Below, piece by piece: positions 1 through 64,000 of a stretch of 64,000 bases of DNA. The first letter of the stretch is position 1. Each line of letters starts with the position of its first letter. The DNA is from Haloplanus natans DSM 17983 (lineage in GTDB: Archaea; Halobacteriota; Halobacteria; Halobacteriales; Haloferacaceae). The notes below the pieces were generated by a model that ran no database searches, was not told the origin of the DNA, and was given only the letters and a program-made list of their open reading frames with translations. A program made the position numbers and the translations under genes. Where the stretch lies: positions 434,001 through 498,000 of the forward strand of contig NZ_KE386573.1 in NCBI RefSeq assembly GCF_000427685.1. Reading direction: 5' to 3'.

Positions 1-1596
1 CTGGGTGGCCTCCGCATCGAGACGCGCCGCGCGATCACGCTTGTTCTCCTGTCGAACCTCTGGACAGCCCTGCGACGGCGCCGCCAGCGCCGCGAGGCGG
101 ATCGCCTCCCGCTCGTGAACTGTTACATCGAGGAGGCCGCCAGTATCGCGGCGACGGATCTCATGACCACCCTGCTTGCCCAGGCCCGCAGTTTCGACTG
201 TGCGCTCACCCTCGCCATGCAGTTCCCCAACCAACTCGACCAACTCGATCCGACGGGGGCGGCGACGGACGAAGTCCTGAACAATATCGGGACGATCCTG
301 ACTGGGCCGATCGGCGTCGATCAGGGGCTCGCCGAGCGTATGGCGACCGACGAGCTGCCGGCCCAGGACGTGGCGAATCGCCTTCGGGGTCTGCAGCGTG
401 GCCAGTGGCTTGCGAGTCTTCCCGCGGCGTTCGATGCACCGGCGCCCGCTCCGTTCCAACTGCAGTCCGCGCGGCCGCCTGCGGGGCATCCGGCTGCCGA
501 GGCGTCCGTCAAGCCGGCCGTCACCGACGTCATTGCCGACGTGGAACGCCGGACGCGTGAGCGGGCGGGCGTCACACTGGTTGACCCCGAACCCGCCGCC
601 GACGCTGACGGTGACGCGGCGACCGATCCCGACCGCCGTGTCGACTCCGCCCTCCCCCACACGATGCGGCTCCCGTCGTGGGTGGAGTACGACGGCGACA
701 TCCACGCCCTCCGCTGTGAGACCTGTGACAATCGCTACGATCCCACGAGCGAGGGGATGGCGCGAGCGATTGCCTGCTGTCACGATCCCGATGCCGTCAA
801 CCGTGACGATATCCCTATCTGCGAGTTGAATCTGAAGCTCACGCCCGAGGAGCGCGCGGACAGCGAGTGGTCCGACGCGCAGCTCATGTTCCTGCAGGCG
901 GTGTACAACGCGCAGCAGTTACGGTACGAGCCCCCAGGCTACGATCTGCTGCGTGACTCGATGCTTCGCTTGCAGGAGTACGTCGGTATCGATCGCGACG
1001 CAGTCGACGAACTCCTCGAGACGGACCTCCTGCGCCACGATACGGATCACCCGCACCGCCTCTATTCGGTCTCGCCCGCGGGCCGCGACGTCATCGGCGA
1101 GCACTACCGGCAGGGCGTCGATTACGGCCATGGGCAGGGCGATTTGGAGGAGTCGAGTCAGCACGTCTTCGCTGTCGAGGTGGGGCGGCGCTGGCTCGAA
1201 CAGGCGTACGTGGACGATCCCGAGTCACCCGTCGTCGAGGTGGTGCCGTACTACGATCTGGATGGGAATCACCGCCTCGATATTGCGGGGGTCGACGAGG
1301 CGGGCGAGATTCGGGTGGCTGTGGAGGCCGAGCGCGTGAATCACGATCTTCGGGAGGCGGTGCCGGCCGATTACGATAAGATCGCGGCCTGTGATGTGGA
1401 TGCGGCGATCTGGATCGTGATGACCCAGCGTGCGGGCCACGACGTGCTCCAGGCGCTCAACGACCCGCCGGATGGCGAGCCGCGTGTCGCGAAGACGTAC
1501 GCGGAGACGACGCCGCCCCAGCAGTTCCGCATCGACACGCCGGGGGTGACGGCGATGTATCCGGCTGAGTGGTTGCGGGAGCGACTCGGGGAGTGA
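1..1596 (+). CDS. HerA/VirD4-like conjugation ATPase, C-terminal part (5' end outside window)
   Basis: The reading frame is open from base 1, so the gene is cut by the window edge; 531 residues remain. Residues 37-75 contain a Walker B-like strand ending in YIEEAAS followed by a LLAQARSF / LAMQFPNQL stretch, the arrangement seen in HerA/TraG/VirD4 DNA-pumping ATPases of haloarchaeal conjugative elements and proviruses; the Walker A would lie upstream. The middle has a CxxC...CC metal-binding pair (CETC, ACC). The last 150 residues hold a DIAGVDEAG / VAVEAERVN segment like a PD-(D/E)xK nuclease fold. Inferred role: DNA transfer or processing for an integrated mobile element extending to the left. 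The family call rests on the motif and helix pattern only. Confidence 0.6.
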   Translation: MGGLRIETRRAITLVLLSNLWTALRRRRQRREADRLPLVNCYIEEAASIAATDLMTTLLAQARSFDCALTLAMQFPNQLDQLDPTGAATDEVLNNIGTILTGPIGVDQGLAERMATDELPAQDVANRLRGLQRGQWLASLPAAFDAPAPAPFQLQSARPPAGHPAAEASVKPAVTDVIADVERRTRERAGVTLVDPEPAADADGDAATDPDRRVDSALPHTMRLPSWVEYDGDIHALRCETCDNRYDPTSEGMARAIACCHDPDAVNRDDIPICELNLKLTPEERADSEWSDAQLMFLQAVYNAQQLRYEPPGYDLLRDSMLRLQEYVGIDRDAVDELLETDLLRHDTDHPHRLYSVSPAGRDVIGEHYRQGVDYGHGQGDLEESSQHVFAVEVGRRWLEQAYVDDPESPVVEVVPYYDLDGNHRLDIAGVDEAGEIRVAVEAERVNHDLREAVPADYDKIAACDVDAAIWIVMTQRAGHDVLQALNDPPDGEPRVAKTYAETTPPQQFRIDTPGVTAMYPAEWLRERLGE

Positions 1597-2284
1597 TGTG
1601 CTGTGGGGTGGCGGCGCGCGAGGGGCGTGGTTCGCGGGGTCGTGGCACGGTCGCCGTGGAACTGGTTTGCGGTGGGGCCCGGTTCGGTATCGTGTTCATA
1701 ATCGGGGGGACTGGGTCAGCGGGGTGGAGACGGTCGTTCGGTGGGCCAGCGGTCGTCGCGGAATGGTCATAATTGGCCTGTACGCCCGCAAGAGATGGGT
1801 GTCCCTGGGCTCTCCGGCTGTCACGTTTGGAGGCCCCCGTTGGTGCGCCGATTTCCTCACTCCACGCTCCAACCGCGCTCTCAGTCGCGTTCGGCCGCGT
1901 CGTGATCGCTCGTAGGGCCAACTCCACGGGGACGTGCCCCTCATTCACCAGCTAACCGCCAGACGGCTTCCGATTATGACGATTCCAATAGCCCATCGAT
2001 CGGGCCCCGCGCTGTCGCTATCTTCTCCCCTTGTGTCGCATTGGCCCCGTATTCGGGCCGTACGCAGACGATTTGCACCGGTGGTTCGCTCGGGCCTCTG
2101 GACCCTAGTTCGTTCGTTGTCGGTGGGACTCGTTGTCCTTGCGGGCGGCGAGACCAATTATGACGATATCCCTCCCCCCGAATTCCCGTTCATAACCAGG
2201 CTAAGACGCTCAAATCCGATTATGAAGACGTGATCTGTCCTAACCGAATCTTCATACCCGAAACCGGGGCCACAGTGCGTAGCC
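1597..2284. repeat. Non-coding stretch with six CATAAT/ATTATGA motifs
   Basis: No convincing gene lies in these 688 bases; the open frames on both strands have no haloarchaeal protein character. The stretch looks less GC-rich than its surroundings and carries six copies of a short motif in both orientations: near 1694-1705 and 1765-1776 (TCATAATYGG), 1970-1986 and 2154-2168 (ATTATGACGAT), 2188-2201 (GTTCATAACC) and 2215-2229 (CCGATTATGAAGACG). It separates the conjugation ATPase from the intein-like gene. Protein-binding sites of the mobile element, or tandem promoters, are possible. Confidence 0.5.
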
Positions 2285-3481
2285 ATGCGCCACGACCGAG
2301 CTGCATCTGCAACCCGCGGCCTCACTGGCGAGACTGAGGTCATGACTACCGATGGCCTTGCTCGTGTTGCGACACTCGCTCCCGGTACTGACGTTTACAC
2401 GCTGGATCTCGACACGGGACTGGCGACGACGACGGCCATCCGCTCAGTTGAACGACGGGTCGTCGACACCCTCGTTGCGATTGAGACGCGACGGGCCGAC
2501 CTTCGAGTCGCAGCCAGCCACCCGATCCCGTTCACCACGCGCGATATGTCTCGCCCGCGTCTCGTCCGTGCCGGGGCAGTGGACGGTCGGGCGGCGTACC
2601 TATTCGTCAACGACTGGCGACGCCCGCCGCTCCCGGAACCGGCCCAGGTCGACATCACCGACTGGCTCACCGAGTACGAACTGTGCGCGACGTTTGAGGC
2701 GCACGGTCACACAGTTCGGGCGGCGTTGCCGGCAGGGTGTAACCCCATCCGTCGAAATGGGACCGTCGGCTACTGCTTCGATCCACCCACGTTCAAGCGG
2801 TATCAGGCGACTATCGAGCGGCTCGCCGACCACGTCGCGATTCACGCTGGGCCGAATCATCATCGCCGCCCGTACCGCTTCGCTGCTGACGACTTTCTCC
2901 GATTGCTCGGGTGGTACATCACCGAAGGCAGTGTGTACTGGCCCGAGACGAGCCAGACAGCGCAGGTGGCGATTGCGCAAGAAACGCCGTCGCATCGACG
3001 GGCAATCGCGTCCCTGTTCGAGCGACTGGGGATCACCGTCAATCAGAACGACCAACGGTTCGCGTTCGGGTCGGTCGTCTTCGGCCGACTCTTGGAGCGG
3101 CTCTGTGGAGGGACCAGCCACACCAAACGGCTCCCGCCGTTCATCTGGGAGTGGTCACAGGCCTCCCAACGGCTCCTCCTCGACGTGCTCCTCAAGGGAG
3201 ACGGCGATGCCCGTGGCACCTACTACACGGCGAGTCCGCAGTTGGCACACGATCTGCTCCGCCTCTGTATTGAGTGCGGAGTCAAACCTCGGTATACACG
3301 TCGGGGGGAGATGTGGCGAGTGTACGTCCGGAATGTGAACGACGGGTTTCGCCCGGAGCAACATGTGCGTCGGTTCCACCGTCCGTGGACCGTCTACGAG
3401 CTCACGCTCGAGGATGGCGCTGTCGTGATGGCGGGGCGCAACGGCCGATTGCAGTGGGTTGGTACTGGCGGCGCCTGGTAA
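2285..3481 (+). CDS. Free-standing intein-like protein: Hint domain plus LAGLIDADG homing endonuclease, splicing residues lost
   Basis: The 398-residue product has intein architecture without exteins. A Hint N-block (LTGETEVMTTDG) starts at about residue 19, and a B-block with the conserved His (RVAASHPIPF) is near residue 80. Two DOD endonuclease blocks follow: LLGWYITEGSVY near 210 and LLLDVLLKGDGDAR near 300. A C-terminal F-block (VYELTLEDGAVVMAGRNG) is near residue 375. The residue expected to be Cys/Ser-1 is Gly, and the His-Asn usually ending an intein is absent (the protein ends QWVGTGGAW). Protein splicing is therefore unlikely while nuclease activity may remain, with an acidic residue in both DOD blocks. 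It sits next to a conjugation ATPase, consistent with a selfish element that lost or left its host gene. Confidence 0.75.
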   Translation: MRHDRAASATRGLTGETEVMTTDGLARVATLAPGTDVYTLDLDTGLATTTAIRSVERRVVDTLVAIETRRADLRVAASHPIPFTTRDMSRPRLVRAGAVDGRAAYLFVNDWRRPPLPEPAQVDITDWLTEYELCATFEAHGHTVRAALPAGCNPIRRNGTVGYCFDPPTFKRYQATIERLADHVAIHAGPNHHRRPYRFAADDFLRLLGWYITEGSVYWPETSQTAQVAIAQETPSHRRAIASLFERLGITVNQNDQRFAFGSVVFGRLLERLCGGTSHTKRLPPFIWEWSQASQRLLLDVLLKGDGDARGTYYTASPQLAHDLLRLCIECGVKPRYTRRGEMWRVYVRNVNDGFRPEQHVRRFHRPWTVYELTLEDGAVVMAGRNGRLQWVGTGGAW

Positions 3482-3631
3482 GTCGCCGCTCAAACTATGC
3501 CGGCTGAGGCGGCTATCGTGACGGTCGTGATCCGCGGAGTTCGTGGCGCGGTGGCGGACGACGCCACCACTGCGCCGCGCTCACCGTGACCGTATCCGCG
3601 CCATCGTCGACGCCGGAGCAAGCCGGGCTCC

Positions 3632-3912
3632 CTACTCGAGTTCGGGGTCGTCTACGCCGTTCGCGTCCCCCGCTACCGCGTCCATGACGAGACTGGCGAT
3701 CCCGGAGGCAGCGAGGCCGATGCCGACCGCCCGGAGCTGTCGGAGATACGCCGGCTTCGCCCGGAGTTCACTCGCGTTCTCGAAGTTCGTGCCGAGCAGC
3801 AGTTTGAACAGCGTCACGCCGAGTTGCGGGACGAGTGCGGGACGAGTGCGGTGAGCAGTCCCTGCGCGATGGCCCACAGTGCACCGATCTTGCGGCAGTT
3901 CTCGCCGTCCAT
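3632..3912 (-). pseudogene. Small two-helix membrane protein gene broken by an 11-bp tandem duplication
   Basis: The ATG at 3912 opens a frame beginning MDGENCRKIGALWAIAQGLL that stops after about 32 codons. The rest of the protein (LGVTLFKLLLGTNFENASEL ... VAGDANGVDDPELE) continues in another frame to a TAG at 3632. At 3827-3848 the 11-mer CGGGACGAGTG occurs twice in tandem. Deleting one copy joins the halves as TALVPQLGVTLFKLL and restores an about 90-residue protein with two hydrophobic helices and an acidic tail. So the intact ancestor is visible and the lesion is explained by one slip event. Function unknown. A sequencing or assembly artefact cannot be excluded. Confidence 0.75.
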
Positions 3913-4064
3913 AGTGTGTGGATTCGACCCGAGTACCGTTGGGCCTTGCTCCCTACATGTCGGGGTCATCAAGCGGCGGCGTGATCTCGCAGCGACCGAC
4001 GCGGGGTCGAGAGCGTGTCTGACGGCGAGGGCCGATGCCCTTCGTCAGACGGGTCGGTGTGAGC

Positions 4065-4112
4065 CAGTGCCGGTGGCTCGTCAGGACGGGTCGGCGAACC
4101 ACGAGTAACTGC
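4065..4112. repeat. Palindromic intergenic repeat, copy 1 (GGTTCGCC type, diverged)
   Basis: Reads CAGT..CGGTGGCTCGTCAGGACGGG..CGGCGAACCACGAG..ACTG, a diverged form of the palindrome seen nearly perfectly at 34924 and 41252. It lies 22 bases beyond the stop of the minus-strand flippase gene ending at 4134, so on that strand it is in the 3' position. The rest of 3913-4133 shows nothing recognisable. Confidence 0.6.
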
Positions 4113-4133
4113 GGCCCCGCGTGGCCGACCCCG

Positions 4134-5135
4134 CTACGCCCCCGGCCGCCAGCCGCGGAGCAACGCGGCACACAGCCCGCCGACCGCGAGGCCGAACGAC
4201 AGGCTCGCGGTCCGGAACAGCAGGACGGCGGTGGCCACCGAAACGCTCGGCGCGCCCGTCGTGACGACGAGTGCGCCGCCGAGGAGGAGGTCGTACGCCC
4301 CGAGGCTCGCCGGAACGGGGACGACCGTCGCGGCCTGCGGGAGCGGGACGACGACGAGGATCGGGAGGACGGCGACGGAGGCGCCGAGTGCGGTCAGGAG
4401 CGTCCACAGCGCGATGGCGACGAGGAGCTGTTCGACGACGCCGCCGAGGACGATCAGGACGACGAGTGTCGGTCGACCCCCGAACTCCGCGACCCGCGTC
4501 CGGAACCGATCGACGGCGGCGACGACCCGCTCGCGATCGGCCGTGATCGACGGCACGACCGTGGAGACGGCGGCGGCGAGGGGTGTCAGCGCCGCGACCG
4601 ACAGGCGGGCGAGGGAGTTGCCGAGGACGACGGCGATAACGCCGACGCCGACCACCACGACGACGGCGGCGACGAGTGTCCGCAGGACGCCCCCGGCGTC
4701 GCCACGGAGCACGGCGATGCCGACGGTGCTCGACAGCAGGATCTGCCCGGCCGCCTTCACGTACTTCGCCACGCCGCGAACGCCGAGTGCCTCGCTGTAC
4801 GCGGTGTCGGTCGCGACGCCGATGAACCGCGCCATGATCGGCTCGGAGCTCGCGGCGCCCGCCGGGCTCACGATGTCGAAGAAGTCGCCGGCGAGGGCGA
4901 ACTGGACGCTCCGGAGCGAGTCGAGTCCGGTCCCGAGAGGGCGCACGGACGCCCAGACGCCGATGCCGTCGGCCACGCCCTCGGCGACCACGAGGAGCGC
5001 CAGTACGCCGAGAACTCCCGGTGCAACGGTCCGCGCCCGGCCGACGATGTCGCCGACGCCCGCGTACCACGCGTACAGGAGCACGGCGCCCCCACCGAGC
5101 GCGACGCCGAGGAGGAACCGCAGCCGCGTGTGCAT
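4134..5135 (-). CDS. Lysylphosphatidylglycerol synthase-type transmembrane protein (AglD/UPF0104-like)
   Basis: 333 residues, nearly all hydrophobic, with about eight predicted membrane segments. It belongs by general character to the flippase-like UPF0104 / LPG-synthase TM family: MARFIGVATDTAYSEALGVR after the second helix pair, then GRPTLVVLIVLGGVVEQLL and a final PVPASLGAYDLLLGG helix pair, where PASLGAYD corresponds to the family's late P-x-x-(L/I)-G-x-x-(D/E) motif. The ATG at 5135 (MHTRLRFLL) was chosen because the upstream in-frame extension is Arg/Pro-rich and non-coding in character. In haloarchaea relatives are linked to lipid or glycan transfer; the substrate here is unknown. No obvious operon partner. 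Confidence 0.8.
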   Translation of the reverse strand: MHTRLRFLLGVALGGGAVLLYAWYAGVGDIVGRARTVAPGVLGVLALLVVAEGVADGIGVWASVRPLGTGLDSLRSVQFALAGDFFDIVSPAGAASSEPIMARFIGVATDTAYSEALGVRGVAKYVKAAGQILLSSTVGIAVLRGDAGGVLRTLVAAVVVVVGVGVIAVVLGNSLARLSVAALTPLAAAVSTVVPSITADRERVVAAVDRFRTRVAEFGGRPTLVVLIVLGGVVEQLLVAIALWTLLTALGASVAVLPILVVVPLPQAATVVPVPASLGAYDLLLGGALVVTTGAPSVSVATAVLLFRTASLSFGLAVGGLCAALLRGWRPGA

Positions 5136-5380
5136 GTGGCGAAGACGAGGTGAAACCGGAATGAATCTACCGTCTCGCGGATACGCGAGGCGGTTCACCG
5201 ATCGGTGGCTCCGACCGTCGGCGCTCCCCGTTCGAGGCGCTGGCCACTCGGATACCGGGGGACCCGTCCCGTCGGCATCGCCCCGGCGTCGACGGGCCGG
5301 ACGAGGTCGCCGTGGAGGCGGTTCGGGAGTCCGGTGGCCGTACGTCGAAATGGGTGAGCCCCCGACCTCGCGACGGGCGA

Positions 5381-5590
5381 TCACCGTGGGGGTGGCGTCG
5401 GCGTGTCCGTCGCCGTTTTCGGCCCGCCGGTCGTCGCCCCGTGTTCCCCCTGACCCTTCTCGTTGCCCAGCGCGGCTGCCACGGCGTGGAGGCCCATCGC
5501 TCCCACCACGGCGCCCGCCCCGGCGACGAACATCCGTCGGCGGAGGCTGACCGCCCCCGCTTCGTGTGACTCGCCAGTCGCGTCGGACAT
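5381..5590 (-). CDS. Small Tat-type exported or membrane protein, hypothetical
   Basis: 69 residues starting MSDATGESHEAGAVSLRRRM, then one hydrophobic stretch (FVAGAGAVVGAMGLHAVAAAL) and a polar, proline-rich tail. The double/triple Arg just before the helix resembles a Tat signal or a single membrane anchor. A TATA-like TTTATATTA lies about 35 bases upstream at 5625-5633 and supports the start at 5590. Nothing in the sequence reveals function; no homologue is recognised. Confidence 0.55.
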   Translation of the reverse strand: MSDATGESHEAGAVSLRRRMFVAGAGAVVGAMGLHAVAAALGNEKGQGEHGATTGGPKTATDTPTPPPR

Positions 5591-5624
5591 ACAACTAGTC
5601 TCGCGACCGACCGCGACGTGAGCG

Positions 5625-5633
5625 TTTATATTA
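5625..5633 (-). promoter_or_regulatory. TATA-like box for the small exported protein
   Basis: TTTATATTA on the plus strand gives TAATATAAA on the minus strand, 35-43 bases before the ATG at 5590, a usual place for an archaeal TATA box with a very short leader. Confidence 0.55.
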
Positions 5634-5972
5634 CGTGTCCATAGCGACCGGTAGGGGTACCACGGGAACGTACTCACGCCGTCGGTCTCACGATCCGTGG
5701 CGACCGGTCGGCCGGTCCCGGGACGCGTACCGCGCTGACTCGATCGGATATGTGCGAACTGTCGCCACGGATACTCCAAAGGGCGGGCCTTCGGGTGGAG
5801 ATGCGCTGGCTCTCCAGGTCCGATCCCGCGGTTGCCGACCCCTCGCCCGGTCGAACGGCGGGGAGTTGCGCCAGCGCTTCGACGGGGACGGATCGCTCAC
5901 TGCCGTCGATGGCGAGTTGGAGCCCCATCGTGGCGGTGACCACGCGATATCGTCGGCCCGTTCGGCGTAGAC
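5634..5972. other. Intergenic stretch without a convincing gene
   Basis: Open frames exist on both strands, but none looks like an intact protein. The best is minus-strand 5674-5943, whose first 30 residues (TATMGLQLAIDGSERSVPVE then ALAQLPAV) look protein-like before becoming Arg/Ser/Pro-rich; it could be a decayed gene fragment. The segment 5760-5805 resembles, without gaps, the segment 7602-7647 upstream of the MFS gene (shared TTCGGGTGGAGA and CAAAGGGC). Confidence 0.35.
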
Positions 5973-6058
5973 TGATAGGGATTATCGGAAGTCATCAGAG
6001 ATTCTCGCCGGGACGGTCCGGCGAGAATCTATGGACAGTTACGATAACCCCTATGATA
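5973..6058. repeat. Palindromic intergenic repeat, copy 2 (ATTCTCGCCGG type)
   Basis: Nested palindrome: outer arms GATAGGGATTATCGGAA / TTACGATAACCCCTAT and an inner hairpin ATTCTCGCCGG-gacggt-CCGGCGAGAAT. It is nearly the same, over its full length, as the element at 35006-35087, 29 kb away. Confidence 0.85.
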
Positions 6059-6147
6059 CACAGCTGTCGGCTCCATCCCACGGATGACGCCGTGGGCGTT
6101 CGCCTCGACACCCCGTCACTGGTCTCCGGCCGGTATCGCCCGTCTCG

Positions 6148-6227
6148 TAGTGTTTATTGTAAGTCACTACCGGTGGGTAGCCAAGACGGTCCAGCGATCC
6201 ACCGGTAACCAGTTACAGTAAACACTA
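6148..6227. repeat. Palindromic intergenic repeat, copy 3 (variant with CACTACCGGTGG arms)
   Basis: Arms TAGTGTTTATTGTAA / TTACAGTAAACACTA enclose CACTACCGGTGG ... CCACCGGT. The right arm ends directly at the TGA (6228-6230) of the minus-strand MFS gene, so the element forms the immediate 3' end of that gene and could act as a terminator or RNA-stability hairpin. Confidence 0.8.
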
Positions 6228-7520
6228 TCAGTCGGTCGTCGCCGCGGCCGGCGTAGAGGCGGCCGATGGCTCGTGGACCTGCGTGTACACCAGGAACAGC
6301 CCGACCACGCCGGCGGCCGTCGCCACGACGAAGGGGACGGCGAAGCCGAACCCGACGAGAATCCCGGAGAGGAGCGTCCCGAAGGCGATGCCGAGTCCGA
6401 AGCCCATCGTCAGCAGGGAGAGGGTGGAGCCGGACTGCCCCTCAGTCGCGAGGTCGCCCGCCAGCGCGAGCGACGGGGCGAAGACGGCGGCGACGGCGGC
6501 CCCCTGCAGGAATCGGAGGGCGATCATCGACAGCGAAGTGGTCACGAACCCCTGAAGCAGCGTCGCCGGGAGCAGGAGGACAAAGCCCCCGAGCAGGAAC
6601 GGCCGGCGACCGAAGCGGTCGCTAAGCCGGCCGATCGGGAGCTGAAAGAGGACGTTCGCCAGGACCGCGGCGCCGAACTGCACGGAAAAGAGGAGGTCGC
6701 CCTGGCCGAGTCGTTCGTTGATCGTGTTGGCCAGCGGGGCGAAGATGGCGAAGCTCATCGCCATCACGACGGTCACGAGCGCGAGCGCAAACACCGGATC
6801 GAGGCCAGGGCCGTCGCGGTTTCGGACGGCTACCGACAGGTCGTCGCCCGCCTGTGCCGCGAGTTGCTCGGGGTCGTCGATGAGCAGCGTCACTAGCCCG
6901 AAACTGACGGCGGCGGCCACGACGGCCACCAGAAAGGCGGCGTCGAACCCCGAGAGCGTCACGCCGCGGAGGGCGTAGGGTCCGAACTCGACGATCACGC
7001 CGGCGACGAGGGGGCCGGTCCCGAACCCGAGCAGTCGGAACGTGTTGAACAGCCCGAAGTTCCCCCCGCGTTCCCCCTCCGCGGAGTACTCGTTGACCAG
7101 CGCGACGGTCATGGGAACGGTGAAGGCGGCGCCGACACCCTGGAGTCCTCGCAACACGAGTACCGAGACGTAATCCGCCAGGAACAGGAACCCGAGGCTG
7201 CCGAGGGCCACGAGCGCCAGGCCAAAGAGGAGATACACCTTCCGTCTGCCGGTCCGGTCGGAGAGCCGGCCCGTGAACGGCTGGCCGAGACTGTTCAGGA
7301 AGCCGAACAGGGAGAGCACCACCCCGATCAGGAGGGCTTCGGTCAACCGGAAGGAGACGGGACCGACGGCGACGGCGCTCCCGATGAACCCCGGCAGCGC
7401 GACGGCCCGCCCGATATACAGGGGGAGCACGACGACCAGAAACGAGTTGGCGACCGAGTCGACCATCCGCGCCAACGCCAGGGTTACCACCCGCGAATCC
7501 AGGTCGAGAGCCAACGCCAT
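6228..7520 (-). CDS. Major facilitator superfamily transporter
   Basis: 430 residues with twelve hydrophobic segments. The MFS loop 2-3 signature is clear at about residue 80 (GRLSDRTGRRKV), with a second copy of the same motif at the start of the second half (GRLSDRFGRRPF) near residue 280, showing the internal two-fold repeat. This pattern fits a drug or metabolite efflux or uptake carrier energised by an ion gradient; the substrate cannot be read from sequence. The gene is monocistronic, with a VWA gene upstream in the same direction 160 bases away. A palindromic repeat follows its stop directly. Confidence 0.88.
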   Translation of the reverse strand: MALALDLDSRVVTLALARMVDSVANSFLVVVLPLYIGRAVALPGFIGSAVAVGPVSFRLTEALLIGVVLSLFGFLNSLGQPFTGRLSDRTGRRKVYLLFGLALVALGSLGFLFLADYVSVLVLRGLQGVGAAFTVPMTVALVNEYSAEGERGGNFGLFNTFRLLGFGTGPLVAGVIVEFGPYALRGVTLSGFDAAFLVAVVAAAVSFGLVTLLIDDPEQLAAQAGDDLSVAVRNRDGPGLDPVFALALVTVVMAMSFAIFAPLANTINERLGQGDLLFSVQFGAAVLANVLFQLPIGRLSDRFGRRPFLLGGFVLLLPATLLQGFVTTSLSMIALRFLQGAAVAAVFAPSLALAGDLATEGQSGSTLSLLTMGFGLGIAFGTLLSGILVGFGFAVPFVVATAAGVVGLFLVYTQVHEPSAASTPAAATTD

Positions 7521-7680
7521 CGATCATACGACAGGACGGGACGGAGTTATGCTTCGCGTTTTCGACGCTCCTTCCCTCGTATCCGAACGCTCTCGATACT
7601 GTGAGAACTATACTCGTGGGGCCGACAAAGGGCACGGTTTCGGGTGGAGAGCCACCCACTCGGGATACGCCGGAGCGACC

Positions 7681-8643
7681 CTACCGCACCGACTCGATCA
7701 CCCGCGCGACGGTCCGGGTTCGGTCCGCCGGCCGTATCTCGGCCATCGACACGTACTCGCCGTCCGCTTCGGCGGCCATCGACCGACACACGTCGGTGCC
7801 GGTGGTGCCGCGGTCGAGGTCCAGGACGACGAGGTCGATCCCCGACGCGCCGAGCCGTCGGGCGAGGCGGTTGGTTTCGACGACCGGATCGTCCTCGATC
7901 CCCACCGTCGGCCGGCCGTCGGTGAGGACGACGACGACGGCCGGCAGGTCGGGAATCGCCGTCCGCTCGCGGTCGACGAGTCGACGGGCGGCGAGCAACC
8001 CGGCCGGGAGTGGCGTCCGGTTGCCGACCGGGACATCCTCGAGCCGGCGGGCCGCCACGTCGGGATCGTCCGTCGGCGGCACGACCACGTCGGCCCGCTC
8101 GTCGTGGAACGCGACGACTGCGACGTAGTCGTCGTGGCGGTTCGCCCGCCGGAGCACGCCCGTCGCGAGCGCCGTCGCCCTCCGGATGTCGCCGTGGGCG
8201 CGCATGCTCATCGACGAGTCGACGACGAAGGTGACGAGTGCCGGCGCCTCGCCGCTCCGGCGCTTCACCCGAAGGTCGCGCTCGGTGATGTCGGTCCCCC
8301 CGCGGCCGACCGTCGATCGAAGCGTCGCGTCGACGGCGATGTCGGCCGGGCGGTCGGTCGACTGCGCGCGCCGCGAGCCGACGTACCGCCCCGCCGATGG
8401 CCCGTCCGAGCCGATCGTCTCGGTGCCGATGCGGGCCGTCCCGCCGTCGAGTGGGGCGACGACGGGATCCGAGTCGGCCCCGTCGATGGTCGCCGTCCCG
8501 GCCGTCGCGTCGCCGATGGGGTCGAGTCGCGGGCGCTCGGGCGCACGGCCGTCACCCGTCGTCCCGTCCTCGCGTCCGCGACCCGGATCGTTCCCGCCGG
8601 TGCCGTCGCTCTCCGCGTCCGGCTCCCCGCCGCCGGCCGTCAG
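7681..8643 (-). CDS. VWA (MIDAS) domain of a ChlD/BchD-like chelatase subunit, in the -1 frame of the upstream ATPase
   Basis: 320 residues: an acidic Gly/Asp-rich linker (about 1-130), then a von Willebrand A domain with the MIDAS signature DSSMSM and a VVVLTDGRPT strand, ending with KAVARVIE-type helices. The combination ATPase, acidic linker, VWA is that of magnesium/cobalt chelatase D subunits. No ATG or credible GTG start opens this frame near the ATPase gene. The frame joins the upstream gene exactly where that gene stops, over a T-TTT-TTC run at 8643-8649. The simplest reading is a frameshifted fusion of about 707 residues. Coordinates given here start at the CTG reached after a -1 slip. 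A separate protein with a non-standard start is the alternative. Confidence 0.75.
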   Translation of the reverse strand: MTAGGGEPDAESDGTGGNDPGRGREDGTTGDGRAPERPRLDPIGDATAGTATIDGADSDPVVAPLDGGTARIGTETIGSDGPSAGRYVGSRRAQSTDRPADIAVDATLRSTVGRGGTDITERDLRVKRRSGEAPALVTFVVDSSMSMRAHGDIRRATALATGVLRRANRHDDYVAVVAFHDERADVVVPPTDDPDVAARRLEDVPVGNRTPLPAGLLAARRLVDRERTAIPDLPAVVVVLTDGRPTVGIEDDPVVETNRLARRLGASGIDLVVLDLDRGTTGTDVCRSMAAEADGEYVSMAEIRPADRTRTVARVIESVR

Positions 8644-8649
8644 AAAAAA
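8640..8649 (-). promoter_or_regulatory. Candidate -1 ribosomal frameshift site
   Basis: Read on the minus strand the end of the ATPase gene is GA-T-TTT-TTC-TGA. The heptamer T_TTT_TTC, in frame, is the canonical X_XXY_YYZ slippery form. The zero-frame stop follows immediately; one step back gives CTG and opens the 320-codon VWA frame. Confidence 0.65.
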
Positions 8650-9803
8650 TCCCGGAGCCTCCGGATCGCCCGGTCGATCGCGTCGTCGTCGCGCCGGTCC
8701 TCGCTCCCGCCACGTCGGCCACGCTCGGGCGCTGCTTCGGAGTCGCCCGTGGCCGGGTCGTCGTTCGAGCGGTCGTCGGTCACGCTGTCGGCCGTCGACG
8801 TGTCGTCGAGGTGGTCGGCGGCGAGTCGATCCACCGACACCTCGTCGTCGAAGGGGTCGCTGGGGATGCGGTGGGGGAGCGCAAACGCCGCCGCCCGCCG
8901 CACGTCCGCGTCCTCGACCGCGGTCCGGCCGTCGAGTGCGGCTATCGCTCGCGCACACCGTGCGGTCGTGATGTCGCCGCGATTTCCTTCGACGCCGGCC
9001 GCGATGCAGAGTTCGGCGATGGTTCGACGGCGCTCGTCGTCCAGCGTGATGTCGTCGTAGCGGTCGCGGGCCGTCACGATCCGCTCCCCGAGTCGGCGTT
9101 CCGCGTCCCGATACCGTTCGCGAACCGCGTCCGGGTCGCGTTCGAACGCCTCGGCCACCTCGACGATCGACGCCCGCGTCTCGGGATCGGTCGGCGCCTC
9201 CGCGTCCACCTGGAGGCCGAAGCGGTCCAGAAACTGGGGCCGGAGCCGCCCCTCCTCGGGGTTCATCGTTCCCACGAGGACGAACTCGGCCGGGTGCGTG
9301 ATCGTGAGCCCCTCGCGTTCGATCCGGTTGACGCCGCTCGCGGCCGCATCCAGCAACAGGTCGACGAGGTGGTCATCGAGAAGGTTCACCTCGTCGACGT
9401 AGAGCACCCCGCGGTTCGCCCGGGCGAGCAACCCCGGATCGAGCGCGCTGACTCCTTCGTTCAGCGCCTGCTCGAAGTCGAGCGAGCCGAGGAGGCGATC
9501 CTCGGTCGCGCCGAGTGGCAGGTCGACGACGGGCGTCGGTACCCGCTCCGTTTCGGTCGCCGTCCGCTCGCGACACGCCGCGCACTGCCGTGCCGGGTCG
9601 TCCGGCGGGCAATTGAAGCGACAGTCCGCGACGACACGAATCTCCGGGAGCACGCGTTCGAGCCCCCGAACCGCGGAGCTCTTGCCGGTGCCCCGTTCGC
9701 CCCGGATCAGGACACCGCCGATGTCACGGTTGACCGCGTTCAACAGCAACGCCGATTTCAGGTCCTCCTGCCCGACGATTGCGGGGAAGGGGAGTCGGTC
9801 CAT
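8640..9803 (-). CDS. ChlI-type AAA+ ATPase of Mg/Co-chelatase family (small product of a frameshifted chlD-like gene)
   Basis: 387 residues. Walker A is GERGTGKSSA near residue 35 and Walker B is GVLYVDEVNLLDDH near 135, followed by the family's VGTMNPEEG (sensor 1 region) and QFLDRFGLQV. A Cys cluster CPPDDPARQCAAC lies near residue 65. These are hallmarks of ChlI/BchI-like ATPases that drive metal insertion into tetrapyrroles. The acidic tail ends RRLRDFF-stop, and the next frame back continues into a VWA domain. In several bacteria and archaea chlD genes are described as making both a short ATPase and a long ATPase-VWA protein by programmed -1 frameshifting, which matches this layout. A cobalamin assembly operon is 38 kb away in this window. 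Confidence 0.85.
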   Translation of the reverse strand: MDRLPFPAIVGQEDLKSALLLNAVNRDIGGVLIRGERGTGKSSAVRGLERVLPEIRVVADCRFNCPPDDPARQCAACRERTATETERVPTPVVDLPLGATEDRLLGSLDFEQALNEGVSALDPGLLARANRGVLYVDEVNLLDDHLVDLLLDAAASGVNRIEREGLTITHPAEFVLVGTMNPEEGRLRPQFLDRFGLQVDAEAPTDPETRASIVEVAEAFERDPDAVRERYRDAERRLGERIVTARDRYDDITLDDERRRTIAELCIAAGVEGNRGDITTARCARAIAALDGRTAVEDADVRRAAAFALPHRIPSDPFDDEVSVDRLAADHLDDTSTADSVTDDRSNDDPATGDSEAAPERGRRGGSEDRRDDDAIDRAIRRLRDFF

Positions 9804-9877
9804 GTGTCACGATACCTCGACTCGTCCGCAGGAGTGCGTGCGTATATCGGTTCGGGTCGCCGCGAGTGCCGCCCGTC

Positions 9878-11086
9878 TCACCGTGACGGCGCGAGTTCCC
9901 CGTTCTCCGCGGCCGATGGCGTCGACTCGGGGACCGAGGCGCCCGTGGGCGGCTCATCCGCCCGCGGCAGGGTTACGGTCACGACGGCGCCGCCGTCGTC
10001 GGCGTTCCCGATGTCGACTCGCCCGTCGTAGGCGTCGACGATCCACCGGACGAGCCAGAGGCCGACGCCGTCGCTGTGCTGGAGTGCCGTCTCGGTCGCC
10101 CGGGCGTCGGCGTGAACCGCGAGTTCGGCGTCGGTAAAGCCCGGCCCGTCGTCCTCGATTCGGAGCCGGACGGCGTCGCCGCCATCGGTCGGCTGGACCG
10201 TCACCCGAAGCCAGGGACCGCCGTCGGCTTCCGACTCACTGCCAGTGGACCCGTGCTCGACGGCGTCACCGGTCCCCGTCCGGTTGCTCGTCGAGCCGTG
10301 CTCGACGGCGTTCCTGAGCAGGTTGTCGACGACCGACGAGAGGAGTTCGTTCGCCGCCACGTGCGTCTCGTCGATATCGGTTTCGACGGTCACCGAGTCG
10401 GTCGACTGTCGAAGTTCGTCGATCCGGTCACGAACGAGCGCGCCGAAATTCACGGGCACCGTCTCGACCATCGATTCGAGGTCGTCGAGCCGTTTCGCCG
10501 CGTCGCTCAGGCGCTCGATGTGCGCGAGGTGATCGCGGATCACGTCGGCGGACTGGAGCGGCGTCGACCCGTCCGTCACGACGAGTTTGAGGTGGCCGCG
10601 AATGAGGTTGAGGCTGGTCCGGATGTCGTGGCGGAACAGCCGGAGGAAGACGGTGTTGCGCTGGTTGAGCGTCCGAGTCCGCTCGTGTTCGGCCCGAAGT
10701 TCGAGAAGGGACCCGACCAGGACGCCGACGACGCCACCGGCGGCGATGTCGACGATGACGACGCTCCGCCAGCCGATCCCGCGGAGCAGCGACGGCGCGA
10801 GTAACACGACGACGACGGCGAGAAGGGTCGGGACGCCGAGTCCGAGTGTCGACCACCCGGCGACGCGCCAGACCCGTTCGTCGTCGAGTGTGCTCCGTGC
10901 CAGGCCGACGCCGGTGACGAGGAAGCTCCCGGCGATCATGATCCCCATGCTGAGGCCGAGCAGTGACCGCGACTCCATCGCGGTCCCGGAGCCGAACGGC
11001 CGGAGCACCCCCACGCTGAAGACGCCGAACAGCACGACACCGACGGCGACGAGGTAACTCACGCCGAGGTCACCCTTCGAGACCAT
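9878..11086 (-). CDS. Membrane-bound sensor histidine kinase
   Basis: 402 residues. About the first 135 contain four to five hydrophobic segments, with no recognised extracellular sensor domain. A dimerisation helix with H-box LFRHDIRTSLN (His near residue 163) follows, then an HATPase_c domain with N-box NLLRNAVEHG, G1 box DDGPGF and G2-like SDGVGLWL. The residues after the N-box contain a 15-residue in-frame repeat (AVEHGST twice) produced by a 16-bp direct repeat at 10251-10266 and 10296-10311. No partner response regulator is adjacent. It probably relays a membrane-level signal to an unlinked regulator. Confidence 0.88.
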   Translation of the reverse strand: MVSKGDLGVSYLVAVGVVLFGVFSVGVLRPFGSGTAMESRSLLGLSMGIMIAGSFLVTGVGLARSTLDDERVWRVAGWSTLGLGVPTLLAVVVVLLAPSLLRGIGWRSVVIVDIAAGGVVGVLVGSLLELRAEHERTRTLNQRNTVFLRLFRHDIRTSLNLIRGHLKLVVTDGSTPLQSADVIRDHLAHIERLSDAAKRLDDLESMVETVPVNFGALVRDRIDELRQSTDSVTVETDIDETHVAANELLSSVVDNLLRNAVEHGSTSNRTGTGDAVEHGSTGSESEADGGPWLRVTVQPTDGGDAVRLRIEDDGPGFTDAELAVHADARATETALQHSDGVGLWLVRWIVDAYDGRVDIGNADDGGAVVTVTLPRADEPPTGASVPESTPSAAENGELAPSR

Positions 11087-11191
11087 TCCACCATCCTCGT
11101 CGACCGTTCACATAAACGGATTGATTGGATTATCAGCCGTGATTCTCCCCGGGATCGTCGGACTGAAATCGTTCGCCGCCGTAGCCGTCCC

Positions 11192-11743
11192 GTGACCGAG
11201 ACGCCCCCCGACTACGCCGAGCGGTTGCGCGAGAATCGCGCCGAGAAGGACCGGCTGTTCGCCGAGGAGCGTGGTTCGCCCGTGCCGCCCGAGCGACGCG
11301 AGGAGTTCGACGGGCTCGACTACTTCGACCCCGATCCGGACTACCGCGTCACGGCGACCGTGACCGTCCACGACGACCCCGAACCGGTCGACATGGACAC
11401 CAGCGACGACCGGACCGTCCGCTACCTGCGGGTCGTCACGTTCTCGTTCGATCTCGGCGGCGAGGCGCACACCCTCCGGGGCTACCGACAGGAAGGTGGC
11501 GACGACGCCGTCTTCGTTCCGTTCCGCGACAAGACGACGGGGCAGCAAACCTACCGTGGCGGCCGCTACATGGAGCTCACACCCGACCGCGAACTCGCGG
11601 ACGGCGACCGCGTCACGCTCGATTTCAACCTGGCGTACACGCCGTTCTGTGCCTTCAGCGACGCCTTCTCCTGTCCGCTCCCGCCCGAGGAGAACTGGCT
11701 GGAGACGACGGTGCCGGCGGGGGAGCGGGTGCCCGGCCTGTAG
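11192..11743 (+). CDS. DUF1684-type protein
   Basis: 183 residues opening with GTG at 11192. The central YDPDP/YFDPDPDYRVTATV, VPFRDKTTGQQTYRGGRYME and DFNLAYTPFCAFSDAFSCPLPP-like segments (each shortened here) are the recognisable core of DUF1684 proteins, which bind no known ligand with certainty. The conserved aromatic-Gly-Arg-Tyr and the Cys pair near the C-terminus (PFCAF, SCPLPP) are present. Soluble and acidic, with no signal peptide, so probably cytoplasmic. It stands alone between a divergent histidine kinase and a downstream cupin gene on the same strand, 31 bases away but with its own TATA-like box. Function unknown. Confidence 0.8.
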   Translation: MTETPPDYAERLRENRAEKDRLFAEERGSPVPPERREEFDGLDYFDPDPDYRVTATVTVHDDPEPVDMDTSDDRTVRYLRVVTFSFDLGGEAHTLRGYRQEGGDDAVFVPFRDKTTGQQTYRGGRYMELTPDRELADGDRVTLDFNLAYTPFCAFSDAFSCPLPPEENWLETTVPAGERVPGL

Positions 11744-11744
11744 G

Positions 11745-11750
11745 ATTATA
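11745..11750 (+). promoter_or_regulatory. TATA-like box of the cupin gene
   Basis: ATTATA (within GGATTATATGG) lies 25-30 bases before the ATG at 11775, placing transcription start at or next to the start codon. Confidence 0.5.
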
Positions 11751-11774
11751 TGGCTCGGCCGGCGAAACGGATGC

Positions 11775-12161
11775 ATGAGCGACACACGGCAGTCCCCCGA
11801 GCCGACCCTGAAACGCGCCGCCGACGCCAACTACGAGGAGCTATCGAAAGCGGACGGCGTGCGCAAGGCGGTCATCCTCGACGAGTCCGACGGCGCGCCC
11901 ACCTTCCGGATGCGTCGCTACCGTCTCGACCCCGGCGCCGAGGTGCCCAAACACACCAACGCGGTCGAACACGAGGTCCACACCGTCGACGGCGAGTACG
12001 TCGTCGGCATCGAAGACGAGGAGCACACGGTCCGCGAGGGCGACTCCCTGCTCATCCCCGCCGGCACCGTCCACTGGTTCAGAAACGAGAGCGAGTCGGA
12101 GAGCTCGTTCGTCTGTATGGTGCCGAACGGCGACGCGGGGATCGACCTCGTCGACGAGTGA
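11775..12161 (+). CDS. Single-domain cupin protein
   Basis: 128 residues forming one cupin beta-barrel. Motif 1 is PKHTNAVEHEVHTVDGEYVV (G-x-E-like strand with His ligands) and motif 2 is GDSLLIPAGTVHWFRNE, giving two His plus Glu and a last His as the usual metal site. Such small cupins bind metal and a small ligand, or act as isomerases or dioxygenases; the exact reaction cannot be told. The ATG at 11775 (MSDTRQSPEP) is favoured by the TATA-like box 25-30 bases upstream. The C-terminus ends DLVDE, typical haloarchaeal acidity. Confidence 0.85.
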   Translation: MSDTRQSPEPTLKRAADANYEELSKADGVRKAVILDESDGAPTFRMRRYRLDPGAEVPKHTNAVEHEVHTVDGEYVVGIEDEEHTVREGDSLLIPAGTVHWFRNESESESSFVCMVPNGDAGIDLVDE

Positions 12162-12205
12162 GACGATAAACCGTACGAGCGGGGCCGTCGGACACCGAAC
12201 GAGGG

Positions 12206-13726
12206 TTAGCGGCCGAGCAGTCCCCCGCTCGGGGCGCCCATCGACATCCCGTTACCGCCCGACCCGTCCATCGACCCGCCGGTGTCCTGGCTCACCAGCA
12301 GGTCGAAGGCGGTGTCGGCCGGTTCGTCGTCGGGCGAGAGATAGCCCGCGGCGAAGGCGGTGTAGACGCCGCCACCGGTCAGGCTCACGTCGAACTCGGC
12401 GACCACGTCACCGTCGTTCGAGTCGGTGTCGCCCCGGACTTGGAGGGTGTAGTCGCCGGCGGGGACGGTTACGTAGCCAGATTCGCCGAAGGCGACGCCG
12501 TCGAACAGCGCGTCGCCGTTCGACGCTAGCGTCACGTCGACGGCGGGGGCGTCGGGCGAGGCGTGGACCAGACGCACGCGGGCCATGTCGTCGCCCGGAT
12601 CGCTGTTGTCGTCCGTCAACACGAGTGGTTCGAAGGGCTGATCGGCCATGTCGCCCACTTCGCCGACGGCGGCGACGGTGTAGGCCGTCCCGCTTTCGAC
12701 GGGGACGGCGCCCTCGAAGACGGTCGTTCCCGACTGGCCGGCCGGGGTGATGCGAACCTGTCGCTCGCCGGCGGGCACCTCCAGATAGTCGCTGACGGCG
12801 CCGAAGGCCACGTCTTCGAGGACGGCGCTGCCGTCGGCGTAGATGTCGACGTTCGGGGCGTTCGGGGACATATGCGCCACCCGGAGGCTGGCCGGGTCCG
12901 GGCTCTCCATCATCCCGCCCCCGGTGTCGTTGGCGACGATGAGGTCGAAGGCGGTGTCGGCCGGTTCGTCGTCGGGCGAGAGATAGCCCGCGGCGAAGCC
13001 GGTGTACACCTGCCCGCCGTCGAGGCTCACGTCGAACTCGGCGACCACGTCGCCGTCGTTCGAGTCGGTGTCGCCCCGGATTTGGAGGGTGTAGTCGCCG
13101 GCGGGGACGGTTACGTAGCCAGATTCGCCGAAGGCAACGCCGTCGAAGAGTACGTCGCCGTTCGACGCTAGCGTCACGTCGACGGCGGGGGCGTCGGGCG
13201 AGGCGTGGACCAGACGCACCCGGGCCATGTCACCGCCCGGATCGCTGTTGTCGTCTTCCAGAACCAGGGGCTCGAACGGTTGGTCGGCCATGTCGCCCAC
13301 TTCGCCGACGGCGGCGACGGTGTAGGCCGTCCCGCTTTCGACGGGGACGGCGCCCTCGAAGACGGTCGTTCCGGACTGGCCGGCCGGCGTGATGCGGAGT
13401 TGGCGCTCGCCGGCGGGCACCTCCAGATAGTCGCTGACGGCGCCGAAGGCCACGTCTTCGAGGACGGCGCTGCCGTCGGCGTAGACGTCGACGTTCGGGG
13501 CGTTCGGGGACATATGCGCCACCCGGAGGCTGGCCGATCCGCTCGGCGTCTCGGTTGCGGTTTCGGTCGGCGTCTCGGTCGGCGTCGCCGTCTCGGTGGC
13601 CGTCGCCGTCGGCGTGGACGTGGCGTCGCCGCCACCCTGCCCACCACAGCCGGCGAGGCCGGCGGTCGCGGCGGTTCCGAGTCCGAGAAGTACGCGGCGT
13701 CGTGTCGTGTCGGCGGTATCCGTCAT
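12206..13726 (-). CDS. Tat lipoprotein with two tandem near-identical DUF4397 modules
   Basis: 506 residues. The N-terminus carries a twin-arginine signal (TRRRVLLGLG) and a lipobox AGLAGC, then a Thr/Glu-rich linker. Two copies of a 214-residue module follow, each beginning LRVAHMSPNAPNV and containing a second half-repeat VRLVHASPDAPAVDVTLAS, the DUF4397 beta-sandwich signature. Copies differ at only a handful of residues and correspond to a 642-bp DNA period, so the duplication is recent or kept alike by gene conversion. The C-terminus is Gly/Met-rich. Probably a lipid-anchored cell-surface protein; ligand unknown. Confidence 0.88.
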   Translation of the reverse strand: MTDTADTTRRRVLLGLGTAATAGLAGCGGQGGGDATSTPTATATETATPTETPTETATETPSGSASLRVAHMSPNAPNVDVYADGSAVLEDVAFGAVSDYLEVPAGERQLRITPAGQSGTTVFEGAVPVESGTAYTVAAVGEVGDMADQPFEPLVLEDDNSDPGGDMARVRLVHASPDAPAVDVTLASNGDVLFDGVAFGESGYVTVPAGDYTLQIRGDTDSNDGDVVAEFDVSLDGGQVYTGFAAGYLSPDDEPADTAFDLIVANDTGGGMMESPDPASLRVAHMSPNAPNVDIYADGSAVLEDVAFGAVSDYLEVPAGERQVRITPAGQSGTTVFEGAVPVESGTAYTVAAVGEVGDMADQPFEPLVLTDDNSDPGDDMARVRLVHASPDAPAVDVTLASNGDALFDGVAFGESGYVTVPAGDYTLQVRGDTDSNDGDVVAEFDVSLTGGGVYTAFAAGYLSPDDEPADTAFDLLVSQDTGGSMDGSGGNGMSMGAPSGGLLGR

Positions 13727-14068
13727 CGTACGGTTTGGTTGCGGTGTGACGGACAGTTAACTACTTTCGCAACTCGGACTAGAATCTCTCGTCACTCCGT
13801 TGTAAGTCGACTCGACGACTCGATACATTCCGTCGCAGTCGCCCGATCACACCACACTCCTTTCAGCATCCATACCGGTTGAATTTGCAGTTAACGGTAC
13901 ACAATGATTAAACGGTTCATGGCCGAATAGGTCGGTGTGAGCCAAGACGCCCGGTCGATCGAGGCCGCCCCGCGGCGCAGTCGGTCGCGACATCGTCGCG
14001 ATCCCCCCTCGTCGGGCGTCGATGGAGACCGGTGCGTTATTTGTGGCTGCCACGGAATCCTCGGAGGT
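13727..14068. other. Divergent intergenic region, no gene seen
   Basis: 342 bases between two diverging genes. CAGTTAAC occurs twice (13753-13760 and 13888-13895), and AT-rich spots near 13880-13915 and 14034-14043 could hold the promoters of either gene. Open frames here lack protein character. Confidence 0.4.
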
Positions 14069-14347
14069 ATGGAGGTGGTGCTCTGGCAGGTCCTCGCGGC
14101 GACCCGTGGGGGGCCGAACCGCGCCCGTATCCTCCGCGAACTCGACGAACGCCCCCGCAACGCCAACCGCCTCGCCGACGACCTCGACTTGGCGTACAAC
14201 ACCGTCCGTCACCACCTCGATGTCCTCGAAGAACACGACATCGTCACGAGTGGCGACGAGAACTACGGCACCGTCTACCTGCCGAGCGAGCGAACTCGGA
14301 ACCACTGGGAGACCGTCGAAGACATCTTCACCAAACTCCAAGGATGA
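14069..14347 (+). CDS. ArsR-like winged-helix transcription regulator
   Basis: 92 residues, essentially one winged helix-turn-helix: NRARILRELDERPRNANRLA, then DDLDLAYNTVRHHLDVLEEH (recognition helix) and the wing VTSGDENYGTVYLPS. The ATG at 14069 starts the conserved domain (MEVVLWQVLAATR); an in-frame extension upstream is Arg/Ser-rich and unlikely. The next gene is a small membrane protein 40 bases downstream on the same strand. The tandem of a short winged-helix protein with a small membrane protein recurs in haloarchaeal genomes and suggests a two-gene regulatory or sensing unit; the signal is unknown. Confidence 0.82.
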   Translation: MEVVLWQVLAATRGGPNRARILRELDERPRNANRLADDLDLAYNTVRHHLDVLEEHDIVTSGDENYGTVYLPSERTRNHWETVEDIFTKLQG

Positions 14348-14387
14348 TTCGTGAACCCACCGACCCGCCGACCGCCGAGGGGTGCCG

Positions 14388-14669
14388 ATGAGCCTGATGG
14401 TCGACGCGGCCCGCGTCGCCGCCAGTATCAACATCGTCCTGTTGCTCGGCCTGCTGAGCATCTGGATCCGTAACTACCGGGAGGTTCCGGGATCGGTCCT
14501 GCGTGGGCTCATCCTCTTTGCCGTCTTGCTCCTGGCGGAGAACGCCGTCGCCCTCGCGTTCTACCTCAACGCGCCGGCGATGCCACCCCTCGCCGTCGAG
14601 GTCATGATGATGCTTCAGGTGCTGGAGACGGTGGGTATCGCCGTCCTGTTCTACACGAACTGGCAGTGA
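14388..14669 (+). CDS. Small three-helix membrane protein
   Basis: 93 residues with three hydrophobic segments (about 8-26, 39-60, 66-90) and hardly any loops: MSLMVDAARVAASINIVLLL, RGLILFAVLLLAENAVAL, MLQVLETVGIAVLFYTNWQ. It follows a winged-helix regulator in the same direction and likely shares its transcript. No enzymatic motif. It may sense the membrane state or tether the regulator, which is inference from the pairing only. The ATG at 14388 is preferred to the GTG six bases upstream. Confidence 0.75.
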   Translation: MSLMVDAARVAASINIVLLLGLLSIWIRNYREVPGSVLRGLILFAVLLLAENAVALAFYLNAPAMPPLAVEVMMMLQVLETVGIAVLFYTNWQ

Positions 14670-14751
14670 CGGCCGAGGGGGCAGCGCCGGCCCCGCCCGT
14701 CCGCGTTCGCCGCCCGGTGGGTTGACGAACCGGTATTTCGAGGTCAAAACA

Positions 14752-14843
14752 TTGGCCGATAGTTTGCACGTAGCCGATACGAGTGCTTGTTTTTCCGCTA
14801 CAAGTGGCCTTTTGTGTGTTATACGTCCTATATTTGGCCGATA
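14752..14843 (+). promoter_or_regulatory. Amidase upstream region: TATA-like box and repeated TTGGCCGATA
   Basis: An AT-richer leader contains TTGGCCGATA at 14752-14761 and again at 14834-14843, plus a shorter AGCCGATA at 14772-14779. The second full copy touches the amidase start codon. GTTATACG at 14818-14825 is a likely TATA box, 18-25 bases before the ATG. The repeats could be operator half-sites for a repressor. Confidence 0.45.
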
Positions 14844-16369
14844 TGTCGAACGTCCCACCGAACGTGCGGGCACCGACGCCGGACGAGATCCGCGAGAAGG
14901 CGGCGAAACACCACATGACCCTCTCCGACGAGGAGGTGGCCGACTTCTCGGCGGTGATCGCGGAGACGATGGCGGGGTACGAACGCCTGGACGAACTGCC
15001 GGAACCGACGCCCGAGCGGGCGTACTCCGACCGGGACCCGGGCTACCGACCGACGTCGGCGGAGGACCCGTTGAACGCGTTCGTTCGGCGGTGCGAGGTG
15101 CAGGGAGCGGACGCCGGCCCGTTGTCCGGGTACGAGGTCGGCCTCAAGGACAACGTCGCCCTCGCCGGCGTCGAGATGACCTGTGGCTCGAAACTCTTCG
15201 AGGGGTACGTTCCGGAGACCGACGCGACGATCGTCACGCGACTGCTCGACGCCGGCGCGACGATCACCGGGAAGACGAATATGGAGGATATGGCCTTCTC
15301 GGGAAGCGGCGAACTGTCCGCGACGGGGCCCGTCCACAACCCGTACGACCCCGAGTACATCGCCGGCGGCTCGTCGAGCGGGTCCGTCGCCGCCGTCGTC
15401 GACGGCGACGTCGACGTCGCCATCGGCGGCGACCAGGGTGGTTCGATCCGCATTCCGGCCGCCTGGAGCGGCGGCGTCGGTCACAAGCCCACGCACAGCC
15501 TCGTTCCGTACACCGGGATCGCTGGCCTCGGCCGGTCGTTCGACCACGTCGGCCCGATGGCGACGAGCGTCGCCGACTGCGCCCGCGTGCTCGACGTGAT
15601 CGCCGGGGCCGACGGTCTCGATCCGCGACAGGGAGCGGTGCCGACCGAACCGTATCTCGACGCTCTCGACGAATCGCCGGAGGTGACCGTCGGCGTCCTC
15701 GAAGAGGGGTTCGAGCACGATGCCAGCGAAGCGGCAGTCGACTCGACTGTCCGGGACGCACTCGACGCCTTCGCCGAGGCCGGTGCCGAAGTGACGACAG
15801 TCTCGGTACCGATGCATCTCGACGGTATGCCGATCTGGAACGGTATCGCCACCGAGGCGACCGCGGCAACGGTCGACGCCGACGGCATCGGCCACTACGG
15901 CAACGGCCGGTACGACACGCAGTTCATGGACGCGTTCGGCCGTGCACGCCGCGCTGCCGCCGACGACTACCTCACGACGCTGAAACTGACGCTCGTGCTC
16001 GGACAGTATCTCGCCGACGAATACCGGGGTCACTACTACGCGAAGGCACAGAACCTGAGCCGGGAACTCGCCGACAGATACGACGAGGTGCTGTCGGAGG
16101 TCGACGTACTGGCGATGCCGACGACGCCCCAGACCGCACACGAACACCGCACCGATCTCGATCGGGTGGCCGTGATCGAGCGCGCTCTCTGTATGCTGGC
16201 GAATACGGCGCCGTTCGACGTGACCGGCCATCCCGCGCTCTCGGTTCCGGCGGGCACGGCCGACGGACTGCCGGTCGGCCTCATGCTCGTCGGCGAGCGA
16301 TTCGACGACGCGACGGTGTTGCGCGCGGGCCACGCGTTCGAGCAGCATCACGACTGGGAGGCGTTCTGA
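14843..16369 (+). CDS. Amidase-signature family amidohydrolase
   Basis: 508 residues. The amidase-signature Ser-cisSer-Lys triad is visible: Lys in GYEVGLKDNVALAG (about residue 100), the cis-Ser in GGSSSGSVAAV (about 173) and the nucleophile Ser in GGDQGGSIRIPAAW (about 198). Products of this family hydrolyse carboxamides, releasing ammonia; which amide is used here is not decidable. It does not look like a GatA subunit: it stands alone and has an N-terminal helical extension. The ATG at 14843 (MSNVPPNVRAP) sits next to a TATA-like box; a longer frame upstream reads through the promoter. Cytoplasmic. Confidence 0.9.
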   Translation: MSNVPPNVRAPTPDEIREKAAKHHMTLSDEEVADFSAVIAETMAGYERLDELPEPTPERAYSDRDPGYRPTSAEDPLNAFVRRCEVQGADAGPLSGYEVGLKDNVALAGVEMTCGSKLFEGYVPETDATIVTRLLDAGATITGKTNMEDMAFSGSGELSATGPVHNPYDPEYIAGGSSSGSVAAVVDGDVDVAIGGDQGGSIRIPAAWSGGVGHKPTHSLVPYTGIAGLGRSFDHVGPMATSVADCARVLDVIAGADGLDPRQGAVPTEPYLDALDESPEVTVGVLEEGFEHDASEAAVDSTVRDALDAFAEAGAEVTTVSVPMHLDGMPIWNGIATEATAATVDADGIGHYGNGRYDTQFMDAFGRARRAAADDYLTTLKLTLVLGQYLADEYRGHYYAKAQNLSRELADRYDEVLSEVDVLAMPTTPQTAHEHRTDLDRVAVIERALCMLANTAPFDVTGHPALSVPAGTADGLPVGLMLVGERFDDATVLRAGHAFEQHHDWEAF

Positions 16370-16463
16370 CGGCGCCGGCCGGGTCGCCACGTCGACGCGC
16401 CGTCCGCGCCACGACGCGTCACAGCGAAACGGTTTTCTCCGCCCATTTCCTTCCGAACACGAA

Positions 16464-17420
16464 ATGTCACTCACGCGACTCGGTCCCGTCCTCGTCGCCG
16501 CGCTGGTGCTCCTGAGCGGTTGCTCGGGGGTCCTCGGCGGCGACACCGCGACGCCGACGGCGGCGCCGACAGAGACGCCGACGCCCGCACCGACGGGGAC
16601 GGGGACTCCGACCGCCGAAGCCTCGTACACACAGACCGAGCACATGGGCTGTCAGCCCGGCGCCATCGAGAAGAACGGCACCTGCGAACCCGTCACGACC
16701 GGCGGCAACGCCGACATCTTCGGCGCCGAGAACCTCGCGCCCATCACGGCCGAGCGGACGACGATCAACGGCACGCCGGGCTATCTCGCTCGCCCGGCCG
16801 CCGAGGGCGAGTACCCATCGGTCGTCATGATCCACGAGTGGTGGGGGCTCAACGGCAACATCGAGCACATGGCGGAGATCCTCGCCGGGCACGGCTACGT
16901 CGTCTTCGCGGTCGACCTCTACGACGGCGAGGTGGCGGCGAACTCCTCGGAGGCCGCGCGCCTCTCCGGACAGGTCCGCGAGAACCCCGACGTGGCCGTC
17001 TCGAAGATGAGCCGCGCCGTCTCGGGGCTTCGTGACCGCGCCGACACCACGGACCGGGTCGCGAGCCTCGGCTGGTGTTTCGGCGGCGGTCAGAGCCTCC
17101 AGTTGAGTCTCAGTGACGCCGACCTGAACGCGACGGTCATCTACTACGGGACGCTCACGACCAACGCGTCGACGCTCCAGCGTATCGACGCACCCGTCCT
17201 CGGCGTCTTCGGCTCCGAGGACCAGGTCGTCGGCATCGAGAACGTCCGCGAGTTCAACCGGACGCTCGGCGAACTCGGCGTCGAACGCGAAATCCACGTC
17301 TACGAAGGCGCGGGCCACGCCTTCGCCAACCCGAGCGGCGAGAGTTTCCGCCCGGACGCCACGCGTGACGCGTGGTCGAAAACGCTGCGCTTCCTCGACG
17401 AGAACCTGAAAGAAGACTAG
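16464..17420 (+). CDS. Secreted dienelactone-hydrolase-like lipoprotein
   Basis: 318 residues. The signal sequence with lipobox LLSGC (Cys20) is followed by a Thr/Pro-rich linker of about 35 residues, so the enzyme is probably lipid-anchored outside the membrane. The alpha/beta-hydrolase core holds the dienelactone-hydrolase triad: Cys nucleophile in GWCFGGG, Asp in GSEDQ and His in GAGHAF. The oxyanion region is MIHEWWGLN. Substrate unknown; homologues open lactones or esters. Its TAG shares four bases (CTAG, 17417-17420) with the stop of the converging esterase gene. Confidence 0.88.
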   Translation: MSLTRLGPVLVAALVLLSGCSGVLGGDTATPTAAPTETPTPAPTGTGTPTAEASYTQTEHMGCQPGAIEKNGTCEPVTTGGNADIFGAENLAPITAERTTINGTPGYLARPAAEGEYPSVVMIHEWWGLNGNIEHMAEILAGHGYVVFAVDLYDGEVAANSSEAARLSGQVRENPDVAVSKMSRAVSGLRDRADTTDRVASLGWCFGGGQSLQLSLSDADLNATVIYYGTLTTNASTLQRIDAPVLGVFGSEDQVVGIENVREFNRTLGELGVEREIHVYEGAGHAFANPSGESFRPDATRDAWSKTLRFLDENLKED

Positions 17421-18091
17421 TCGAGCAGGTTGGCAACCATCGCCGACACGCGCTCCCGTTCGTCCTCGTTGATGGTGTGTCCCATTCCCGGGTAGAGCCG
17501 TGTCGTCACGTCGGCGTTCAGCCGCTCGAACACCGTGGCGGACACCTGCACGCGCCCCTCGGGGATGTGTGGATCGATGTCGCTACAGCCGAAAAAGACC
17601 GGCGTGTGGTCGAGGTCACCGTCGTAGTCGTCGGGATCGATCGTCTCGCCGATCAGGCCACCCGAGAGGACCACCAGTCCGCCGTACCGACGGGGGTCGC
17701 GGGCGACGAACTCGCTTCCGAGACACGCCCCCTGCGAGAAGCCCAGGAGCATGACGCGGTCGGTCGGAATCCCTGCGTCGGTCGCCCGCTCGATGGCGTC
17801 CGCGATGGCCTGTAGCCCCGACGTGCGGCCCGGTTCGTTCGCCTCGACCGGCGCGGTGAACGGGCTGGGATACCACGTGTTGTTGCTCGCCTGCGGTGCC
17901 AGATAGGCGACGCCGGGATGGTGAAACGACTCCGCCATCCGGACGATGCTCCGCGCCGTCGCGCCGCGGCCGTGAACGAGGACGACGGCCGCCTCGGCCT
18001 CGTCGAGGGGCGTCCCCGCCGTCACGAGCGGCTGCCCCTGGTGTGGTCCGTTCACGTGGTGCCTCTCGGTGTCGATAGATGAATCGTCCAC
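17417..18091 (-). CDS. Phospholipase/carboxylesterase-type alpha/beta hydrolase
   Basis: 224 residues with LVHGRGATARS oxyanion loop (about 38), nucleophile GFSQGAC (about 118), acid in GCSDIDPHIP (about 170) and His in PGMGHTINEDE (about 205), the order and spacing of the small carboxylesterase/acyl-protein-thioesterase group. No signal peptide, so cytoplasmic. Starts at ATG 18091. Converges on the dienelactone-hydrolase-like lipoprotein with a four-base overlap of the two stop codons. The natural ester is unknown. Confidence 0.87.
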   Translation of the reverse strand: MDDSSIDTERHHVNGPHQGQPLVTAGTPLDEAEAAVVLVHGRGATARSIVRMAESFHHPGVAYLAPQASNNTWYPSPFTAPVEANEPGRTSGLQAIADAIERATDAGIPTDRVMLLGFSQGACLGSEFVARDPRRYGGLVVLSGGLIGETIDPDDYDGDLDHTPVFFGCSDIDPHIPEGRVQVSATVFERLNADVTTRLYPGMGHTINEDERERVSAMVANLLD

Positions 18092-18158
18092 GCTCGACCC
18101 GAGGGGCGCGACGAATATATATTTTTCATGACACGAGTGTCGCCTGGTTGCACCGGTG

Positions 18159-20462
18159 TTACCGCTCGTCCGATCGGTCGACGACGGGGAGTTCCACGAC
18201 GAACACCGACCCCTCGGGCTCGTTGTCCTCGATCCGAACGTCGCCGCCGTAGCGGTCGACCAGCGTCTCGACGAGATAGAGCCCGAGGCCGGTCCCCTCG
18301 CTGTCGAGGCCTTTCTCGCCGTCCTCGAAGATGGCGTCTTTGCGGTCGTCGGGGATGCCGGGGCCGTTGTCGGCGATCCGAACGGCTACGGTGTCGTCGG
18401 CGACGGCCGCCGAGACGGTCACCTCCCGGACCGGGCCGTCGTTGTGGACGACGGCGTTCGTGAGGAGGTTCTTGAACACCGAACCCAGCATGTCGTCGGC
18501 GGGGACCGACACGTCGGGAATCGTCCCCTCGGTCGTCAGGATTGCGTCCGTGTACGCGGCGTCGACTTCGTCGATCCGGTTGGTGACGGCGTGTCTGAGC
18601 CCGACCGGCTTCGTCTCCGCCGTGGCGCTGAGCATCACCTTGGCAACCTCGCCGGCCGTCTTGGTGGTCTCGACGGCGTCGCGGCCACTCGACACCACGC
18701 GTTCGACGTAGTCACGCCCCTCACCGTCGACGAACTCGCGGAGGATCGTGGCGTAACCGACGACGACCTGCAGGTCGTTGCGGATGTCGTGGCGCACCAC
18801 CTGATTGAGGATTTCGAGGTTGTCGCGCTGTCCTTCCAGCCGCCGTTCGTACTGTTTGCGTTCGGTGATATCGCGCACGACACAGATGTAGCCGCCGTCG
18901 GAGATCGGGGTGAGCGAGAGGTCCTGCGGGAAGGCACTCCCGTCGGCACAGCGGCCCCGCGCCTCCCCCCGCCACTCCTCTCCTCTCTCGATAGCCGGCA
19001 CGACTTCGGACTCGAACCGGGCGCGCTCGTCGTCGCCGTAGAGCATCCGCCACGTGTTGCCGACGAACGCGTCCGGGTCGTCGTAGCCGTAGATGTCCGC
19101 GTGTGCCTGGTTGGCGTAGACGAACTCGCCGTCCTCGTCGAGGATGCCGATGCCGTCGATGGACGCCTCCATCGCCTCGACCTGGTCGAGCACTTTCCGC
19201 GCCCGCTTGCGCTCCGTCAGATCGACGTAGAGTGCGTTCGTCCCCACGATGTCGCCCGCCGCGTTCCGCCGCGGCGTCGCCTGCAACAGCGTCTCCAGTC
19301 GGTCGCCCTCCAGTGTGCGGAGCGCCCGCTCGGTCGTGACGAACTCGCCGGCCAGTGCCCGCCGGTAGCCATCCCCGTCGAGGAGTTCCCGCGCCGCTTC
19401 CTCGGTGTAGACGTCCGTCAGCGGTCGCTCGCGAAGGTCCTCGCGGGACGCGCCCAGCTTGGCCGCGAACTGTCGGTTGCAGTCCTCGATGACCGGGCCG
19501 TCGTCCGTATCGCGCGTCAGCGCGACCATCACCGGTGCCTCCTCGAACAGTTGTCGATACTGCGACTCGTACAGTTCCTGTATCCGGACGCGGTGGTGCG
19601 CGTGCCCGATGGTCTGACCGAGGTCGGCCAGCAACTCCCGTTCCGGTGCGTCGAACACCCCCGTTCGGTCGGCGTAGACGTTCAACACGCCGTAGAGCGT
19701 GTCGTCGTGAACGAGCGGTATCGCGGCGCTGGAGCGATACGACCGTTCGAGGGCCTCCGCCCGCCACGGCTCGTACGCCGGCGCGTCCGGGATGTCCTGG
19801 ACCACCTCGACGGCGTGGCTGTCGATCGACCGGCCCGTCGGTCCTCGACTCACCCGACTGCCGTCGGCCGCCACGTCGATCGTTTCGAGATAGCCCGCTT
19901 CGAACCCGGCGGACGCCCGAGGTGTCACCTGTCCGTCGGTCTCGTCGTACTCGCCGATCCAGGCGAAGGCGTAGGGCTCGGTGTCGACGATGGCCTCACA
20001 CACCACGTCGTCGATTTCGCCGGCCGTCCGCGCCCGGACGAGCGCCGACTGGATCGTCCTGACGAGGTGGACGACCCGTTCGGCCGGACGGGTCGGCTCC
20101 GCGGCGATGGCGTTCGTGACGGCCTCGACCAGCCGATCCCCGTTCTCGCCCGACCGCGGCACGTAATCGGTAGCGCCGGCGCCGATCGCCTCGCTCGCGA
20201 GCGCCTCCGACCCGTCCGCCGGATGGAAGACGACGGGCAGGCGCGGGTGGGTCGCCCGCACGCGCCCCAGGAGGTCGAGTCCGTCCCCGTCGGCCAGTGG
20301 CGGCGACGCGACGACGCAGTCGACCGACGCCGTCGCTAGCCGATCGAGCGCGCCCGCTACCGTCGCCGTCGTGTGGACCTCGAAGTCGGCCGTCTCGAGG
20401 TGGGTCGGCGGCGTTTCGTCCCCACCGCCGTCGACGTACAGTACGTGCCGCCGCCTCGACAT
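18159..20462 (-). CDS. Multidomain soluble histidine kinase: pseudo-receiver, GAF, two PAS, HisKA, HATPase
   Basis: 767 residues without membrane segments. Residues 1-115 resemble a response-regulator receiver, but the expected phospho-acceptor Asp region reads DCVVASPPLADGDG, with Ser where Asp is usual, so it is probably a pseudo-receiver. A GAF-like domain (about 135-285), a PAS (about 300-420, ending DLTERKRAR) and a second PAS (about 425-545, ending DITERKQYE) follow. The H-box is VVRHDIRNDLQVV, the N-box NLLTNAVVHN and the G-box DNGPGIPDD. Probably senses a cytosolic signal. No partner regulator is adjacent. Confidence 0.88.
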   Translation of the reverse strand: MSRRRHVLYVDGGGDETPPTHLETADFEVHTTATVAGALDRLATASVDCVVASPPLADGDGLDLLGRVRATHPRLPVVFHPADGSEALASEAIGAGATDYVPRSGENGDRLVEAVTNAIAAEPTRPAERVVHLVRTIQSALVRARTAGEIDDVVCEAIVDTEPYAFAWIGEYDETDGQVTPRASAGFEAGYLETIDVAADGSRVSRGPTGRSIDSHAVEVVQDIPDAPAYEPWRAEALERSYRSSAAIPLVHDDTLYGVLNVYADRTGVFDAPERELLADLGQTIGHAHHRVRIQELYESQYRQLFEEAPVMVALTRDTDDGPVIEDCNRQFAAKLGASREDLRERPLTDVYTEEAARELLDGDGYRRALAGEFVTTERALRTLEGDRLETLLQATPRRNAAGDIVGTNALYVDLTERKRARKVLDQVEAMEASIDGIGILDEDGEFVYANQAHADIYGYDDPDAFVGNTWRMLYGDDERARFESEVVPAIERGEEWRGEARGRCADGSAFPQDLSLTPISDGGYICVVRDITERKQYERRLEGQRDNLEILNQVVRHDIRNDLQVVVGYATILREFVDGEGRDYVERVVSSGRDAVETTKTAGEVAKVMLSATAETKPVGLRHAVTNRIDEVDAAYTDAILTTEGTIPDVSVPADDMLGSVFKNLLTNAVVHNDGPVREVTVSAAVADDTVAVRIADNGPGIPDDRKDAIFEDGEKGLDSEGTGLGLYLVETLVDRYGGDVRIEDNEPEGSVFVVELPVVDRSDER

Positions 20463-20522
20463 GCCTCCCTTTCGAGGCTTTCGTGACTTAAATCATCTCC
20501 CCCGACTGCGCGGTCGCCCCGC

Positions 20523-22190
20523 TCAGACTCCGAACGTCCGCTCGAACTCGGTGGTGGCTTCGTCGGTGCCGGCGATGATCACCTCGTCGCCCGCCTCGAA
20601 GGTGAACCCCTCGGGATCGAAGTCGGTGATCGTCTCGTCGTCCCTGACGGCGGCGACGACGGTACAGCCGGTTTCGGTCCGCACCCCCTCGTTGACGATG
20701 GTGCTTCCGACCAGCGACCCCGCCGGGAGGCGGACGACGTTGATCTGCTTGTCGTACGCGAGCACCTCCTCGTCCTCGAAGACGGTGGAGGCGAGCATCC
20801 GACCGCTGACCGTCGCCAGCGACTGCACGTAGTCGCCGCCGGCGCGGTACAGCTTCTGGACGTCGACCTCCTCGTTCGCCCGGACGACGATGTAGAGGTC
20901 CGGGTTCACCTCGCGGGCGATGAGCGTCACGAAGATGGCCGTCGTGTCGTCGGCGACGGTGACGATCAGCGCCGACGCGTCCGCGATGCCCGCGGCGGCG
21001 AGCGTCTCGGGGTCGCGGGCGTCCCCGACCACGTCGGCGTCGGCATCCGCCTCGGCGTCGAGGACGGTCACCTCGGCGCGCGAGTCGGCGAGAGCGTCGG
21101 CCGCCGCGCGCCCGGAGTCGCCGAACCCCGCGATGACGATTCGCTGTGGGCCGAACTGACGGACGGTCGAGGCCGTCGCCTCCTGTAACGCCTCGACCTG
21201 AGCCGACTCGCCGGCGACGAGGAGGCGCGTCCGCGCCGCTAGCCGTTCGCCCATCCCGATCGGCGTCTGGAAGTCCCCGTCGAACCACGCCCCGATCACG
21301 TTCACGCCGAACCGCTCGCGCAGGTGCGCCTCGCCGAACGTCGTCCCGTGAAGGGCGCTGTTTTCGGCCACGGTGAGTTCGACGAGTTCGAAGTCGTTGC
21401 CGTTCGGCAGGGGGATCGCCGACCCGTCCGCACCCCCGACGCAGGACACCACGTCCGTCGTCACCGTCGTCGGGACCTGGCGCGCCAGACTCGATCCCAG
21501 GAGCTGTCGGGGCGAGAGCACCTCGTCAGCCCCCGCGGCCCGGTGGTAGCGGGCGAGCGACGCGTCCTCGACCAGCGTGATCACGCGTACGTCCGGCCGG
21601 GCGTCCCGCGCCGAGAGCACGATGCTCGCGTTCGTGTCGTCGGCGGCGTCGGCGACGACGGCCCGCGCCGACTCGATGCCCGCCGCCCGGAGCGTGTCCG
21701 TCGACTCGGGGTCGCCGTGGACGACGCGATAGCCGTCCTCGTGGAGGCGTCCCGCCCGCTCCTCGTCCGCCTCGACGAGGACGTACGCCCGCCCCCGGGC
21801 GTCGAGTTCCGTGACGAACGCCTCCGTCCGCGGGGTGTGCTCGCAGATGATGACGTGATTTCGCAGGTCGTCGGCCGACTCCGGCGCACTCGGCGTGAGC
21901 GCGTCGCGGAGCCACGGCACCGCGAACACGTCGACGGCGGTGAGGATGAGGCCGATGCCGGTGAGTTGCATCGTGATCGCCAGCAGGTTCATCTGGGGCG
22001 TCCGCCACGGCGCGTCCTGGCCGTAGCCGGTGGTGGTGAAACTCTGGATCACGATTTCGAGCGACCGATACAGGGGCTGTGGCCGGCCCTCCCAGACCGC
22101 CATGCCGACGTTGTAGACGAGCGTGAACAGCAGGGTCGTCGCCACGACCAGCGCGAGATAGTAGACGGTCCGGCGGGTGCGCAACGCCAT
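20523..22190 (-). CDS. Potassium channel / TrkA-N, TrkA-C regulated ion channel
   Basis: 555 residues. Two helices flank a pore loop with selectivity filter TTTGYGQ near residue 55. Two copies of a TrkA-N (NAD-binding Rossmann) plus TrkA-C module follow: HVIICEHTPRTEAF (about 110) and RIVIAGFGDSGRAA (about 335) start the two nucleotide-binding domains, and each ends in a beta-rich TrkA-C. The second domain keeps the GxGxxG-like GFGDSG; the first is degenerate. Start: an ATG at 22214 is possible, but a TATA-like box (22213-22220) overlaps it, so the ATG at 22190 (MALRTRRTVYY) is preferred. Likely K+ transport for osmotic balance. Confidence 0.88.
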   Translation of the reverse strand: MALRTRRTVYYLALVVATTLLFTLVYNVGMAVWEGRPQPLYRSLEIVIQSFTTTGYGQDAPWRTPQMNLLAITMQLTGIGLILTAVDVFAVPWLRDALTPSAPESADDLRNHVIICEHTPRTEAFVTELDARGRAYVLVEADEERAGRLHEDGYRVVHGDPESTDTLRAAGIESARAVVADAADDTNASIVLSARDARPDVRVITLVEDASLARYHRAAGADEVLSPRQLLGSSLARQVPTTVTTDVVSCVGGADGSAIPLPNGNDFELVELTVAENSALHGTTFGEAHLRERFGVNVIGAWFDGDFQTPIGMGERLAARTRLLVAGESAQVEALQEATASTVRQFGPQRIVIAGFGDSGRAAADALADSRAEVTVLDAEADADADVVGDARDPETLAAAGIADASALIVTVADDTTAIFVTLIAREVNPDLYIVVRANEEVDVQKLYRAGGDYVQSLATVSGRMLASTVFEDEEVLAYDKQINVVRLPAGSLVGSTIVNEGVRTETGCTVVAAVRDDETITDFDPEGFTFEAGDEVIIAGTDEATTEFERTFGV

Positions 22191-22212
22191 ACGCGGGCTT
22201 CGCTCCCTCGAC

Positions 22213-22220
22213 ATTTATAT
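22213..22220 (-). promoter_or_regulatory. TATA-like box deciding the channel gene start
   Basis: ATATAAAT on the minus strand, about 23-30 bases before the ATG at 22190. It overlaps the other candidate ATG at 22214, which therefore could not be transcribed from this promoter. Confidence 0.6.
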
Positions 22221-22302
22221 TCGGCCGGCTTCGTTGCCGGGGCGACCCTGCCATCACCCTTGGCTCACGGGACTTTTTCACTGCCGCCGCCCATTCGCCG
22301 TC

Positions 22303-22797
22303 ATGCTCCGCCGGCTTCGCGAAAACGGCCCCGTCGTCCTCGTCCCCCTCGCCTGGTCGTTCGTCGCCGCCGCCCACTTCGGGTTCGTCGCCCGCCGGAC
22401 GCTCCTCGTCGCCCACGTCGTGATGGCGACGCTTCTCCTCGCCTTTGCCGTCCTCTCGTGGACCGACATGCGCGCCGGCGCACTGCTCGTCTGGCGGCGG
22501 ATCATCGTCGCCGGATTCGCCTTCACCGTCGCCGGCGCCGTCGGCCTCGTGTTGTCGTCGACGCCGTTGCTGTGGGTCGCCGCCGTCGGGTGGATGCTTC
22601 TCCCCGCCGCGGGGCTGTGGGACACCGGCCGGCGCGGCGCACGCCCCGCCCGCGCCTACTACGCCGGCGGCGCAGTCTCGGCACTCGGCGCCGTCGCCTA
22701 CGTCGTCGGCCCGAACGGATCGATGGCGACGCTCGCCGGCCTCGCCCTCGTCGGCGTCGGCCAGACGGCGGGCATCGTCGCCGCCGTCATCTATTAG
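22303..22797 (+). CDS. Polytopic membrane protein, hypothetical
   Basis: 164 residues with about five hydrophobic segments (for example LVPLAWSFVAAAHFGFVA, LVAHVVMATLLLAFAVL, FAFTVAGAVGLVLSS) and short charged loops. No domain is recognised. The ATG at 22303 follows a short upstream T-rich stretch (GACTTTTTCA) that may include the promoter; an in-frame extension to 22177 would overlap the divergent channel gene promoter and is unlikely. Its stop overlaps that of the converging dehydrogenase gene by four bases (TTAG). Function unknown. Confidence 0.7.
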   Translation: MLRRLRENGPVVLVPLAWSFVAAAHFGFVARRTLLVAHVVMATLLLAFAVLSWTDMRAGALLVWRRIIVAGFAFTVAGAVGLVLSSTPLLWVAAVGWMLLPAAGLWDTGRRGARPARAYYAGGAVSALGAVAYVVGPNGSMATLAGLALVGVGQTAGIVAAVIY

Positions 22798-23849
22798 ACG
22801 AGGCGGTCGCGCAGGTCGTCGGTCACGGCTACCGTCGCCGCCGCCCCGCCGATATCGGCCGTTCGGGGCGCGCCGGCGTCGGCCAACTGTGCCGCGACGC
22901 CGTCCCACAGCGCCTCGGCGGCGGCGTCTTCGCCGAGGTGTTCGAACATGAGCGACCCCGAGAGTACGGTCGCGAGGGGGTTGGCGACGCCCTCGCCCAT
23001 GATATCGAAGGCGCTGCCGTGGACGGGTTCGAACATCGACGGGTAGGTGCCGTCCGGGTCGATGTTCGTCGAGGGAGCGAGGCCGAGACTCCCCATGATG
23101 CCGCCGCCGATGTCGGTGAGAATGTCCCCGAAGAGGTTCGACGCCACCAGCACGTCGAACTCGTCCGGCCGGCGAACCATGTCCATGCTCGCGGCGTCGA
23201 CGAGGAGGCGTTCCACCTCCACGTCGGGGTACTCCTCGCTCACTTCCGCGACCATGTCGTCCCAGAACACCATGCCGTGGGCCTGCGCGTTCGACTTGGT
23301 GACGTTCGTCAGGTGGCCCGAGCGCTCGGTCGCCGCCTCGAACGCCGGGCGCAGGAGCTTCTCGGTCCCCTCGCGGGTGAACACCGACGCCTGGACTGCC
23401 AGTTCGTTGTCGAAGCCCTGGTGTTCGCGCCCGCCCACGTCGGCGTACTCGCCTTCCGTGTTCTGCCGATAGACCACGAAGTCGATATCGCCGCCCTCGT
23501 ACCCTCGCAGGGGGCTTTCGACCCCCTCGAAGAGGTACGCGGGGCGCTTACAGACGTGTTGCTGGAACCCTTTGGTGATCGGGAGTCGGAGGCCGCGCAG
23601 GGTGACGTGGTCCGGCACCTCGGGGTGGCCAACGGCGCCGAGGAGGATGGCGTCGAACCCCTCCAGCCGGTCCAGGCCGTCGTCGGGCATGAGCGCCCCC
23701 TCGTCGAGGTAGCGCTGGCTCCCCCAGTCGAACCACGTCGTCCCCACGTCGACGCCGTAGGCGTCGGCCACGTCGACCAGCAGAGGTTCGACCGCCTCCA
23801 CCACTTCGTTCCCGATCCCGTCGCCCGGAATCACCGCAACGTCGTACAT
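22794..23849 (-). CDS. Isopropylmalate/isocitrate-family dehydrogenase, D-malate/tartrate dehydrogenase type
   Basis: 351 residues. Starts YDVAVIPGDGIGNEV (nucleotide-binding start of the family) and has the active-site block VVYRQNTEGEYADVGGR, ATNVTKSN-like TNVTKSNAQ and the metal-binding aspartates in NLFGDILTDIGGG, then FEPVHGSA. NAD-dependent oxidative decarboxylation of a 2-hydroxyacid is certain by family. The KGFQQHVCKRPAYLFEGV and DIDFVVYRQNTEGEY segments look closer to D-malate/tartrate dehydrogenases (DmlA type) than to LeuB; no leu genes are nearby. A TATA-like box (minus-strand TTTATGA, 23872-23878) supports the ATG at 23849. Assigning the exact substrate is uncertain. Confidence 0.85.
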   Translation of the reverse strand: MYDVAVIPGDGIGNEVVEAVEPLLVDVADAYGVDVGTTWFDWGSQRYLDEGALMPDDGLDRLEGFDAILLGAVGHPEVPDHVTLRGLRLPITKGFQQHVCKRPAYLFEGVESPLRGYEGGDIDFVVYRQNTEGEYADVGGREHQGFDNELAVQASVFTREGTEKLLRPAFEAATERSGHLTNVTKSNAQAHGMVFWDDMVAEVSEEYPDVEVERLLVDAASMDMVRRPDEFDVLVASNLFGDILTDIGGGIMGSLGLAPSTNIDPDGTYPSMFEPVHGSAFDIMGEGVANPLATVLSGSLMFEHLGEDAAAEALWDGVAAQLADAGAPRTADIGGAAATVAVTDDLRDRLV

Positions 23850-23923
23850 GGGCGTGGGTGTCGGGGACCGATCATAAAGGGTGCGGCCCACAGAAGGGTC
23901 GAAAGACGCCTCGGCGGATCGGT

Positions 23924-25063
23924 TCACCCACCCGCCGCGCAGTTGTTCGGCCCCAACTCCAGTTCGAACGCCGCGTCGTCGTCGACGGCCTCTCGCCCGC
24001 AGTTGATGGCGACGATACGGTCGGCGTTGGCCGGTTCGGCGCCCACGCGGGTCACGCGGTCGACGAACGCCGTGTCGTCCATCCCGAAGACCGGCAGTCG
24101 CTCTCGGAGGTCACCGAGGCGGGCCACCTCGGGACCCGTCTCGACGCCCGCGTCGGTGTGTCCCGGCGCGATCAGGGTGTCGTCGGGGAACTCGCGCAGT
24201 CCCTCGGTCAGCGTCGCGTACAGCGTCCGCGCCTGCGCGGCGGGGTCGGCGTCTTCTTGCAGATCGGGACGGGCAACGCCGTCGAGAAAGAGGCTGTCGC
24301 CCGTGAGGAGCGTCCCGTTCACTTGAATGCCCGTCATCTCCGTCGTGTGACCGGGGAGTGCAACGGCCGAGAGCGTCGCCGTTCCGACCGCGAGTCCGTC
24401 GCCGTCGGCTATCGTCTCGAAGTCGTCCCCGTCGGCCACGCCGCGGTCGGTCACCGCCGCCGCCGGAAGGATCGGCGTCGCGCCCGACTCCGCGAGCGCC
24501 CGCACGCCGCTCACGTGGTCGGCGTGGACGTGCGTATCGATCGCGTCGGTGAGCGTCGCGCCGGACTCGGCGGCGTCCTCGCGGTAGCGGTCGGCGAACG
24601 CCCGTAACGGGTCGATCACCGCCATCTCCCCGTCGGACACGACGGCGTAGCCGAGACAGCCGCTCGCGGGGCGGCGGTACTGGAAGACGGTGGCGCCGTC
24701 GACCGTCCCGATCTCGACCCGGTCGTACAGCCGCGCCCACGCCTCCATCCCGCCGGCGAGGTTCCGGGCGTCGACCCCGGCGTCGACGAGTTGAGCGGCC
24801 ACCTCGGCGCTCGCTTCGCCGCGGGGGCAGACGACGATCACGGGTTCCGCCACGTCGTCGGGCAGGAGGTCGGCCACGTCGCCGGTGACGCCCGCCGCGA
24901 CGAACTTCACGTAGGGAACGTGGACGGTGGACGGCGCCTCGATCCGCCAGCGCTCCACCTCGGTCCGGTCGCGCACGTCGAGGAGTGTCAGCGGGTCACC
25001 GTCGGCGAGGCGGCGCCGGAGGGCGGCCGGAGTGACGCTCCCGGTGTCGGTGTCGGTCGCCAT
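23924..25063 (-). CDS. Rhodanese-metallo-beta-lactamase fusion (persulfide dioxygenase-like)
   Basis: 379 residues. An N-terminal rhodanese domain (about 5-110) has active-site Cys in VIVVCPRGEAS, so it can carry a persulfide. It is fused to a metallo-beta-lactamase domain (about 120-370) with the metal motif THVHADHVSG, a later LPGHTTEM and LLTGDSLFLDG, as in ETHE1/persulfide-dioxygenase and glyoxalase II-like proteins. Role inferred: sulfur detoxification, passing sulfane sulfur from rhodanese to the oxygenase site. The rhodanese-first order is the reverse of many bacterial fusions. Starts at ATG 25063; the divergent neighbour is an alpha-helical acidic protein. Confidence 0.88.
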   Translation of the reverse strand: MATDTDTGSVTPAALRRRLADGDPLTLLDVRDRTEVERWRIEAPSTVHVPYVKFVAAGVTGDVADLLPDDVAEPVIVVCPRGEASAEVAAQLVDAGVDARNLAGGMEAWARLYDRVEIGTVDGATVFQYRRPASGCLGYAVVSDGEMAVIDPLRAFADRYREDAAESGATLTDAIDTHVHADHVSGVRALAESGATPILPAAAVTDRGVADGDDFETIADGDGLAVGTATLSAVALPGHTTEMTGIQVNGTLLTGDSLFLDGVARPDLQEDADPAAQARTLYATLTEGLREFPDDTLIAPGHTDAGVETGPEVARLGDLRERLPVFGMDDTAFVDRVTRVGAEPANADRIVAINCGREAVDDDAAFELELGPNNCAAGG

Positions 25064-25156
25064 ACGATCGCTACGCTCGCGTCGGCGTTAAGGGTAGGGT
25101 CGCACAGGGACGGCTACGGCCGGCAGTATAACGACCGCCCCGATCCAAGACGACGT

Positions 25157-25792
25157 ATGGACGGCGACACGCTCGTCGAGACGGTTCGGAATCGAACGGC
25201 GACGGAACTCGACCGCCTCGGCTCGGAGAAGGCGCTCGTGGCGACGACCGAGGCGCGACTCGACCGCGAGCGGGTGCTGGCGGCGACGCTCGCCGCCGAA
25301 CGCCGCGCCGCGGCGACGTTCGTGGCGTGGGCCGACGACGAGGACGACGCCGACGCCCGTGCGGCGTTCGAGCGGGTGGCGGCCCTGGAACGCGACCACG
25401 CCGACCGCGTGGCGGCGCTACTGGACGACCCCGACGCCGTCGACGCCGACCCGGACGCCCTGCACGCCCACCTCCGTGATCTGGAGGGGACGCCGGAACG
25501 CGTCGCCGCGGGACTGGTCGCCCGTCCCCTAGTGAGTTCGCGTTCGCTCCTTCAGGTGATCAACTTCTTCGTCAACGAGGCCGAGGAGTCGGCCGCGGAC
25601 ACGATCCGCGGGTTCCGATCGGAGACGGACGCCCTCGTCGACGACGGGGCGGCCCTCCTCGACGACTGCTGTGCGGACGGGGACGACTGGGACCGCGCCG
25701 TCGACGCCGCGGTCGAGGCGATTACCGTCGCGTACGACGAGTACGCCGATCGGCTCCGCGGGATGGGCGTCGATCCGGCGCCGGTCTGTTAA
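25157..25792 (+). CDS. Acidic helical protein, possibly ferritin/rubrerythrin-like
   Basis: 211 residues, strongly acidic and almost entirely helical by sequence, with regularly spaced Glu, Asp and His (RDLEGTPERV, FERVAALERDHADRVA, NEAEESAADTI). This pattern suggests a four-helix bundle, but the E-x-x-H pairs of true ferritin-like iron sites are not clearly placed. No signal or membrane segment. The ATG at 25157 has a TATA-like CAGTATAACG about 26-35 bases upstream. The stop overlaps that of the converging MOSC gene by four bases (TTAA). Function unknown. Confidence 0.7.
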   Translation: MDGDTLVETVRNRTATELDRLGSEKALVATTEARLDRERVLAATLAAERRAAATFVAWADDEDDADARAAFERVAALERDHADRVAALLDDPDAVDADPDALHAHLRDLEGTPERVAAGLVARPLVSSRSLLQVINFFVNEAEESAADTIRGFRSETDALVDDGAALLDDCCADGDDWDRAVDAAVEAITVAYDEYADRLRGMGVDPAPVC

Positions 25793-26292
25793 TCCTCCGA
25801 TCGCAGCCGCGCCACGATTTCGTCGGTCCGGTCGGTCGACCCCAGATCCACCACTTCGTCGCCCACCGCCACGTCGCCAGGGGTGGTCACGGCCGCACAG
25901 ATGCCGCCCCGACCGTCGCCGAGGGCGCGGGCGACCCCCTGCTGCTCGGCGAGTTCCTCGACGTGGGCACACGGCGGGCGCGGGCGGGTGCCGTTCAACG
26001 TCGCCTCGCCGACTCGGAAGCGGTGATCGAGCAAGTCGTGGAGGTCGACGCCCTCGGTGACGAGGTTGCGGCGGTGCTGGCCGGCCGCGAGCGAGAGGCC
26101 GAGTTCGTCGTCGATGTGCGCGATATCCTCGCTCGCGATCAGCGTCACTTCGCAGACGTCGAAGGGCGTGTAGTGCCCCCGTCCCTCGCAGTACCGGTCG
26201 CCGCGGAGGCCGCCCTCGACGGCCCGGACGCGGTCGACCGACCGCATCGGCTCCGATCCGGCGTCCGCGACGAAGATGTCAGTCACTCCCAT
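25789..26292 (-). CDS. MOSC-domain protein
   Basis: 167 residues forming one MOSC domain, the sulfur-carrier domain related to molybdenum cofactor sulfurases: MGVTDIFVADAGSEPMRSVD at the start, GLRGDRYCEGRGHYT, NLVTEGVDLHDL and the conserved Cys in PRPPCAHVEEL, the usual persulfide-bearing residue. Role: transfer or reductive chemistry on sulfur or the molybdenum cofactor, exact partner unknown. The ATG at 26292 is backed by a TATA-like GGTTATGT about 25-30 bases upstream; a longer in-frame extension reads through it. Converges on the helical protein gene with a four-base stop overlap. Confidence 0.87.
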   Translation of the reverse strand: MGVTDIFVADAGSEPMRSVDRVRAVEGGLRGDRYCEGRGHYTPFDVCEVTLIASEDIAHIDDELGLSLAAGQHRRNLVTEGVDLHDLLDHRFRVGEATLNGTRPRPPCAHVEELAEQQGVARALGDGRGGICAAVTTPGDVAVGDEVVDLGSTDRTDEIVARLRSED

Positions 26293-26434
26293 GGGATCGC
26301 TGAGGTGGCGGCGGACATAACCGTTCGGTCCCCCCGGACGCCGGCGGCGATCGATGTGGCCATTCGTCGAACGACGAACTACAAATCGACAATCTGATAT
26401 AGTAGCTTGGTAACATAACACACGGTAGTGGCCC

Positions 26435-27535
26435 ATGTCACTCGCACAACTCGGTCGGCTGTCGACTCCGGAGTTCGCCACGACGATTCGGGACGCTGGC
26501 GTTGCGGGCGCTGGCGGGGCCGGCTTCCCGACACACGCGAAGTGGCGGCGTCTCGACGATGTCGATCACTTGCTCGTCAACCACCAGGAGAGCGAACCGA
26601 TCTACTACATGGATCGATGGCTGGGGCGGGAGCGCGCGGGCGCCTTCGCCGCCCTGTTCGAGGCGTTGCTCGATTCGGCGGTCGAGACGGTCGTCGTGGC
26701 GCCGAAGCTGAAGGATCGCGACTGGACGCGGCCGCTGGAGGCGGTGACGGACGCGACGGTCTATCTGCCCGATGACCTCCCGGTCGACGCCGACGACGAG
26801 TCCGGCGTCGTGTTCGCCTACACCGAGGATCGGTACAAGTACGGCATGGAGAGCGTCCTCCTGAACGTCGTGACGGGGACGGTCGTCGGGGGCGACGACC
26901 TCCCGATGGACCGCGGCTGGATCGTCCAGAACACCGAGACGCTCCGAAACGTCTATCGGGCGCTCGACCGGGGGGAGCCGACGACGCGCACGCTCGTCCA
27001 CGTCGCCGGCAACGTCCCCCGACACCGGTTTCTCGACGTGCCGATCGGCACGCCCGCCGCCGACCTCCTCGACGCGGCCGGCCGACCCCTCGGATCGCTC
27101 TCGGACGCCGAGGTGCTCCTGCACGGCGGTCCGGGGTGGTCGTTCCGAACCGACGGCACGCCCGCCGAGTTCCGGGTGTCGAAGCGGACGAACGCCCTCA
27201 TGGTACTCGACGCGGAGACGGTCGCGGCCAACACTTACGGCGGCGGTCGGATCGACGTGCTCGACGCGTGTGACTGGGCCGGCGACGACCACGAGACGAC
27301 GCCGACGACGCTCGATCCGGACGGGGTCGGCGTCCCCCTCGTCTCCAACCCGTCGATCGGCCCCGTTTCGCCGGGCGAACCGCTGGTGTCACCCGGCGAC
27401 CGCGTTCGGCGCCGGGAGCAGGTCGCGGCGCCCGGCGACGGCATCAGCAACGCCCACCACGCCCCCATCGACGGCGTCGTCACCGACGTACACGAGGCGC
27501 GGATCGACATCCGATTCGACGTGTGTCCGGTGTAG
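26435..27535 (+). CDS. RnfC / complex I 51-kDa-like flavoprotein without iron-sulfur motifs
   Basis: 366 residues. The segment GVAGAGGAGFPTHAKW (about 23-38) is the FMN/NADH-binding glycine-rich signature of RnfC, PduS and the 51-kDa subunit of complex I, and later QNTETLRNVYRAL and an SLBB-like region (about 185-290, VPIGTPAADLLDAAGR) fit the same group. The last 90 residues (PLVSPGDRVRRREQ ... HHAPIDGVVTDVHEARIDI) resemble the barrel-sandwich domain found at the N-terminus of RnfC, here permuted to the end. The CxxCxxC iron-sulfur motifs of RnfC are missing. No other electron-transfer genes adjoin. Probably an NAD(P)H or flavin-linked redox protein; partner unknown. Confidence 0.78.
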   Translation: MSLAQLGRLSTPEFATTIRDAGVAGAGGAGFPTHAKWRRLDDVDHLLVNHQESEPIYYMDRWLGRERAGAFAALFEALLDSAVETVVVAPKLKDRDWTRPLEAVTDATVYLPDDLPVDADDESGVVFAYTEDRYKYGMESVLLNVVTGTVVGGDDLPMDRGWIVQNTETLRNVYRALDRGEPTTRTLVHVAGNVPRHRFLDVPIGTPAADLLDAAGRPLGSLSDAEVLLHGGPGWSFRTDGTPAEFRVSKRTNALMVLDAETVAANTYGGGRIDVLDACDWAGDDHETTPTTLDPDGVGVPLVSNPSIGPVSPGEPLVSPGDRVRRREQVAAPGDGISNAHHAPIDGVVTDVHEARIDIRFDVCPV

Positions 27536-27545
27536 GCGTCGGTCC

Positions 27546-28409
27546 TCATACGTCGAACGGGAGGCGCGACCGCGCGAAGCCGGCGAGCGTCCGGAGTTTC
27601 GACGGCCGCCGAATCCGCTCCATCTCCGCCTCGGTGAGTTCGAAGTCGAACACGTCGATGTTCGCGGCGAGGTGGCCCCGACTCGTCGCCTTCGGGATGG
27701 CACAGACCCCCTCGTGCTGGATCGCCCAGCGAATCGCCACCTGCGCGGGCGTCTTGTCGTAGCGCCGGCCGATCCGACCCAGCATGTCGTCGTCGAGGAC
27801 ACCCCCGTGACACAGGGGGCTGTACGCCGTCAGGAGCACGTCGTTGCGCCGGCAGTACGAGAGCAGGCGGCGCTGGTCCCAGTACGGATGGAACTGCACT
27901 TGGTTCGTGAAGATGGGTGCGTCCGACAGCCGCCGGGCTGCGTCCAGCAGGCGAACGTCGAAATTCGAGACGCCGATATTGCGGACCAACCCCGCCTCGA
28001 CCAGTTCGTTCATCGCGTCGAGCGTCTCCGCGAGCGGCGGCCCGCCGGGCAGTCGCACCGGTGAGAACGGCGGCTTGTCGTTCGGCCAGTGGATGAGCAG
28101 ACAGTCGAGGTAGTCGGTCCCGAGGCGGTCGAGGCTCTTCCGGACCGACCGACCCACCGCGTCGTGGCGTCGGGCGCTCCCGTCGAGTTTCGTCGTGAGA
28201 AAGAGGTCGTCGCGCTCGACCGCGCTCGATTCGATGGCCGCGCCAACCTGCCGTTCGTTGCCGTAGGCCTGTGCGGTGTCGACGTGTCGATACCCCAGGC
28301 CGAGCGCCGTCTCGACCGCCCGCCGACAGTCGTCGCCGCGGAGACGCCACGTCCCCAGACCGACCGCGGGCACGTCGACGCCGCCGACGGACACGGACTC
28401 CGCCATCAT
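27546..28409 (-). CDS. Aldo/keto reductase
   Basis: 287 residues with the AKR TIM-barrel tetrad: Asp in YRHVDTAQAYGNE, Tyr in the same motif, Lys in LTTKLDGSA and His in LLIHWPNDK; the NADPH-binding part IPKATSRGHLAANID follows near residue 235. NAD(P)H-dependent reduction of an aldehyde or ketone; substrate unknown. Starts at ATG 28409 (a second ATG directly follows). Divergent from the carotenoid oxygenase gene with about 80 bases between them, raising the possibility, not shown, that a retinal- or apocarotenal-type aldehyde is its substrate. Converges on the RnfC-like gene. Confidence 0.9.
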   Translation of the reverse strand: MMAESVSVGGVDVPAVGLGTWRLRGDDCRRAVETALGLGYRHVDTAQAYGNERQVGAAIESSAVERDDLFLTTKLDGSARRHDAVGRSVRKSLDRLGTDYLDCLLIHWPNDKPPFSPVRLPGGPPLAETLDAMNELVEAGLVRNIGVSNFDVRLLDAARRLSDAPIFTNQVQFHPYWDQRRLLSYCRRNDVLLTAYSPLCHGGVLDDDMLGRIGRRYDKTPAQVAIRWAIQHEGVCAIPKATSRGHLAANIDVFDFELTEAEMERIRRPSKLRTLAGFARSRLPFDV

Positions 28410-28488
28410 ACCGGCACACGGGGCGCGGTCGGCCTAAGGGTGACGGGCCGAATCGAGGATTCATACGCCCCGCCGCCCAACGGCCGCC

Positions 28489-29907
28489 GTGCCGAAGCCG
28501 AACGCGTACGAACTGGGGTTCCGGTCGGTCGAGCGCGAGTTCGACGACCACCCGCTCCCCGTCGAGGGGGCCATCCCCGACTGGCTCTCGGGTCGCCTGC
28601 TCCGCAACGGCCCCGGCCGGTTCGAGGTCGGCGGCGAGCGGGCGACCCACTGGTTCGACGGCCTCGCGATGCTCCGTCGCTACGGCTTTGCCGACGGCGC
28701 GGTGCGCTATACGAACCGCTTTCTCCGGACCGAGGCGTACGAGGCGGCGACCCGCGGCGAGCGAACGAGCGAGTTCGCCGGTGGCCCAGGGCCGCTCCGC
28801 GAGGTCCTCCGGTGGCTCCGGGCGCTCGGCCCGCCCGAATCGACCGACAACGCCAACGTCCACGTCGCCCGCTTCGGCGACCACTCCGTCGCCCAGACCG
28901 AGGCGCCCCGCTGGGTCGCGTTCGACCCCGACACGCTCGCGACCCGCGGCGAGTTCCGCTGGACCGACGACCTCACCCTCCACCTGACGACGGCGCATAC
29001 GTCCGTCGACCCCCGGACCGGCGAGACGGTCGGGTTCGGCCTCGAGTTCGGGCGCCCGCACCGCTATCACGTCTACGCCGTCGACCCCGAGACGGCGGCG
29101 CGACGGCGGATCGGCTCGGTTCGTGCCGAGGGGCCGGGCTACGTCCACGACTGCGCGCTCACCCGCGACTACGTCGTCCTCGTCGAGACGCCGCTCCGCA
29201 TCGACGTGTGGCGGGCGCTCGTGCCCTGGGGCGACGGCCTCCTCGATATGCTTCGCTACGACGACGACCGGGGGACACGACTGATCGTCGTCGACCGTGA
29301 GTCCGGGACCCTCGTCGCCGACCCGACCGTTGCCCCCTTTTTCACCTTCCACCACGTCAACGCGTTCCAGCGCGACGACCGACTCGTGATGGACCTCGTC
29401 GCCTTCGAGGACGCGAGCATCGTCGACGCGCTCTCCTTCGAGACGCTGGCCGAGGACGCGTTCGCGGCGGCGCCGGAGGGGAGACTCGACCGCTTCCGGT
29501 TCGATCCGACGGCGGCCGACCCCGACGTGACGCGGACCCGCCGCTACGACGGCGGCCTCGAACTCCCGACGGTACCGCGGGCGGTCCGCACGCGCCCGTA
29601 CCGCTACGCCTACGCGCAGGCGACGGACCGGCGGGGCGCGAACGGCCTCGTGAAAGTCGACCTCGATCGGGGGACGGCGACCGAATGGTGGGGACAGGGG
29701 GTGTACGTCGAGGAGCCACGGATGGTCGGGCGGCCGGGCGCCGACGCCGAGGACGACGGCGTCGTCCTCGCGCCCGCCCTCGACACCGGCGCCGAGCGGT
29801 CCGTCCTCCTCGTCTTCGACGCCGAGACGCTGTCGTTGCTGGCGCGGGCGCCGCTTCCCCACGCCGTCCCCTTCGGGTTCCACGGGCGCTTTTTCGCCGA
29901 TGGATGA
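28489..29907 (+). CDS. Carotenoid oxygenase (RPE65/BCO family)
   Basis: 472 residues. Family start region DWLSGRLLRNGPGRFEVG is near residue 32. The four iron-binding histidines of the beta-propeller fold appear in order: in LTTAHTSVDP (about 170), GYVHDCALTRD (about 220), FTFHHVNAF (about 285) and the last in GFHGRFF at the C-terminus. Members cleave conjugated double bonds of carotenoids, giving retinal or apocarotenals; regiospecificity cannot be read. The GTG at 28489 is the likely start (MPKPNAYELG). It is followed at 58 bases by a photolyase gene on the same strand, so light and carotenoid functions are grouped here. Confidence 0.9.
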   Translation: MPKPNAYELGFRSVEREFDDHPLPVEGAIPDWLSGRLLRNGPGRFEVGGERATHWFDGLAMLRRYGFADGAVRYTNRFLRTEAYEAATRGERTSEFAGGPGPLREVLRWLRALGPPESTDNANVHVARFGDHSVAQTEAPRWVAFDPDTLATRGEFRWTDDLTLHLTTAHTSVDPRTGETVGFGLEFGRPHRYHVYAVDPETAARRRIGSVRAEGPGYVHDCALTRDYVVLVETPLRIDVWRALVPWGDGLLDMLRYDDDRGTRLIVVDRESGTLVADPTVAPFFTFHHVNAFQRDDRLVMDLVAFEDASIVDALSFETLAEDAFAAAPEGRLDRFRFDPTAADPDVTRTRRYDGGLELPTVPRAVRTRPYRYAYAQATDRRGANGLVKVDLDRGTATEWWGQGVYVEEPRMVGRPGADAEDDGVVLAPALDTGAERSVLLVFDAETLSLLARAPLPHAVPFGFHGRFFADG

Positions 29908-29964
29908 GTGCCCCGTCACGCACCCACCGACGCGGTTTTGTCGATTCCGCCCCGAGCGACGCCG

Positions 29965-31458
29965 ATGGTCGACTCGCCGACGATTGCCGTCTGGCACCGC
30001 GACGACCTCCGCCTCCGGGACAACGCCGCCCTCGACGCGGCCGCCGCGGACGGTCACCCCGCACCCGTCTTCGTCGTCGATCCGACCTTCTACCGGAGCG
30101 GGATGGCCGCCGACGCCCGTCTGCGCTTCCTCCACGAGTCGCTGACGGCGCTCGACGACCGCTACGCGTCGCTGGGGAGCGGCCTCGTTTTCCGCCACGG
30201 CGACCCGGCGGCGGTCCTCGACGCCCTGCCGGTCGACCGGATCTACGTCAACCGGAGCGTCACTGCCCGCTACGGCCGGGAGCGGGACGCGGCGCTGTTC
30301 GGCCGCGACGACGTGACGACGTTCGCCGTCGACGGCCTCGACCGGACCGACCGCGGGCGCGACGAGTACGACTGGCAGGCGGGGGCCGAATCGTACTTCG
30401 AGTCCGAACCCATCCCCGCGCCGGATGCGCTTCCCCCGAACCCCCTCGCCGACGGGCCGACGGTCGACGACGTGGAGCGGCGCTACGGCGTCTCCCCGAC
30501 CAAGCGAGCGGTACCGACCGGCGGGCGCGACGCGGCGTGGGAGCGCCTACGCGCGTTCGCCGACCGACTGGATCGCTACCCCGGCGGTATCGCCGACCCC
30601 GCGGCGGCCGAGGAGCGGACGAGTCACCTCTCGCCGTATTTCCAGTTCGGCTGTCTCTCGGTCCGGAGCGCGAAACGGTACGTCGACCGCGAGGGGACGG
30701 ACCCGCGGGGGATACGTCTGTTCGCGAAACGGTGTTACTGGAACCGCCACTACAGCCAGAAACTGGTCGACTGGCCGGGCTGGACCGAGCGCGCGGTCAA
30801 CCCCGTCTTTCGGGGCCTCTTTCGCGACAGCCACGACCCCGATCTGGTGGCGGCGTGGAAAGCCGGCGAGACGGGGTTCCCGCTGGTCGACGCGAGCATG
30901 CGCGCCCTCCGCGAGACGGGGTGGCTGAACTTCCGGATGCGAGCCATGTGTGCCTCCTTTTTCACCTACGTCCTCCAGTGCTGGTGGAAGCCCGGCGCCG
31001 ACCACTTCTACCGCCACCTGATCGACGGCGATGCAGCCATCAACTACACGCAGTGGCAGTCACAGTCCAACCTCACCGGCGTCCATCCGGTGCGGATCTA
31101 CGACCCGCGAAAGCAGGTTCGGGAGCACGACCCCGACGGCGAGTTCGTACGCCGGTACGTGCCCGAACTTCGGGACCTGCCGACCGAACACCTCGACCGC
31201 CCGGAGCGGACGCCGCTCGCGGTTCAGGCGTCCTCGGGCGTCCGGATCGGCGAGGACTACCCACACCCGGTCGTCGAGTTCGAAGCGCGGCGCGAGGCGG
31301 CCAGGCGGCGCTTCGCGCGACTCGCCGACCGCGCCCGCGAGGCGCTGTCCGATCCGGAGATTCGTCGCCGAGCCAGCCTGTCTCGGCGACACGGTCGAAA
31401 GACGGCCGACGATAGCGAGACGGACGCGCCGGGACAGCGCCGACTCGACGACTTTTGA
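29965..31458 (+). CDS. Cryptochrome/photolyase family protein, divergent clade
   Basis: 497 residues. The antenna domain starts IAVWHRDDLRLRDNAAL, and the FAD-binding helical domain has SHLSPYFQFGCLSVRS (about 222), YWNRHYSQKL, FPLVDASMRALRETGWLNFR and a terminal PRKQVREHDPDGEFVRRYVPEL. In class I CPD photolyases the segment around WQWAASTGTDAQPYFRIFNP is expected; here it is INYTQWQSQSNLTGVHPVRI, indicating a separate clade from the second photolyase downstream. The ATG at 29965 (MVDSPTIAVW) is used because the extension before it is short and non-conserved. DNA repair or light signalling, or both, are possible. Confidence 0.88.
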   Translation: MVDSPTIAVWHRDDLRLRDNAALDAAAADGHPAPVFVVDPTFYRSGMAADARLRFLHESLTALDDRYASLGSGLVFRHGDPAAVLDALPVDRIYVNRSVTARYGRERDAALFGRDDVTTFAVDGLDRTDRGRDEYDWQAGAESYFESEPIPAPDALPPNPLADGPTVDDVERRYGVSPTKRAVPTGGRDAAWERLRAFADRLDRYPGGIADPAAAEERTSHLSPYFQFGCLSVRSAKRYVDREGTDPRGIRLFAKRCYWNRHYSQKLVDWPGWTERAVNPVFRGLFRDSHDPDLVAAWKAGETGFPLVDASMRALRETGWLNFRMRAMCASFFTYVLQCWWKPGADHFYRHLIDGDAAINYTQWQSQSNLTGVHPVRIYDPRKQVREHDPDGEFVRRYVPELRDLPTEHLDRPERTPLAVQASSGVRIGEDYPHPVVEFEARREAARRRFARLADRAREALSDPEIRRRASLSRRHGRKTADDSETDAPGQRRLDDF

Positions 31459-31501
31459 GCCGACCGACGGCGTCTTGAGACGCCACGCCGTACGGCACGA
31501 C

Positions 31502-31792
31502 GTGCACGGCGAGTTCTCCGGCGACGTGATGGACGTCCTCGAACAGTTGTTCGAGGCGGGGGCGCGGGCGCTCGACGGCGACGCGGCGTCGGACGGAGCG
31601 TCGCGAGCCGACACCGCCCGGCAGATACTCACGAGCGCCGAGACGGTGGCGACGAACAAGCTTCCCGAAGGCGAGTTCCGGTCGCGCTTGCTTCACGGCT
31701 GTGACCGGGCGCTGTCGACCCTCGACGCCGACCCGGTCGTCGCCGCCGAGCACTGTCGGGCGATGGCCCGCGAAGTCGACGCCCGTCGATAG
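31502..31792 (+). CDS. Small acidic helical protein between the two photolyase genes
   Basis: 96 residues from GTG at 31502 (MHGEFSGDVMDVLEQLFEAG); an ATG at 31529 and a TTG near 31473 are alternatives. The sequence reads like one helical protein: ARALDGDAASDGASRADTAR, then LTSAETVATNKLPEGEFRSR and a Cys-containing HGCDRALSTLD. It is acidic at both ends and has no membrane segment. No family recognised. Located between two cryptochrome/photolyase genes on the same strand, 44 and 42 bases away, but the second photolyase has its own promoter, so the gene could be cotranscribed with the first one only. Confidence 0.55.
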   Translation: MHGEFSGDVMDVLEQLFEAGARALDGDAASDGASRADTARQILTSAETVATNKLPEGEFRSRLLHGCDRALSTLDADPVVAAEHCRAMAREVDARR

Positions 31793-31805
31793 GGCGGATC
31801 GAGCA

Positions 31806-31812
31806 TTTATAT
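31806..31812 (+). promoter_or_regulatory. TATA-like box of the second photolyase gene
   Basis: TTTATAT, 23-29 bases before the ATG at 31835, so the transcript starts at or next to the start codon. Confidence 0.65.
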
Positions 31813-31834
31813 CGCCCCGTTCCTACCGCCCCGT

Positions 31835-33241
31835 ATGCGCCTCCACTGGCACCGGACGGACCTCCGGCCGTCGGACAATCTGGCCCTCGTGGCCCCCGAC
31901 GACGACCCGATCCTCCCGGTGTACGCCTTCGATCCCCGGATTCTCTCCCACGCCGCGCCGCCGCGGGTGGCGTTCGTCATCGACAGCCTCGCCGCGCTCC
32001 GTGACTGGTACCGCCAGCGCGAGAGCGACTTGGTCGTCGTCCGCGGCCGCGCGCCAGACGAACTCGCCCGTCTCGCCGAAGCGTCCGACGCCGACAGCGT
32101 CTCGTGGGCGCAGGCGTACTCCGGACTCGGCCGCCGGCGCGACGACCGGGTTCGCGAGTGCCTCGACGGGATGGGCGTCGACACCCACGTCGTCCACGAC
32201 CACCTCCACCACGAACCGGGGTCGATCACGACGAATCAGGGCGACCCCTACTCCGTCTACAGCTACTTCTGGAAGAAGTGGAAGGACCGCGAGAAGCGGG
32301 GGTCGGTTCAGGCGCCGGGCGCCGACCGCCTCGCCACGCCGCGGTCGGACACCTCCATCCCGACACTCGAGGACCTTGGCTTCGACCGGCCGGAGGCGGA
32401 GATTCCGCCCGGCGGCTACACGGCGGCCCGGCACCGCCTCAACGACTTCTGCTCCGGACCGATCTACGACTACGGTGACGCCCGCGACGACCCGGCGGCC
32501 GACGCCACCTCTCGCCTCTCGGCGCATCTGACTCACGGCACGGTCGGGGTGCGGACGCTCCACGACCGGGTGGTGCGTGCCCGCGAGACGGCACCCGACG
32601 ACGAAGCCCGCGAGGCAGTCGAAACGTTCCGCGGCGAACTCGCGTGGCGGGAGTTCTACCACCACGTCCTCTATTTCAACCCCGAGGTGGTGACGGAGAA
32701 CTACCGCGACTACGAGAACCCGATCGAGTGGCGCGACGACCCCGAGGCCCTGCAGGCGTGGCGGGACGGCGAGACGGGCTACCCCATCGTCGACGCGGGC
32801 ATGCGCCAGTTGCGCGCGGAGGCGTACATGCACAACCGCGTGCGGATGATCGTCGCCTCCTTTCTCACGAAGGACCTCCTGCTCGACTGGCGCGAGGGGT
32901 ACGACTGGTTCCGGCGGAAACTCGTCGACCACAACCCCGCGAACGACAACGGCGGCTGGCAGTGGGCGGCGTCGACGGGCACCGACGCCCAGCCTTACTT
33001 CCGCATCTTCAACCCGATGACACAGGGGGAGCGCCACGACCCCGACGCGACCTACATCAAGCGGTACGTCCCCGAACTCAGTGACGTAGCGCCCGACCTG
33101 ATCCACGACTGGCACGAACTCTCGCCGACCCAGCGGCGACGGACGGCGCCGGAGTACCCCGCACCGATCGTCGACCACGCCGAGCGACGGGAGCAGGCGC
33201 TGGCCATGTTCGAGCGGGCACGGGGGGAGGCCGACGACTGA
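31835..33241 (+). CDS. phr: Deoxyribodipyrimidine photolyase (class I CPD type)
   Basis: 468 residues. The antenna (photolyase N) domain begins MRLHWHRTDLRPSDNLALV; the FAD domain contains TSRLSAHLTHGTVGVRTL (about 228), ELAWREFYHHVLYF, DGETGYPIVDAGMRQLRAEA, NRVRMIVASFLTKDLLLDWR and DNGGWQWAASTGTDAQPYFR followed by FNPMTQGERHDPDATYIKRY, the class I CPD photolyase hallmark. It uses blue light to split cyclobutane pyrimidine dimers. Start at ATG 31835 is supported by the TATA-like box. The Glu-x-Tyr/Trp residues lining the lesion pocket could not be aligned reliably by eye. Confidence 0.93.
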   Translation: MRLHWHRTDLRPSDNLALVAPDDDPILPVYAFDPRILSHAAPPRVAFVIDSLAALRDWYRQRESDLVVVRGRAPDELARLAEASDADSVSWAQAYSGLGRRRDDRVRECLDGMGVDTHVVHDHLHHEPGSITTNQGDPYSVYSYFWKKWKDREKRGSVQAPGADRLATPRSDTSIPTLEDLGFDRPEAEIPPGGYTAARHRLNDFCSGPIYDYGDARDDPAADATSRLSAHLTHGTVGVRTLHDRVVRARETAPDDEAREAVETFRGELAWREFYHHVLYFNPEVVTENYRDYENPIEWRDDPEALQAWRDGETGYPIVDAGMRQLRAEAYMHNRVRMIVASFLTKDLLLDWREGYDWFRRKLVDHNPANDNGGWQWAASTGTDAQPYFRIFNPMTQGERHDPDATYIKRYVPELSDVAPDLIHDWHELSPTQRRRTAPEYPAPIVDHAERREQALAMFERARGEADD

Positions 33242-33255
33242 CCGACCACCGAGCC

Positions 33256-33285
33256 TTTTATACGGTGGTGTGTGCGTTGCACACC
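33256..33285 (+). promoter_or_regulatory. Promoter and inverted repeat before a small CxxC protein gene
   Basis: TTTTATA at 33256-33262 lies 25-31 bases before the ATG at 33287. Between them an inverted repeat GGTGTGTGC-gtt-GCACACC (33267-33285) abuts the start codon. It may be an operator or leader hairpin. Confidence 0.5.
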
Positions 33286-33286
33286 A

Positions 33287-33511
33287 ATGACCAGCGACGA
33301 CGAGCCCACCGTCCCGATCGTCTGTACGGCCTGTGACACGACGACGCGGGTCCCCTTGGCGGACGTGGCCGACGCGGTCGACCGGCACAACGAGAACGTC
33401 CACGACGGGGAGGATGTCGCCGAAATCGACCCGGCCATCGTCGAGAGCCTCGCCGATCTCGTCGTCGAGGATATGGGTCTCCTCGACGACGACGGCGGGA
33501 CCTACGACTGA
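33287..33511 (+). CDS. Small acidic CxxC protein
   Basis: 74 residues: MTSDDEPTVPIVCTACDTTT has a CTAC metal-binding or redox pair near the N-terminus, followed by VADAVDRHNENVHDGEDVAE and an acidic helix. Resembles the small zinc-ribbon-like acidic proteins common in haloarchaea. Start at ATG 33287 follows an inverted repeat and TATA-like box. Its stop (33509-33511) overlaps the start of a palindromic repeat. No role can be assigned. Confidence 0.7.
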   Translation: MTSDDEPTVPIVCTACDTTTRVPLADVADAVDRHNENVHDGEDVAEIDPAIVESLADLVVEDMGLLDDDGGTYD

Positions 33512-33588
33512 TACCGATCATCGGAGGTCGTCACCTGTGGGTCGCCAGAACGGGTCGACGACCCACCGGCACACAGTTACAACTATGA
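33508..33588. repeat. Palindromic intergenic repeat, copy 4 (GGTTCGCC type, diverged)
   Basis: TGTGGGTCGCC-agaac-GGGTCGACGACCCACC within outer segments CTGATACCGATCATCGG and CACAGTTACAACTATG, a diverged member of the family. It starts at the stop codon of the preceding small-protein gene (33509-33511) and is 89 bases before the halocyanin start. Confidence 0.7.
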
Positions 33589-33677
33589 CGTGGACGCGTT
33601 TCCGGCATCCGGCGACCGACCCGAACACGTTCGAACGAACGCTCCTTTCGGGCCGGTCCGAAGATCGGTGTGGGAAG

Positions 33678-34214
33678 ATGTTCGAATCGAACGAAATCAC
33701 ACGTCGGTCGGTCGTCCTGTCGACGAGCACACTGGCTCTCACGGCACTCGCCGGTTGTAGTGGTGACAGCGGCGGCGAGAACGACGGCAGTGAGAGCCGG
33801 AGCGACGGTGGCACGGCCACGGAGACGGAAAGGGACGACGGAAACGGCGGCAGTGGTGGCGGCGGCACCGCCAGTTTCGACGGCTGGATGGAGAACGTCG
33901 GCAACTACGACGGCGTCGCCGACGAGACGGGGAGCGGAGCGGTGACCGTCGCCGTCGGCGCGCAGGGCAACGGCGGCGCGTTCGCGTTCGACCCGCCGGC
34001 CATCCGGGTGTCGACCGGGACGACCGTCGTCTGGGAGTGGACCGGCGAGGGCGCCCAGCACAACGTCGCCGCGGAGGGTGGTGGCTTCGAGAGCGACCTG
34101 TCCTCGGAGGAAGGATACACCTTCGAGCACACGTTCGCCGAGGCGGGGACGTACGAGTACGTCTGCACGCCCCACCGCACCCTCGGAATGAAAGGCGTCG
34201 TCGTCGTGGAGTGA
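33678..34214 (+). CDS. Halocyanin-like blue copper lipoprotein
   Basis: 178 residues. A Tat signal (ITRRSVVLST) and lipobox ALAGC lead, followed by a Gly/Glu/Asp-rich linker, then a plastocyanin-like beta-barrel. The copper ligands are visible as His in GEGAQHNVAAEGG, then Cys, His and Met in YVCTPHRTLGMKG at the C-terminus. It is a membrane-tethered electron carrier facing outward. The ATG at 33678 (MFESNEITRRS) was chosen because the longer frame upstream crosses the palindromic repeat. It is preceded by the repeat and followed, with its own promoter region, by a DsbA-like gene. Confidence 0.92.
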   Translation: MFESNEITRRSVVLSTSTLALTALAGCSGDSGGENDGSESRSDGGTATETERDDGNGGSGGGGTASFDGWMENVGNYDGVADETGSGAVTVAVGAQGNGGAFAFDPPAIRVSTGTTVVWEWTGEGAQHNVAAEGGGFESDLSSEEGYTFEHTFAEAGTYEYVCTPHRTLGMKGVVVVE

Positions 34215-34289
34215 CGACCGGCGCGGTCGTGCGCTCACACGCCACGGCCGAGTCGGACTCTTTTAGCCCGGCGCGGTACTACACCCGTC

Positions 34290-34925
34290 ATGAGCGAAGT
34301 CCAAGCCGGCGAGCGACTCACCGTCTACTCCGACTACGTCTGCCCGTTCTGTTATCTCGGGCGCCAGGCCCTCGACCGATATCAGGGCGAACGCGACGAG
34401 CCGTTGGAAATCGACTGGCACCCGTTCGACCTCCGGGCGGGGAAACGGGGTCCGGACGGCGACATCGACCACTCGGTCGACGACGGAAAAGACGAGAACT
34501 ACTACGCACAGGCCCGCGAGAACGTCCGCCGCCTCCGCGATCGGTACGACGCCGAGATGGCACAGGAGATCGCGACGGACGTGGACTCGCGGCCGGCGCA
34601 GGTGATCTCCCTGTACGTGAACGAGACGGAGCCGTACGCCACGTGGCTGGCGTTCGACGAGGCGGTCTTCGAGGCGCTGTGGGTCGAGGGCGACGACATC
34701 GGGGACCCCGAAGTCCTCGCCGACTGTGCCGAGGCGGCGGGGCTCGATCCGGGTGTCGTCGACGCGGCCCTCGACGACGAGGCGCTGCACGCCCGAATCG
34801 ACGACCTGTTCGACACGGCGCGGCGCGATGGCGTCACCGGCGTTCCGACGTTCGCGTACGACGGCCACGCGGCACGAGGTGCAGTGCCGCCGGCACAGTT
34901 GCGGCGGCTGGTCGAGGGGGTCTGA
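34290..34925 (+). CDS. DsbA-family (FrnE-like) thiol oxidoreductase
   Basis: 211 residues. The thioredoxin-fold start SDYVCPFCYLG gives the CxxC pair (CPFC) near residue 18, and the cis-Pro region GVTGVPTFAYDG is near 185; the helical insertion between them is typical of FrnE/2-hydroxychromene-isomerase-type DsbA relatives. It has no signal peptide, so a cytoplasmic disulfide or redox role is likely. ATG 34290 follows a TTTTAG-type box by about 27 bases. Two palindromic repeats in tandem follow its stop codon. Confidence 0.9.
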   Translation: MSEVQAGERLTVYSDYVCPFCYLGRQALDRYQGERDEPLEIDWHPFDLRAGKRGPDGDIDHSVDDGKDENYYAQARENVRRLRDRYDAEMAQEIATDVDSRPAQVISLYVNETEPYATWLAFDEAVFEALWVEGDDIGDPEVLADCAEAAGLDPGVVDAALDDEALHARIDDLFDTARRDGVTGVPTFAYDGHAARGAVPPAQLRRLVEGV

Positions 34926-35000
34926 TACTGTTTATCGTAACTGTGTATCGGTGGTTCGCCAGAACGGGCCGGCGAACCATCGGCGGCGACTTAGGATACT
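34924..35000. repeat. Palindromic intergenic repeat, copy 5 (GGTTCGCC type)
   Basis: Contains CGGTGGTTCGCC-agaacggg-CCGGCGAACCAYCGG, whose core is nearly the same as at 41281-41312, with an outer left arm TACTGTTTATCGTAACTG. It starts at the stop codon of the DsbA-like gene and abuts copy 6 directly. Confidence 0.85.
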
Positions 35001-35005
35001 CACTG

Positions 35006-35087
35006 TGATAGGGGTTATCGGAAGTCATCAGAGATCCTGTCGGGACGGTCCGGCGAGAATCTATGGACAGTTACGATAATCCCTATG
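35006..35087. repeat. Palindromic intergenic repeat, copy 6 (ATTCTCGCCGG type)
   Basis: TGATAGGGGTTATCGGAAGT ... GGACGG..CCGGCGAGAAT ... CAGTTACGATAATCCCTAT, nearly the same as 5973-6058. Its inner left arm is slightly changed (GATCCTGTCGGGA), so the hairpin is weaker. It lies between the converging DsbA-like and truncated phosphoesterase genes, 18 bases from the latter's stop at 35106. Confidence 0.85.
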
Positions 35088-35105
35088 AGACGGCGATGCC
35101 GTGAC

Positions 35106-35408
35106 TCAGCGCCGTTCGCGCAGGTAGTCGACCGTCTCGCCGACGACGGCTGCCATCCGATACGGCGGATCGAGTTCGACGACGATCGGCCCGCGGTAGC
35201 CTCGGTAATACTCGACCGTCTCCCGCCCGTCCTGCATGTCCATCGCCACGTCGCCGGGATGGACGAGGACATCTTCGGTGGTCACCGTCTCGTAGTACCG
35301 GTCGAGCAGCGCCGTGTTCATCTCCCCGACGCTACTGAACGGCCGGTCGCAGTAGTCGATGATGTTCGCGTGGCCGAAATGGTGATCCGAGGTGACGTAT
35401 CGGCCCAT
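35106..35408 (-). CDS. Short calcineurin-like phosphoesterase, lacking the GNH(D/E) block
   Basis: 100 residues from ATG 35408: MGRYVTSDHHFGHANIIDYC contains the D-x-H-F-G-H metal-ligand motif of metallophosphoesterases, then DRPFSSVGEMNTALLDRYYE and VLVHPGDVAMDM (G-D motif). Family members are normally about 160-250 residues and next carry GNH(D/E) and later His blocks. Here these are absent and the remaining 50 residues (VEYYRGYRGPIVVELDPPYR, MAAVVGETVDYLRERR) do not match the family. Either a naturally minimal variant or a gene with an internal deletion. A TATA-like box lies near 35433-35445. Confidence 0.6.
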   Translation of the reverse strand: MGRYVTSDHHFGHANIIDYCDRPFSSVGEMNTALLDRYYETVTTEDVLVHPGDVAMDMQDGRETVEYYRGYRGPIVVELDPPYRMAAVVGETVDYLRERR

Positions 35409-35499
35409 ACGCTCGGGGCGGTCGGTCGCCCGAAAAGTATTCGCGTGTCGATTCGACGCCACCCCAACCTATTCCCCGCCGCGACCCTCACCTCCGTCG

Positions 35500-36576
35500 A
35501 TGACCGATCAGGGACCAAGCCGACGGGGCTTGCTTCGCGCCGGTGCGCTCGCGCTGACGGCGGGACTCGCGGGCTGTGGATCGGCGGCGCCGACTGCCGG
35601 CGGGGCGGATACGTCGGCGGCGGACGCGACGACGGCTGGGCCGAGCCCGTACACCCGCGTCTACACGGAGGCCATCGACTCCGTGATGCTCGTCCGAACC
35701 GACCAGGGGAGCGGCACGGGATGGGTGTACGACGACACGTTCGTGGTGACCAACGCTCACGTCGTCGGCTCGGCGACGACCGTCGACCTCCGAACCCGCG
35801 ACGGCCGATGGTACACCGGTGAGGTGGTGGGAACCGACCGCAACAGCGATCTGGCGGTGATCGAAGCCGCCGACCTGCCGGACGCGGCGACCCCGCTCCC
35901 GCTCTCGGGGTCGCCGGCGACCATCGGCCAGGAAGTCGTCGCCATCGGCAACCCGTTCGACCTCGACGGCTCGGTCACGACGGGCATCGTCAGCGGGACG
36001 GATCGCTCCATCCCGGCACCGACGGGGTTCAGCATCCCCGACGCCATCCAGACGGACGCGGCGGTCAACCCCGGCAACAGCGGCGGGCCGCTGATGGACC
36101 TCGGCGGATCGGTGCTCGCCGTCATCAACTCCGGCGGCGGCGACAACATCGCCTTCGGCATCTCCGCGGCGCTGGCCCGCCGGGTGCTCCCCGAACTGAT
36201 CGAGTCCGGATCGTACGAGCACTCGTTCATGGGTGTCGCCATCGAACCGGTGACGCCGACCGTCGCCGAGGCGAACGGCCTCGACGAGCCACGGGGGCTG
36301 CTCGTGACCGATCTGGCGCCGAACGGCCCGGCCGCCGACGTGTTGCAACCGTCCGACGGCGCGGAGACGGTCGACGGCGAGAGCGTCCCCGTCGGCGGCG
36401 ACGTGTTGCTCGCTATCGAGGGGACGCCGACGGACACGACGGAGGCGCTGGGAAGCTATCTCGCCCTGGAGACACGGCCCGGGGATACGGTGTCGCTGAC
36501 GATTCTGCGCGACGGGAGCGAGCGGACGGTCGAGTTGGAACTCGGCACGCGACCGACGCGGCCGTCGCCGTCGTAG
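35500..36576 (+). CDS. HtrA/DegP-like serine protease lipoprotein with PDZ domain
   Basis: 358 residues. Tat-like start SRRGLLRAGALALT and lipobox AGLAGC (Cys26), so lipid-anchored outside. The trypsin-like domain holds the triad: His in VVTNAHVVG (residue 87), Asp in DRNSDLAVIE (117) and Ser in NPGNSGGPLMD (about 190). A C-terminal PDZ domain covers about 255-350 (MGVAIEPVTPTVAEAN ... RGLLVTDLAPNGPAADV). Role: degradation of misfolded or damaged surface proteins, by family. The ATG at 35500 is used; the extension upstream is low-complexity. Confidence 0.92.
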   Translation: MTDQGPSRRGLLRAGALALTAGLAGCGSAAPTAGGADTSAADATTAGPSPYTRVYTEAIDSVMLVRTDQGSGTGWVYDDTFVVTNAHVVGSATTVDLRTRDGRWYTGEVVGTDRNSDLAVIEAADLPDAATPLPLSGSPATIGQEVVAIGNPFDLDGSVTTGIVSGTDRSIPAPTGFSIPDAIQTDAAVNPGNSGGPLMDLGGSVLAVINSGGGDNIAFGISAALARRVLPELIESGSYEHSFMGVAIEPVTPTVAEANGLDEPRGLLVTDLAPNGPAADVLQPSDGAETVDGESVPVGGDVLLAIEGTPTDTTEALGSYLALETRPGDTVSLTILRDGSERTVELELGTRPTRPSPS

Positions 36577-36678
36577 CCCGACCGTCTGCCGGCCCGACCC
36601 ACGGCGCGCCGCCGCGTCGCTACGCTCGCTGATAATCGGGCCGGATAACTGATAAGTCGCCCTGCCATCCCCCGATTC

Positions 36679-38301
36679 ATGGACGACCCTGTCGTCGCCA
36701 TCGCCGTCGCGGTGCTTGTCGCGTGGGCCGGCGCCGCGCCGCCGGTCACCGCGCAGTCGGCCGACGCGCCGACGATCACCGTCGGCGTCGACGCCGAACC
36801 GCTCGACAGCGGCGACACGTACCACACGCCGACCGATCCGCTCGTCCGGGTGCAGGTGTCGGCCGATGCGCCCGTCTCGCTGATCGAGGTGCGGATCGAC
36901 GGCACCACCCGACGGAGCTTCGAGCCGTCGAGCGACGCCGTCGACCGGAGCGTCTTTCTCGACCTGGAGACGGGACCCCACCGGCTCACGGTCGTCGCGG
37001 AGGCCAACGGCGTCGCCACGTACGCGGCGACGATAATCAAAGACGACGCGGCGCCGACGGTGACCTACACGGCGCCGTTCGCCCCCGGCGCATCGAGCGA
37101 CGACCCCGGACGCCCGCCGGCGACCGAACTGACGGTAAACCGGGGCAACGTCTCCGTCGACGGCCGTCTCGACGACCTCTCGTTGGTCGACGCCGTCCGG
37201 GTCACCCACACCTACGACTACGAGTTGCCAAACGGCACGGAGCGGCAGGGCCGGCGGTCGTATCTCCTCCCCACGCCCGGCGTCGATTTCCGTCAGTCGC
37301 TCTACCTCGTCCCCGGATCGAATCGGATCACGGTGGCCGCCGAAGACGCGGTCGAGAACCGCCGCACCCACGAGTTCACGGTCGCCGTCGACGACGGGAC
37401 GGCGCCGGATCTGACGGTCACCGACGTGGAGTGGGTGTCGCCGACCCGCCTACACGTCGAGGGACGGGTGACCGACCGCGTGCAGGTGCAGTCCGTCTGG
37501 CTGGCGTCCGGGAGCACGTCCGACGAGGCCGTGACCACGGAGAACGGGGTCCCCGGTCGCCACCCGCTCGTCTTCCCGAAATCGACCGCTCCGGACGCCG
37601 ACCGGCGGTCGGTTCGTCTCGATACGACCGTCTATCACCCGCGGGGCGACGACTACGTCGTCCTCGGCGCGAACGACACCGCCGGCAACGAGCGGACGTG
37701 GAACTACTCGCTCTCGACGTTTCTCGCCCCGAACGTCACCGTCGCGGACGGACGGACCGGCTACGTCGACGCCCGGACCGTCGCCGTCGGCGGCCGCGTC
37801 GTCGGCGGCCAGGTCCGCGAGGTCAGCGTCGAGACGGTCGACCCCGTGACCGGCCGCATCGTCGACATCCGGCCGGTCGATCTCGGGCCGAACGGCGCCT
37901 TCGACACCCGCCTCGGGGGCGCCACCGACGAGACGCTGCTCAGGGTGCGCGTCCGCGACGCCAGCGGCGCCGAACATCTGACGAACGTCACCGTCGCCGC
38001 TCCGCTCGAACCGACCGCGACGCCCGCGTCTGACGACGGCGGTAGTACGGAGGGGGGACGCGAGGACTCGACCGGAGTGGGCGCCGACCCGGCGACCGAG
38101 GACGCGGAGTCGGCGAGCGACGGCGGCCTCCGGATTCCGGTCGTCGGCGTTGTCGTGCCGACCCCTGACGTGGGCGGCGTGCTCTCGGCGAGCGTCTCCC
38201 TCCCGGTTCCGTTCGTCGGGCCGATCGAAATCCCGATGCTGGCCGTGGGCGTGTCGCTCGCCGTCGTCGCCGCCCTCGTCGTGCGGCGACGGGTCGGATG
38301 A
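36679..38301 (+). CDS. Secreted, C-terminally anchored surface protein with Ig-like repeats
   Basis: 540 residues. The N-terminal hydrophobic signal (VVAIAVAVLVAWAGAAPPVT) ends in AQSADAP. Beta-rich repeats of about 100 residues follow (VSLIEVRIDGTTRRSFE, VDAVRVTHTYDYELPNGTER, APDLTVTDVEWVSPTRLHVE) resembling Ig/PKD-like extracellular modules, then an acidic Ser/Thr/Gly stalk (about 440-490) and a C-terminal membrane helix with RRR tail (VGVSLAVVAALVVRRRVG). The outward orientation is clear; the ligand is unknown. Several NxS/T sequons (NVS, NDT, NYS, NVT) suggest S-layer-type glycosylation. Monocistronic; a small membrane protein gene converges downstream. Confidence 0.75.
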   Translation: MDDPVVAIAVAVLVAWAGAAPPVTAQSADAPTITVGVDAEPLDSGDTYHTPTDPLVRVQVSADAPVSLIEVRIDGTTRRSFEPSSDAVDRSVFLDLETGPHRLTVVAEANGVATYAATIIKDDAAPTVTYTAPFAPGASSDDPGRPPATELTVNRGNVSVDGRLDDLSLVDAVRVTHTYDYELPNGTERQGRRSYLLPTPGVDFRQSLYLVPGSNRITVAAEDAVENRRTHEFTVAVDDGTAPDLTVTDVEWVSPTRLHVEGRVTDRVQVQSVWLASGSTSDEAVTTENGVPGRHPLVFPKSTAPDADRRSVRLDTTVYHPRGDDYVVLGANDTAGNERTWNYSLSTFLAPNVTVADGRTGYVDARTVAVGGRVVGGQVREVSVETVDPVTGRIVDIRPVDLGPNGAFDTRLGGATDETLLRVRVRDASGAEHLTNVTVAAPLEPTATPASDDGGSTEGGREDSTGVGADPATEDAESASDGGLRIPVVGVVVPTPDVGGVLSASVSLPVPFVGPIEIPMLAVGVSLAVVAALVVRRRVG

Positions 38302-38305
38302 GACG

Positions 38306-38503
38306 CTACCGTGGATACCGAATCAGGCCGACGGCGAGCAGACCGGCCGCGAACGAAGCGCCGACCCCGGCCGCCAGTTCCATCGGTGCGGACGAGGCGA
38401 CGCCCACCGCGACGCCCCCGAACAGCGCGAGTCCCATCGCCCCGAGCAGGTAGTCGACGCGCCGTGGCATCTCTGGCGTCGAACGAACGCGCGAATCGGT
38501 CAT
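38306..38503 (-). CDS. Small two-helix membrane protein
   Basis: 65 residues: MTDSRVRSTPEMPRRVDYLL then a hydrophobic segment GAMGLALFGGVAVGVASS and a second ELAAGVGASFAAGLLAVGLI, closing with RYPR. Gly-rich helices suggest tight packing. Start at ATG 38503, with AT-rich sequence (GTAATTACATCTAATTAG) just upstream. The adjoining surface-protein gene ends 4 bases before its stop on the other strand. Function unknown. Confidence 0.65.
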   Translation of the reverse strand: MTDSRVRSTPEMPRRVDYLLGAMGLALFGGVAVGVASSAPMELAAGVGASFAAGLLAVGLIRYPR

Positions 38504-38551
38504 CGTGGTAATTACATCTAATTAGAAACCGGTGTATCTTTCGGCACGTCG

Positions 38552-38779
38552 TCACTTCTTGGGGAGCGTTGCCACGAACTCTTCGGGGCCGCGTCGTTCG
38601 ACCTCGTACCCGTCCTCGTCGAAGGCGTCGCGTTCGGCCCGGAACTCGTAGAAGAGGGGTTGTGGATCGTGGTCGTTGACGATGATCAGTTCCTCGCCGG
38701 CATCGAGTTCGTCGAAGGCGTCGTGGATGGTCGTGTGACGCTGGCTCGGCGGCAGGTCGCGGATATCGAGTCGGTCCAT
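38552..38779 (-). CDS. DUF2249-type (TusA-like fold) protein
   Basis: 75 residues: MDRLDIRDLPPSQRHTTIHD, DAGEELIIVNDHDPQPLFYE and ERRGPEEFVATLPKK are DUF2249 features (small alpha/beta fold like TusA, without its Cys). Many relatives are found near denitrification or hemerythrin genes; here it is next to a molybdopterin-domain gene on the divergent side. Exact role unknown. The ATG at 38779 sits 100 bases from the divergent start at 38884. Confidence 0.82.
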   Translation of the reverse strand: MDRLDIRDLPPSQRHTTIHDAFDELDAGEELIIVNDHDPQPLFYEFRAERDAFDEDGYEVERRGPEEFVATLPKK

Positions 38780-38883
38780 AGCCGTACGGGGTGTCCCCAC
38801 CCGGGAGTCGGTTGGGCCGAACACGTTCGCCTCGAACGTGCTCGGGCGAAGGGTTTTGACCGTTCGCCGCCCGTCTGTCGTGT

Positions 38884-39363
38884 ATGGCCCATTCGACCCC
38901 GCCGGCCGACCCCGATCCGGCCCGCTGGACGGTGACGCTCACCGGCGCCGTCGCCAACCCACGGACGGTGCGCGCGAGCGACCTCGCGGCGCTGGAGACG
39001 GTGTCCGTCGAGGTGGCGACCGGCTGTGAGGGGGAGACGACCGCCCCCGACCGATGGCGCGGCGTCCGCGTCGGGACGGTCATCGACCGGGCGCGCCCCC
39101 GCGCCGACGCCTCGCACGCGCTGGTGCGCTCGGCCGACCCCGAGTTCGCCTGTGGGTTCACCCTCGACCGCCTTCGGGACGCCCTGCTCGCCGTCTCACT
39201 CGGTGGCGACCCGATCCCGACCGAGCGAGGCGGTCCCGTTCGCCTCCTCGTCGACGACGCGGACTGCTGGGAGCGCGTGAAGTGGGTCTCACGGATCGAC
39301 GTGCTCGACGAACCGCCGGGCGACGCCGACACCGCCCGCGAGCAGGTGCCGGCCGACGGCTAG
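38884..39363 (+). CDS. Compact molybdopterin-binding (sulfite-oxidase-like) domain protein
   Basis: 159 residues, much shorter than sulfite oxidase or YedY. WTVTLTGAVANPRTVRASDL opens the fold, EVATGCEGETT has the single Cys at the position of the Mo-ligating Cys, then DRWRGVRVGTVID, VRSADPEFACGFTLDRLRDA, and the conserved PVRLLVDDADCWERVKWVSRI near the end. It seems to be a minimal form of the oxidoreductase molybdopterin-binding domain, so it may bind molybdopterin or have lost it. No signal peptide. Divergent from the DUF2249 gene. Confidence 0.8.
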   Translation: MAHSTPPADPDPARWTVTLTGAVANPRTVRASDLAALETVSVEVATGCEGETTAPDRWRGVRVGTVIDRARPRADASHALVRSADPEFACGFTLDRLRDALLAVSLGGDPIPTERGGPVRLLVDDADCWERVKWVSRIDVLDEPPGDADTAREQVPADG

Positions 39364-39431
39364 TCCGCCCCCGGCCCGACGACTTGGACCCCGACCACCA
39401 CACACTTGTCACCGACGTGCCAACGCCGCAC

Positions 39432-39686
39432 ATGGTCGGATCGCGGACGGCCACGGCCGTCGCCGGACTCCTCGCGAGCCTCCTGATTAGCGTCGCCGCG
39501 TGGTACTACTTCGACACCGTGCTGGTGTTTCTCCTGCTCCCGTTTCTCCCACTTCTGTGGCGATCGAATCGGGAGACGCAGTCGGTTCGGGAGTGCCCGA
39601 CCTGTGGATTCAGCACACGCGATCCCGGGTTCGACTACTGTCCGCGTGACGGCACGCCGCTCGATCGCCACCGTGACCGATCGTGA
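39432..39686 (+). CDS. Membrane protein with C-terminal zinc ribbon
   Basis: 84 residues: two adjacent hydrophobic segments (about 8-24, 27-42), then a soluble tail with CPTCGFSTRDPGFDYCPRDG, a CxxC...C zinc-ribbon pattern with only three Cys. Start at ATG 39432 (MVGSRTATAVAG); upstream in-frame sequence overlaps the preceding gene. Anchored small zinc-ribbon proteins are common in haloarchaea; function unknown. The next gene has its own promoter, so no operon is implied. Confidence 0.65.
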   Translation: MVGSRTATAVAGLLASLLISVAAWYYFDTVLVFLLLPFLPLLWRSNRETQSVRECPTCGFSTRDPGFDYCPRDGTPLDRHRDRS

Positions 39687-39710
39687 CCCGACGGTACCGT
39701 CCACCGTATC

Positions 39711-39717
39711 TTTATAT
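39711..39717 (+). promoter_or_regulatory. TATA-like box before the 302-residue regulatory protein gene
   Basis: TTTATAT, 34-40 bases before the ATG at 39751, implying a transcript leader of about 10 bases. Confidence 0.55.
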
Positions 39718-39750
39718 CGGCGCCGTGACAACGGGTGAGTAGTAGCCAGC

Positions 39751-40659
39751 ATGGGGGGAGCGAACAGCGGCGAGCCGAGTGAGAGTAGCGACGATAGCCG
39801 ACCGACTGCGACGCTGCTGTTGGGCGGCGAGACGGCCGAGGTTCTCGACGTGCCCCCCGAGTCGACGAACCTCCTCGTCGTCTCGGCGGCGCGGTCGATG
39901 CGGGATGTCGTCGAGGAGTGGCGTCGGCGCACCGGCGCCCTTCCCGACGCGTTCGGGCTGGTCACGTACGCCGAGTTCGAGCGGTCGGCGTCGGCCAGTG
40001 CGACCGGCCAGCCGTCGCGCAAACCGCTCCCCGGCGGGAATCTGACGGTTACGTCGATGTCCGATCCGGGCGACCTGCGCCGACTCGGGACGGCCGTCAC
40101 GCTCTATCTCGACGACTGGGTCGACACCGACCGCGAGACGCTCGTCTACGTCGACGCTCTCGGGCCGTTTATCGACGCGAACGACGCCGAATCGACGTTC
40201 CAGTTCCTCCACCTTCTGGTACAGAGCGCCGTCCAGTTGGACGCCAACGTGGTCGTCGGCGTCGATCCGTCGACGACCCCCGACCGCACGCTCAACACGT
40301 TCCGGCCCCTGTTCGACCGGGTGGTCGACGCCACGGCAACGGCCGAATTCGACGACGACGAACTCCGTGACCTGCTCGGCAACCGCCGGCGACGGTTCGT
40401 CCTCCGGTTGCTCCTCGAACGGTCGACGGTCGAACTCGACCAGCTAGCGGTGCGACTCGCCCGTTGGGAGAACGATACCGACGAACCGACCCGATCCGAG
40501 CGTGACCGGGCGTACACCGCCTTGGCGTCCATCCACGTCCCGCGGTTGGCCGAGGCGGGGCTCGTGACGTTCGACCGGACCGCCGAACGGGTGTGCCTCA
40601 CCGACGACCGGTCGGCCGACCGCCTCCAGCAGTATCTGCCCACCTCCGACGACGAGTGA
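39751..40659 (+). CDS. Haloarchaeal RecA-like domain plus C-terminal winged-helix protein
   Basis: 302 residues. About 20-200 resembles the RecA/MEDS-like fold of haloarchaeal regulators (NLLVVSAARSMRDVVEEWRR, then LTVTSMSDPGDLRRLGTAVT, ETLVYVDALGPFIDANDAES, DANVVVGVDPSTTPDRTLNT) but has no Walker A. About 205-300 is a winged helix (FVLRLLLERSTVELDQLAVR, RAYTALASIHVPRLAEAGLV). Such proteins probably regulate transcription from a nucleotide- or protein-sensing domain; the target is unknown. It converges on a HalOD1 protein gene 6 bases from its stop. Confidence 0.72.
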   Translation: MGGANSGEPSESSDDSRPTATLLLGGETAEVLDVPPESTNLLVVSAARSMRDVVEEWRRRTGALPDAFGLVTYAEFERSASASATGQPSRKPLPGGNLTVTSMSDPGDLRRLGTAVTLYLDDWVDTDRETLVYVDALGPFIDANDAESTFQFLHLLVQSAVQLDANVVVGVDPSTTPDRTLNTFRPLFDRVVDATATAEFDDDELRDLLGNRRRRFVLRLLLERSTVELDQLAVRLARWENDTDEPTRSERDRAYTALASIHVPRLAEAGLVTFDRTAERVCLTDDRSADRLQQYLPTSDDE

Positions 40660-40665
40660 CGGCGA

Positions 40666-40986
40666 TTACTCCGGTGTCGGATCGACGCGAACCTCGCCGC
40701 TCCCGTGGATGGTCACCCGACAGCCGGCGAGTTCGAACTCGAGGATTCCGCCTTCGCGGGGCGTGCCGTCGCGTTTGGGGGTGAAGATGCGGTTCAGCGC
40801 ATCCGGCTGCACGACCGCATTGAGGTTCACCTCCGTCGGCTCCTTGCCCGTCACTTCGAGAACCGCGTGCACGACGGTGACACTCAGTTCGATATCGCTG
40901 GTCTCGTAGTAGTTGACGACGTATACGTCGTCTTCGGACCCGCCGTTCGTCGCGTGACGATCCGAATCTGTATGTGAGTTTTGCAT
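40666..40986 (-). CDS. HalOD1 output-domain protein
   Basis: 106 residues. A short polar N-terminus is followed by VYVVNYYETSDIELSVTVVH and LEVTGKEPTEVNLNAVVQPD, with a final FELAGCRVTIHGSGEVRV strand pair, matching the HalOD1 output domain found as a stand-alone protein or at the end of haloarchaeal response regulators. Its mechanism is unknown. Starts at ATG 40986, in a more AT-rich stretch (AATATTAAATATGG) that may hold its promoter. Its stop lies close to that of the RecA-like/winged-helix gene. Confidence 0.85.
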   Translation of the reverse strand: MQNSHTDSDRHATNGGSEDDVYVVNYYETSDIELSVTVVHAVLEVTGKEPTEVNLNAVVQPDALNRIFTPKRDGTPREGGILEFELAGCRVTIHGSGEVRVDPTPE

Positions 40987-41251
40987 ATTGGTGCGACTGT
41001 GGCTACCCCATCATTCATTTCAACCAATATTAAATATGGGTGTGTTTCGCCCCTCCGGGAACCTGGACAGGAGTATTGATAGAATGACAATATGGGCTCG
41101 TGTGGGTCGTCGCGGCGGGGCACCGGCCGTCGCGAACGTGGCCGAGGACCGGTACCGACGGCCACCGATCCGTCTCGTACCGTCCGTCGTCGCTGTTCTC
41201 CGGTCGGTCGCATCGGTTCGGAAACCCGGCACCGGCTCGCAACGACCCGTC

Positions 41252-41317
41252 TCATACTGATTATCGTACGTCGTCATCGGTGGTTCGCCAGAACGGGCCG
41301 GCGAACCACCGGTACAA
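41252..41317. repeat. Palindromic intergenic repeat, copy 7 (GGTTCGCC type)
   Basis: TACTGATTATCGTACG, then CGGTGGTTCGCC-agaacggg-CCGGCGAACCACCGG, whose core is nearly the same as at 34950-34982. It directly follows, on the minus strand, the stop codon at 41318 of the MinD-linked gene. The remaining 40987-41251 shows nothing recognisable. Confidence 0.85.
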
Positions 41318-41854
41318 TCAGTCGTCGAGCGCGTCCGTCAGTCCCCACTCCTCGGCGCGGGCGCGGGCCTCTTGGCGTGCCTGTTCGCGGATGGCTTCGA
41401 TCTGTGACTCGTCGGCCAGAAACGCCTCGACGGCGTCGGTGTCGTCGGCACCCAGTCGGTCGTCGGGCGCCGCGTCGCGGGTGCGCGTCACCAGCCCCCT
41501 GTCGGCCGAGAGACGCTCCGCCGGCAGGCCGGGCAACACCCGTAGGTCGTCGGCCTCGTGAGCCTCCGCCAACGCCCCCCGGTCGAGTTCGTACAGTTCG
41601 GCGCTGTAGGGTCCCGGTCCCGCCACGTCGGCGAGGGCATCGGCGCCGCCCCGGTCGGTGTCTGTGCAGTACGCGAGCACCGGCACTCCGTCCTCGAAGG
41701 TGACGACACCGCGCGTCTCGTCGCCGAGCAAAACGGCGTCCTGGGGCTCGAAGACGGCGTAGCCCGTCAGCCCCCGATCGAGGGCGGTCGACAGCGTCTC
41801 CCCGGGGTCGTCGACGACGCGTGATCGGACCAGATCGCCGCGTGGGATTCTCAT
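41318..41854 (-). CDS. MinD-coupled protein of unknown function
   Basis: 178 residues. MRIPRGDLVRSRVVDDPGET, AVFEPQDAVLLGDETRGVVT, VLAYCTDTDRGGADALADVA and a Glu/Ala-rich helical C-terminus (IEAIREQARQEARARAEEWG). No known domain. The ATG overlaps the TGA of the MinD-like ATPase gene (ATGA), so it is translationally coupled to it and most likely works with it. It may be an adaptor or cargo for the ATPase. A palindromic repeat follows the stop. Confidence 0.7.
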   Translation of the reverse strand: MRIPRGDLVRSRVVDDPGETLSTALDRGLTGYAVFEPQDAVLLGDETRGVVTFEDGVPVLAYCTDTDRGGADALADVAGPGPYSAELYELDRGALAEAHEADDLRVLPGLPAERLSADRGLVTRTRDAAPDDRLGADDTDAVEAFLADESQIEAIREQARQEARARAEEWGLTDALDD

Positions 41855-42624
41855 ACTTCGTCCGGCACGACCGCGCTCCGGAAGCGGTCGGCCACGTCCC
41901 CGCTCGCCCCGTCGCGCACGTCGAGTCGTCTCGCCGCCTCGCGGAACGCCTCGGACGCGGGTGCGTCCGGGGCGTGTGCGAGCAACGGTTCGCCCGCCTG
42001 TCTGGCCGCGCGTGCGCTGTTGCTCTCCGGGATCACGCCCAGCGTCTCGCCGCCGAAGTAGCGGTCCGCCTGCTCGGCGATGCGGTCGATCCCCTCGTCG
42101 TCACGGACGCGGTTGAACAGCGTTCCCGCCGTCTCCGTCCCGTACGATCGGGCGTACTCCTGGACCTTGAGGCCGTCCGAGAGCGCCGGTATCGTCGGCT
42201 GGAGGACGATCACCGTCCGATCCGCGAGCACGACGGGGAGGACCGCGCTTTTCGACCCCAGCGCCGCCGGCGAGTCCAGCAAGAGCACGTCCGTGTCGGC
42301 GGCGAGTTCGGCCACCACGTCCCGCAGCCGTTCGGGGTCGGCGGCCCGAAACGCCGCTAGACTCGTCCCGCAGGGGACGACCTTCATCCCGAAGCGGTCG
42401 TAGACGGCGTCGGAGACGGCGGCGTCGGCCCCGTCGACCAACAGGTCGTGGAGCGTTACCGCCGCGTCGTCGAGGCCGGCGTGAAAGAGCAGGTTAGCCA
42501 TCCCGGTGTCGGCGTCGACGACCGTCACGTCGTGTTCCTCGGCGAGCGCCATGCCAAGCGCGAGCGTACTCGTCGTCTTCCCCGTCCCACCCTTGCCGCT
42601 CGCCACGGCGAACGCCTCGACCAT
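41851..42624 (-). CDS. MinD/ParA-family P-loop ATPase
   Basis: 257 residues. The deviant Walker A is SGKGGTGKTTSTLALG with the signature lysine (K11), the switch I-like DADTGMANLLFHAGLD and the Walker B-like VLLLDSPAALGSKSAV follow, as in MinD/ParA. No C-terminal amphipathic membrane-targeting helix is evident. Haloarchaea carry several MinD homologues; this one probably positions or gates a partner, possibly the overlapping 178-residue protein. The gene starts at ATG 42624 and diverges from the three-paralogue cluster. Confidence 0.9.
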   Translation of the reverse strand: MVEAFAVASGKGGTGKTTSTLALGMALAEEHDVTVVDADTGMANLLFHAGLDDAAVTLHDLLVDGADAAVSDAVYDRFGMKVVPCGTSLAAFRAADPERLRDVVAELAADTDVLLLDSPAALGSKSAVLPVVLADRTVIVLQPTIPALSDGLKVQEYARSYGTETAGTLFNRVRDDEGIDRIAEQADRYFGGETLGVIPESNSARAARQAGEPLLAHAPDAPASEAFREAARRLDVRDGASGDVADRFRSAVVPDEV

Positions 42625-42703
42625 CGGTGTCCGATTTTGCGGCCCCGGAATTAAACGTTCGGTCCGGCCAAAGCGTTTTGCCGATCTGCCTCCTTCGACG
42701 GGT

Positions 42704-44126
42704 ATGCCACCCACTCCCGCGGCGTTTCGGGACCTGCTGCTGTCGCTCGACGCCGCGGCGCTGACGGAGTTCGTCGCGGCGGTGTACGGGGCCCGTGGGT
42801 GGGAACTCGACCGGGACGGCGACGACCTGCGGGTTCGGCCCGCAGGGACGCGGGACTGGCGCCGACTCGTCGTCGCGCCCGTCGACCGACCGCCGACCGA
42901 CGCCGACGGCGTGGTCGTGCCGACGCTCGTCATCGACGCCGACGGAGCCGGTACCGGGGAGCCGACCGTCGTCGACGCCGCCGCCCTCCTGGAACTGCTG
43001 CGCTACGCCGTCGACGACGCGGCCCGTACGCGCCTGTTCCGGGACTTCTTCGACTGCGAGCCGGACGCCTTCGAGGGGCCGGCGGCCGTCGACGCCGTCG
43101 AGACGGGGACGGCCGAGCCACAGACCGACGCGCCGCCCGAGTCGACGGCCGATCCACGGGCTGATGCCTCGGTCGCCAGCGACCCCTCGCTCCGATTCGG
43201 GCGCCGACTCGTCGTCGCCGTCGCTATCCTGTCCGTGGTCGGCATCGTCGCCGTCGTGGTCGGACCGACGCTCGCGCCGACCGGTGAGGACGCCGTGGCC
43301 GGCGCGGACGCGACGACCGACACCCCCGACGACGCGGGGTCCGAGGCGCCGGCCACCGACCGCGCCGTCCCGTCGACACACGCCGGCGTGGTGGCGGTCG
43401 ACGGCCCGTTGCCGCCCGGCGTCGATGCGACGGGCATCACGAATCACGAACGCCTCGGCGCTGGCCGACGCCCACGAAGCGGCGCTCGACGGGCGTTCGT
43501 ACCGGCTCTCGGTCGTCGCCCGCGAGTTCGTCGGCGGGCGGCCGACCGCATTCGCGTGGGAGCGGGCGGTCGTCGAGGGGCCGACCCGGTATCGCTCGGA
43601 CGTGTCCGTGATCGGGACGTTCCGGCAGCAGCCGCGGGCCATCGGCACCACCTCGGCGTACGCCGACGGCACGATGCGGTTCGTCCGGCTGACTACCGCC
43701 ACCGAGGCCGACGGGACGATCAGGTTCACCGAGCGCGGCCCCGAGTCCGGAACGGCGGATGGTCCGGGCTGGCGAAGCGTCGCCGTCGACCCCGCGGTCG
43801 ATCCGTTCGCGAACCGCACCGCGACGCATCTCCGGGGCGTGCTCGACGTCGACGACGCGGCCGTCGTCGGCTCGTTCGAACGCGAGGGGACGACCTACGT
43901 CTGGATCGACCTCCGCCGCCGGCCGCCGGGGGGCACCGACGCGATAGACAGCATCCTCGTCGACGAGCGCGGCCTCGTCCACGAGATTCGTCACGAGTAC
44001 GCCTACCTCCCGCCCGAAGCGTCGACGGTCCGCACCGTCGTCACGGTCCGGATCGAACCCACGAACGTGACCGCGTCGCCGCCGCCGTGGCTCGACGCGG
44101 GGGAGTCCCCGCCGGTCAGGAGGTGA
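42704..44126 (+). pseudogene. Paralogue 1 of nuclease-like/TM/outer-domain family, broken by a 7-bp tandem duplication
   Basis: ATG 42704 opens MPPTPAAFRDLLLSLDAAAL ... RGWELDRDGDDL (Mrr-like restriction-endonuclease-like N domain), an acidic linker, one membrane helix (FGRRLVVAVAILSVVGIVAV) and an outer domain. In frame 2 the protein continues to GVDATGITNH and then loses character; in frame 3 TNASALADAHEAALDGRSYR resumes and runs to the TGA at 44126. At 43436-43449 the 7-mer ATCACGA is tandemly repeated; removing one copy gives GITNASALADAHEAAL as in paralogues 2 and 3. So it is either a frameshifted pseudogene or a switchable allele. Its stop overlaps paralogue 2's by 11 bases. Confidence 0.85.
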
Positions 44127-45480
44127 CGCGGGCCGGCGCCCGCCCGTCGGCGGTGGTGTTCGTCGCCGCCATCCACGCCGGCCGCGTCACGGTCACGGGG
44201 CCGGGGACGATCCGAATCGTCACCTCGATCCGGACGCCCGGCTCTATCGCGGGCGTGTACGACCGGTGGAGTTCGCGCACCAGCCCCGTCTCGTCGACGC
44301 GCGCCCATCCCGTCACGTTCCGTGATTCGGGCCACGGGTCGCCCTCGAAGGCGACGCGGTACGTCGTCGTCTCGTTGCGTTCCGTCCGCCCGACGATCCG
44401 GGTCTCGTTGGCGCTGAGATACCACTGGATGGTTCGTTCGGTCCGGTCGACGAAGCTCACGGCCTCGGCCGACGAGCCGAGGGTCGACCGAACCGCCATC
44501 CGCCTCCGCACGCCGTTGCCCGTCCGGATGTAGCCAACCGAGCCGTTCGCGTACATCGACCCCGACGCGACGACGGTCTCCTCGTGGCCGAGCGAGCCGA
44601 GGCGCCGCACGCGCGACCGGTAGCGATCCGGCGACGCGACGAGCGCTCGCTCGTGGGCGACGCCCCGCAGTTCACCGTCCTCGAACTCCCGGTACGTGAC
44701 CGTGAGGCGGTACGATCGGTTCGACAGCGTGGCCTCGTGGGCGTTCGCGAGCGCCGCCGCGTTCGTGACGCCCGTCTCGTCGATGCCCCGCGGGAACGCG
44801 GCCGCCGACTCGTCGGTCGCCGTTTCGGTCCCGTTCCCCCCGAAGAGGGCCGCCGGCGAACCGATGTCGACGCCGCTCGATCCCGTCGCGGTCACGACGC
44901 CGCCGAGGGCGAGCGAGAGCGCCAGGCCGACCACCGCGACGCGGCCGAGCCACTCCGACCGATCGCCGTCCGGCCCCGACTTCCCCACTCCGTCGTCGCT
45001 CGCCGGCGCGACCGGCCGGGGCGACGCCCCGTCCCGCCCCTCCGCTGCGCCCGAGTCGTCGTTTCGGTCCTCGTCGAGTCCGTCCGTGTTCGCCGCCCTC
45101 CGCCCCGTCGTGTCCGGGCCGTCGCCTCCACACTCCTCGGCGGCCCCGAACGATCCCGGATCGCGGTCGAAAACGTCCCGGCAGAGGCGCGTCCGCTCGG
45201 TCGTCGGGAGGGCGTACGCCACCAACTCGTGGAGCGTCGCGGCGTCGACGAGGCGGTCCGCGTCCGACGGGGCCGTCGTCCCGTCCCCACCGACCCGGAC
45301 GACGAGGCGTCGCGGCCGGTCGGCGCCGGGTGGCGTCGCCAGCAGATCGGCGGTGTCGTCGGCATCGCGTTCGACCGTCCACCCGCGCGCGTCGTACACC
45401 GCCGCGGTGAACGCTATCGCCGTCTCGCGATCCAGCGTCGCGAGGTGGGCCCGGAACGCCGTCCCCGGCACCGAAGTCAT
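44116..45480 (-). CDS. Paralogue 2: nuclease-like cytoplasmic domain, TM helix, outer domain
   Basis: 454 residues from ATG 45480. N domain about 1-70 (RETAIAFTAAVYDARGWTVE, RDADDTADLLATPPGADRPR, RRLVVRVGG) resembles the Mrr-type restriction endonuclease-like fold but the catalytic D...(E/Q)xK is not obvious, so it may be a degenerate nuclease. A helical region to about 130, an acidic linker and a membrane helix (LGRVAVVGLALSLALGGVVT) follow. The outer domain (about 225-430) has NANRTLTVTYREFEDG-like beta strands with the family's NxS sequons (NRS, NGS, NET, NVT). It forms a gene cluster with paralogues 1 and 3. Confidence 0.75.
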   Translation of the reverse strand: MTSVPGTAFRAHLATLDRETAIAFTAAVYDARGWTVERDADDTADLLATPPGADRPRRLVVRVGGDGTTAPSDADRLVDAATLHELVAYALPTTERTRLCRDVFDRDPGSFGAAEECGGDGPDTTGRRAANTDGLDEDRNDDSGAAEGRDGASPRPVAPASDDGVGKSGPDGDRSEWLGRVAVVGLALSLALGGVVTATGSSGVDIGSPAALFGGNGTETATDESAAAFPRGIDETGVTNAAALANAHEATLSNRSYRLTVTYREFEDGELRGVAHERALVASPDRYRSRVRRLGSLGHEETVVASGSMYANGSVGYIRTGNGVRRRMAVRSTLGSSAEAVSFVDRTERTIQWYLSANETRIVGRTERNETTTYRVAFEGDPWPESRNVTGWARVDETGLVRELHRSYTPAIEPGVRIEVTIRIVPGPVTVTRPAWMAATNTTADGRAPARVTS

Positions 45481-45523
45481 ACCCGTTCCTACGCCTTGAC
45501 GCGCAAAACGTTTCTGCCGCGGC

Positions 45524-46855
45524 TCACGGCGCGTCGTCGAGCCACGGCGGCGGCGACGCGGAGACGTTTCCGGGCGCGAGACGCATCGTGACGACGACCC
45601 GAACCGGCGGGCCGTCGGACGGTCGGTAGACGTACTCGTGGTGGAGTTCGTGGACGAGTCCGTGCTCGTCGACGAGGAGGCTCCCGGTCGTCTCGGCGCC
45701 CGCACTCTCGTCGCGGCTGACGGCGATCCAGAAACGCGTCGTGCCGTTGCGCTCGAAGGCGCCGACGACCCTCGTGTCGCTTCCCCTCAACACTCCCCGG
45801 AGATATCGCTCGCTCCGACTGGCGACCCGGTCTTCCGGCCGGAGTTCGGTTTCGACCGCCGTCCCCGCCTCGCCGGCCAGACGGACGTACCGCACCTGCC
45901 CGTTGGCGAACGCCGAGGTGTTGCCGACGGCCCGCGGGTCCTGCCGGACGGTCCCGACCCACCGCAGGTCCGTGCGGTAGCGGGTGGCGTTCTCGACGAC
46001 CGTCCGCTCCGCGACGAAGCCAGTCGGCGCGCCGTCGACGAACTCGCGGTGGTGGACGGTCAGGCGGTACGAGCGCCCGTCGAGCGCCGCTTCGTGGGCG
46101 TCGGCCAGCGCCGAGGCGTTCGCGATACCCACGGCGGTGACGCCCGGTGGCCGCGGCTCGGGTGCCGACGACACCGCGATCACGCCCGGGCGAGCGGGCT
46201 CGTCGTCGTCTGTCGCGTTCCATCCGGTGTCGAGACGACGCGTCGCCGCTTCCGCGGCCGAGTAGTCGCTGGGCGTGCTGTTCGTGTCGTCCGCACCGTC
46301 CACCTCGCTCCCGTCCATCCCCGACGACGTGAGCGCCGGGCCGGTCGCGGCGACGATGGCGACGACGAGGACGATTGCCAGTCCGGCGGCGAACGCGCGG
46401 CGCGCCGGGACCCCGCCCTCGTCGTTTCCCGACTCCCTCTCCGGCGGGTCGTCGGCCGTCCGCGTCGCTTCCCCGTCGGCGCCGGCGTCGCTCGATGCGT
46501 CCGCCGTCGACGGCGGGTCGAAGTCGTCGGGGTCGGCGCCGAGGAAATCCCGGAACAGCCGCTCCCGGGCCGTCGAGTCGAGGGCGTACCACGCCATCCG
46601 GCCGACGTCGTCGGCATCGAGGCTCGTCACCTCGCCTTCGTGCCTGACGGCGACGGCGACGGCGTCGTCGCAACTGACCGCGAGCCGTCGCGGCCGGTCG
46701 GCCCCGGGCGGCGTGGCCAGCAGGTCGGCGGCGTCGCCCTCGCGCTCGACCGTCCACCCGCGAGCCGCGTACACCGCCGCGACGAACTCCGTCAGCGCCG
46801 CGGCGTCGAGGCCGGAGAGGCAGTCACGGACCGTCTCGCCGGGGGTGTGCGTCAT
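45524..46855 (-). CDS. Paralogue 3: nuclease-like cytoplasmic domain, TM helix, outer domain
   Basis: 443 residues from ATG 46855. The N domain matches paralogue 1 closely (SGLDAAALTEFVAAVYAARG, WTVEREGDAADLLATPPGAD). The membrane helix is RAFAAGLAIVLVVAIVAATG. The outer domain (SALADAHEAALDGRSYRLTV ... SPPPWLDDAP) shares long identical stretches with paralogue 1, at DNA level too, showing a recent duplication. Unlike paralogue 1 it has an unbroken frame. The paralogues probably function at the cell surface with a cytoplasmic sensor or effector; MinD-like genes are 4 kb upstream. Role unknown. Confidence 0.75.
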   Translation of the reverse strand: MTHTPGETVRDCLSGLDAAALTEFVAAVYAARGWTVEREGDAADLLATPPGADRPRRLAVSCDDAVAVAVRHEGEVTSLDADDVGRMAWYALDSTARERLFRDFLGADPDDFDPPSTADASSDAGADGEATRTADDPPERESGNDEGGVPARRAFAAGLAIVLVVAIVAATGPALTSSGMDGSEVDGADDTNSTPSDYSAAEAATRRLDTGWNATDDDEPARPGVIAVSSAPEPRPPGVTAVGIANASALADAHEAALDGRSYRLTVHHREFVDGAPTGFVAERTVVENATRYRTDLRWVGTVRQDPRAVGNTSAFANGQVRYVRLAGEAGTAVETELRPEDRVASRSERYLRGVLRGSDTRVVGAFERNGTTRFWIAVSRDESAGAETTGSLLVDEHGLVHELHHEYVYRPSDGPPVRVVVTMRLAPGNVSASPPPWLDDAP

Positions 46856-46927
46856 ACTCGGCGCTAGGGAGCAGTCGGCAAAACCCTTGGCCCGACCGGC
46901 CGTTGGCCCGCGAGTGTCGGGACGGTG

Positions 46928-47593
46928 TCAGAACTCGGTCCCCTTCCGCGCCCGCTGTCCCGCGTCGATCGGATGTCGCTCCTTTCGGACCTCGCTCACC
47001 AGGTCGGCACGGTCGGCGAGGTAGTCCGGGTGGTCGTGGCCACCGGTACAGACGAGTTCCAGCCCCTCGGGTTTCGACTCCACGAGCCCGACCACGTCGT
47101 CGGGGTCGACGAGCCCGCGGTTGGCGGCGTACAGGATTTCGTCGAGGATCAACATGTGGACGCCGTTCGCGGGGTCGCCGTCGAGGGGAAGCGGTGCCGA
47201 GAGGTCCACGTCCCGTGCCCCGTCGATCAGGTCGCGGGCGCGTTCCAGGCCGCCCCGGGCCTTCGCCGCGTGGTCGGCGTCGTCGCTCCCGTCGGCGAAG
47301 CCGTGCCAGCCGTAGTGGCCGCTGTGTTCGTAGCTGAAGCCGTCGACCTGCGTGATGGCCGCGTACTCGCCGCGCACGTCTTCGACGCTCGCCGCGCCGC
47401 CTTTCATAAACTGCAGGCAGTGCACCCGGTAGCCGTGGCCGGCGGCGCGAAAGCCCATGCCGAGGGCGGCAGTGGTCTTGCCCTTCCCGTCCCCCCACCA
47501 CACCTGTACGCGGCCGAACTCGGCCGGTGCCTGCGGGGCGGGCGCCCCGTCGTCGTCGACCGGGGATCGTCGCGGCTCGCTATCCTCGCTCAT
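46928..47593 (-). CDS. cobA: Cob(I)alamin adenosyltransferase (CobA/BtuR type)
   Basis: 221 residues. P-loop VWWGDGKGKTTAALGMGFRA near residue 32, ITQVDGFSYEHSGHYG, and the Walker B-like VHMLILDEILYAANRGLV near 140; C-terminal AGQRARKGTEF. Belongs to the CobA/BtuR group that attaches the 5'-deoxyadenosyl group to reduced corrin. It is last in the cob operon, 26 bases after cbiZ. Acidic extension at the N-terminus. Start at ATG 47593. Confidence 0.93.
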   Translation of the reverse strand: MSEDSEPRRSPVDDDGAPAPQAPAEFGRVQVWWGDGKGKTTAALGMGFRAAGHGYRVHCLQFMKGGAASVEDVRGEYAAITQVDGFSYEHSGHYGWHGFADGSDDADHAAKARGGLERARDLIDGARDVDLSAPLPLDGDPANGVHMLILDEILYAANRGLVDPDDVVGLVESKPEGLELVCTGGHDHPDYLADRADLVSEVRKERHPIDAGQRARKGTEF

Positions 47594-47619
47594 ACCCCTG
47601 CTTCGGCCCGGCGCGGGCT

Positions 47620-48315
47620 TCAAGGGTCCGATGTGGGAAGCCGTGTCACCGCCGCTCGTTCGTCGGTGACGACGCCCGCCTCGGCGGCGTACTCGCCGTC
47701 GGGGTGTCGCGAGCGGAGGCTGGCGGCGACGGCGTCGCGGACGCAGGCGCGGGCGGCCCCGCCGACGGCCGTCGCGCTCCCCGAAAAGCGGGCGGGGTCG
47801 CCCGCGGGGTCACAGGCGGCGACGACGGCGTCCGTCGTCGTCCCGGGGATGCCGGCGAGTTCGAGCAGGGTCGCCGCCTTCGCCTCGGCCGCGACGGTCA
47901 GGAGGTTCGGGAGCGCTCCGGGCGCGAGCGAGCGGGTGGTGCCCACGACGACGTTGACGGTGCCGGCGTGATGCCCGCCGTCCGTCCGCGCCGCCGCGTC
48001 GACCGGGAGGGCGGCGGGATTCGACACGCCAGCCGTGGCGACGGCTTCGACGGGGCCGAGTCGCGCCCGGCGGGCGTGCCGCTGGGCGACGCCGGTCAGG
48101 AGCGCGGGGCCGTCGGCGGAAAAACCCGCGGCGTCGAGCCGTTCGGCGACGTAGGCGTCGAGGTCGGTCCGCGTCCAGCCCTCGGGGACGGTGCAGTTGT
48201 AGGCCGCGGGGGCGCGACCGTCGCCGCCCGCGTACCCGGTCGAGAGCCAGCGCGTGCCGGTGCGGGCGAGGCGACAGACGCCGTCCCTGACCGTCGCGTC
48301 GAACACGGCGGTCAC
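47620..48315 (-). CDS. cbiZ: Adenosylcobinamide amidohydrolase (CbiZ)
   Basis: 231 residues starting at GTG 48315, whose codon overlaps the TGA of cobD (GTGA). Family features: STGYAGGDGRAPAAYNCTVP near 25, VATAGVSNPAALP, GGHHAGTVNVVVGTTRSLAP and EAKAATLLELAGIPGTTTD. In archaea CbiZ cleaves the aminopropanol side chain of salvaged cobinamide to give cobyric acid, so that cobinamide can enter the de novo path. Translationally coupled to the gene upstream. Confidence 0.9.
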   Translation of the reverse strand: MTAVFDATVRDGVCRLARTGTRWLSTGYAGGDGRAPAAYNCTVPEGWTRTDLDAYVAERLDAAGFSADGPALLTGVAQRHARRARLGPVEAVATAGVSNPAALPVDAAARTDGGHHAGTVNVVVGTTRSLAPGALPNLLTVAAEAKAATLLELAGIPGTTTDAVVAACDPAGDPARFSGSATAVGGAARACVRDAVAASLRSRHPDGEYAAEAGVVTDERAAVTRLPTSDP

Positions 48316-49316
48316 AGCAGGGCGTCGAGCAGCCGGTCGTTCTCGTGACGGCGACGGATGGCGACGCGGATGTGGGCGTCGAGGGAGCGGAACGTCGTCG
48401 CGTCGCGGACGACGATGCCGTCGCGTCGGGCTTCGTCGATCACGTCGCTCACCGACCGATCGTGGACGCCGAGGAGGAGAAACGGTGCCTCGGAGGGGTA
48501 CACCTCGAACGAGTCGCGCAGGCGGTCGGCGACGCGGGCGCGTTCCGTGCGCACCCGGTCGCGCGTCTCGGCGACGAACTTCGTCTGCCGCAGACAGTAG
48601 GCGCCCACGTCGGCCGCGGGCGTCGAGAGTCCCCACGCCGGCCGGGCGACTTCGAGGCGTTCGTGCAGACCGCCCGTCGCGACGGCCAGTCCCATCCGAA
48701 GACCCGGCAGCCCGAACACCTTGGTCAGCGACCGCACGACGACGACGCCGGGTTCGCCCGCGAGCGTTCGGTAGTCGGTGAAATCGAGGAACGCCTCGTC
48801 GACGATCAGGGTCGTTTCGGCGCGTCGGCACTCCTGGGCGTAGGCCACGAGGTCCGCGCGGCGATAGCCGACTCCGGTCGGGTTGTTCGGGTTGCAGACG
48901 ACGACGACGTCGTACGGCGCCGGGTCGGTTTCCAGGATGCGGTCGTGGGCGACGAAGTTCGGCGTGGCGCCCTGTAGCCGTACCTCGCGGTCGTACTCGC
49001 CGAACCCCGGTTCGGGGAGGAGGGCGTCGTCGCCGGTGTCGAGCGTCACGCCGAAGGCGAGTCGGAGCGCCTCGATGCCGCCGGCCGTGGGTACGACGTT
49101 CAGCGGTTCACAGCCCAGATACTCCCCCGCCGCGGTCCGATACTCGCAGTAGTCGTCCTCCGGATACCGCGTCGCGGCGGCGTACGCCGATTCGTAGACG
49201 CTCACCACCCCCTGCGGTCGTTCCGGATTGGTGTTGGCGCTGAAGTCCAACAGGGTTGCGTCCGACGCCCCCCCATGTGGCACGCGTGTCACGTCGGCCA
49301 CGGCGTCAGGGTCCAT
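48312..49316 (-). CDS. cobD: L-threonine-O-3-phosphate decarboxylase (CobD), PLP-dependent
   Basis: 334 residues, fold-type I PLP enzyme of the HisC/CobD group. [13 protein letters not shown] near 24, [44 protein letters not shown] and the PLP-lysine segment [18 protein letters not shown], ending with [18 protein letters not shown]. Makes the aminopropanol phosphate linker of cobalamin. The ATG at 49316 overlaps the stop of cobT by 11 bases. Position inside the cob operon distinguishes it from HisC. Confidence 0.92.
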
Positions 49317-50337
49317 ACGAATCGTTCACACGCTCCACAACCTCAAGCGTTCCGTCCGCGACGGCGCCGAGCGACCCCGACCGATCCGCCAGATAGAGCG
49401 CGCCGCCCATGCCCGCCCCCTCCTTCGCCTCGCCCGCCGCGTAGCGGGCGAGGGGGTCGTCCCGCCCCGCAAAGCCGGGATCGGTGACGACGAGTTCGCA
49501 GTCGAGGCCGGCCGCGGCCGCCCTCAGATCGGTTTCGGCGGCGACGTACGTCGTCGTGGCGACGGTCAACGGGTCCGCGACACCCGCGTGTCGGACCAGC
49601 GCGGCGGCGGCGAGCATCTGCGTCCCGCCGCCGAGGACCACGTCGGTCCCCGACTCCAGCGCCCCGGCGACGAGGCCGGCGACGACGGCGAGTGTCGGGT
49701 CACCGAGAAAGCGCACGGCGAGTTTCGGGCGGTAGGCGGCGTCGCCCGGGTCGAGGTCGCTCGCCGCGAACCCGTCGTCGACCACCCGCCGTTTCAGGTC
49801 GCGCGGGTTCTCCGGGAGCGACGAGGAGACGGGAACGGTGACGGCGTCGCCGTCTTCCCGAGGCGCCCGTGGCGCCTCGCCGACCCCGAGCGCCCGGCAG
49901 ACGCCGAGTGCCGTCGTAGTGCCGCCGGGAATCGTCTCCCCGATCACGAGTTCGTCGTCGGGGAGCGCGTGTCCCAGTTCGCGGGCGGCGACCCAGGCAC
50001 CCGGCGCGGTCGGCACCGGATCGGCTTCCCGTACGTCCCGGCCGGGCTTTGCGCCCACGTCGACGGTCGGCGCGCCGGTCGGTTCGGCGAGGCCGGCGTC
50101 GACGACGAGCGTCTCGAACCCCACCTGCTCGCGGACGGCGCGCGTGACGGCCGCGGGCGTCGGACAGCCCGTCGGGCTCACGGGGACGGCGGGCGCGCGA
50201 ACGAGGTGGCCGTACTCGATCAGTTCGGCGTCGGCGCTCGGGGTGTGTGCCACCAGGGCGGGGTCGGCGCCCGCGGCGCTGATCCCCTCGATCCGCGCCG
50301 TCTCCGTCGTCCCCGCGACGAGGACGAACCTGGTCAC
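49306..50337 (-). CDS. cobT: Nicotinate-nucleotide:DMB phosphoribosyltransferase-like protein (archaeal CobT)
   Basis: 343 residues from GTG 50337, in overlap (GTGA) with the cobY stop. [20 protein letters not shown] at the start, [38 protein letters not shown] near 135, then [19 protein letters not shown] and [13 protein letters not shown] are the CobT-family signatures of the archaeal form (TIGR00303-like). It activates the lower-ligand base as a riboside phosphate. Operon context supports this. Confidence 0.9.
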
Positions 50338-50888
50338 GACAGCGCCTCCGCAACCCACAGATCCCGCGGTCGGTTCACGTTCACGGCGAGTCGCGTGTCG
50401 TCGCTGACGTATATGTCGTCGTCGGTTCCGGCGACGACGTTGACGCCGGTGGGGGCGAGCGAGCCGTCCCCGACGGTCGAATCGACGCTCGCGCCCAGTC
50501 TGCGCTTTAGGGCGACGGGGACGGCGACGGTGAGCGATCCCTCGGCGTCGGCCGCCGCGTCGAGGACGCGGTTCACGGTGCCGGGCGTGAGCAGGGGGAG
50601 GTCGGCGGCGACGGTCAGCGCCGGACGGCCGACCCGCTCCAGCGCCGCGGTCAGGTCGGCCACGTACCCCTCCCCGGGCGTCTCGAAGACGGTCACGGCC
50701 GACGGGTCGAGGTGCGCGCGCGTCCTCGGTGTATGCGGCGAGACGGCGGCGTAGACGTCGTCGCCGCGGCTCGCGAGGAGGGCCTCACACACCCGGTCGA
50801 CCATCGCCGTCCCGGTCACCTCGACCAGCGGCTTTTCGCTCCGTCCCAGCCGCGTCCCCCGCCCGCCACACATCACCAGAGCGTCCAC
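50334..50888 (-). CDS. cobY: Adenosylcobinamide-phosphate guanylyltransferase (CobY)
   Basis: 184 residues. Nucleotidyltransferase motif [20 protein letters not shown] at the start, [20 protein letters not shown] (metal Asp) near 95, and [18 protein letters not shown] near 150. It is the archaeal non-orthologous replacement of CobU's transferase, adding GMP to cobinamide phosphate. Its start overlaps the cobS stop by 16 bases. Confidence 0.92.
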
Positions 50889-51619
50889 GCGACCACCCCC
50901 GCGTGGAGCGCGACGACGCGGGCGAGTTCGTTCGCGGCGCCGAGCGCGTCGCCGGTGACGCCGCCGAGGTGGGCCGTCGCCCAGCGGCCGACGGGGAGCG
51001 CGACGGCCGGGCCGGCCAGGAGCGTGACGACGAGCGCCGGCGTGGCCCCGGCCGGCGCGAGGAGCGCGGCGGGGGCGGCGGCGACGACGACTGGCAGGAG
51101 GGCGGCGCCGTTGGACTCGCCGACGACGGCCGAGCCGAGGCCCTCGTGGCCCGGCGTCCCGAGGGCGGCGAGCGTCGCCATGCCGACTTTGGCGCTCACC
51201 TCGCTCGCGAGGATCAGTCGGGCGGCGATCCGGGGGCCGGCGCCGGCGACGCCGAGGGCGCCGAACGCGAGAGCGAGGAGGGCGAGGCCGACCACCAGGA
51301 GGCCGCCGACGCCGATCCGGGAGTCCTTCAGGGCCGAGCGCCGGTCGTCGGCCCCGTGGGCCGCCGCGGCGTCACCACAGTCCGCGAGGCCGTCGACGTG
51401 GGTGACGCCGGTGACGAGATAGAGCGTCGCGAGATACAGGGCCGCCGCCGTCGAGACGGGGACGGGAAGGAGGAGGGGGAGCGCGGCGAGGCCGCCGACG
51501 ACGTAGCCGGCGACGACGAACGCGGCGGGCGTCCGACGGAAGGCGTCCCAGCCCGCCTCGCCGCCGCCGACGGGCAGGCGCGTCAGGAAGGCGAGGGCGC
51601 CGCGGACGGCGGTCAACAC
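50873..51619 (-). CDS. cobS: Adenosylcobinamide-GDP ribazoletransferase (CobS)
   Basis: 248 residues from GTG 51619 (VLTAVRGALAFLTRLPVG, the family's usual first helix). It is a polytopic membrane enzyme with six to seven hydrophobic segments. The metal-binding motif THVDGLADCGDAAAAHG and SALKDSRIGVGG, GLGSAVVGESNGAAL and GGVTGDALGAANELARVV are all present. It joins activated corrinoid with alpha-ribazole at the membrane. The start overlaps the end of cbiB by 7 bases; an upstream in-frame GTG at 51655 is inside cbiB and is less likely. Confidence 0.93.
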   Translation of the reverse strand: MLTAVRGALAFLTRLPVGGGEAGWDAFRRTPAAFVVAGYVVGGLAALPLLLPVPVSTAAALYLATLYLVTGVTHVDGLADCGDAAAAHGADDRRSALKDSRIGVGGLLVVGLALLALAFGALGVAGAGPRIAARLILASEVSAKVGMATLAALGTPGHEGLGSAVVGESNGAALLPVVVAAAPAALLAPAGATPALVVTLLAGPAVALPVGRWATAHLGGVTGDALGAANELARVVALHAGVVAWTLW

Positions 51620-52602
51620 AGGGCGATCACTCCCGCCAGCCCGAACGCGAGCCACCCGGCCCGCGAGACGACGGCGACACCCCGCGTCGCGTCGGCGGGC
51701 GTCGGCAGGGCGGGGCCGGCGTCGTCGGACTCCGTCAGACTGTCACCGGCTTCGTCGGTTACCCGAGGCGTCTCCGACGCCTCGCCGTCCGAGGACCGTC
51801 GGTCCTCGCTCAGGTCGTACGCGTCGGGTTTCGTCAGCCGAACGTCCAACGCGACGGCGAGTGTCGCCATCGGCCACCCGGCGTTGGGCGAGGCGGGGCG
51901 GCGGGCGAGCGGCCGCGCGCGCCGGAGCGCACCGGGACGGCCGGCGACGACGGAGAGTAAGACGGCGCTTGCGCGTGCGGGGAGGAACATGACGGCGTCG
52001 TCGAGGCGGGCGGGCGCCCAGCCCATCGGCACCGAGCGGTAGCCGAAGGTCGAATCCAGGGTGTTGACCGCCTTGACCCACGCGGCGGCACCCGCGGCCG
52101 CGGGCAGCGAGAACGGCGCGAGAAGGGCGAAGCCGGCCAGCGGTGCCACGAGGCCGTCGCTCAGGTTCTCGGCGGCGCTCTCGACGGCGGCGCTCCGCAC
52201 CTCGCCGGCGGAGAGGGGCGCCGCGTCGCGCCCGGCCAGCGAGCGCAGGCGCGTCCGCGCCGCCGGGAGGTCCGACTCGCTCGCCGCGACGACGGCGCGC
52301 GCCTCGGCGACGAGCATCCGCCGGCTGGTCGAGACGAAGAGTACGAGGCCGGCGAGGGCGCCGCCGGCGAGCGGGTCGAGTCGGCTCCCGACCGCGACGA
52401 CGCCTGCGACGGCGCCCGCGGCGAGGAGGGGGACGAGCAGCGCCGTCGCGACGCCCGCCAGCCGGGGACGGCGCCACGGCCGGTCGAGCGGCCCGAGCGC
52501 ACGGCCGAGCCACGCGACGGGGTGGTAGCGAGCGGGCGGTTCGGCGACGAGTCGGTCGCCGAGCGCCGCGAGGGCGACGCTTCCCGCCGCGATCAGCGGC
52601 AC
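51613..52602 (-). CDS. cbiB: Adenosylcobinamide-phosphate synthase (CbiB)
   Basis: 329 residues. VALAALGDRLVAEPPARYHP and VAWLGRALGPLDRPWRRP begin, SAAVESAAENLSDGLVAPLA and AAAWVKAVNTLDSTFGYRSV sit in the middle, and RRPASPNAGWPMATLAVAL is near the end. These are CbiB signatures. An acidic Ser/Asp/Glu-rich insertion near residue 255-310 (DLSEDRRSSDGEASE ...) is characteristic of halophiles. Membrane-embedded; attaches aminopropanol phosphate to cobyric acid. Overlaps the HAD gene upstream by 10 bases. Confidence 0.93.
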   Translation of the reverse strand: MPLIAAGSVALAALGDRLVAEPPARYHPVAWLGRALGPLDRPWRRPRLAGVATALLVPLLAAGAVAGVVAVGSRLDPLAGGALAGLVLFVSTSRRMLVAEARAVVAASESDLPAARTRLRSLAGRDAAPLSAGEVRSAAVESAAENLSDGLVAPLAGFALLAPFSLPAAAGAAAWVKAVNTLDSTFGYRSVPMGWAPARLDDAVMFLPARASAVLLSVVAGRPGALRRARPLARRPASPNAGWPMATLAVALDVRLTKPDAYDLSEDRRSSDGEASETPRVTDEAGDSLTESDDAGPALPTPADATRGVAVVSRAGWLAFGLAGVIALC

Positions 52603-53219
52603 GGTTCGCCTCCCAGCACGTCGTCGAGAGCCGACAAGGGAGTCTCACGCACGTCGACGAACCGCCCGCCGAGGGCCTTGATCCCGCCGTCGGCGTCGGG
52701 GTCGTCGCCGACGTGGATGAGGGCCGCGGAGTCGACGCCCAGTTCGGTCGCGAGCGTCTCGAACGGACGCGGGTGGGGTTTGCGGAAGCCGCAGGCGGCG
52801 CTGGTGACGACGGCGTCGAACGCGCCCCGGAGGTCGGCGCGGACGAGCGTCCGCGGGACGAGTTCGGGGACGCTACAGTTCGAACAGAGACCGACTGGGC
52901 CGCGTCGACGGGCAGCGTCGAGGGCGGCGTCGACGCCCGGTCGGCGGGACACGTCGGGGTCGAAGGCGGCGATCACGGCGCGTCTGACGGCGGTGTCTAC
53001 CGCCTCGACGCCCCGGCTCCGGAGCGCGGCGGCGACGTGGGCGGGGAGGGGAATCTCGGCGGCCTCGGGAACGTCGAGGTGAGGGGTCCGGTAGGCGGAC
53101 GCCCAGTCGTCGGGGACGGCGACACCCCGGTCGCGAAGCTCGGCGGCGACGGCGGCGGCCGGATCGTCGGGCATCGACGCCGTCACGAGCGTCCCGAAGA
53201 GGTCGAACGACACGGGCAC
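52593..53219 (-). CDS. HAD-superfamily phosphatase, first gene of the cob operon
   Basis: 208 residues. HAD motif 1 FDLFGTLV (Asp5-x3-Thr), motif 2 near GLCSNCSV, motif 3 Lys in CGFRKPHPRP and motif 4 HVGDDPDADGGI. The second Asp of the DxDxT motif is Phe, as in several haloacid-dehalogenase or phosphatase groups. In cob operons lacking cobC/cobZ a HAD enzyme is a candidate for alpha-ribazole-phosphate phosphatase; this remains inference. Transcription of the operon probably starts just upstream (53220-53358), divergent from the hypothetical protein gene. Confidence 0.85.
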   Translation of the reverse strand: MPVSFDLFGTLVTASMPDDPAAAVAAELRDRGVAVPDDWASAYRTPHLDVPEAAEIPLPAHVAAALRSRGVEAVDTAVRRAVIAAFDPDVSRRPGVDAALDAARRRGPVGLCSNCSVPELVPRTLVRADLRGAFDAVVTSAACGFRKPHPRPFETLATELGVDSAALIHVGDDPDADGGIKALGGRFVDVRETPLSALDDVLGGEPCR

Positions 53220-53358
53220 GGTCTGCCGAAACCTCGGTGTCGAGCCACTTTAACTATCGCTGTCGCGGTCGCTGGCGCCGACGAACGACGACGTTTCCGA
53301 CTCGCGGTCGGGGCCGGGGACGGGGAAGAGTTACGTCGCCGCCGGCAAACGTTCGGCC

Positions 53359-54087
53359 GTGACTGTCGTCCGGCTCCGTACGATGCGAACGCCCGCCGAC
53401 GCCGCCGACTGGTATCTGGCCGGACGGGCGTACACCCGTCGCGTGGCCGACGGGATGGACTTCCCGGGCGCCGGCCGGATCGACGGCGAGGCGGTGGCGA
53501 CGACGCTTCGCACCGATCCGGCGACGCTGTCGCGGCGCGAGGCCGAGTCGGTCGTCGGCGTCTTTCTCGGCGACGCCGTCTACTCCGAGCCGTTCTGTGA
53601 GTGGATGCCGCCGTGGTACGAACTGGCGGTGGTGCCGCTGGCCCGGGTCCTCGAACGGCGCCTCGGACGGCTCGCCCGCGAGGTAGCGACGGCGACGGGA
53701 CTGACGACGACGGCGCCCCGGTTCCCGCGCCCGCGTGATACGTTCGTCGCGGGGGCGTCGCCACTCACCGGCGTCTCGGGCTTTCGCGAGCGGTTCGTCC
53801 TCGCCGCGGCGGTGACACACGTCGAGTGGTTCCGGCACGCGGCGACGGCCGACGGCGTCGACGTGCCCACGGGCTTCCTCGACCGGGCGCTCCGTGAGAC
53901 GCTGTCGTACTACGCTGGCTCACGGCCGTCGCTCTCGCCCCGCGTCCGGCGGTTCCAGGCCCTCTGTTTCTCCGACGAGACGTGGGTTCGGGACGTGGAC
54001 GCGGCGTACGGGCTGGATAGCTGGCTGTTCGCGCTGTGGGCGCGACTGCTCGGCGCGGAGCGCCGACGGCTGGCGTCGGCTGCGTAG
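53359..54087 (+). CDS. Haloarchaeal protein of unknown function
   Basis: 242 residues from GTG 53359; an ATG at 53383 (MRTPADAADWYLAGRAYTRR) is the alternative. The sequence is helix-rich and moderately acidic, with conserved-looking PFCEWMPPWYELAVVPLARV, VSGFRERFVLAAAVTHVEWF, RHAATADGVDVPTGFLDRAL and SYYAGSRPSLSPRVRRFQAL. No signal or membrane segment and no recognised domain. It diverges from the cob operon and is followed by cdrL. Confidence 0.6.
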   Translation: MTVVRLRTMRTPADAADWYLAGRAYTRRVADGMDFPGAGRIDGEAVATTLRTDPATLSRREAESVVGVFLGDAVYSEPFCEWMPPWYELAVVPLARVLERRLGRLAREVATATGLTTTAPRFPRPRDTFVAGASPLTGVSGFRERFVLAAAVTHVEWFRHAATADGVDVPTGFLDRALRETLSYYAGSRPSLSPRVRRFQALCFSDETWVRDVDAAYGLDSWLFALWARLLGAERRRLASAA

Positions 54088-54179
54088 CCACCACCACTCA
54101 CCGCCGCGTCGGCCGTCCGACAGACAGGCGTCAGACACTCGCGAAGGTTTCAAATAACCGGCCTGCGTGTCTGTGAACG

Positions 54180-54704
54180 ATGAGCAAGATCACGTTCCGC
54201 GCCGACGACGACCTCGTCGAGCGGTTAGAGGCGTTCGACGCCTCGAAAAGCGAGGTGATGCGCGAGGCGTTGCGCACCTACCTCGACGACGCGGAGCGTG
54301 AGGAGTCGCCGGGCGGCGGGTCGGACCGGCTCGAAGCGTTGCTCGCGGAGTACGCGTTTGCACCGCGCGAGCCGCCGGCGATCAACGTCAACGTCACGCT
54401 GGACGGCGATTCGACGGCCCAACCCGACGTGTCCGTCGACCGTGAGACCGACCCGGCGGCGCGTAAGACGGATCGTGAAACGCCGGACGACGCGTCGGAC
54501 TCGCGGAACGCGGCCGGGCAGCGAAACGCGTGTTCCCAGTGTGGCGAGGAGATGTCTGCTGGCCACGTCTACTGCCCGAACTGCGGCGAGAAGTCCGCTC
54601 ACCGGGTGTTTTGCGACTGTGGCGACGAACTCCGATCCGACTGGGCGTTCTGTCCGAGTTGTGGGCGACGGACACCCGCTGCCGACGTGCTCGACCGGCC
54701 GTAA
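54180..54704 (+). CDS. cdrL: CdrL-like ribbon-helix-helix regulator with zinc ribbons
   Basis: 174 residues. The N-terminal 45 form a CopG-type ribbon-helix-helix domain (KITFRADDDLVERLEAFDAS, KSEVMREALRTYLDD); an acidic linker follows, then two zinc-ribbon knuckles: CSQCGEEMSAGHVYCPNCGE and FCDCGDELRSDWAFCPSCGR. In haloarchaea the pair cdrL (long) and cdrS (short, joined to ftsZ2) regulate cell division, and the gene order here is the same. Start at ATG 54180. Confidence 0.85.
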   Translation: MSKITFRADDDLVERLEAFDASKSEVMREALRTYLDDAEREESPGGGSDRLEALLAEYAFAPREPPAINVNVTLDGDSTAQPDVSVDRETDPAARKTDRETPDDASDSRNAAGQRNACSQCGEEMSAGHVYCPNCGEKSAHRVFCDCGDELRSDWAFCPSCGRRTPAADVLDRP

Positions 54705-54722
54705 GCGGTGTAAACGCCGTTT

Positions 54723-54881
54723 GTCTTACAACGGCCGTTAATTTTATAAGGTATTGGTCTCTTGGTACGTTCGCGTAAGACGGTCGTCTTACAGGGCCGC
54801 CGGCCGCGGGGTCGAACCCCCGTCGTCGTCCGGTTGACCCGTGTAAGACAGCACATCGGGGCGTCGCCCCATCCGTCTTAC
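54723..54881 (+). promoter_or_regulatory. cdrS-ftsZ2 leader with five GTAAGAC half-sites
   Basis: Between cdrL and cdrS, GTAAGAC or its complement GTCTTAC occurs at 54723-54729, 54775-54781, 54786-54792, 54843-54849 and 54875-54881. Copies two and three form an inverted repeat (GTAAGAC-ggtc-GTCTTAC). A TATA-like box TTTATAAG lies at 54743-54750, placing the transcription start near 54770-54775, on that repeat. By base composition only a few GTAAGAC sites are expected across the whole window. These are likely operators for CdrL, CdrS or both. Confidence 0.65.
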
Positions 54882-54896
54882 CGGGGGAATGCAACA

Positions 54897-55079
54897 ATGG
54901 AGCGTGTGACACTACGAATTCCGAAGCAGCAGATCGAGGAGGTCGAACAGATGGTCGAGACGGGAGAGTTCCCGAACCGAAGCGAGGCCATCCGCTCGGC
55001 AGTCCGCGAGATGCTCAACGAACAGAGCGAGTCCCGTGACGACAACCGCAAGCGCAACCGCAGCTGGGCGAAGGTGTAA
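54897..55079 (+). CDS. cdrS: CdrS ribbon-helix-helix cell-division regulator
   Basis: 60 residues: [60 protein letters not shown], a CopG-type ribbon-helix-helix unit with a basic tail. It sits 2 bases upstream of ftsZ2, the arrangement of the cdrS-ftsZ2 operon described in Halobacterium and Haloferax, where CdrS controls division timing. The start at 54897 follows a 125-base leader with GTAAGAC sites. A longer frame to 54762 is leader sequence. Confidence 0.92.
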
Positions 55080-55081
55080 CG

Positions 55082-56251
55082 ATGCAGGGATTCGTCCAAG
55101 ACGCCATCGAGCGTGAAGAGGCCGAACAGCGCGACGCCGACGACGACGACTCGTTCGGCGACCCGCGCATCGTCATCGTCGGCGCCGGCGGCGCCGGTAA
55201 CAACACCGTCAACCGCCTGTACAACATTGGCGTCGACGGTGCCGAGACGGTCGCGATCAACACCGACAAACAGCACCTGAAGATGATCGAAGCCGACACG
55301 AAGATCCTCGTCGGCAAGTCGCTCACGCAGGGGCTCGGCGCCGGTGGCGACCCCTCGATGGGCGAGCGTGCGACCGAGATGGCCCAGGGGACGATCAAGG
55401 AAGTCCTCGGCGAGGCCGACCTCGTTTTCGTGACCGCCGGGATGGGCGGCGGTACCGGGACCGGTGCCGCGCCCGTCGTCTCCAAGATCGCCAAAGAGCA
55501 GGGCGCCATCGTCGTCGGCATGGTGTCGACGCCGTTCAACGTCGAGCGCGCCCGTACCGTCAAGGCCGAGGAAGGGCTCGAAAAGCTCCGCGGCGAAGCG
55601 GACTCGATCATCGTCCTCGACAACAACCGCCTGCTCGACTACGTGCCCAACCTGCCGATCGGCAAGGCGTTCTCCGTGATGGACCAGATCATCGCAGAGA
55701 CCGTCAAGGGCATCAGTGAGACCATCACCCAGCCCTCGCTCATCAATCTGGACTACGCGGACATGTCCACGATCATGAACCAGGGCGGCGTCGCGGTGAT
55801 GCTCGTCGGCGAGACTCAGGACAAAAACAAGTCCCAGGAGGTGGTGAGCGACGCGATGAACCACCCGCTCTTGGACGTGGACTACCGTGGGGCCTCCGGC
55901 GGGCTCGTCCACATCACGGGCGGCCCGGACCTCACGCTGAAAGAGGCCGAGGGTATCGCCAACAACATCACCGAACGACTGGAGGCAAGCGCCAACGTCA
56001 TCTGGGGCGCGCGCATCCAGGAGGAGTACAAGGGCAAGGTGCGGGTCATGGCCATCATGACCGGCGTTCAGAGCGCACAGGTCCTCGGCCCGTCGACGCA
56101 GCGGCAAGCCGAAAAATCTCGTCGGAGCCTCAACGGCGAGGACGTTTCGGAATTCGAAGCCACCGACAACGTCGGGCAGGATCAGGCGTCCTGGTCCGAC
56201 GGCGGCCGCGAACAGGTCGAGAAGCGTAACGGCATCGACGTGATTCGGTAG
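55082..56251 (+). CDS. ftsZ2: Cell-division protein FtsZ2
   Basis: 389 residues. [20 protein letters not shown] near 30, [20 protein letters not shown], the tubulin signature [20 protein letters not shown] near 123, [20 protein letters not shown] and the T7-loop [20 protein letters not shown] near 222. GTP-dependent polymer at the division ring. The paralogue is FtsZ2 rather than FtsZ1 by gene order after cdrS and next to ncsA. C-terminal acidic tail ends [10 protein letters not shown], a short conserved peptide. Confidence 0.96.
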
Positions 56252-56296
56252 GCCACGGACGGCTCTCAGAGCACCTATTTTCGGGCCGCGCGTGTC

Positions 56297-57262
56297 TTAC
56301 ACCGCCTCGATAGAGGCGACGAGTCGACACTTCCGGCAGATGCGCCCGCCCGTGCTCGATCCACAGCGGTCGCACTCGCCCAGATCGCTCGATCCATCCT
56401 CGCGGTACCGCTGTGCCGCGAGTTCGGCGAGTTCCTCGTAGCCCGCCATGATCGAGTGCCGGGTTCCCGGGTGGGCCTCCTCCATCCCGAGGAGGAGTTC
56501 CTGTATCTCCCCGCGGTAGGCCTCGCTCGCGTGTGGACACTCCGTGATGTGGGCCGGCAGGTCCGCGAGGTGGGCGTACAGCGCCACCTCCTTCTCCGGC
56601 ACGTCGCGCAGGGGTTTGGCTCGTGGAACGAACTGCGAGCTCTCGGCCCGCCGGTCGAACGGCCCGAGGCTGGCGTCGAAATGCTTGGCGATCTGTTTCA
56701 GGTCGCCCTCGAAGAAGTTCATCAGCGCCGTCTGGGCCTCGTCGTCGAGATTGTGGCCCGTGAGGAGTTTGTCGGCGTCGAGTTCGTCGGCGTAGGATTC
56801 GAGCAGATCACGCCGGAACACGCCGCAGTACGCACAGGCCGCCATGTTTTCGGGATCTTTCTCGACCACGTCGTCCATCCGAACGCCGAGTTCGTCCGCG
56901 TACGACACCACCTCGTGTCGGAGGCCGCGGTCGGCGGTCAGCGCCCGAGAAGCGTCGAGGCTCTCGTCGCGGTAGCCCTCGATTCCCTCGTGGATCGAGA
57001 GGGCAACGAGGTCGACGCGGGGATCACGGCCGAACGTCTCGTCGAGGATGTGGGTGAGGACGACGCTGTCCTTGCCGCCCGAGAGGCCGATCACCCACGT
57101 CTGTGGGTTCTCGGGCGAGGCGTCCGCGGGCAGGAGACCGTCCTCGCGAACCCGGCGACGCACCCGCTTCTCGACCGACGCGCGGACGTGGTCGTCACAG
57201 AGGTGGGCGCCGGAGTAGGCGGCGTGCATCACCGCCTCGCGACCACATTTGTCGCAGTCCAT
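56297..57262 (-). CDS. ncsA: tRNA 2-thiolation enzyme NcsA/TtuA
   Basis: 321 residues. N-terminal zinc finger MDCDKCGREAV, then PP-loop WVIGLSGGKDSVVLTHIL near 60, CAYCGVFRRDLLESYADELD near 142, LTGHNLDDEAQTALMNFFEG and a C-terminal zinc ribbon GECDRCGSSTGGRICRKCRL. Adenylates U34/U54 in tRNA for sulfur insertion; the Cys pair at 142 holds the active-site cluster or disulfide. Converges on ftsZ2. GTCTTAC at 56294-56300 overlaps its stop codon. Confidence 0.94.
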   Translation of the reverse strand: MDCDKCGREAVMHAAYSGAHLCDDHVRASVEKRVRRRVREDGLLPADASPENPQTWVIGLSGGKDSVVLTHILDETFGRDPRVDLVALSIHEGIEGYRDESLDASRALTADRGLRHEVVSYADELGVRMDDVVEKDPENMAACAYCGVFRRDLLESYADELDADKLLTGHNLDDEAQTALMNFFEGDLKQIAKHFDASLGPFDRRAESSQFVPRAKPLRDVPEKEVALYAHLADLPAHITECPHASEAYRGEIQELLLGMEEAHPGTRHSIMAGYEELAELAAQRYREDGSSDLGECDRCGSSTGGRICRKCRLVASIEAV

Positions 57263-57340
57263 CGGCGCCCCCTTGCCGGGCGGGCCGTATCACGGTTTCG
57301 TTGGACAACCGTTTTGCGCGCCGGCGCGTAAGGGCGGGTG

Positions 57341-58000
57341 ATGGACAGAGCTGTCGCGCTGGACCGGGTCGCCGACATCGTCGATCTGGTCGATCGGGCC
57401 GCCACCGACGACGCCCTCCTCCCCGTCCCCGTCCGGGAGGTGTGGGTGTACGGCGACGTGGCCCTCGGACTCGATCCGATCGACCGCCTCGATGTGTACG
57501 TCACGAAGGATCTCCTCATGCGCGGTGACGACGACCGTTCGGCCGCGTTCGAGGAGCGCTACGGCGTCGCCGGCGTCGGCAAGACGGTCGACGCCGACTG
57601 GGCCGAGACCTATCCGGATAGCGTCCGCGCGAACGACAACGGCCACGCGGCGCCCGAACGCTGTCTCGCCGCTCATCTGATTGCCGACGACGAACCGATC
57701 CACCTCGAGGTGTGCAACGCCTCCTTCTCGGACAACGTCACCCAGCGGCTTCGGGGGGCGATGGCTCGCGACGCGTACGAGGAGATTCTCGACCCTCGCG
57801 GCGTCTGCCTCTACGCCGACGGCCGACGCGACGACGACGCGATGGCGAAACTCCGCGGCGGCGAACTCGCCTTCCCGACCCTCTCCGGTGCCTTGGAGAT
57901 GCTGGGTCTCGACGAGGACGAGGCGGCCGAGGCGGCCGCGGTGATGCGCGAACGTCGCGCCGAGGCGACGGGCCGGACGGTCCGGGGCGACGTGGTTTGA
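57341..58000 (+). CDS. Conserved haloarchaeal protein next to ncsA-ftsZ2, unknown function
   Basis: 219 residues: MDRAVALDRVADIVDLVDRA, REVWVYGDVALGLDPIDRLD, LDVYVTKDLLMRGDDDRSAA, EEILDPRGVCLYADGRRDDD, and a helical C-terminus ALEMLGLDEDEAAEAAAVMR. The central alpha/beta segment might bind a nucleotide, but no motif is clear. ATG 57341 directly follows an in-frame GTG. The ftsZ2-ncsA neighbourhood is conserved in haloarchaea; a housekeeping role is possible. An IS605-like footprint follows at once. Confidence 0.72.
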   Translation: MDRAVALDRVADIVDLVDRAATDDALLPVPVREVWVYGDVALGLDPIDRLDVYVTKDLLMRGDDDRSAAFEERYGVAGVGKTVDADWAETYPDSVRANDNGHAAPERCLAAHLIADDEPIHLEVCNASFSDNVTQRLRGAMARDAYEEILDPRGVCLYADGRRDDDAMAKLRGGELAFPTLSGALEMLGLDEDEAAEAAAVMRERRAEATGRTVRGDVV

Positions 58001-58030
58001 CATCCTCCCCGCGCTAAAGCCCAGGGCTCT
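58001..58030. mobile_element. IS200/IS605-type end remnant
   Basis: CATCCTCCCCGCGCTAAAGC directly follows the stop of the preceding gene. It resembles the palindromic hairpin ends (CCCCGC...GCGGGG type) of haloarchaeal IS200/IS605/IS1341 elements, but no transposase or TnpB gene is present and the hairpin's second half is degraded. Remnant status is inferred. Confidence 0.35.
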
Positions 58031-58226
58031 CTCCTTGGACTTCGTAAGACGCTCCGCCGACGGTCACTGCTGGCGACTCGGCGGCCCGTCGTGACGACCC
58101 GTCGACAGTCGGGTTCGTCGACCCGTGCGGACGAACCGGTGACGCCGGGAACGCACACGAGGCGGTGGCTCGCACGGCCGCGACGCGCCCCGTGATGACG
58201 GTCAGACACGGGTGCTGGCCACGTTC

Positions 58227-59042
58227 CTACTCGAACTCCCGTTCCACTGGCACCCGTCCGACCGTCACGTCGAACGGTACCACCTCGGCCCGGCGATACG
58301 TCTCCGCCCGCATCGCTGCGACCACCTCGCGGCCCATCTCACGCCACGCGGCCCGCAGGTCGTCGTACTCCTCGCCCACCGCGCGACGGAGTTCGGTCTC
58401 GTGGTCGGCCAGCCCCGCCCCCGTTGCCTTCCGGGTCGCGTCCTGCAGGTCGGCCTCGTCGTACGGCGGTTCGATCACCTTCCGGTGGTAGTGCCGCCGT
58501 GTCCGCACGTCGACGAGGCCGGCGGCCTCGAACGCCTCGACGACGCGGTCGCCCATCGCCACGTCGGTGTTCACGCCGTCGAGATACGCCTCGCGAACCC
58601 GGCGTTCGAGGGCGACTTCGCGCTCCACCGTCGACTCGACGGCCACGTCGCCGTTGTCGGGTTCGACGGCGGCGACGGCGTCGCTCGCGACGCGGCGAAA
58701 CTCCCGGAGCGCCGCGACCGGATCGGGCAGGTTCACCAAGAGCGCCTGACACGTCACGAGGTCGACGCCGCCGTCGCGGACGGGCAGTCCCAGCGCGTCG
58801 CTCGCGACGACCGGCCGCCCCGTTTCCTCGCGGGCGACCCGCAGGAGCGACGGGTCGGCGTCGACGCCGACCACCTCGCAGTCGCCGGCCTCCGCGGCGA
58901 GCACCCGCGTCAACTCGCCCGTCCCACAGCCCACGTCGAGGATGCGCTCCCGGGACGGCAAGTCGAGGTCGTCGAGCGCCTCGCGTGACGACCACAGGCC
59001 CGCCCGCGTCCGCCGGAGGTAGTCGGCCGAGAAGTTGCGCAC
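58227..59042 (-). CDS. Class I SAM-dependent methyltransferase
   Basis: 271 residues. Motif I RILDVGCGTGELTRVLAAEA near 35, then CEVVGVDADPSLLRVAREET, motif II region SDALGLPVRDGGVDLVTCQA and ALLVNLPDPVAALREFRRVA. A C-terminal region of about 100 residues is family-specific and helical. It uses S-adenosylmethionine; the acceptor (lipid, quinone, small molecule) cannot be identified. Monocistronic. Start at ATG 59042. Confidence 0.9.
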   Translation of the reverse strand: MRNFSADYLRRTRAGLWSSREALDDLDLPSRERILDVGCGTGELTRVLAAEAGDCEVVGVDADPSLLRVAREETGRPVVASDALGLPVRDGGVDLVTCQALLVNLPDPVAALREFRRVASDAVAAVEPDNGDVAVESTVEREVALERRVREAYLDGVNTDVAMGDRVVEAFEAAGLVDVRTRRHYHRKVIEPPYDEADLQDATRKATGAGLADHETELRRAVGEEYDDLRAAWREMGREVVAAMRAETYRRAEVVPFDVTVGRVPVEREFE

Positions 59043-59071
59043 GGGAGTCGTACCGCGCCGGGCATCAAAAA

Positions 59072-60328
59072 TCAGTCGTCCTCGACCAGTCGCCGGGCGG
59101 CGAGGGCGACTGTGACGACCGAGGCGACGCCGGCGCCGACGCCGAAGCCGGGTACCCGGACGCTGGTGTCGTCGTCGACGCGGACCGACACGCCGTCGGA
59201 CGCGGTGGGCGACGGCTCGGGCGTTCCCGTCGGTGTCGGCGTCGCCGTTTCGGTCGCCGTTTGCGTCGCCGTTTCGGCCGCTCCCGGCGTCAGCGTCGCC
59301 ACCACGCCCGCGTGGTCCGACGGCCAGAGTCGGTCGTCGTCGACCGCGATGCGATCTTCCGATTCGGCGCCGACCCGCGTCGCGTCCGTCGTCCCCAGGC
59401 CGCCACGGACGAGGACGTGGTCGATCCGCGCCGTGAGCGACGGGGCGTCGTTCCGGAGCCCCGCCGCGTGACAGCAGGTGTTGCCGACGCCCGTCGCGGC
59501 GTCGCGAAAAGGGCCCGTGAGGTGGTCGTAGGCGCCCCGCGAACCGCCGGGGCCGCTGTTGAGGTCGCCGACGAGGGCGACCGGGTCGGCGCGCCCGCTC
59601 AGGAGGGTCTCGATTTCCCGTGCTTGCGCCAGACGCGTCCCGGCCGAGACGGATTCGAGGTGTGTATTACAGACGGTCAGGCGCGTCCCGCCGACCGACG
59701 CGTCCGAGACGAGGTAGCCGCGCTCGACCGCAATCGAGCGGTCGCCGTCCGAGAGCGAGACGGCGGCGTCGAACCGCCCCGTCGCCACCTCGCTCGTCGC
59801 CACCGACTCGTGGGCGAGCAACAGGTCGCGGTCGGTCAGGCGGACGGCGCGGCGCTCGCCGTCGACCGTCGCCGGCAGTTGGATGTCGGTGGTCGTCACC
59901 GCGTCGACGACGCGATAGGGGAGGCCGCGCTCGTCGAGTGCCGCCGTCAGCGTCTCCCGGAAGTCGTATCGAATCTCCGTGGCGGTTGGCGTCGTCCCGG
60001 CCGTCGGCTCGCCGGTCCGGATCAGCGCCACCTCCTGCAGTCCGATCAGGTCGGGGTCCGTCCGTTCGATTTCGGCCGCGATGGCGCCGAGGCGTTCGGG
60101 GACGTGACTCCGGTCGACCGTCCGGAGGAGGTCGCCCACGGCGGTGTCCACCGCCTCACTGCCCTCCGTCGCGGCGACGAGGAGTCGAAAGAGGTTCGCG
60201 CCGAGATAGCAGTTGCGCGTCGCGACGGTCACCGAGTCCGCCGCCTGCCCGTGCGCCCGGCCGGCACCGAGGCCGGCGCCGACGGTTCCCGCCCCGGCCG
60301 CGAGCACGTCGCGTCTCGTGAGTTGCAT
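59072..60328 (-). CDS. Surface endonuclease/exonuclease/phosphatase with Tat signal and PGF-CTERM-like tail
   Basis: 418 residues. A Tat signal (TRRDVLAAGAGTVGAG) leads. The EEP domain has LIGLQEVALIRTGEP (Glu metal ligand) near 95, CNTHLESVSAGTR (His), VGDLNSGPGGSRGAYDH (Asn/Asp) and the catalytic DHAGVVATLTP at about 345. A Thr/Glu/Pro-rich stalk follows, then VPGFGVGAGVASVVTVALAA and RR, matching the PGF-CTERM pattern processed by archaeosortase in haloarchaea. It may degrade extracellular DNA or phosphoesters for phosphate or nucleotide scavenging. Confidence 0.87.
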   Translation of the reverse strand: MQLTRRDVLAAGAGTVGAGLGAGRAHGQAADSVTVATRNCYLGANLFRLLVAATEGSEAVDTAVGDLLRTVDRSHVPERLGAIAAEIERTDPDLIGLQEVALIRTGEPTAGTTPTATEIRYDFRETLTAALDERGLPYRVVDAVTTTDIQLPATVDGERRAVRLTDRDLLLAHESVATSEVATGRFDAAVSLSDGDRSIAVERGYLVSDASVGGTRLTVCNTHLESVSAGTRLAQAREIETLLSGRADPVALVGDLNSGPGGSRGAYDHLTGPFRDAATGVGNTCCHAAGLRNDAPSLTARIDHVLVRGGLGTTDATRVGAESEDRIAVDDDRLWPSDHAGVVATLTPGAAETATQTATETATPTPTGTPEPSPTASDGVSVRVDDDTSVRVPGFGVGAGVASVVTVALAARRLVEDD

Positions 60329-60367
60329 TCGTCGTTCGTACGGGGGGTCGCCCGAAAAGCGCCGTGG

Positions 60368-61198
60368 CTACTCCGCCGCCAGTTCGTGCACGCGGTCGAT
60401 GTTCCACGCGAAGCTCTTGGCGTTTTCGGTCGGCGTCTCGAGGACGAACGGCCGGTCGCGCAGATCCGGGTGGGTGACGATCCGGCGCATGCCGTCGACG
60501 CCGATTTCGCCCTCGCCAATGTGGGCGTGTTCGTCCTTGTTCGTCCCACAGGCGTGTTTCGAGTCGTTGAGGTGGAGACAGTGGAGGTTGTCGAGGCCGA
60601 TCACGTCGTCGAACTCGTCGACCGTCTCGTCGACGCCCGCGGCCGTCGAGAGGTCGTAGCCGGCCGCGAAGACGTGGGCGGTGTCGAGACAGACGCCGAG
60701 GTCGTGGGCCGATTCGGAAAGCACCGTCGCGAGGTGTTCGAAGTCGCCGCCGAGTTTCGTCCCGCTCCCCGCGTCGCTCTCGACGAGGACGGTCACGTCG
60801 TCGGGCACGTCGAGTTCGTCGAGGGCGCTCACGGCGTTGTCGAGGCCGCCGTCGACGCCGGCGCCCGTGTGTGCGCCGAGGTGGACGTTCACGTACTCGA
60901 TGCCGAGTGTCGCCGCCGCGTCAACCTCGCGTTGCATACTGTCGACCGACTTCTCGCGCAGGTCCGCCTTCGGCGTACAGAGGTTGACGAGATACGAGGA
61001 GTGGATGACCCACGGGCCGTCCAGATGTTCGGCGGTGCCCTCGCGGAACGCCGCGGCCTCGTCGTCGCCGACGTTCGGGTCCTGCCACACCTGGGGGGAG
61101 TGGGTGAAGATCTGTCCGCAGTTGCCGCCGACCTCGCGCTGGTTGCCGACCGCGTTGTCGACGCCGCCAGCGACGGATACGTGTGCTCCAACTCGCAT
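60368..61198 (-). CDS. nfo: Endonuclease IV (Nfo), AP endonuclease
   Basis: 276 residues, xylose-isomerase-like TIM barrel. [20 protein letters not shown] begins, [90 protein letters not shown] and [19 protein letters not shown] follow: the three-zinc active-site residues of Nfo. Cuts DNA 5' of abasic sites in base-excision repair. Start at ATG 61198. Confidence 0.95.
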
Positions 61199-61306
61199 AG
61201 GGAGTGGTGGTGGTGAGCGTGGAAAGGCGTATCGAATCGGCGGGTGGATTGGATGCCGGGAGGGGTGTACGACCGCGTATCGAATACGATAGTCATAGGC
61301 TAACCG

Positions 61307-61313
61307 TTTTATC
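61307..61313 (+). promoter_or_regulatory. TATA-like box of the peroxiredoxin gene
   Basis: TTTTATC, 23-29 bases before ATG 61336. Two GCGTATCGAAT sequences (about 61228 and 61273) lie upstream between this gene and the divergent nfo. Confidence 0.55.
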
Positions 61314-61335
61314 ACCGCCGGCTAAAGGCCAGCAT

Positions 61336-61863
61336 ATGGACGGCCCGATAGCTCTCGGCGAGACGGTCCCGGCCGTGGACGCCACGCTCGTCCGCCCGGA
61401 CGGGACGGCCGAGACCGTGGCACTCGGCGACTTGGTCGCGGATCGACCGGTGTTGCTCAGCTTCTATACGCTGGATTTCAGCCCCGACTGTATCGACGAG
61501 TGGTGTTCGTTCCGCGATTTCGACTGGTTTTCCAGCGGCGACCACGTCCAGGTCGTCGGCTGTAGCAAGTCGAGCGCCGGCCTCCACCGCCGGTTCATCG
61601 ACTACCTCGGTCTGAACTTTCCCCTCTATGCCGACCCCGACCTCGACGTGTCCGACGCCTTCGGCGTCACCTACCGCACGCTCGGAATCACGCGTCGCTC
61701 GCGCCGGTCGTGTTTCCTGATCGACGGGGATCTGACCGTCCGCTACCGGTGGCTCGGCGAACACTGGCTCGACCCCACGCGAGACACGCCGCCGGTCCAC
61801 GAGATTCACGAGGCTATCGTCGACGAACTCGACGTGGCCGGTCCGGATACGTTCGGCTTCTAA
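61336..61863 (+). CDS. Peroxiredoxin / AhpC-TSA-like thioredoxin-fold protein
   Basis: 175 residues. VALGDLVADRPVLLSFYTLD, FSPDCIDEWCSFRDFDWFSS holds two Cys, the first at the usual peroxidatic position of the T/S-x-x-C loop, then HVQVVGCSKSSAGLHRRFID, NFPLYADPDLDVSDAFGVTY and RRSCFLIDGDLTVRYRW. Reduces peroxides using thiols, family role. The sequence is not a strict 2-Cys type. Its stop overlaps the converging lipoate ligase stop by four bases (CTAA). Confidence 0.85.
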   Translation: MDGPIALGETVPAVDATLVRPDGTAETVALGDLVADRPVLLSFYTLDFSPDCIDEWCSFRDFDWFSSGDHVQVVGCSKSSAGLHRRFIDYLGLNFPLYADPDLDVSDAFGVTYRTLGITRRSRRSCFLIDGDLTVRYRWLGEHWLDPTRDTPPVHEIHEAIVDELDVAGPDTFGF

Positions 61864-62693
61864 CGGTCGTTCGGGTCGCGTCGCGTCCACTCGTCGGTCG
61901 CGTACGTCTCCGCCGCCCGGTCGCGTGCGCGGGTGAGTTCGTCGGCGGTCCACGTCCCCGCCTCGGCGTCGGCCCAGTCGGCGAGCGCCGCCTCCAGGTG
62001 CTCGACTGCCGTCTCACGGCCGATGTCGGCGTGATCCGCGATGCCCGTCACGCGATCCCGAAACGTCGCCGGCGTCACGTCGTCCGCGTCGGCGAAGACG
62101 GCGAGGTGGCGCTCCGGCCGGGTCGCGTACGTGAGCGACCCGTGCTGGACGACGGCGTCGGCCCGGCGGTGCTGGGCGTTGCCGCTCACCTTGCGCTCCG
62201 TCCCCCCGGACGCCACGACCACGTCGTGTGCCGGGTGGAGTTCCCGCAGGTAGCAGGCGGGCTGGTGGCGGGCGGGACGCCCCGTCTCGGCGAATCGCGC
62301 CGGCACACCCATCCGTTCGAAGGCGTCGAGGATCGGGGCACAGAGCCGGTGATACGACTCGACGAGGTCGCCGGGGAGTTCCTCCGCGGGCGCGACGACG
62401 GTGTAGGAGATGTCGCCGTGGGCGTCGTGGTAGATGCCGCCGCCGCCGGTCGGGCGCCGCGTGACGCCGACTTCCTCGCGCTCGCAGTGCTCCCAGTCGA
62501 CGGTCGTGGGGTCCTGGTGGTAGCCCAGCGAGAGCGTGCTCGGCTCCCAGCGGTACACCCGGAGGGTCCGTGGCCCGCCCGCGGCGGCCGTCTCGGCCGC
62601 GATCTCGTCGAGCGCCATGTTCATCGGCCCCGACCACGACTCCTCGCGGATCAGCCGCCACTCGCGGTCGGCGAGCGGGTCGTCCCCGTCCAT
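61860..62693 (-). CDS. Lipoate-protein ligase A family protein
   Basis: 277 residues. GPMNMALDEIAAETAAAGGP, LRVYRWEPSTLSLGYHQDPT, RRPTGGGGIYHDAHGDISYT (the RRxTGGG signature and His), then LHPAHDVVVASGGTERKVSG with the lysine of the BPL/LplA fold, and QHRRADAVVQHGSLTYATR. Attaches lipoate, or a related acyl cofactor, to 2-oxoacid dehydrogenase/GcvH lipoyl lysines. Starts at ATG 62693. Octanoyl- versus lipoyl-transferase is undecided. Confidence 0.88.
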   Translation of the reverse strand: MDGDDPLADREWRLIREESWSGPMNMALDEIAAETAAAGGPRTLRVYRWEPSTLSLGYHQDPTTVDWEHCEREEVGVTRRPTGGGGIYHDAHGDISYTVVAPAEELPGDLVESYHRLCAPILDAFERMGVPARFAETGRPARHQPACYLRELHPAHDVVVASGGTERKVSGNAQHRRADAVVQHGSLTYATRPERHLAVFADADDVTPATFRDRVTGIADHADIGRETAVEHLEAALADWADAEAGTWTADELTRARDRAAETYATDEWTRRDPNDR

Positions 62694-62740
62694 ACCGACC
62701 GGTCGTCGCCCGACGGCAAATGGGTTTCGCGGGCGTCTGC

Positions 62741-62748
62741 ATATTTAA
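62741..62748 (+). promoter_or_regulatory. TATA-like box of the hydantoinase/carbamoylase gene
   Basis: ATATTTAA, 25-32 bases before ATG 62773, indicating a leaderless transcript. Confidence 0.6.
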
Positions 62749-62772
62749 CCCCACCACCACTGATACGCACGC

Positions 62773-64000
62773 ATGACGATCGATATCGACCGCGACCGAC
62801 TCGTCGAAACGATGGAGGAACAGGCGGCCATCGGGGGCACGGCGGGCGGCGGGCTCGACCGTCTCACGCTCTCGGACGCCGACCGCGAGGCCCGCGACTG
62901 GTTCGTCGACTGCGCGGCCGACGCCGGCCTCGACGTGCGGGTCGACGCCTTCGGCAACACCTTCGCCCGCCGCGAGGGCACCGACCCCGACGCCGAACCG
63001 GTGCTCGTCGGCTCCCACCTCGACTCCCAGCCGTACGGCGGCATCTACGACGGGGCGCTCGGCGTCGTCGCCGCCCTCGAGTTCGTCCGCACGCTGAACG
63101 ATCGGGGTATCGAGACGCGCCGCCCGGTCGAGGTGGTCAACTGGACCAACGAGGAAGGGTCGCGGTTCCAGCCGGCGATGCAGGGAAGCGGCGTCTGGGC
63201 CGGCGCCCACGACATCGAGACGGAGTACGAGAAGACGGACGCCGACGGGGTTCGCCTGCTCGACGAACTCGAACGCATCGGCTACCGGGGGTCGGAGCCG
63301 GCCGAGCCACGGGAGCCGTACCACGCCTACCTCGAACTCCACCCCGAACAGGGGCCGCGGCTAGAAGAGACGGGCGCGGACGTGGGCATCGTCACCGGTA
63401 TCGTCGGTCTCCGGTGGGCGGAGGTGACGTTCGAGGGGCAGGCCAACCACTCGGGGACGACGCCGATGCACTACCGGGACGACGCGCTCGTCGCCGCCGC
63501 GGACGCCGTGACCGCGCTCCGTCGCCTCCCCGGAACCCTCGGCGAGGCGAGCGTCGCCACCGTCGGCTCGCTGACCGTCGAGCCGAACTCGGTCAACATC
63601 GTCCCCGAGACGGTGCGGTTCACGACGGACGTGCGCGACCCCGACGAGGCGACCCTCGACCGCGGCGTCGAGCGGATGGAAGCGGAGGTGGCCGCGGCGG
63701 CCGAGCGCGAGGGCGTCGACTACGGGGTCGAGCACACGATGCGGGCGTCGAGCGTCGACTTCGCCGACCGCCCGGTCGAGGCCGTCGCCGACGCGGTCGA
63801 TGCGCTCGGGTACGACGGCCGTCGGCTGGTGAGCGGCGCCGGCCACGACGCCACCCACGCCGCCGCAGTCTGCGATACGGCGATGGTCTTTGCCGTCAGC
63901 GAGGACGGCAAGAGTCACACCGAAGACGAATTCACGAGCTGGCCCGACTGTTATCGGTCGGCGACCGTGCTGGCGAACGCGGCGCTGGATCTGGCCGAAC
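62773..64000 (+). CDS. M20-family Zn hydantoinase/N-carbamoyl-amino-acid hydrolase (3' end outside window)
   Basis: The first 409 residues; the frame is still open at the window end. PVLVGSHLDSQPYGGIYDGA (metal His/Asp, about 80) gives the M20 active-site core. VVNWTNEEGSRFQPAMQGSG has the catalytic Glu pair, and the dimerisation domain shows GQANHSGTTPMHYRDDAL. VSGAGHDATHAAAVCDTAMV has the last metal His. Family members hydrolyse N-carbamoyl-L-amino acids, beta-ureidopropionate or allantoate; which one is unclear. Little of the protein is missing. Confidence 0.92.
   Translation, partial: MTIDIDRDRLVETMEEQAAIGGTAGGGLDRLTLSDADREARDWFVDCAADAGLDVRVDAFGNTFARREGTDPDAEPVLVGSHLDSQPYGGIYDGALGVVAALEFVRTLNDRGIETRRPVEVVNWTNEEGSRFQPAMQGSGVWAGAHDIETEYEKTDADGVRLLDELERIGYRGSEPAEPREPYHAYLELHPEQGPRLEETGADVGIVTGIVGLRWAEVTFEGQANHSGTTPMHYRDDALVAAADAVTALRRLPGTLGEASVATVGSLTVEPNSVNIVPETVRFTTDVRDPDEATLDRGVERMEAEVAAAAEREGVDYGVEHTMRASSVDFADRPVEAVADAVDALGYDGRRLVSGAGHDATHAAAVCDTAMVFAVSEDGKSHTEDEFTSWPDCYRSATVLANAALDLAE

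Follow-up and report, generated by a model that had tools for sequence, protein, structure and literature searches.

In Halobacterium, ChIP-seq of CdrL gave one reproducible site in the entire genome, and this site lies upstream of cdrS-ftsZ2 (Darnell et al. 2020, PMC7439475). CdrL is reported to be restricted to Halobacteria, its deletion phenotype is not clean, second-site mutations having been reported, and the text of the same paper makes no mention of a motif, palindrome or inverted repeat (PMC7439475). The related regulator CdrS was found at 18 sites in Haloferax volcanii, with a symmetrical motif that is given as a figure only (Liao et al. 2021, PMC8406309). It binds upstream of ftsZ1, dacZ and hisB; the cdrS leader is absent from the sites in Table 1 of that study, and no gene recognisable as cdrL is found in its list (PMC8406309). 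Both CdrL and CdrS are ribbon-helix-helix (RHH) proteins (PF01402). A further RHH protein with which the present locus can be compared is NikR of E. coli, whose operator upstream of nikA, as read from the MG1655 genome, is GTATGAC-N14-GTCATAC.

The DNA analysed here, which we call the window, is a stretch of 64,000 nucleotides from a haloarchaeon near Haloplanus; its FtsZ2 is 96% identical to that of Haloplanus ruber. The genes stand in the order cdrL, cdrS, ftsZ2 and then ncsA on the opposite strand. The product of cdrL (54180-54704, + strand) has an N-terminal RHH domain and a C-terminal double zinc ribbon (PF01402, PF12773), cdrS (54897-55079, +) encodes a 60-residue RHH regulator (PF01402), and ftsZ2 (55082-56251, +), the operon's second gene, encodes the tubulin-like division protein. 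The TATA box of the cdrS-ftsZ2 promoter is at 54743-54749 (+). The initial annotation had placed five copies of GTAAGAC in 160 bp around this promoter, one pair of them as an inverted repeat on the predicted transcription start, and all five are where it put them. One half-site (54723-54729, -, an exact GTAAGAC) precedes the TATA box and is not part of the predicted transcript. Two more, at 54775-54781 (+) and 54786-54792 (-) (sites a and b), form the core palindrome GTAAGAC-GGTC-GTCTTAC (54775-54792). Because the core begins 32 nt downstream of the TATA start at 54743, it covers the predicted transcription start, in agreement with the annotation; for a measured cdrS start, our literature search gave figure-level statements only. 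Site c (54843-54849, +), in the 5' UTR, shows the weakest conservation among the four downstream sites, and site d (54875-54881, -), again an exact GTAAGAC, stands just 5' of the cdrS start codon. Partly palindromic GTAAACG/GTTTAC words also occur in the interval from cdrL to the TATA box, at 54705-54722 in the window and in many other leaders, and are possibly the site of a second regulator.

In all, the window holds nine GTAAGAC; dinucleotide shuffles average 2.65 and never exceed 8. Outside the leader, the copies at 56294-56300 (-) and 58044 (+) are present as annotated, and two others, at 51957 (+) and, inside the cdrL coding sequence, at 54463-54469 (+), had been missed. The chance expectation given in the annotation, 3-4 copies per 64 kb, is if anything too high: the genome-wide count that it proposed as a check returned 75 copies in 3.80 Mb, an average of ~1.3 per 64 kb (119 copies for the reversed control word). 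At this density ~0.003 copies would be expected per 160 bp, which places the leader cluster of five far outside chance, and the shuffles, the genome count and the palindrome census described below rule out base composition as its cause. For the copies at 58044 and 51957 we found no support for a role as functional sites. The copy at 56294-56300, at the ncsA stop codon and the 3' end of ftsZ2, is a possible, if weakly supported, auxiliary site. Haloplanus ruber has a matching copy 33 nt after its ftsZ2 stop codon, and across species GTAAGAC is enriched near this end: in 12 of 77 loci a copy, variably placed, lies no more than about 250 nt from the ftsZ2 stop, and the 1400-1600 bin holds 11 copies where 0.3 would be expected.

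Conservation of the array was assessed in 80 named Halobacteria loci fetched with FtsZ2, 79 of which had a readable cdrS. It is present in all 79 readable leaders, from the Haloferax/Halorubrum, Natrialba/Natrinema and Halorhabdus/Natronomonas types, so that relatives sharing the gene order keep the motifs, as the initial annotation had expected of an operator. In the usual layout the TATA box is preceded by one copy, a convergent pair covers the predicted start, and two single copies follow, the first in the 5' UTR and the second 14-32 nt ahead of the cdrS start codon. In the alignment of the named leaders, the columns of the core half-sites and of the last site are 99-100% conserved, most neighboring columns being far lower; the other conserved parts are the TATA box, with its TTTTAT columns at 98-99%, and a G-rich stretch before the start codon. 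This stretch, GGGGAA at 54884-54889 in the window, is 92-100% conserved and is perhaps a ribosome-binding feature. Over 88 leaders, the core starts 32-33 nt from the TATA start in 80, and its half-site centers are 11 bp apart in 67 and 12 bp apart in 15; site d is exact in every one of these leaders and site c in 65. The copy upstream of the core stands at 52/53 nt (-) in 48 leaders and at 64/65 nt (+) in 21, nine leaders having none, and the outer sites of Halobacteria leaders do not keep a strict 11-bp register.

A wider census, made at the family level too, found GTAAGAC-N4-6-GTCTTAC in 375 of 394 Halobacteria genomes, nearly always once, with the reversed control matching few genomes. Among the 19 genomes without the census palindrome, 12 were examined, together with one comparison genome: nine have a readable locus, with spacers of 2-3 nt or mismatched half-sites, and for three FtsZ2 had no match at the applied cutoff, which may mean that the locus is absent from these assemblies. 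The source genome has two such palindromes, the second of them (GTAAGAC-N4-GTCTTAC, C1:32069) on a 429-kb contig. The region around this one has no cdr gene, and we left it as chance or unrelated.

The array is also present, in variant form, in one of the genomes without the census palindrome, which we take to be that of Halobacterium salinarum from a bacterio-opsin match at 100% identity; one of the core arms there is GTGAGAC. It sits in the same promoter region that CdrL binds in vivo in Halobacterium (PMC7439475), a match at promoter-region resolution, ChIP-seq peaks of hundreds of bases being too broad to single out the word. The one locus per genome that is expected of a CdrL operator is also what the census returned, the source genome with its two palindromes being an exception. 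The array's conservation and position, its confinement to a single place per genome and its agreement with the one published CdrL ChIP-seq site together give good support to reading the leader as a putative operator array through which an RHH protein would regulate cdrS-ftsZ2. We consider it likely that this regulator is CdrL and that the array is its operator, through which it would repress the operon. As far as the published CdrL and CdrS papers show, neither the GTAAGAC word nor the conserved array has been described before.

If CdrL is the reader, we infer that it contacts the GTAAGAC words themselves, each word most likely binding one CdrL RHH dimer whose N-terminal strand, Lys3-Thr5-Arg7, would insert into the major groove. 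Two dimers would then lie 11 bp apart on the core palindrome, over the cdrS-ftsZ2 start, and could stack side by side, while extra dimers would occupy the copy that precedes the TATA box and those in the 5' UTR and the cdrL gene, with looping or spreading as possible consequences. Because the core covers the transcription start region, repression would be the most likely effect, set by the level of CdrL or by the state of its zinc ribbon; given that the cdrL deletion phenotype is not clean, the direction of the effect is read from the position of the sites only.

The copy inside cdrL encodes Arg-Lys-Thr in a variable linker of the protein. Such a copy is found in 56 of 87 cdrL genes, always in one frame and nearly always about -400 to -475 from the cdrS start, and the tripeptide is written CGT-AAG-AC in 54 of 57 cases, with a surrounding linker that varies. 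Across cdrL, CGT makes up ~19% of arginine codons. At control arginines its use is 8-9% at two positions in the RHH domain and 61% at one in the zinc ribbon, which indicates that codon bias varies by position. The fixation of the full 8-base word is the stronger point, compared with the share of CGT, in favor of a constraint that would act on this copy.

The initial annotation had called the leader a CdrL/CdrS operator array. The operator reading has good support and fits CdrL, but the part that concerns CdrS does not agree with the words that CdrS appears to use. We rebuilt the CdrS word from the promoters of its published targets, in close Haloferax relatives. The ftsZ1 promoter carries GTC(A/G)GAC-N4-GTCTGAC and the dacZ promoter GTCAGAC with a weaker partner half-site, and a scan of one Haloferax genome with the pattern gave three places, two of which are ftsZ1 and hisB, both in the published table. 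The CdrS targets carry GTCWGAC, and the leader word has the same length and spacing but A in place of C at base 3. The H. volcanii CdrS motif (PMC8406309) is therefore like the leader core in being symmetrical and in having its 7-mers in pairs at 11 bp in the promoters that were read, and unlike it in the third base; CdrS also has several sites per genome, mostly upstream of the start as for an activator, whereas the leader palindrome occurs almost always once and lies over the predicted start. When the two are compared inside the same genomes, leader words have A as their third base where ftsZ1 words have C; upstream of cdrL, C is again the prevailing base. Across the 200-nt cdrS leaders of 87 Halobacteria we counted 404 GTAAGAC against 30 GTCAGAC, the latter nearly all in Natrialbales, whose leaders carry both words; the leader in the window has none with C. 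On these grounds the array is probably not a CdrS operator.

Words of the CdrS type do occur next to it. Upstream of cdrL the window has the palindrome GACAGAC-AGGC-GTCAGAC (54119-54136), with 13 of 14 matches, and palindromes scoring at least 12 of 14 are found in 40 of 87 cdrL upstream regions compared with 3 of 435 shuffles; the corresponding Haloferax sites are weak, at 11 of 14. As separate observations, two CdrS-type palindromes in the source genome, at C7:239198 and C7:240234, are just upstream of a gene for an actin-like protein (Volactin, PF25216) and of its neighbor, and CdrS may thereby link the tubulin- and actin-like cytoskeletons, the published CdrS table being without such a gene. 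Haloferax and the source genome share a pair of hypothetical genes that flank a further CdrS-type palindrome, which looks, by its sequence, like a conserved CdrS target.

We think it unlikely that CdrS binds its own leader through the variant word and that the array is its autoregulatory operator. GTAAGAC-N4-GTCTTAC does equal the CdrS palindrome in length, in spacing and in all but one base per half-site, and the CdrS word itself stands at the promoter in the cdrS leaders of non-Halobacteria. The published H. volcanii sites, however, leave out the cdrS leader, though other Haloferax species have the GTAAGAC array there, and the change at base 3 separates leader words from ftsZ1 words inside single genomes. 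More favorable to CdrS are two haloarchaea that lack cdrL next to cdrS, L064 (a MAG) and L081 (HArc-gm2). CdrL was not detected in either assembly, a repeat profile search giving partial hits only, one of which is an RHH match to a short protein unlike CdrL; exact GTAAGAC half-sites are kept in both, two in L064 and three in L081, which has the whole core palindrome. Sites without a detectable CdrL may mean that the word has another reader, or that CdrL was lost recently or missed in draft assemblies.

The two regulators also differ at one of the residues presumed to contact DNA. At strand residues 3/5/7 all 87 CdrL carry Lys-Thr-Arg and all 87 CdrS carry Arg-Thr-Arg. In an alignment these residues fall on the N-terminal strand of E. 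coli NikR and, by analogy with other RHH proteins, they presumably contact bases. A comparable statement on base contacts has been made for residues 5 and 7 of MazE6 (PMC9477884). The Lys3/Arg3 difference is a correlation between two paralogs. The NikR half-site differs from GTAAGAC at the central base only, an example of a word of this kind in use by an RHH protein; its half-sites are separated by N14, as against N4 here, and NikR is nickel-gated through a nickel domain, in place of which CdrL has zinc ribbons.

The NikR half-site also bears on the proposal that the word is read by a CdrL-CdrS heterodimer, each 7-mer offering a CdrS-like GTC arm and a GTA arm for CdrL, which we regard as highly unlikely. 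Both proteins are of the RHH type and are encoded side by side, and GTA-A-GAC is asymmetric and has a fixed orientation in the core, with the GTA arm outside, where CdrS sites are symmetric (GTC-W-GAC). The same asymmetry is nevertheless present in GTATGAC, and NikR is a homo-oligomer, so an asymmetric half-site does not require a heterodimer. Moreover, the CdrS ChIP does not show the leader (PMC8406309).

The least probable reading takes the copies for a 5' UTR RNA element whose paired stems act on translation or processing. In its favor, hairpins are possible for both downstream pairs, the predicted folding of the leader is somewhat better than that of shuffles (z -2.36), and post-transcriptional control of ftsZ2 is reported in Halobacterium (PMC8303175). 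We rejected it because covariation is absent in 88 leaders, where 36 stem pairs are broken and 0 compensated, site c varying against an invariant site d, and because no Rfam match was found. The reported processing site is inside ftsZ2 and not in the leader (PMC8303175), and DNA binding explains more than RNA stems do, given that one conserved copy precedes the TATA box and another is inside cdrL.

With CdrL as the likely present reader of the array in Halobacteria, the leaders of other archaea suggest how the operator may have arisen. The 200-nt cdrS leaders of 13 non-Halobacteria contain no GTAAGAC and 24 GTCAGAC (shuffles giving about 0.3-2.4, for these counts and those from Halobacteria), and no full-length CdrL relative was found in the non-Halobacteria genomes searched. 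Of 25 distances between their words, 23 are 11, 22, 33, 55 or 66 bp, and such multiples of 11 would fit, as expected, proteins stacked on one face of the DNA. Since the CdrS word is found on the same operon outside Halobacteria, the operator probably served first for self-control by CdrS, and it would then have been handed to the related CdrL through a C-to-A change. We put forward, tentatively and at somewhat less than even likelihood, that this hand-over took place in the ancestor of Halobacteria, self-control by CdrS through GTCAGAC passing to its paralog CdrL by one base per word, matched by an Arg-to-Lys difference at residue 3, and that CdrS itself began to regulate cdrL in many species, which would close a loop of two regulators around cell division.

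An operator that is named at the level of bases and is nearly universal in Halobacteria makes control of the amount of the archaeal division tubulin directly testable. Together with Lys3 and Arg3, the two words GTAAGAC and GTCAGAC would make a compact natural case of two related regulators diverging, and this pairing predicts that specificity could be swapped by one residue. The site inside cdrL, if it is what it appears to be, would be an operator that fixes part of a protein's sequence.
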